A DNA stretch of 29,982 bases from Spirogloea muscicola (taxonomy: Eukaryota; Streptophyta; Zygnematophyceae; Spirogloeales; Spirogloeaceae). A model generated the notes under the pieces. The model ran no database searches. It was not told where the DNA came from and saw only the letters and a list, made by a program, of their open reading frames with translations. Below are positions 1 through 29,982 of the stretch, one piece after another (within the stretch, counting starts at the first letter, position 1; the number at the start of each line of letters is the position of its first letter). The stretch covers positions 842,988-872,969 of the forward strand of contig WELB01000017.1 in NCBI GenBank assembly GCA_009602725.1. The letters run 5' to 3'. The position numbers were made by a program, and so were the translations under genes.

Positions 1-1346
1 TCCTGCCCGCCCTCGCCCACCTGCCGCATCTGCTTGGAGTGCGACGGTGCCTGCCCCCCTCTGCCGACGCCAGCCAGCCGCGCTAGCCGCACTCCGCCCC
101 CTGCCCCCGCCCGTGCGGCGGCGGCCGTGGGGCGTCTCGCAGCGCTGGCCTGGCCTCGCCCACCATGCGCCCAATTGGCGGCTGGACACAGCCTTGACTC
201 CTCCTGTGGGGGCCCTCTGCTTGCAGGCCCCGACCTCATCGCCCCATGCAGCTGCAAGGGCACGCAAAAGTACGTGCACCGGTCCTGCCTCGACACCTGG
301 CGAGCCGCCAAGGTCTGCCCCGGCGCTTCTCCGCGCCGTCCCGGCAGGGCACCCTTGACCACCACTCACCGCTTGGCTATGAGAACGCGGCAGCTGGCGA
401 GGTCGTGGCGGGCTGGCCATGTCGCCACCAGCGACCACGCCAGGCAGCCGGGGGGCTGCCTCTCGCCTCCTCACGCTGGTGGGGCGGACTTCCTTTGCTG
501 TGCAGGAAGGCTTTGCCTTTGCCCATTGTACAGAGTGCCATGCCCCTTTCAAGATCATGCCCAACATCCCCGCGGATCGCTGGTGGAGGAAGACCGTCTT
601 TCGAGTATTTGTTGTGCGTGACCATGCGGCAATTTTCTGCCTTGTACAGCTGGTGAGTAGCGGAGTGAAGCAGGTGAAGGTGTTCCCAACATGCTCAGCT
701 CGGGCGCTTGCTCCTCTTTAGTGGGAGCACTGACCAAGGCTATCTGAGAGCAATGCCTAGATTGCATTCAGTAGTCGCTCCTGCACAGCCAATCGCGTCA
801 GGCAAGACCTGCATGTAATGGTGATCGCTGGGCCTCCCTCTATGTCTTCTTCTGACCAGTGGCCAGCGGTGGTCGCAGGTTATCCTCTTGCTTGGCTTAC
901 TGGTGTACTGCTTATTTGGGGAGGAAGTGGAGGAAGAATTTGGGTCTGAGGAGCGGCCTTATGCCTTCCACGTACTCGTTGGTAGGCATGCGACCTGCGG
1001 CAAGCCCTTACGATGAGCTGGCCTGAATATCAATGCTGGCTAGAGGGTGCAGCCGTCCACCACATGTGCAGTTGTTGTTGTTTGTGCTAGTAAAAGGCTG
1101 CATGCTGTCCCACAGCCAGCGCTACAAGCACTTGTGAGCACAGGGAAGACAGTGGTCTTGCTTCATGCTGCTTGCTATTTTATGCATGCCTTGGCTTCCT
1201 GCTGTTTCTTAGGCTGTCTTTTGGGTGCTGCAGTATGTATCATTGCAATGTCTGGCCTCCTGTACGGCTTCTTCGTAGCCATCATATGCGGCCAGAGCAT
1301 ATCGGATCGACACAACCATGTCTTACAGAAGCAGCAGCTGACCAAG
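1..1346 (+). CDS. RINGv (MARCH-type) membrane E3 ubiquitin ligase, 5'-partial and lacking its usual tail
   Basis: Five exons can be joined in phase: 1-46, 227-312, 506-652, 879-981 and 1234-1346 (165 residues). The first three encode a C4HC3 RINGv finger: CRICLEC, then a CSCKGTQKYVHRSCLDTW block, then HCTECHAPFK. Exons 3-5 carry a conserved block (RDHAAIFCLVQL), a hydrophobic segment (VILLLGLLVYCLFG) followed by an acidic stretch, and a second hydrophobic segment (GLLYGFFVAIICGQ) ending HVLQKQQLTK. This order matches plant RINGv proteins with transmembrane helices after the finger. Such proteins are membrane-anchored E3 ligases; the substrate is unknown. The protein is already inside the finger at base 1, so the start lies outside. 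Plant relatives continue after ELTK with about 30-40 conserved residues; I could not find that exon before the aquaporin exon at 1717. Family assignment is sure; the 3' end is not. Confidence 0.82.
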
Positions 1347-1426
1347 GTAGGAGCAGCAGTCCTCTTGACTCAAGCATGGCATTTGGCTTCCCAGCAGCTC
1401 GAGGGAACTACATCATTTGTACTTAA

Positions 1427-1605
1427 TTGACTGCCTCTCTCCCTCCCCTCGACCTCCCTGCCCCTCCCACCCCTCTCTCCTTTCCTTCCAAGCCTGTATT
1501 GCTTCTTCCCTTTCTTTGTCCCTCTGTTAGCCCTTCATCTCCTCCCCGTTCTCCACCTCTCCCTCTCCCACTCCACTTCTTTCCTGCCCTGGCTCTCTGC
1601 CAATG
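1427..1605 (+). repeat. Pyrimidine-rich low-complexity tract
   Basis: About 180 bases composed mostly of C and T (runs such as CTCTCTCCCTCCCC), lying between the last recognisable RINGv exon and the first recognisable aquaporin exon. It is longer than a normal polypyrimidine tract before a splice acceptor. It sits exactly where both flanking genes lose conserved sequence, so it marks a candidate rearrangement or assembly junction. The open frames through it are compositional. Confidence 0.7.
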
Positions 1606-1716
1606 GGTCCGCTGTTCTTCATCTTTCTTATCCTGCTGTCTAGAGCAATGCACAACCACAAATGTCGCGTCATCAAGTTCGCTCATTGCTGAGTGTCGTG
1701 TCTGCATGCTGTGCAG

Positions 1717-2528
1717 GACTCATTGGGGGCCACTACAGTGTCTCCCAATATCTCTTCGGGCCAGGCGTTCCTGCTCGAGACCATCCTCACGTTCATGTTC
1801 ATACTTGTGGTGTTCGGGACGGCCGTCGACCCCAAGGGCCCTGGCAGCATTGCTCCCCTGTGCATTGGCCTCGCGCTCGTCGCAGGCTTCCTCATCGCTG
1901 TCCCCTTGACAGGGGGGTCGTTCAACCCGGCCCGTTCCTTCGGACCCGCTGGTATGCTGTTCAGACCTATACTTGCGGTACTGTTGAGTCGAATGATATG
2001 CAATGCATGTGTAGAGGAGATCCTGCTAACTCAGTTGCCTGGTGTGCTGTGCAGTTTGGGCAAGTGAATACGACAGCCACTGGGTTTACTGGTTTGGACC
2101 TCTGCTTGGGTCGACCTTGGCCTGCCTCTTCTATTCTCACGTTCTCCGGCATGGTCTACGTGCACTGGACAAACCCAAGGTATACTCACTCATGAAGTCA
2201 AGAAGCTGAAGCAACATGTAGGATGCCCATCAGTCACTTTGCAACGTACTGACGCATGTTGCAAGGCAAAAGCTAAGTGGCTACTAACCGTGTGAAGGGT
2301 TAGCTGGATTTAATAGAGCTGCATTATGTCTGTCCAATGATCAGAAGGCGTAATAGCACTTTACTGAGCCTAAGCATTTCTTGTGCCCAGAATGCCGATG
2401 TGCAAAAGGTGCAGATAGTTGGTGCCTCGCCTGCAGTTGCTCAAGCAGTTGGAGGTGGAGAGAATATGAATGCAAACATCAGAGGAGTCGACGACGTTGG
2501 GCGTGCTCCACCAGATCTAATTGTATGA
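1717..2528 (+). CDS. Aquaporin (MIP family), C-terminal half only
   Basis: Three exons join in phase: 1717-1951, 2055-2179 and 2391-2528 (stop TGA). They encode the second half of a major intrinsic protein: a helix with GQAFLLETILTF, the FGTAVDPKGPG loop, a helix ending VPLTGG, the second NPA box as FNPARSFGPAV, the last helix (WVYWFGPLLGSTLACLFYSHVL) split over exon 2, and a 45-residue hydrophilic tail. Around the box the pore residues would be Gly at LE1 and Arg at LE2, with Phe tentatively at the helix-5 position, resembling TIP-like or algal MIPs more than PIPs. Aquaporins pass water or small solutes across membranes. The first half, including the first NPA box and three helices, is not found upstream; a RINGv gene occupies that space. 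By itself this would not make a normal channel. Family sure; subfamily and start unknown. Confidence 0.85.
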
Positions 2529-3334
2529 GAGGGACAAACAGGTGACAACTGCTGGCGCCCATGTACTGTGGGCCAGAAAGCAATCAGAAGTGCATTGGCA
2601 AACAGTCCTTACATTACTTGGCATTGCGATGCTTTGGCTTCTGCATCCGACGGAAGCCCTTTACATTAATGGGACTCTGCTAATGCATAGGATTTGAGGA
2701 CTCTTATGCTTGTTCGAGATTGCAAAGGGACGCCCTTTGCAATTAACTTAGGCATTGTGTCTCTCCGAAACTTCAGACACTCCAGACTCTGTGTTGCCGC
2801 TACCACTGAAGGATTAGCAGCAGCTAACTGCTCAGTCAGGCATCTACCGCTTCTTGGCCACATTTGCTGCTGTGTCGTTGCTGTGTGTCTTCACCTCCAG
2901 GGTTGTTGAACTTGGAGACGCGTTCTGGTAGAGCCAGTAGCAGGGCGAACTGCTGCTTCTCTTGACCCACTTTGAATCATTGTGACCACTGTCATGTCTT
3001 GACTTTCTCCTGCATCGTACATTTGTCACTAATGAGAAAGTTTTGGATCGAGGTACTCAATGCTTTCTGGTGCAATATACAACCAGGCGTGCCTAGGGTT
3101 GTCAAACAAGTGAGATACTCTACTAACCTGACCTGCTCACCTGAGCTTAATCAATACCTGCCAAGTCAACTCTAATGCACAGATTGACTGATCCTTTTGC
3201 AAAGGCAGAGCAGACATAGTCTCTTGGCTTATCTGAATACATCATGTGTTTGCCGAACATACGGTGACCTGTATGATAGTACATGCAATCCTGCTTGCAG
3301 AGTTGATCTAAGAGTGCTTCTCAGATCAAAAGTA
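2529..3334. other. Non-coding interval, nothing recognised
   Basis: No frame on either strand shows a recognisable domain or a phase-consistent exon chain. Short open frames of 60-70 codons occur on both strands as expected by chance. The interval separates the 3' end of the aquaporin gene from the 3' end of the converging minus-strand candidate gene. Confidence 0.5.
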
Positions 3335-4829
3335 CTAGGTACTGCCAACTAACATAGTAATGTCATAAGTACCTGGAATATGCACAGAAGCCGTTGCCCC
3401 ATTTCTGGCCTGCTCATGACCAAATTCCAGCCATTCTCGTCGCGCAGCTCCTCCACTGCTTGCTGTATCAATAGCTCTAGCAGACACAGCAACGCGAGTA
3501 ACTGGCATAGGCCCTGCAAGATCCATAATAGTTCGTCGCACGTGACCTCCTCTGGGGTTGCTGCTTCTTTGTCTGCGCAAATTATCAGGCGGGAAGTCTT
3601 GCGAGTTGCCGGCAGATATGCCTGCATTTGATGCTTCCCTGGTGCTTTCCAGTGATACTGAGGTTGAGTTTATGCGCAGTCCTGGCTCTGGTACTTCCAA
3701 GGCTCCTGGTGCTGGCTCTCTCAGAAGTCTTGCTTGCCAGCCAGTCACCACTTGGGATCTCGCTCTAGCTTTGTCCCTGCACACCAAATAGCAGAGATGA
3801 GCTTGACTGGACAACAATCTGTGCACTGATGAGAAAGGCAGTCAACCAATCAAGCAACGCACATTTGTGGCAAGGTATAGCCAGTCAAGTTGGTATACTA
3901 GGAACTCGCCGCAGCAAACAGCACATTCAGTGGACTTTAAGAACTCCACTGATCAAGGAAGCCTAAACTTGGATAGGAGGGTACTTGGAGCTGGCCCTCA
4001 GTTGTTTCTCGTACGCGCTCAAGCACCCTTGCAGGTCAGTCGAAATGGGACATCGACAAAACGTGCATCTCTGCCGCTGCATAGTGCTGAGCTCAAACAA
4101 GTCTTCACCTCGAGGATTCCAACCTCCAAGCTGCGCAGTCTTTTGCAATGGCAGAATACAGGGGAGAAAGCAGGAGAGGTGAACCAAGTGGCCACACCTG
4201 GGTCCCAGGACATAACCACATCGAGAGCAGTTGTGATACACAATAGCTTATCAGAATTTGGCATGGCAGTGCAACAGAAGTTTCGAAGGCACAGGCTATG
4301 ACTCTTATCCAGTGCTATTGATAGTGCATCCCTAGTGAAACATTCACTAGTGATTTACGTTGTCTATCATCAAGACAGCTATCTAGGATGGTATTAGTTA
4401 GCAAGAGTTGTTTCTAAGAGCTCCTTTGCTTGCTGTAACACATGCTCCCTTGCTTTCACCAAAGATGGAGAAGAGATAGACCTCAGAGTAATAGTCTCCA
4501 AGGACGTTGTTTCCATAGATTGCTCATTGCGGGAGGCAGCTACTGCTGCTGGTCCAAGGTGGGTGCTACTAGCAGCAGTCTCGGGATGACCAGTAGTGGT
4601 GTAATCCAGACAGATTGGGCATAAGGAGCTGTATCCAAAATAGAAGGCGTCCGTCTTGATGACCACATATTCAGCAAGCAAAGCAGTGATGCTGGTTGGT
4701 CAATTAGGGAGACAAGCAAGTAGGGCTACATGTTGGAAGCTTCTCACGAGGTACATCTGCCTGACCCCAGGAGGTAAGGTGGAGATCGCAATCTGAATCT
4801 ATTTCAGATGGCCCTTTTCCAGGCAGCAT
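3335..4829 (-). CDS. Candidate RING-H2 zinc finger protein (tentative exon chain)
   Basis: Read on the minus strand, a possible start ATG at 4829 opens an acidic segment. A stretch near 4690-4390 contains LCPICLDY, a typical first RING cysteine pair. A stretch near 4240-3963 contains CGHLVHLSCF and RQRCTFCRCPI, which would supply the remaining C-x-H-x2-H-x2-C and C-x2-C ligands. A last exon from about 3778 to the stop at 3335, behind a good acceptor, encodes a Ser/Arg-rich disordered tail. Together they fit a C3H2C3 RING with a long loop between the third and fourth ligand pairs. I could not make every exon phase agree, so boundaries are approximate. If real, the product is probably a ubiquitin E3 ligase; no family was recognised beyond the RING. 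The cysteine/histidine pattern could still be partly coincidental. Confidence 0.4.
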
Positions 4830-4942
4830 GCTCTCAACTTACTTATACTTCAATCGACCTCGTGTTTTCTTGATATATATATTAACTGCACGTCGGTCTC
4901 TGCTTATGTCTACTGGTGTTTTAAAGGCCACGTTCAAAGTAC

Positions 4943-5716
4943 CTCTCTGTGATGCTGCACGTGTGCACGACCCAAAGTTGCAGTAAGGGCTTCAAGACAA
5001 CGGGGGATGAGACCGAGCTCCATAGCCAGTGGCTGAAAGGACGCGCACGTCTGGAGGATCATGGCGGCCGTCTCCCACTCCTTCACATACTCCTGTATAC
5101 GTCGCTCGCAGATGGAGACGAGATTGCCTCCGTGGCCCAAGCCTGGCCTTGTGTCATCATCCATATGCAAGGACATAGCTGCCAAAACCGTGTTGATCAT
5201 TGAATAGCATCGATTCGCACGTAGAGATGAGTTGGGTCGAGCGCAAGCTGCCCGTTTGCAGCCAGAAGGTACACTGCTAGCTGCTGCCTTACCTGCGCAG
5301 TAGAGCTGCGCTACGTTGCCAGGATTGATGTCGCACTTGAGGCCGTAGCAGAAGTTGGCGACAAGCTCAAAGGTGGCCCTGCGGCCGGGGAGCCCGACGA
5401 CGTTGACGACCAGCTTGCGTGCCGTGACGTCGTCCTCAGCAATGCTAGCGAAGTAGTCGGTCTTACAGAGGAGCTTGGCCATGTGCATCGCCATTGACGG
5501 CGCACTGCCGTCCAAGCGGACAAGGACGTCGGGCGGCACGCCCGCGGCCTGCGCCGCCCAGCGCAGGTCCGGATCCCGGAGCTCCGCGTCCTCTGGCTGC
5601 CGTTCCACCATGACTGGTTCACTCGCCGCAGCCGAGCTCGGAGCCGCGTCGCCAGGAGCGACACCATTAGTCGACGACGATGATCGGGACGGCGGCGCGA
5701 GCGCGAGCATCGCCAT
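4943..5716 (-). CDS. Truncated BTB-NPH3 protein (paralogue 1, BTB plus linker only)
   Basis: Exon 1 runs 5716-5293 and exon 2 5178-4943; they join in phase 1 to give CAAMSLHMDDD, matching the RCAAEYL junction of the family. The 220-residue product has an Ala/Ser-rich N-terminus, a BTB/POZ domain (from DVLVRLDG through KTDYF and ELVANFCYG) and the following helical linker ending near IPRCLEAL. A good donor (GAG|GTACTT) follows, but no NPH3-domain exon exists downstream; about 110 bases later the possible start of another minus-strand gene appears. Paralogues 2 and 3 in this window continue for a further 350-400 residues. NPH3 proteins usually act as adaptors for cullin-3 and phototropins; BTB alone would keep only dimerisation or cullin contact. 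It may be a decaying copy or a short BTB-only product. Exon 2 read past its donor stops after two more codons. Confidence 0.8.
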
Positions 5717-5740
5717 CGCACCAGGCGGCCCAGAGCACTC

Positions 5741-5815
5741 TCAGAGGAGAGGACGTGTGGAGCCGCCTGACGCGCCTGCTCTGGCGGCGGCGGCGGCGGC
5801 GGCGGCGGCGGGCAT
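5741..5815 (-). promoter_or_regulatory. Possible upstream ORF in the 5' leader of NPH3 paralogue 1
   Basis: An ATG at 5815 opens a short frame through the GCC repeat (poly-alanine) and stops at 5741, 24 bases before the main ATG at 5716. Because it ends before the main start, it could lower translation if the transcript begins upstream of 5815. The transcription start is unknown. Confidence 0.35.
5783..5811. repeat. (GGC)n trinucleotide repeat
   Basis: About nine uninterrupted GGC units on the plus strand, read as GCC in the likely 5' leader of the minus-strand NPH3 gene. Similar GGC runs lie just before the synthetase start near 20980-21000 and near 12960. Confidence 0.85.
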
Positions 5816-6339
5816 GACAGCGATGGCCGAGCAGCGGTCAGATCACGGCCGCCGGCCCGGGTGGCCGCTCTGAGCTACGTCCGCTCGGGCGCCCCCTCCC
5901 TCCAATCTGAATATGTCATTAAATAGCGGCTGGCAAAGCCAGCCAGGTGCATACAGAGGGTGTTCATGAATTCTCCTTCCCTCAGCTCATCTGACTTGCT
6001 AATGCTGACACGAGGGTCATGAGAGCGCCCTGCCTGCTCAGCCTGTGGCTCCCCTGATACAGTCTTCAACACCCTCAGTATGCACCTGTGTGGCTTTTAC
6101 AGCCGCGCTTTCATCAATAGCAGATTCATTCTGTCCCAATATTGTCCGATTTCATTTGACGGGACGGGCCCCAACCGCCGCATCGCAAATGGCCCCACTC
6201 TCCGCTCGATGCGGGCCACTCGCAGCTCTCCGCTGACTCGGCTTTGCCCGTCGTCCCCAGGCATGCTTTGCCTCGGTCGACCAGCGCTTCTCTGTCGATG
6301 TCGACTGATGCATGCCAGCATCGAATTGGGATGCACCGG

Positions 6340-6668
6340 TCATCGACGTTCTAGTACCGAATGCAGTGTTTTTGTCAAGAGTGCAGCAGCCGACCCCTCG
6401 CCTAGAAAGCGCACAAGCTGAGAAGCCTTCTCAGGCAAAGCCAAGACATGTTTTCCAGAAGTGCGTAGGATGCCTCTTGTAGCAACAGATCTGCGCCAAT
6501 AAGGCCAAGTTTGGGTATGATTAATTACTGCAAGCTGCAGCTGCCTACTGCTGAGGCTATGGAGCTTGACGTACCTCAGAATGAAAACTTTACTTCGCTT
6601 GAGCAAGAGTTCCTTCTCGGGAGCCTTTCCCACTTCAGACCAGAGAAGATTCGAGACCAACACTCTGC
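6340..6668 (-). CDS. Possible 3' end of an unrecognised minus-strand gene
   Basis: Two minus-strand exons, 6668-6575 and 6490-6340, are bounded by an acceptor (GAACAG), a strong donor (GAG|GTACGT), an acceptor (GCGCAG) and a TGA stop. They join in phase to give about 81 residues of ordinary mixed composition, with the segments LLWSEVGKAPEKELLLKRSK and ALPEKASQLVRFLGEG. A further candidate exon with clean borders lies at 7196-7127, and open minus-strand frames occur at 7604-7390, but I could not chain them with confidence. No family was recognised. Coding character rests only on splice-phase agreement, so this may be chance. Confidence 0.27.
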
Positions 6669-7982
6669 CTGTTCTAGCCGCTTGTGGAGGAGCCCGACCG
6701 CATCCCCTGCAGCGGGACTATTGGCAGTCCTCAGGGTGGTCCCAGCACATTACCAAAGTAAAGCTAGGCTCCTGCAGTTAGGCGGCTCTGCCTGCAAGGA
6801 TGCAGCCAAGGATTGCCGGAAGTGGGTGGACGAGTGCCACAAGCGCATTCATTGGCTCTATATTCTAGATTGCTAGACTTCAATTGAGGTGCATACGTCA
6901 GCTTCTACAGTCCTGTTGTTGTCGCAAGTTCCAACCGCCATATCAGCTGCTTGCATGTGCATGCAGCAGATCTCAGACATGGAAACATGCTGGAGCTGCA
7001 GCAGCTCCCCCCTTACGTGCTCCATTAATGCCTTCATAACATCCGCCGCCTGGAGCCTGCTACGTGCAACTTTGCTGCGCAAGCTCTTCCTCGTATGACC
7101 TTGCAGCCCTTCTGGAAAGGCCTCACCTCGACGACAACGAAGGCTCGCTCTAAGGGTTTGCTAAGTCCCCAGTGCTTAAATCGGCTGGACCGCTGCCTAA
7201 GTAATTTATCCTCTATGCCAGCTCGGGGTTGTCTACACTGCTAGCAGTCACTGTTGTAAATTGATCCGGCCAAGCGGAGTCAAGACGCTCCTACATGCTG
7301 TGGGCTCTAAGCAGGCCACAAGCCGAGACGAACACAAGGCATCGAAGATGACGGCCACACGATGTAAGCTAGGCATCCTGACTATCACCTTGTATATCAC
7401 GTCAAGTTGGAGGTGCCGTACTGCACGTCCATCTTCGCTGCACGGCCATAAATGCTTGGGAGCAGCCCTCGAGCATTTGATAGAGCTGGAATGAACATCA
7501 TCGTGCTCATACTCTGACCAGGGAGGAATGCCCGCAGGAGCAGTGTGCTTGGCAGGCCATCTACCTCGGTCAGCCCCTGAGTCCAGCCTGGATTATCCTG
7601 CAAACCGTCATTGCTGTGTACTGCTCTTTCATATTGACATTCGTCTTTTGAACAGCCCGAGACCACTACCGCGTACTAATGAAATCTCTTCTTGCTGACG
7701 ACAAGTGACTATACACGAAAGCAATACACACAAGGCATGCCTGAATTCCTCAAGCATGCCTTGTGGCTCAAGGCTACTGAGTGAAGCGAAAATGCACGTT
7801 AACATGACTTGTCACTATGTATCCTCTGCCATGCTCATATGAGAGAATTGAGCTATCACAGCACTGGAATGCTCAGGTGACTAAGAGCTGTGCATTCGCA
7901 TCGAAGTCAGACGTAAGTCAAACGTTGTACCTCCTTGATGTTGCTCAATTGAGGTAAAGCAGAAGCTTATCCGTAGGTGGAA

Positions 7983-8024
7983 ATGGCTGTGAAAGGCCAG
8001 CCCAAAGATAATGACAAGGTCCAA
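7983..8024 (+). repeat. Dispersed hairpin repeat, short copy
   Basis: Contains GGCTGTGAAAGGCCAGCCC followed by AAAGATAATGACAAGGTCC. This matches the consensus of the repeat family at 13.7-14.05 kb and 19.05-19.72 kb: a GGCTGG/CCAGCC stem, then an A-rich linker, then a GGAC/GTCC pair. It is closest to the copy near 24988. Confidence 0.6.
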
Positions 8025-8515
8025 TGTAGTCAGAAAGTATATACCAAAGAGCACGTTTACAACTGAGGATGGCCGGTCAGTTCGGGACCGACTGTTGATC
8101 ATCTTCTACGTGAATGTGAACGTAGACCATGTCACATCCTTTGTGCAGGACCTGTATGCAGAAGGTGCAATATGGCAGTTAGCATTTGGCAGAACATAGG
8201 GCTGGTGTAAGGATCAAGAGCTCTCTGTATGCGTGGCAATTGGCCTTGCTGACGACGAGCTCGACATGAGGGTCTACTTATCGCCCAGCTACATGCAGAT
8301 GCGATTGACTTCGGTGAGTGATACTGGTGGAAGTATTGACTACCTTCCAACGAAATTTGCAACGTCAGGTCACCACATATCGGCTGGTTGAGAACTCATA
8401 GCCTTATATGATTACTTTGACACCGACTTATTGCTGCACATTATATTCATCTTCTATTAAGTGCTTGTCAACACACTTAGAGGACATGTTCGAAGACAGA
8501 CCTCCGCAGCCTGAA

Positions 8516-8636
8516 CCCGACATTGCATACAGGCTATCGTTATAAAGAAATGGTATTCTGATGGCCCACTTCCGCACCATGCACCCGACACTACACACAG
8601 ACTATTGTTGAGGAAATTATATCTAGACGGCCCACT
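8516..8636 (+). repeat. Diverged tandem duplication, period 68 bases
   Basis: Unit 1 (8516-8570) and unit 2 (8584-8636) both start CCCGACA, share a middle CACAGACTATTGTT-like segment and end with GGCCCACT. The copies differ by scattered substitutions and a small length change, so the duplication is not recent. No coding role is seen. Confidence 0.7.
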
Positions 8637-8961
8637 ATGATTGATCCTGCAGTAGAAATTAGTATTGACGACACATCCAACAACGACAAGCGAGGCAGCA
8701 GACACTTCTACAGGTGCTATACACATGAACTGAGCACAGCTTAGTCGTATCAAAGCAGCAGATCTCTATTCAGAGCTCGTAGCTTGGCACATGCTGAACG
8801 CATATCAGGCAGCAAATATACTCTGTATATACATGTAAGGAGCATTGTACGATATGCAGCTGCAGGCATCTGATTTCGAAGGTCTGGCTAATTTACTAAG
8901 CTATGTGAGAGCGAACCCTAATTTCTCATAATTGAAACTAGGAGTCAATTTAGCTGGTTGC

Positions 8962-11900
8962 TTAGGCACTACGAGCCTTCAACTTCATCTTGCGAGGATT
9001 GCGAAGGCCATGGTGTTCAGCACGCAAAACAGCAAGTTCTTTATTTAACTCCACTGCCCTTGCCCGCTGGATGTTGAGCTCAGCTTCAAGCGCCTCTTTG
9101 TCTTCCCCCAGTGCTACCTGCGACGTGGACAGAGCACACCATCCTTTAGGGGTACGCCGCCTTCGTCTTCGATCCCGCCAAGGTGACACCGATGAAAATA
9201 CTGACTGCAGCTGGTTGTGGCGAGGAGCATGGAAATGACAAAGGGAAGCTTAGGCTGCATTGACGTTGAAGATGAGCTGCTAGAAATGCTGCAGGCAAGC
9301 TACTGACTTTCTCTTACCTGAACGACTGTGAAAGTATTGTCAGAGGTTGCCAGGCGCTCTTGAGCATTACGGATCTCTCCACGAAGAGACTCGTTGGCCA
9401 GGTGCATGCTCTGGAAGTCTGCCTCTACCTTGAGTTGCTCGGCTTCAAGGCTGTCTGCCTTACTTTTGAGTGCAGCCTTTTGCAATCTCAGTACCTGTCA
9501 TATCAATGAGCTCATTCCCTCATTCATCGTGGCATCCCAAGCGCTAATTGACAAAAAAGTGTGTAGATGTGCAAGGCAATGTCTCTCATGCTGCTACGAC
9601 TACTTTATAGAAGATGAGACACTGCTGCGAAGCTATTGGAGCCAGCTATGCGCATGTGAAAAACATTGACCTGCTCTATGTTATGCTTGACAATTCTATT
9701 TTGGTGTTTGTATGAGAGCATTTTCACAAAACAATGGGATCAATACATGCCTTGGCGGTAAAAGAAAGTGGCAGTCTTTTGTCATTAGCAGCCTGTTCCA
9801 GAACTTCAGCAGATAGCTTGGATGGCTCAATGAGCTCCAAGAGGCTTCCAAGCTCCCCATCTGAAATTGTCTCATGAGCTCGCAGAAACGCCTCCAGGGC
9901 CTGGTATATGATGGACCAACAACAGTCAATGGTGCAAAGACAAGCACTAGCTCTGAATTCTACTTAATGCAGGTGCGCTTCAAAGCTGTTGCATGGACCT
10001 GGGCATGGCAATATAAAGTGCAACCATGAGAGACTATTGAGTATTACCACAAAAAGTTGGTCGTGGCTGGGCCGGGCCTGATCTGATAGCACCATCGCCA
10101 ATCCCTTAAACTCCATGCTGCCAATGTTATGCGTGTCACGTCGTCTTGAGAGCTCAGCGAGATAATGGTCTATCAGTCTAGCAGCTGCTTGCAACGCAGT
10201 CTCTGGTTCAGGCAAAGAGGCCAGGTGGTCTGCGAAAGTGAATCCAGTCAAGAGGCCCTGGGAACACAGAAAGTCGTCATATGGCATCTATCAGGCATTA
10301 TCGTCAGAACATACATCAAAACACAGTACTAAGCATTACAGTCAAGTGTAAAGGTCAAGATAAAGACACATGTCCTGAAGTAGAGCACAACAGGACAAGC
10401 CATTTGACGTCTTATGCCTGTTCGGGCACGCACTTATCTCTATCTTACTTAGCTATCTGTCACCGCTGGATACGTTATGACCGTAAGTCGGCAAGATTGT
10501 CACATCTTGCCCACGCAGCAAGAGCTTGAGGGAAGCAACTTTGACTGCACACCTGAACGTCGCTGATCTCTAATAGGAGCAGGTCTTCGAGACTAGCTTG
10601 GTCAAACAGCTCACCTGCCCGCCTGATATGTCAGGCAATTATAGTCGTTGTTACTGATCACTTCACATCTGGTTCAAACATTTGCATTTTCCGAAATCTA
10701 CCTTCACAAGCCATCCACAAGTATTGAATAATCTTTGCCGTTGACCATCTTACCGATGGAGCTGGTATTTGGTGTCCTTGGAAGCGTTAAGCATGATAGC
10801 CAAGCGTAGCAATGTCAGCAAATGCTTGATGGACACGCAGCCTTTCCCTTGAGGAAGTAGGAGGACGAGGGCCTCCAATGTCTTCCTGAAGCTGTGTTGC
10901 TTATGGTCTGCGCCACTGAAGTCGCCTGCCATCTGCTTGATGCTGGGAAGCCACACATTACCATAGGATTCAACTGCCAATGCAATCTCCTCGTCTGGCA
11001 ATCCAGCACTCTGTCATGCACTTCCCACAGACAAGGTGAAGTCAAGGGGACCAACTCCAGAATTAACAATCCATACTTTGCATCAACTATCAAGCGTCTG
11101 CACCGAGCATAAAGCGAAATGAGCTGTCAAGGAAGTATCACATATATCAGTGGACGACAAAGCTTTCTATTTGAGTAGGCTAGCTATGAAAGGTTGATCC
11201 CAACCCACTTCTTTGAGGAGCTGTCATTGTGTCGACAACATTGATTCCCGCGAAAAGTACTCACTTTGAAGTCGGCCACCAGCCTGACAAACATGTCAAG
11301 CTTCAGGTTGATAACGCCGGCGTCAAGGTGCACTTCTCCTTTTCGCAGCTGAGAGCAATGGATGCATGTCAGCTTATGCTAATACCTCCCTAATCTTTGG
11401 GGCCTCAGCTTTTGGAAAGCAAGTGCTTGCAACGTAGTCTTGTAGTGCATTGTAGTGCTACTCAATCCAGTATGTATCAGCTGATGCAGGAGCTCTTGTG
11501 CACTGCTCGTTGAGCTTGCGTCACTATCAAGAGCTTGCTGAATCATGGATGACCACCTTATGGTGCTTGACAGCTGCAGCAGATACAGCACCAGTGCACC
11601 GAGATACTAGGCCAACGGCATCCGCTGTGGGCGCAAGGTCCTCGCACGCCTTCAACATGGCCAAGGCCTGCTGCCAATCCTTGAGGTAGCTCTGCATCGA
11701 GCAGACCAGGCTTTAATAAGATTTGGTGTCTGCCTCATGTCAGAATCGCCTCTTTTCCCTATGTGCAATAAGTCACACCGCCACTAGCAGCCTGCAAATG
11801 GCGTGCTAAGATGAGCAGACGAGTCTGTTAGGTAAGCAGGGAAGCTTGCATGCATGGTGCAGTACTGTTGAAGCCACTTTCAGTATCTATTAATGTCACC

Positions 11901-12827
11901 TTAACATGCTTTTCAGCCAAGGAGAGGAGGTTGCCGCCACTCTTGTTCCCCATGCCCCGTTTTGAGTCATCGGTCAGATTGAGGATCGTAGCTGCCGCAC
12001 ATTGATCGCACTTTTGTCACGTTTTAGCAGCACGACACCACTTACTTGATGTGCATTTGCTGCCAGCCTCAGAACTTCGATGCATAGAGGAGGCAACAAG
12101 GCAAGAGCAAAGAAACACCTACAAAAGTATTTAACAATTGCATTGCCTGTTTGCTGCTGTAAACTCAGGGCAGTCTGCTGCCTTTGGCTCACCGCAGCAA
12201 CGGAGTGCGGCAATGTTGGTGGCATTAATGCTTATGTCAATGCCGTAGCAGAAGTTGGCGACGAGCTTGAACGCCTCCGGGCCACCAGGGAGGCCGGGCA
12301 AGCGCAGCACATTCTTGTTCTCGCGCGTGCTGTCCTCGATGGTTTGCTCCAGGAAGAAGTCGCTGCGTGAGTAAAGCGGGAACTTGTGCACTGCGAACTC
12401 AGTACCATCGACGATGACCAGCAGGTCGCTCTGCGCGGCAAAGTTGCCACGAGATGTGAGGCGTGGCTGCAAACTGCTCAAGCAGGTATACTCTATGGTG
12501 AGAATGATTGGCCTCAGTGTTCAGATCCCCGCCAGACAGGATGAGCATTCTGTGAGCCTATATCATGATCGCAGTGCAGAAGCGAGTGGCAAAAACTACG
12601 ACAATAATGTACTACGCCGCTAGCCAGCAAAGCTGTCAACACTGCTGCAAAAGCATACTGTCAGGGAAAAGGCTGGCTGCAGCTGCATGCTGCACCTTCA
12701 TGCCAGCCTTCTTGAGCCACGTAGCCTCCAGTGCTGGCTGAGTGCCACCTTCGGTGCTGGCAAGGCCATTCTTGCGGACAGATGTCGGCGAGCCCCTGGC
12801 AACGGGCCCCGCCAGCAACGCCGCCAT
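8962..12827 (-). CDS. BTB-NPH3 family protein (paralogue 2, complete)
   Basis: Eleven minus-strand exons join in phase: 12827-12696, 12466-12193, 11991-11900, 11691-11557, 11348-11265, 11010-10754, 10622-10553, 10257-10048, 9900-9751, 9494-9318 and 9117-8962, giving about 578 residues, normal for the family. Order: short N-terminus, BTB domain (about residues 57-136; SDLLVIVDG, HKFPLYSRSDFF, LVANFCYG, LRCCA), helical linker (SYLKDWQQAL, GLVSRC), NPH3 domain (about 215-470; YGNVWLPSI, LEALVLLLP, FDQASLEDLLLLE, LIDHYLAELS, LEAFLRAHE) and a C-terminal coiled coil. The usual HDGLYRAID tyrosine motif reads HDQLFVALE, so Tyr is Phe. The exon 9 donor appears to be GC rather than GT (AAG|GCATGT), supported by phase and homology. 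In land plants such proteins link phototropins to cullin-3 at the plasma membrane. The gene is head-to-head with paralogue 3. Confidence 0.92.
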
Positions 12828-13334
12828 GGTGTGATCCGCAACAGGCTGGAGATGGACGTCTCCTCAAGCTCAAGCTCCGAGTGGCGTCGGAGGCAACAGA
12901 GAGGTGGCGAGCTTAGCGCCTCAGGAAGCGCCACCAGATGGCCAGCAATATGCGTGATCGGCGGCGGCGGCGGCGGCTGCAGCGGCGCCGGCGCCGACGC
13001 GCCCGGGGCGCGGATGCGGCGCACGCCGAGAGGCTGAGCAGCTAAAGGAATGGGAGCGGGGCGCGCCTCCCTCCTTCCTGTCATTGTCACTGTCATGACG
13101 ACCCTCTGAGAGTTACTATCAGCAGCCGCGTTCTTCCCTCCGGCCCTCCCTCGTCCGTCGACAGTGCTGCAGGAGGCCCTCGCGAGGTCCGCGCCGCCGT
13201 TGGCGCGCACGAAGCGGGCCTGGCGGACGGGACCGCGGCTGGGGGGCCGGGCGTGCGGTCTTGTCCATGGCCGCCGGCCCCTGGACGGGACGGCCCGCTG
13301 TGGCGGCTGCGGGCGCAGGGAGCGGGGGGGAGGG

Positions 13335-13337
<3 letters not shown>

Positions 13338-13426
<89 letters not shown>

Positions 13427-13459
13427 CGAGAGCGAGAGAGAGAGGGGGAGAGAGAGAGC
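13338..13459. repeat. (GA)n microsatellite
   Basis: About 83 bases of uninterrupted GA dinucleotides from 13338 to 13420, then CGAGAG variants and a short G-run interruption to about 13459. GA/CT tracts upstream of genes can bind GAGA-type factors and expose chromatin in plants; here it lies midway between two divergent NPH3 genes. Its length is likely variable between individuals and prone to assembly error. Confidence 0.95.
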
Positions 13460-13727
13460 TTGAGGAAAGGGGGTGGGGCGGCAATGCAGCAGCGAAGGTG
13501 CACTAGGAGCGGCCAACCTAAAGGCATGCCGAGCATCGAGCACTCACGACCTGCTTGCAGTGGGCCCACATTGACGGCCAGCCTTGGCCTGCTTCCCACT
13601 CCACGTCCAGCGGAGCTCGCTGAGCGCCACGCAGTACTCGAGCCGGCGAGGGCGCTCATTGCCGCTGTGCAGCTCATGTTGGCGGCAGTGTAGTGGGGAG
13701 TCCTCTGGAAGAAAGCGCGGCCAGATT

Positions 13728-14052
13728 GACTGGTGGCTGGGAAAGGCCAGCCCAAAAGAATGGACTCTGGAAGGGCTCAAGGCCGGACAGCCAAGGGAGC
13801 TGCAATTAGAAAGAAAGAGTTGCTGCTGGTAGTAGATCATTCATTCTTTTTGGGCTGGCTTTTCCAGCCCTTATTCTCAGTGGGCGAGCACTTTCTTCTG
13901 ATTAGTCTTTTCTAGCCGCACCCTTAACTTTCAAAGAAGAAAGAGCTCGCCCATAGAAGAGAAGATGAGCTCGCCCATAGAAGAGAGGGGCTGGCAGAAG
14001 CCAGCCAAAAAAGAATGGACAAAATCCAAAGAGCTACAACAGGTGCCGGAAA
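13728..14052. repeat. Cluster of dispersed hairpin repeats
   Basis: Three copies lie near 13734 (plus), 13846-13905 (minus) and 13940-14040 (plus). Each has GCTCGCCCA-like sequence or its complement, then a GGCTGG...CCAGCC hairpin, then AAAAAGAATGGAC. The third copy stops a few bases before the N-run, so the gap may contain more of the same repeat. Confidence 0.75.
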
Positions 14053-14057
14053 GAAGG

Positions 14058-14240
14058 NNNNNNNNNNNNNNNNNNNNNNNNNNNNNNNNNNNNNNNNNNN
14101 NNNNNNNNNNNNNNNNNNNNNNNNNNNNNNNNNNNNNNNNNNNNNNNNNNNNNNNNNNNNNNNNNNNNNNNNNNNNNNNNNNNNNNNNNNNNNNNNNNNN
14201 NNNNNNNNNNNNNNNNNNNNNNNNNNNNNNNNNNNNNNNN
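14058..14240. other. Assembly gap (183 N)
   Basis: A run of N between repeat sequence on the left and GC-rich NPH3 coding sequence on the right. It hides the start codon and extreme N-terminus of NPH3 paralogue 3. The true size may differ from 183 bases. Confidence 0.99.
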
Positions 14241-17200
14241 CCGCTGTCCGCGCCGCCGCCGCCCGGCCGCGGCAATGGGCCCGCCGGCGGCGGCGAGGCG
14301 CAGGCTGTGGCGCAGGCGCAGCTCCAGGACCAGCAGCAGCAGCGCGACGTCGCCGAGCTGAAGGAGCTAGAGCGGCAGTGGATGAAGGCTGCGGGCATGC
14401 AGTCGGATCTGCTCGTCTCCGTCGGCGGAGTCGAGTACTCGGTCCACAAGTTCCCACTCTACTCCAAGACTGACTACTTCTCCCGCATCGCGAAAGACGA
14501 TGAGGCCTCCGGAAAGACGCATGTCGAGGTCGTGGGCCTCCCTGGCACTGAGCACATTTTCAAGCTCGTCGCCAATTTCTGCTACGGCCTCAGCCTCAAC
14601 ATCGACCCGAGTAACATCGCGCAGCTGCGCTGTGCTGGTGAGCTCCATCTGCCAGCCTGCAGCCACGACCAGCTTGCTCAAAGCTCCAGGGACTTGGTGC
14701 GGATGCCATCAATGACGACCTTCCGCGTCCTCTGACCATGCTGCTTCACAGCCACATACCTCCATATGGACGACGACACGAGGTCGGGCATGGGTTACGA
14801 GGGGAATCTTGTGTCATGGGCGGAGCAATATCTTCAGGAGTACCTCAAGGACTGGAGAAAAGCTGCCATCATCTTACAAGCATGCGGCACACTCCAGCCC
14901 ATGGCAACCAATCTCGGCCTCGTCTCTCGTTGTGTTGACGCCCTCACAGCAGCCTCGGCGCAGCAGTACAAGGAGGTGAGATCAGCACGCACAGGAAGTA
15001 GGAGCAGCGGCCAAAATTACATAACTATCTGGTTGAATGGACATTGCGTGGACAATGAAAGTAGGACTGAGGAGATTGAATTCAGCATACTTTGTCAGGC
15101 AGGATATTCCCCACACATGACTGGAGCTCGTAGCCAACACCTGCACAGCATGACTATCAAGAAAAGATGAATGATGGATGCTTTGAGACGACTGAGGAAG
15201 GTACACAATGGGCAGAGTGTCTCATTGACACACTGATTATCTTTGCAGGAGGCTCGTCTTACGGAGCCCATATTCATGGCCCAGCCCATACTGGATCTTC
15301 AACTTGACATGTTCAAGAGATTGACAGAAGGCCTGCGCGAGAATGGTGTGCCAGAAGTCGACATCAGTCGCTTGATTGAAGCCTACGGCCATCGCTGGCT
15401 ACCCGACCTCACGCAACTACTTGTTCTCATGGAGAGCCCTCAGGTGCTTCTTAGCTTCTTCTTGAATACAAGCTGCACCAGCACATCTCGAAGATTGTCC
15501 AGATTATCTACAAGTAAGAAGGCAGGGGGCTTTTGCGGCAGTCAAGAGAATTTGTGATTTAATCTTAATAGCATTGAGTCTTTGCCATTCACTGCAGGCA
15601 GATACATCCATGTTCTCTGTATGGCGGAACACTCTTGAAGTATTGGCGCAGTTGCTTCCAAGGGACAAGAGCGCAATTTCCATGGCCCACATCCTTCGTC
15701 TCTTGCGTATGTCCATGGCTCTTAAGACCAGGTTGTGACCTTCATACCTCATGACGCTTGACCTGAGGTCGTTGAGCATTGCCCTCAATGCAAGGCTGAC
15801 ATTGCTGATTGTCAAGATGGATGTGACGAGCCTGCTATAGCTTATAAGCAGTAATTTGGACCTGCAGTCACCAACTCCCTGTGAAGCAGTCAGCCGATGA
15901 GTTGCTGCGCTGAGCTTGGTTGTCGCAGTAAGGACTCGAGAAGTCAGCTACACAAACGAGCCGGGGAGCACTTCAACCAGGCTAATGTCGCCGACCTTCT
16001 ACTTCTTGAAATCAGTGACGTTCAGGTAGTTTCGAAATGTCGTGAAACAACAGCTTACAATTACCCAACTTTGTGTAGGATGTATGCACTTGCACCTGTG
16101 GAAAAGTCTGTTATGTCCACCTGGAAATCCAAGTGTGTGCCAAGGACTACATAAGCGCAGCTCTTGATGCGGTCGGCTGTTGCCACCACGCCAGACTGCA
16201 TAAGCCGAGCAGGCCTTCCGATTTCTGCTTGATGCCAGGGCTTGGTTACACGTTTCACGTCTGAAGAACACGTCAGTATGCTGTCCGAAGCTGGAAAGGC
16301 AGTCCAGGCAGCTGCAGCTCTTGTTGACAGTTATCTCCAGGAGGCTTCGAAGGATGTCAAGGGGGTCAATATTGTCTCTTTCAAGTCGCTTGCCACTTGC
16401 CTTCCGCCAGAGTCACGCCCTAGTCATGACGCACTCTACTGGGCAATTGCAAGCTTTGTCGATGCAAATGGCCAGGTGAGCCTTCTGAGACATCGACGTT
16501 ATAGTAACTAAGACTTCATGAAATGTACGACCCACTGGCACGGGCACGTTGTAATGACTTCATAGCATTGTATCGTTTCTCGTGCATTTTACTGGGACTA
16601 TGCACTATCCTTAACATTGACGAACATTGCCGCAGACATTAACAGCAGTGTCTAGGGAACACGACCTTCTGGACTTGCTGAACATCCTCTCGGCAGCGCG
16701 GTGTTCTGAGGCAGTTGCTGAGCACGCCAGCAAATTCAAGGTATTACAAGTGCAGTGTGGTCAGGTTGTTGAATGGTCATACAGGTACAGACCACATTAA
16801 TAATTACTAGCAACCATTGGCCTGCGGCATGATGCTTCATTAGCTTCTGCTCCTGTGCACCGTCATGAGCTTGCTCTCCTCTTCATTGAAGACCTCCTCA
16901 GGTTGAGGTCCATTATTACCTGACTGCGTGATTGTCCAGGCGTGGCCGCTCCCATTTGTAGCCGATGTGCTAGTGTGGCAGAAATTGTACTACAAGGAGA
17001 AAGCCGACCTAGTAGTCAAAAGGCATCAAGGCCTGTTGGAGGCTTGTCAACTGGCAGCAGTAGACAACACGAAGCTCAAGGTAAACGGTAATTTAGGTCT
17101 ACACTTTTTGCTACCATCATACGGGACCACTCCTAGAGCTAAGTGTGGTAAGAACGCAGCTTTCATCGTGCAAAACTGCAACCCAAAGATCAGAGTGCTT

Positions 17201-17675
17201 GCAGTAGCAAGGTCTGAAAGTTCACACATTTGTCCTTGTGTAAACAGCAAGCAAGTGAGGAGCTGCAGGCGCGCTTGAAAATGGCAGAGGCGACTGTCAT
17301 CAGTGCGCGTGCATCATTGCGGGAAGAGACGCAGGAAGTGACAGAGGAGCTGGTGAAATTTAAGAACAGCAACAACGAGCTCGATGGCTTGATTGACGCC
17401 CTCAAGGTCAGCTTGCTATGCTTGCAACAAATTCTCATTTCTCAGACAGTTGTGAGCTGGTAATGTAGGACACTGCGAAGTGCACAAGGCAGCATGCATG
17501 AGAAGTTCCTTATCACTCTGTGCTCGAGCATGCCTTGCTAACTAGGCATTTATTATCCTTGTATCAGGATGAAAACATGAGCCTGCAAACAAAGAGGCAG
17601 GGACTATTCAGCTGCTTCAATTTCAGGCCAAGCAGTAAGCATAATGTCATACACAGGTCAACTAGCATCGATTGA
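14241..17675 (+). CDS. BTB-NPH3 family protein (paralogue 3, start in gap)
   Basis: Ten exons join in phase: 14241-14637, 14752-14975, 15249-15443, 15598-15731, 15929-16025, 16239-16475, 16636-16740, 16940-17080, 17248-17406 and 17568-17675 (TGA), giving 598 visible residues. Order: Gln/Ala-rich N-terminus, QWMKAAGMQSDLL leading into the BTB domain (HKFPLYSKTDYF, LVANFCYG, LRCAA), helical linker (YLKDWRKAAIILQ, GLVSRCVDAL), NPH3 domain (YGHRWLPDL, HFNQANVADLLLLE, LVDSYLQEAS, HDALYWAIASF, LPFVADVLVWQKLYY) and a coiled coil (about 100 residues). The motif tyrosine (HDALY) is kept, unlike paralogue 2. The last exon ends RSTSID, which places a serine third from the end, as in the 14-3-3 site of land-plant NPH3. 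Probable role: cullin-3 adaptor and phototropin partner at the plasma membrane, by family. The last exon is less certain than the rest. Confidence 0.92.
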
Positions 17676-19040
17676 GTTCATTGCAAAGTGAGTCAGCCTG
17701 CATAGCCATCCAGAGGGTGAGGTCATATATTACAAATTCACCTCGTATCTCACCAAGGTGCTTCTGCACAGTCAAGGTGATGAGGCCAAGGTACCTAACG
17801 TCAACGTCAATGTCAACACCTAAGTGATGTAGTCAAGTCGTCACTAGTAGTAGAGTGGAAAACCATGAACTGCCTGGTTGCAATCTCACATGCGTTCCAT
17901 GCTTTTCCATATAGTTGGAGCAGCACCAATATTCAAAGTCAACGGAATGGAAGCTGAGCCAGCAGCCCAGGGTCAGGAGAAAGTCAATGCTGCATGATCT
18001 CCCTATCGTGCCCCTATTTGAATGAAGTACTCATGAGCAGCTGGCTAGTCATGGGTCCTTCTGGAATATTGATAGATGTAATTGTACAGCTGTACCAAGA
18101 AGGTACACAAATATAGAGTACCGCCTACTAGTGTGCAGCTTGATTGCTAGCTGCAGTGTTCCAGCTTGCAATGTGCATGGCGGCCACCTTTGGTGCACTG
18201 ACAGTAAGCTGTGGCCCATTGGAATGACTCGACCATAAACCAGGCTGTTGGGCGCCCTTTGGGGCTACTTAGACATACTTCTTGTGAAGTGTGGAGGATA
18301 GGCACAGAATTTGTTTGGCTGGTTTTCTCGGACATTTCCAAAACTTCAAGCTGACAATCCTAGACAGACAAGCTCAAATCATCTTGCTACTGCTCAAGCC
18401 AAAGGAAGTCATGTACTCGATGCCCCTTAAAAGTCAAAGCGTGCGATTCACCTTTGCCCTGCAACAGCAGTACATGTGCAGCCTTGGATGTGGTGTGAGA
18501 GAGCACCACATCACAATGAGGTGTGGTGAAAGTGAGCACCACATCACAATACGTGTGATGTGGTGCTCACAATCAGGAAGTGAGCTCAAATTACGCGAAA
18601 GTGCGAATCATATCACATGTATTGAGATGGGATGGGATGCTCGGTTGAGCTCTTGCATGATACATGACCAGGTCGGTTGCAAGCTTATTGAGTTCCTTGT
18701 TGACAACATAGACTGCTTTCTCAGAGGGCACAGTATGACAAAGCGTAAGCTGGCGAGGCCAATGCAGTGTGATCACGAAGGAGCGTGAGGGATGTCGTGA
18801 TACGTCAACTAAAACTCATTTCTGGGCATCTATATGACACGTGACCTTATGTTTGTGGCAGTTCAGCTGGATAGCAATATGTAGCTTGGCCATCATGTTC
18901 ATTTCTCCGCAAGAAATATAACTGCTGCAAATGTGACTTGCAGCAGCTTTCGAGTGTTGCAGCAATCCCTGACTTGCCTTGCATCTACGTGCTGGCTGTA
19001 CCCCTACCTGCCGCCTCAGGCTACCTCGGGTTATTAGTGG
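17676..19040. other. Non-coding interval
   Basis: No recognisable coding exon on either strand. It contains a short hexamer run (GTCAAC-like) near 17796-17819 and the hairpin element at 18487-18570. A 165-codon open frame at 18291-18788 runs through that hairpin and has no family features. Confidence 0.5.
18487..18570 (+). repeat. Nested inverted repeats with a perfect 17-bp hairpin
   Basis: Bases 18532-18548 and 18554-18570 are exact reverse complements (GTGAGCACCACATCACA and its complement) with a 5-base loop. A 17-base direct copy of part of the left arm lies at 18501-18517, itself paired with GATGTGGTG at 18487-18495 in a 9-bp stem. The three related arms suggest repeated inverted duplication. 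RNA from here would fold into one or two hairpins. Confidence 0.9.
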
Positions 19041-19049
19041 GCAATTCCT

Positions 19050-19720
19050 TTGCCTAGTCCCTTCTCTTTGGGGCTGGCCTTACGCAGCCATTGCCTGTTC
19101 TTTATGAGATTCTTCTTTTCGGCCTTTGGACCTTGTCCAGATTTTTGGGCTGGCCTTTGAATTTTCTGTTTGCGCCTCCTTCTGAGGCGAAAGAATGAAA
19201 GCGTGCTTGGAGAGCTTCTGGATATTGGCTGCGATCGTACCGACTTGCAGTTACTCATCACCATTCTTAAGTGGCAGTCTGTATTCCGCCACTTGCTTCT
19301 CTCAGTAGTCCTGCGCTTTCACCAGGCAGCCTTTGGACTTTGTCCAGTTCTCTGGGCCGTGAAAGAAGAAGGCTCGCCCATAAAGAAAGAGGGGCTGGCA
19401 AAGCCAGCCCAAAAAGAGTGGACAATGTCCAAAGCCGAAGAATGAGAAGCCGAGAAAGGCCAAGGGCTAGGCTTTCACAATGAATGGGAGAGCCACTTTG
19501 CGTAGTCCTTTTTCGGCACTTCTTTCATTGGCTTTGAACATTGTCCATTCTTTTCGGGCTGGCTTTGCCAGCCCTTCTTCTCTATGAGCGAGCTCTTTAG
19601 TTACTTTCACAATCGCTAGCGTGCTTTTGCGCTTTACTTTAAGAAGAAAGTGCTCGCCCATTGAGAAAAGGGGCTGGAACAACCAGCCCGAAAAAGAATG
19701 AACAGAGTACGAGAAGGGGG
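19050..19720. repeat. Cluster of dispersed double-hairpin repeats
   Basis: At least four copies in both orientations, near 19060-19160, 19330-19440 (plus), 19510-19595 (minus) and 19648-19715 (plus). The best copies read GCTCGCCCAT, an A/G linker, GGGCTGGCAAAGCCAGCCC (a perfect stem), AAAAAGA, then TGGACAATGTCCA (a second stem). They lie directly downstream of the retrotransposon ORF as read on the minus strand, so they may be its 3' region or an independent family that targets it. Confidence 0.8.
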
Positions 19721-19765
19721 CCAGGGGAAGCGCTAAGTAACAGAAACAAAGCTGCTACGAGACAC

Positions 19766-20560
19766 TCAGTAACCCCTGCTAAGCAGCCGCAGATCAGAGA
19801 TGCTGGGCTCCTGGAAGTGGGTCCCCTGGCCAGAGCCAGAGGCAGCAGCGAGGGCTCTGCCGGCACGAAGGTGCAGCGCCCGGGCCATGGACCTCTGCAG
19901 CGAGACGGCCAGGCGCATTCGATACACTTGCGCCAGCGACCCGGCTGCAGGGAAGTCAACCGGCTCCCCATGGAAGCGCCGGGCGATGGTGTGGCGGGCG
20001 AGCTGGGTGAGCAGCTCGAGCCACCGAGCGCCCAGCGCCCCATGTGTGTCGATGGCCAACGGGAAGAACTCGTCTTCCCGCGGATGATCCGCGTACTTCA
20101 GCTCTTTGGCCCGAGCAGCGCAGGCGACCGCATACCCAGCCGTGGTGGCACATTTGGCTGGGTGTGAGCGGTCATAGGCATCAGTAGTCACCACGTCCAG
20201 GAGAAGACGTGGCCCGCCGGCCTGTCGGGTGGCCACCAGGTCTACACGCCTGGCATGGAGACCGTCGGCCCTGTGCTGGATTGGCATGATTCCGGAGTGC
20301 TCTGCTGCCACGGAGAAACCAGCCTCCAACAGGATGCCATGCATTACGTCGCGGAGGCGGTCGTGGGCCGCTGTCCGCTCTCCGCCGTGGGAACAGCGCA
20401 GAACATGAGCAGCCAGCTCTCCAGGCTCGGTCCCGCGCTCGCCACACTCACATTGACGCACACCCTGGAGACATGGCGGCAGTAGGCCCAGGAGCCGGTG
20501 GACGGCACTTCGGAATACCTCGTCCGGGAGGGTGAGGGCGTCGTTTACTTTGGCCCCCAC
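19766..20560 (-). mobile_element. Non-LTR retrotransposon fragment: zinc knuckle and restriction-like endonuclease domain
   Basis: An open minus-strand frame of 264 codons (open further upstream, to about 20635) ends at 19766. It has a CECG...HVLRC cysteine-histidine cluster, then RRVDLVATR, LLLDVVTTD, a downstream KELKY and FPLAIDTHGALG. This order resembles the C-terminal restriction-like endonuclease (PD-(D/E)xK type) of R2/CRE-like retrotransposons, which nicks target DNA for reverse transcription. No reverse transcriptase domain is present: the copy is 5'-truncated, as is common for such elements, about 370-440 bases upstream of the synthetase start. The frame is intact, so the insertion may be fairly young, or the fragment may have been kept by chance. 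Clade assignment is tentative; an algal lineage-specific family is possible. Confidence 0.7.
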
Positions 20561-21003
20561 TGAACTTTGTTCATTCCTTTTCTTACGTTGAAGAGCTATT
20601 CCTTCTTTCTTGGCATAAGAGCTTGTGTCCGAGCGAAGTTACACGGGCTGTGGGCTTCATTAGGCGCCGATGTGACGCTGGCGCTGACAAAAGCTGGCGC
20701 TGACGCTGGCCCCCCAAAGTTCCTCGCCGGCACAGCCGAGCCGAGCTCGCCGCAGGCAGGCCCGTGGCGGCTGCGCCGTTGCAGCGCCGGCGGCGGCGGC
20801 GACGGAAACGGCGCCGGCGGCGGTGGGTGCCTTGGATAAGAAGGAGCGGCAGGCGGCGACGGCGCCGGGCCGACGGCGCACAGAAGCTGCGGCGGCGGCG
20901 CCAGCGGGGGCGGCCGGACCGCCGGGCATAGGCTTAGGGTTCAGGGTGTAAGGGTCAGGGCTCAGGTCCTGCAAGAGCGGCGGCGGCGGCGGCGGCGGCA
21001 GCC

Positions 21004-24000
21004 ATGGCGGCGGACGGCGGCTCGTTCGAGGTGGACCTCCCCGGTGCGGCGCCCGGCGCGGTCGTGACGCGCTTCCCGCCGGAGCCCAGCGGGTACCTCC
21101 ACATCGGGCACGCCAAGGCCGCTTTGCTTGACCAGTACTTTGCGCGCAAATACGGCGGCCGCCTCATTGTTCGCTTCGACGACACCAACCCGGCCAAGGA
21201 GAAGGAGGAGTTCGTGGACGAAATCCTGGCCGACCTTGCCACGCTCGGGATCAAAGCCGACCAGATTACCTACACTTCCGACTACTTCCCGCAGCTCCTG
21301 GTGAGGTTCAGGCTTTAGGGTCCAGGGTTTAGGGTTAAGGTCAAGGGGTTTGGGATTTAGGGTTTAGGGCTGTGGCTTCTGCTGCAGTCTGTTGTGATGC
21401 CTCTGCTGGCATTTCCTTTTCGTAGTCTTGTCCTGGATATATTTTACTTTGCGCTCCCCAGCCGCAAGCAGAGGCCAAATTGCTATATGACCCCACAGAA
21501 CTCTGAGCTGATTATCATTGTGATATAGTCTAAGTCATTCCTGACTCTGCTGCATACCATTTGGTGGCGGGCTACATTTGCATAGGAGCTGGCAGAGAAC
21601 CTCATTGGGGAGGGGAAGGCGTACGTGGACGACACGGCGCTGGAGCGCATGCGCGAGGAGCGCATGGAAGGCATCGAGTCCGTGCGGCGCAGCCAGGCCG
21701 TGAATGAGAACATCCGAATGTGGCAGGAGATGAAGGCTGGGTCGTCGGCGGGCCGGATGTGCTGCCTCCGAGGCAAGATGGACATGACTGTGAGCGCTCC
21801 TGCAGCCTCCCACCCAATCTCGCGCCGTCCATCCCTGATCAAACTCTTGACGACGGCTTTTAGGGGTTGGTGTTAGGATCTTGGTGTTTGCTGAATCCTG
21901 AAGCACATAAGGGTTGAAATGGTTGGTCAGGGTGTTAGGCTAAGGCCTCTGAGTCAATGGCAGGATTCAGATTAAGATATTGGGTGAAGGAGGGTGAAAG
22001 ATTGAATCGTATTGATCTCAGGTAGAAGGTCAGGTTAAGTCTTTGTCTTCGTCCTCCGTCTGGCTCTGAGTGCCTATAATTATCTCGTTTGTTAACGCTA
22101 AAAAATTGGTAAGCCTACCATTGCTGTCCTGGATTGACTGTTTTCTAAGTCCCATTGCTTCACAATGTGGTGAGCTCATACAAGAACTGCATGTGCTGAC
22201 CACGGCCAGGCGGCGAACAAGGCGATGCGAGACCCGGTGTACTATCGCTGCTTGCTGATGCCGCATCACCGTGTTGGGGACAAGTACAATGTGTACCCCA
22301 CGTATGACTTTGCATGCCCAGTGGTGGACAGCGTTGAGGGCGTCACACATGCACTGCGGTCTAGCGAGTACCACGATCGCAATGAGCAGTACTATCGCGT
22401 ACTGGAGGTGAACCTCCACTTAACCCTTGCACACTATTCTCCATATAAGCTTGCGCTTCTGAAGGTTCAGGATCATGTCTCAGCTTTATTGTGAGGCTGT
22501 TCAGTAAGCAGAATGCCTGTGCCGGATATCGACTTGGATGGGTGCGCAAATGTTGCGTTCTGGTAAAGACCATGGTTGAGCAGATTCTAAATGCATATAT
22601 GCCCCTCCTGCCTCCTAACCATCAATTTGCTCGACTCTGCTGACAGTGATTGGCACCTTGTCGTCCAACAGGACCTGGGACTTCGCAAGGTGCACGTCTG
22701 GGACTTCAGCCGCCTCAACTTCCAGTACACACTGCTGTCTAAGCGCAAGCTGCAGTGGTTTGTAGACAACGGCAAGGTCGAGGGTTGGGACGACCCACGA
22801 TTCCCTACCGTGCAAGGCTTGGTGCGCCGGGGACTCACTGTCGAGGCGCTCACGCAGTTCATCTTATCCCAGGTGTTGCTCCCTTGCAGTCAAGCTCTTG
22901 ATACACTTATGCCGAGCCCACTATTGTACATATGTAGTGCACTTTGCTCATAGAGCAGTTTGTCGCTCTTGCTTTAAGTGGTGTACTGCTCTTTTTTAAC
23001 GATGTCTTATCTGCTACAAAATATTTCTGGCTCAGCTCTTCCCCTGATAAGACATGTGCTACGTATACGAAGCTTGGGGTGACATACAATTTCCTAGGAG
23101 GCATGCTCTCCAATTGCTCAATCTATCATTGGTCATAGCAAATAGTTGAGAGTATCTGTTCAGCAGATTGAGAAAAGTTAGTTGCTGGTCCAGATGTTGA
23201 AACTCCAGATGTGATACTCCAATTCAGGGCGCTTCCAAGAATCTAAATTTGATGGAGATGGACAAGCTTTGGACAATGAACAAGAAGGTCATTGACCCCG
23301 TATGTCCGCGGCACACTGCCGTGCTGGTGGACGGCCGCGTGCCCTTGGAGCTTGCCAATGGGCCGGAGGAGCCATTTGTGCGCGTTGTGCCCAAGCACAA
23401 GAAGTACGAGCCCGCTGGTGAGGAATTCAGAGGCTCAGGGCTTAAGCCATTACTAACTTGATTCAGAGCTAGGGTCAATGCTTCAGGGTCTGGATCAGGA
23501 CTAACGTGCTCTGGTTGCTCGATATGGTGTATGGACAGAATGCTGAAGAGGACACTGCTTTCAGAGGGTCAAGGCTTCGTTTTCAGAGGGCCAAAGCCCA
23601 TCTCATCTCTGTCCTTCATTTTGTTGTGGCTGGCAGGACTGAAGGCGACGACTTTTGCACGGCGAGTCTGGCTTGAGCAAGCGGATGCTGCGGCGGTGGC
23701 TGAGGGCGAGGAGGTGACACTCATGGACTGGGGAAACGCCTTTGTGCGGCGGGTAGTGCGGACTGAAGACGGCGGCGCGGTGGCGGCACTGGAGGGAGAC
23801 CTCCACATCGAGGGAGATGTGAAGAAGACCAAGCTGAAGCTCACATGGCTGGCCGACATGGACGAGCTTGTCCCGCTGACGCTCGTCGAGCTCGACAACC
23901 TGATCACGAAGAAGAAGGTACCGACGTCAATACCTCCCTCCCCTCTACTTATATGTGATCCAGACTTTCGAGCTTGCTATTTGTACTGATTCTCAGCTAG

Positions 24001-24667
24001 TATTTGGGCTTGGGGTCTCGATTGGCATGAGAAGCCTGATTGGCGTCAGAGCATGACACAAGTTCGCTGTCACAGGTCGTGAGGGCTCAGAGGTTAGTGG
24101 CGATGCATAGGTAAAATAGTGCGATACATTGCAGTAGCTGGCTAACCTGAAGGGTGAGACTGCTTAATACTCACAAGCTGGCATGCGGCCTACTGCCAGC
24201 TGGAGGACGACGAGGACTTCACCACGGTTCTCAACCCGCGCACGCGAACGGAGACGGCGGCGTTGGGCGATGCTAACATGCGCAACGTGAAGAAGGGCGA
24301 CATCCTGCAGCTGGAGCGCAAGGGCTACTTCATCTGCGACGCTCCGTACCTGCGCCAGACTCGACCGGCAGTGCTGATCGCCATCCCGGACGGGCGCGCG
24401 CCCAAGGCCAAGGAGGCGCCGCCTGCTGCAGCGGCAGTGCCTGAGCCGCCGAAGCTGTCCAAGAAGCAGCGCGAGGCAGCCAAGCGGGAGGCGCAGAGGA
24501 AGAAGGAGCAGGAGAAGCTCGCAGAGGGCGGAGCTGAGCCGCCCGCCACCGCCGAGGGCAGCACCGAGAACGGGCTGCTGCGGCCGGCGACGGACGAGCT
24601 GACTAGCCTGAGCCTGCAGGACGGAACGTCGGCGCCGACACAACAAGCAGCAATGGAGCTGGTCTAG
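21004..24667 (+). CDS. Glutamate-tRNA ligase, eukaryotic cytosolic type
   Basis: Seven exons join in phase: 21004-21300, 21586-21789, 22210-22407, 22672-22872, 23228-23417, 23637-23917 and 24200-24667 (TAG), giving 612 residues. The enzyme charges tRNA-Glu with glutamate using ATP in the cytosol. The class I HIGH signature is at residues 33-36 ([13 protein letters not shown]) and the KMSKS equivalent is LLSKRKL at about 254-260; [32 protein letters not shown] and [10 protein letters not shown] support GluRS rather than GlnRS. The anticodon-binding beta-barrels follow, then a Lys/Glu/Ala-rich tail (about 540-612) with [18 protein letters not shown]. Plant cytosolic relatives usually carry an N-terminal GST-like domain; this start (GCCATGG context after a GGC repeat) goes directly into the catalytic fold. 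The tail may supply the tRNA affinity that domain gives. Confidence 0.95.
21301..21373 (+). repeat. Degenerate telomere-like heptamers in synthetase intron 1
   Basis: Starting at the intron 1 donor, the plus strand carries repeated TTTAGGG and near variants (CTTTAGGG, GTTTAGGG, GATTTAGGG). Similar but weaker GGGTTCAGGG-like sequence precedes the gene near 20930-20970. Confidence 0.85.
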
Positions 24668-25307
24668 ATCTGCTATGACTGGAAACCCACAAAACAAGTC
24701 CTTATCTTGTTCACAACCATACCTCGGTTCGCCGTCTCTCGAGCTTTGCTCAGCGTGCTCGGCTTCGCACACAGCGGCCGCCTCCCGGCTGCTGCGGCAC
24801 AGCTGCGGCACGGTGCTGAAGAGGGCGAGGCTCGGCATGCCCAGCACCAGCCTGGACATCGGTGGCAGGCGACGCTTGCCGCCGCAGTTGGATCAAGATG
24901 GTGTCGGCGACTGAGAACAGAGCCGGTGACCCTGAATCCTTACACGTGAATCCTAACATAACTCAAAATGGCTCTTTGATGTAAGGCAATGGCTGTGAAA
25001 GGCCAGCCCAAAGGACTGTACAAGGACTGAAAGGGGCCGAAGTGTGCAAAAAGCATGAAAGCTGTTTTTCATGAATCCCTGTGAGTGGGCGCTCACTGAC
25101 CTCTAGTCGGCAAGTGCAGATCAGGACTCGAAAGCCCGTATCCTTGACCCCGGAGATCTCCCAACATCTTCAATCAAAACCGTAAACTTATGGACTTCTC
25201 TGAAGGGAGGTGGTGTAGACCGGTGTCCTCCTTGGACGTCGCGTCAACGCGGTGGTTACAACGGTCCGCTGCCGCCGCCGGCGCCGCTGGCGCCGCCGCC
25301 GCCGCCG
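24668..25307. other. Intergenic interval between synthetase and palmitoyltransferase genes
   Basis: Holds the 3' untranslated region of the synthetase and the presumed promoter of the palmitoyltransferase. A hairpin-repeat copy lies near 24988. GC rises sharply after 25250, leading into a GCC-rich leader. No other gene is seen. Confidence 0.5.
24988..25038 (+). repeat. Dispersed hairpin repeat, short copy
   Basis: GGCTGTGAAAGGCCAGCCC followed by AAAGGACTGTACAAGGACTG. The first 19 bases are identical to the copy near 7983, showing a distinct subfamily with loop TGAAAGG. Confidence 0.65.
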
Positions 25308-28300
25308 ATGGCGGCGGGCCGGCTGCTGCCGGTGCTGGCGGCGTGGATCGTGGCGCCGGGCATCTTCCTCGTCGCGCGCGCCGCCGTGCGCGCCGCGGCG
25401 GCGGGGTCTCTGCCGGACCTCCTTGCCTTCGTCGGTGCGCGCCACGGAGCTGAGGTCTCCCCCGCCGTCGTCGACGGCGGCTCCATGGCCATGAGCTCTG
25501 GACCCGCTCGATGCCGAGGACGTCAGGGTTTAGGGTTTTCGGTTTAGGGTTTTCGGTTTAGGGTGTCGGATTAGGGTTCAGCGATTTAGGGTTTAGGGTT
25601 TAGCGTCGCTCAAGGTCGTCGGTCGAGCCGGGGCTCTGGTCGTCGTGTGGACTGTCACGTCGGAGCCCCGGCGGTGTCTCACGGCTAAGGTGGCTTTAGT
25701 GAGGAATATATTCAATTGAGGGTTTTGGGAAGCATAAGAGGTCGGATTCAGGGCTTCAGTAACAGGGGTTTACAGAATGGAGTGTGTTTTGAGTGACGGA
25801 TGTTCTGAGTGGCCAAAGTATGAAAGGCAGAGGGGTTTGAGGTATTACTATGTAAATGAACACTTAAAAGTCCACACAAATGCTATGTATGATGTGGGCG
25901 CTCACCTGCTTACCTTTGGCCGTGGTGATCGGGCCGCAGCTCTTCCGCTGGCGGCGTGGGTGGCGTCCCTCAAGCTCCTCCGGCAGCGCCTCCTCGCGCC
26001 GCTCTTCCCGCCCAGCTTCCTCGCCGCCGTCATTACCCTCCACGTCCTCACTTACGCTGTCCACCTGGCACGAGGTGCTTTCCCAACATCACCAACACCT
26101 TAGTTAGCTTACTTAGCTAAGCTTCATTAGCTTACCTGCGACTCTGTGTCCCACCTTGACTTGGGTTTGGTGCAAGCTTTCTGGGCAGTATTGAGAAGGG
26201 TCCATCCCTCAAAGAATACTGCTCCTTTGCAGAGGTTGCCGTGGCCAACTCCATTGTCTTCTGCACGAGTGCCGCTGCTCTTGTCGTGACATTTGCCAGG
26301 TTAGTCAAACACAAACTCAAGGGTGTCAGCAGACCACTACTCTGTGATGGTAGCACAGACTCAGCGGAAGACTGATAAGGCCCACCTGCTTGTTTATCCC
26401 AGAAGTAGCTCAAAATTATTGGGCAACAGATTACTATCTGAGCAGATAAGCCTGGAAGTACTTACAGACCATAATCACCGCTCCTTCTCATCATAATTTC
26501 AACATGACCCAGGGGCGCTCTTCTATAAGCAAAGCCGGCTGATCTCTTCGGAATTATGGTCATACAGGGCTTTGCTCAGCGATCCTGGCAGGGTGCAAAA
26601 GGCCTCAGCCAAGCAGCCTCACTTGGAGCTCAGCAAAGTAGAAGCAGATGCACCCCACAACAATTCAAAGACTTCCTCGGAGCTTGAACCGCTGGTTGCT
26701 GCAGAGTCTGGCCAGTTGGTATACAACACTCTTAATTGTACCAGTTTGATACAGTCAAATGCCGACAATCATCCTGAGCCGGCTACTTTGTCAAGGCCGT
26801 CTCCGGCATCGTTGAGGTGCTTATTTTGTGTCTCGCAGGCCCATCAAACGGCAGCAAGTGTTTGTGAGGCAGGGCTTGGTCCTCGCTTGTTGGCTGACCC
26901 AGGAGGTGCTGCAGAGGTGACTCCCCAGTCTTTGACAGGTCCCACCCTGTCAGTGAGTGAGCATTTACCTCCGAAGCAGTGGCCGGGTTACCAGCCGCAG
27001 TATTTCACGCCGCCAACTTACTGCTCTGTGTGTCAAGTAAGCCTCTGATCTCAGTCTGATGCGTCTCATCGTCGTGGAAATGGAACCCTATTTGATTGAT
27101 GCAGGTGTCCATCCCAGAAAATGAACTTAGCGGACAACTTGCGCAGAATCACGTCTTTGCCTGGTTGACCTCTCAAACCTTGCGCACATGTTAAGTGGCT
27201 ACTTTCCCAACAGGCCCCCTTCAAGCTCCGTTCCTGGCACTGCTGGAAGTGCGAACATTGCACTGAGCGATTCGACCACCACTGCCCAGCCATCGCCAAC
27301 TGTGTAGGTGCTTCTCTGACTCTTCTGATTGTCATTCGTATCGCTCGGCCTCATCAGTTACAGTGCTCCTTTCAGCTGGAAGGAGCTCTGTGGCCGGCCT
27401 TGACAACCAACTTTTTGCTAGGCCTCTGCTTCTGAGCCCTTCATGGTTCAGAGGATCACTCTTGCCCTGATATTGTTCTGGTATTGGACACCTGTGAATC
27501 AGGTCGTAGGAATCATCGACTATTCCTGGCCATGCTGGCATCATTCGCCTGTGCTCAGGTCGCCTTTGCATCTTGTTCATTGGATTGTAAGTACTACAGA
27601 CTAGCAGAATCTTGTGGTTTACTTTGAGATCCACCAGAGGAAGTTGTTCCCATTTTGAGAATATCGCTGCCTATATTTGCATGCAGTCACTGCCTGCTGC
27701 TGTTGCCAAAGCCGGCACGAACTTGACTCTCAGTATCCCTCAAACGGTCCCTGCCTCTTGTGAAGCACCAGCAGCTGTGTGAATCTTTAAAAAGAGTGCT
27801 TGCAGATCTGAAGAAGAAGCAGTTGATGGGCGTATCTGCAGCGGACCGCATGTTCTTCGGGCCAGGTGAGCCCAGTGCAAGTTTGTCAATTTGGATGGTG
27901 ATTAATATTGCCCTCCTAATGAGTGCTGTTCTGATTTGCTGATGCTAAAACCTTGGCAGTGGGAGATGTTGAGCAGCTGTGGCTTTCTTCTACTCATGTA
28001 AGCACTTGGAATCCATCTTGTGTCGGGTACAGCATGATAGGCTTTTTCTAAGCACTATTAAGTAGCTCCAAAGTTGTGCCACTTATTTCACCTATACCAT
28101 GGCATGGCCACAACATGAATCCTGTGTTATGCTTATTGTGCTTGTTGCTTGCTTCATAACCACGCCTTGAACACAGCACTCATTCTTTTATTGGGTGCTT
28201 TCAATATCATCAATTTCATACAGGAGACTCGACCTGACCAAATACAGGGCACTTAGTGGCTACAGATTTGTACGCCATTCTCAGTGAAGTCGCTGTGTGG

Positions 28301-29007
28301 CTTTCTTGCAGGCCCTAATTAGTGAACCTTGGTTGGTGCCCATGACTTGCTTCGGACTCATCCAGACATTATGGGAGGTAGGCTAGTCCTCCTCCGCTCT
28401 ATACTCCAGAGCTTCTGCTGATCCCAAGCTTGTCAGTAAATAGCACTGTCAATATTTGCTATGCACATTGGTACCATGACAAGGTTGGGCCTCCTTTGGG
28501 CGCTTACTGGTGCATGCAGTCGATCCTTGTCACAGGTACCGCTGCTGATCATGCACTGCTACCTTGTGCTGGTTAATCTGACCACGCACGAATGGGTGAG
28601 TGTGGGGGCCAGCTTTGTCCTGCAGATGTTATTACCTCCAAAAAGCCACCATCTGTCATGCTCACAGCCTCACTTTGCCCTTGGCTTTAGCAGGAATCAT
28701 GCTTCAGTGCAGATGATGTGCACATCCAATGACATTCATAGCATAGAAGGCTCATGCAATCCATGACCTGTACAGGTACACTGGGAGAAGCACTCAGAAT
28801 TTTGCACCGAGGGCCTGCCAAGACCAGGTATGTTGTGGGCAGTCCATCCATTTGGATCTGGATCCAATTTGCCATCTTTTCACGGATGACCTCCCCTAAG
28901 TACAGTGCTGCATTGTGGCAGGTCGGCCATTTCCTCTGAAGACGTTCAAGAATCCTTACAACAAAGGGGTGTTGCTGAACATCCGAAGATTTCGGGATGC
29001 CGAATGA
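25308..29007 (+). CDS. DHHC-type protein S-acyltransferase (palmitoyltransferase)
   Basis: Exons found: 25308-25521 (tentative), 25940-26074, 26233-26299, 26568-26718, 26839-27036, 27214-27307, 27503-27586, 27687-about 27745 (uncertain), about 27775-27865, 27960-27997, 28312-28377, 28536-28595, 28776-28827 and 28922-29007 (TGA). Nearly all joins agree in phase; the 27687 and 27775 exons do not join cleanly. Features in order: hydrophobic N-terminal segments, SDPGRV (DPG motif), a polar linker, the cysteine-rich domain CSVC...HCWKCEHC...[13 protein letters not shown] with catalytic Cys at about residue 279, the following helix ([11 protein letters not shown]), a helix before LTTHEW (TTxE motif), and [10 protein letters not shown] (PaCCT-like). 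The enzyme attaches fatty acyl chains to cysteines of membrane-associated proteins. The usual Trp after DHHCP is Ala (DHHCPAI). Motif order resembles plant PAT24/TIP1 and relatives, but no ankyrin repeats are seen. Confidence 0.88.
25522..25602 (+). repeat. Degenerate telomere-like heptamers in palmitoyltransferase intron 1
   Basis: GTTTAGGG repeated with GTTTTCGG variants, beginning at the proposed donor (GTCAGGGTTTAGGG). The run ends about 25600. It closely parallels the arrangement in intron 1 of the neighbouring synthetase gene. Confidence 0.85.
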
Positions 29008-29600
29008 GCGAGCTATGTGGCCGGGTGTACTTAACATTGTAGATTTAATCAACCATCCACGACAACGTGGCATATTTAGTAGCCTTCTGGCTCTTCCCGC
29101 TTACTCTGCGCTTGTCAGAAGAGGAAGCGGTTGCAAAAGGCCCGCTCACAGTGAACGCCTGCACGCCAGACTCATTGTGTCTTGCCTAGTCGCGCTGCTG
29201 GGCAGGTGAGGAAATCTTGTCGGGGTCGACAAGAAAGGCAGTCGGCTGCTGAGGGGTCCAGCTTAATGGGGAGATGGTCAGAAGGCCATATTGTGGGAAG
29301 CCCAGGGCGTGTCCCCCCAGCCTGTAACGAATTTACATGGCTGGAATGTCAATGCAGCTGTAATGTATTGACAGATGCCTGGAGATTAGATACCTCATCC
29401 GGCTGATAAATAAATTGACTGTCAGTGCCGCAGGAAAGGCTTGACAGATGCCTGGAGACGGACAATTTCACCAGGCTGGGCAGCGTGGCTTTGATATAGA
29501 GCTGAGAGCGGCGCAACCCGGAGTCGTGACACGCGAGACAGCATGGTGCTGGCGCTGGAACGGCGACGGGAGGTGGCAGCGCTGTAGACTGCCTTGACGG
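29008..29600. other. Interval after the palmitoyltransferase, no gene recognised
   Basis: Short open frames only. Contains an 18-base exact direct repeat at 29368 and 29441. Confidence 0.5.
29368..29458 (+). repeat. Exact 18-base direct repeat, spacing 73
   Basis: TTGACAGATGCCTGGAGA occurs at 29368-29385 and again at 29441-29458. The sequence between the two copies is not itself repeated. Confidence 0.85.
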
Positions 29601-29982
29601 CATTGTTAGCCGTTAGTATTGACGGGGATGATAGACGGCTGACGATAGCCTGGGGGTAGTGACCGTCAGCTGCGAGTGACGGGTAGATTGTCGGTGGTAG
29701 CCGTTGTTAGCCGTCGACAGGTCGTGGACGGGTCATCAACGAGAGACTGGGTGCCGAACATCCCACCCGGGCCCGTATGGCCGGGCTCGCAGTCCGTCGG
29801 GCTATAAAGGGGGCACCCGAGATGGGAGAGGGGGTGAGTTCTTCACCCAACCTCGGACCCCTGGACCCTTGCCCCTGCAGTAACCGTTGCTCAGTTTTAC
29901 CGTTGCGGCCCCATCCCAATGCCTCCCGCTTTTCCTTGCGCCGCCGGCAGCCCGGGCTTGGCGATCCACAGCATTCGTTACA
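29600..29982 (+). promoter_or_regulatory. Candidate promoter or retrotransposon LTR segment with TATA box
   Basis: GC-rich sequence with repeated TAGCCGTT/GACGG words near 29605-29725, a TATAAA box at 29803-29808 in a GC-rich setting, and a hairpin GGGTGAGTTCTTCACCC starting about 25 bases after it. This could be the core promoter of a gene to the right, or part of an LTR. The window ends before either can be confirmed. Confidence 0.35.

Follow-up and report, generated by a model that had tools for sequence, protein, structure and literature searches.

An apparent RINGv ligase-aquaporin fusion in Spirogloea muscicola is probably an assembly break at a pyrimidine tract

Overview of the locus

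The apparent fusion of a RINGv ligase gene to the second half of an aquaporin gene in Spirogloea muscicola is best read as a break or misjoin of the assembly at a tract that is difficult to assemble, to which we give a probability of about 0.7. The window, that is, the whole stretch of 29,982 nucleotides that was analysed, corresponds to C17:842988-872969, and the half-aquaporin that it carries has collinear copies on contigs C9 and C22. According to the preferred reading, the assembly would fail at a strand-asymmetric pyrimidine tract within an aquaporin intron, and in each homeolog the upstream exons with the first NPA box would lie beyond that tract and be missing from the assembly searched. 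On C17, a 1.4-kb stretch carrying most of an unrelated RINGv gene would have been attached to the contig end near 1430|1431; on C22, the attached sequence would be an arm of an exact inverted repeat; and on C9 the contig simply stops in N. In favour of this reading are the change point common to the three copies, the runs of N, the inverted repeat, the low Ka/Ks values and the behaviour of a second tract in the window.

The S. muscicola genome is described as triplicated in passages of two earlier papers (PMC9065682, PMC7994812), and the published assembly is given in a passage of a third as 174 Mb in 17,449 scaffolds with an N50 of 566.4 kb (PMC9915684). Our genome-wide searches covered 153 Mb in 471 contigs, so about 21 Mb of small scaffolds were outside the searches and the missing pieces may be there. 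The locus was unreported in those parts of the literature on aquaporin and RING-variant fusions and on aquaporins of streptophyte algae or Spirogloea that were covered.

The RINGv gene

Five plus-strand RINGv exons, separated by GT-AG introns, form one open frame. The first (1-46) is cut at its 5' end by the window edge and carries the CRIC ligand pair; the second (227-312) matches the Pfam RINGv profile and carries PCSC...HRSC; the third (506-652) carries the HCTEC ligand pair and the start of the first hydrophobic segment and resembles the exon EGFAFAHCTTC of a paralog on C120; the fourth (879-981) continues the first hydrophobic segment, as judged by hydropathy; and the last one present (1213-1346), delimited by its open frame and by comparison with the paralog, ends in ...LQKQQLTK at a phase-0 donor. 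The C4HC3 ligands that define the motif (CRIC, CSC, HRSC and HCTEC) are legible across the first three exons, eight metal ligands in all. The RINGv profile (PF12906) scored 37.3 bits against a cut-off of 21.6 over positions 13-35 of 47, for a translated stretch (1-306) that contains an intron. The hydropathy scan found two hydrophobic segments in the RINGv part.

The gene resembles the paralogs on C120 and C240, which are plant-type RING-CH membrane ligases with PF12906, in its C4HC3 ligands, in the hydrophobic segments that follow the RING and in an exon ending in LTK or LAK at a phase-0 donor. It differs from them at the 3' end. The C120 paralog has a phase-0 donor at the residue matching 1346, followed by an intron, a tail exon EYIVEDIHGDYTPPTLNPKDEARLRALGLL and a stop; the C17 gene has no such tail exon (EYIVED...GLL), so its tail is missing where it would be expected, in agreement with the sequence-only reading that the conserved tail is lost after 1346. 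The C120 paralog also has a cysteine-rich stretch between its hydrophobic segments that is absent from the C17 gene. The tail, which is plant-like, was found in the genome on C120 and C240 only (two matches, E up to 10), and a six-frame motif scan of the window gave a single, unconvincing match on the plus strand near 18.7 kb.

Six PF12906 matches were found in the genome (C140, C240, C120, C17, C8, and C42), and the same profile search gave no match on C9, C22, C6 or C420. When window positions 1-1430 were used as a DNA query against the genome, the only match was the query itself. These 1,430 bases are all of the assembled sequence between the upstream N and the aquaporin intron on C17: the whole of C17:816000-842987 (about 27 kb read) is N. 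The stop-free frame reported with the RINGv match is 26,605 codons long, suggesting that about 80 kb of N lie upstream of the gene. The N runs could perhaps be something other than assembly gaps.

The half-aquaporin and its homeologs

The next recognisable exons encode the second half of an aquaporin. The first of these (1717-1951, plus strand, phase-0 acceptor at 1716) contains NPARS, the second NPA box, and is followed by exons at 2055-2179 and 2391-2528, all three forming one open frame to a TGA at 2526-2528; the first two were defined by the MIP profile and the open frame and the last by a frame that is open also on C9 and C22. The MIP profile (PF00230, length 222) matched over positions 116-195 (71.5 bits) and 194-222 (29.4 bits). 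Since the match starts at position 116, the first half of the aquaporin is missing; the claim that the exon at 1717 belongs to an aquaporin lacking its first NPA box thus holds. The closest solved structure was the plant TIP2-1 (5i32, E 1.7e-34). The locus is like other aquaporins in its NPARS-bearing second half and its intact C-terminus, and differs from them in that none of the three homeologs had a first half with the first NPA box next to it in the assembly searched.

The search for first halves was made with two profiles. The genome search with PF00230 (26 matches at E up to 0.001, 33 at E up to 10) revealed no exon of a first half close to the C17, C9 or C22 copies, and all first-half matches among the 33 adjoin second-half matches of their own gene. 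A custom profile, built from five first halves of this genome and one PDB stretch, was run on 3,619 frames taken from the window and from 13 loci and found nothing convincing near the three copies; its top matches were the first halves on C7, C50, and C90, of which C90 is part of the profile and C7 and C50 are not.

The half-aquaporin and the 13 kb downstream of it have two collinear copies, one on C9 (plus strand) and one on C22 (minus strand). Similarity is 82-86% in the long aligned pieces, 67% and 73% in two shorter ones on C22, and 91.5% in the last C9 piece (14244-15687). These are probably three aquaporin homeologs left by the genome triplication. Frames, splice sites and stop are intact in all three, and Ka/Ks over 165 codons (Nei-Gojobori, point values without variance) was 0.095 for C17-C9, 0.185 for C17-C22 and 0.241 for C9-C22, by which all three copies look to be under purifying selection. 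Because Ka/Ks is between 0.10 and 0.24 and the frames are intact, each copy would have belonged to a whole gene during most of the period that followed the duplication.

Between C17 and C9, the stretch 1450-1716 is 95.9% identical, compared with two remaining aquaporin introns that are 83.8% and 85.8% identical. In shorter stretches, C17 was 96-99% like C9 over 1450-1872, intron included, and then 84-93% over 1873-3300; isolated 100-bp stretches beyond this are also 96% alike. The pattern looks like a tract of exchange or conversion between the two homeologs that ends near 1872. The high intron identity suggests past exchange between both copies, which neither a misjoin nor a rearrangement explains.

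On C9 and C22 the aquaporin is preceded by a kinase-like gene, whose best third match is C420:888-5799. The true collinear copy is at C9:1161.1-1166.1k; a block at C22 728.3-729.6k had been considered as collinear with C9 and was rejected, as it is a partial further copy of the kinase-like gene. Partial matches to this gene were also found on C52 and C184. On C420, the interval 888-32119 contains one long and several partial matches to the histidine-kinase-like gene together with shared spacer pieces; the gene has a HATPase_c match above the cut-off and a PAS match below it.

The junction

The most likely junction, from 20-mer counts and a tract scan, is 1430|1431, the homeologous aquaporin intron starting at or near 1431. 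The pyrimidine tract on the plus strand (1431-1605, 84.6% C+T), which forms part of the aquaporin intron, aligns with C9 from 1444 and ranks second in the window for strand asymmetry among 175-bp stretches. The 153 Mb searched contain only two copies of the 20-mer at 1431-1450, one on C17 and one on C22, each in front of the same aquaporin exon. On C9, a run of 9,523 N ends at the base that aligns with 1444, and on C22 an inverted repeat (719283-727411) starts six bases from the matching 20-mer (719258-719277). The points at which the three homeologs change therefore lie within about 18 bases, in or at the pyrimidine tract. The inverted repeat spans 8.1 kb; the two arms agree at every base over 3,937 bp and differ only in the central 120 or so columns. 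The arm beside the kinase-like gene may be the original, though not clearly so: the arms carry dispersed repeats and pieces that also occur along C420 (best 40 of 6,588 candidates scored).

The join of RINGv to aquaporin is absent on C22, and C9 reads N at this place. No RINGv gene was found on C22, where the 14.6 kb upstream of the tract are free of N. The RINGv side of the joined intron (1347-1430, plus strand) had no detectable match to the left flank of the tract on C22: compared with a null of 2,000 real genomic pieces, the fraction at or above the observed score was 0.12 for 1347-1430 and 0.25 and 0.26 for longer queries. Two true introns used as controls scored 325 and 753 against null 95% values of 126 and 211, the null maxima being about as high as the controls as the pool includes homeologous copies. 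A letter-shuffle test (300 shuffles) had given a borderline similarity between the RINGv intron and the C22 flank (106 against a null 95% of 105), which the genomic null rejected.

A second tract and the gap edges

The window's two most strand-asymmetric 175-bp stretches begin at 13311 (92% purine) and at 1431 (85% pyrimidine), and the next reaches 67%. The former is a (GA)n-rich tract (13311-13485, plus strand) in the left part of which both homeologs stop at N, C9 at 13356 and C22 at 13333. Thus, when the smaller N-free alignment interruptions (e.g., near 5903-5921 on C9 and 6498-10731 on C22) are left out, four of the five homeolog edges at N or at the inverted repeat that face the window are at the two strongest tracts (C9 at 1444 and 13356; C22 at 1431 and 13333). 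The fifth, where C9 resumes at 14244, is away from any tract.

Three of 13 gap edges, two of them flanking one gap, had a 100-bp stretch with at least 87% of one base class within 400 bp, compared with at most 0.55% of random places (n = 2,000). At the other ten, which include the N edges of the window at 1, 14057, and 14241, the assembled side lacked a strong tract. Two of these ten are the (GA)n edges of C9 and C22, where the assembled sequence ends at the beginning of the tract.

Misjoin or real rearrangement

Assembly misjoins and gaps at low-complexity tracts are known. The locus resembles such cases in that the three homeologs show, at one tract, a contig end, a stretch of N and an inverted repeat whose arms are identical. 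An assembly problem at the pyrimidine tract had been offered from the sequence alone as one of the alternatives, beside a deletion and exon shuffling, and it became the best supported of them: three copies change within the same few bases and a second tract stops both homeologs. We infer an artificial join on C17, with the missing first halves and RINGv tail located in unassembled DNA or in small scaffolds. Several observations argue against a misjoin. The C17 contig has no N across 1430|1431, and most gap edges lack a strong tract. The rarity of the 20-mer at 1431-1450 means that a common-repeat word was not the cause. A genuine duplication, if recent, can also give a perfect inverted repeat, and the C17-C9 identity in the intron is unexplained by a simple collapse and points to a real exchange.

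A real translocation or deletion in the third subgenome, with breaks in the RINGv and aquaporin introns at a fragile pyrimidine tract and truncation of both genes, is the main alternative, though an unlikely one; any spliced product would then be a by-product of the break. Pyrimidine tracts are hot spots of rearrangement, both breaks would be intronic, and the collinearity of the third copy shifts at this place. The best third match of the upstream side is C6:424.8-437.9k among the matches listed (best 40 of 8,719 and of 1,572 candidates scored) and that of the kinase-like gene is on C420, while the third copy of the downstream side is C17. However, the change on C22 falls at the same point and C9 is N there, so separate events would be needed at one place, and the 153-Mb genome yielded no reciprocal product in the form of an aquaporin first half or of an additional RINGv tail.

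A whole aquaporin gene with a RINGv gene nested in one very long intron, its first exons inside the upstream N, is far less probable still. The 27 kb of N directly upstream and the 26,605-codon stop-free frame would leave room for such exons, but the missing RINGv tail is left unexplained and the RINGv gene was not found on C22.

An improbable reading: a ligase-channel fusion protein

From the sequence it had been proposed that the locus could express a ligase-channel chimera, the exon ending at 1346 being spliced to the one that starts at 1717. A genuine join would amount to a naturally occurring ligase-channel fusion, and RING ligases that act on plant aquaporins exist. The two parts would be open in frame to the TGA with canonical splice sites, phase 0 to phase 0, and all eight RINGv metal ligands can be read. 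The statement that the join keeps the frame was confirmed, with the qualification that agreement in phase is close to a coin-flip. Three of the five RINGv donors and two of the three aquaporin acceptors are phase 0 and the remainder are phase 1, so a random donor-acceptor pair of the two genes would match about half the time and phase is weak evidence.

The aquaporin half of such a chimera would have one NPA box of two. Two hydrophobic segments would leave the end of the RINGv part in the cytosol, but the aquaporin half begins in loop C, which in aquaporins is on the outer side; this topology argument is indicative only, as the hydropathy scan found two of the three expected segments in the aquaporin half. 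The expressed chimera was not supported, given two homeologs of the aquaporin half that look to be under purifying selection, a C22 copy on which no RINGv gene was found and the finding that 1-1430 matches only itself as DNA, and we consider a working fusion protein highly improbable. It is just as improbable that a transcribed RINGv-aquaporin gene was born by translocation after the triplication and encodes a ligase tethered to an aquaporin half, which could pair with other aquaporins and mark them for degradation.

Implications and other features of the window

The locus illustrates that, in a polyploid alga, an apparent fusion can be judged from its own homeologs. Gene models that adjoin pyrimidine or purine tracts in this assembly, among them those of the aquaporin, the RINGv gene and the neighbouring kinase-like gene, could be chimeric or cut short, with consequences for gene-family counts.

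Two features further downstream were also recorded. A 268-codon open frame on the minus strand (4937-5740) may resemble a plant NPH3/BTB protein, but had no Pfam match at E 0.01. On the plus strand, frames in 23462-24664 carry the anticodon-binding domain of class I (E and Q) tRNA synthetases.
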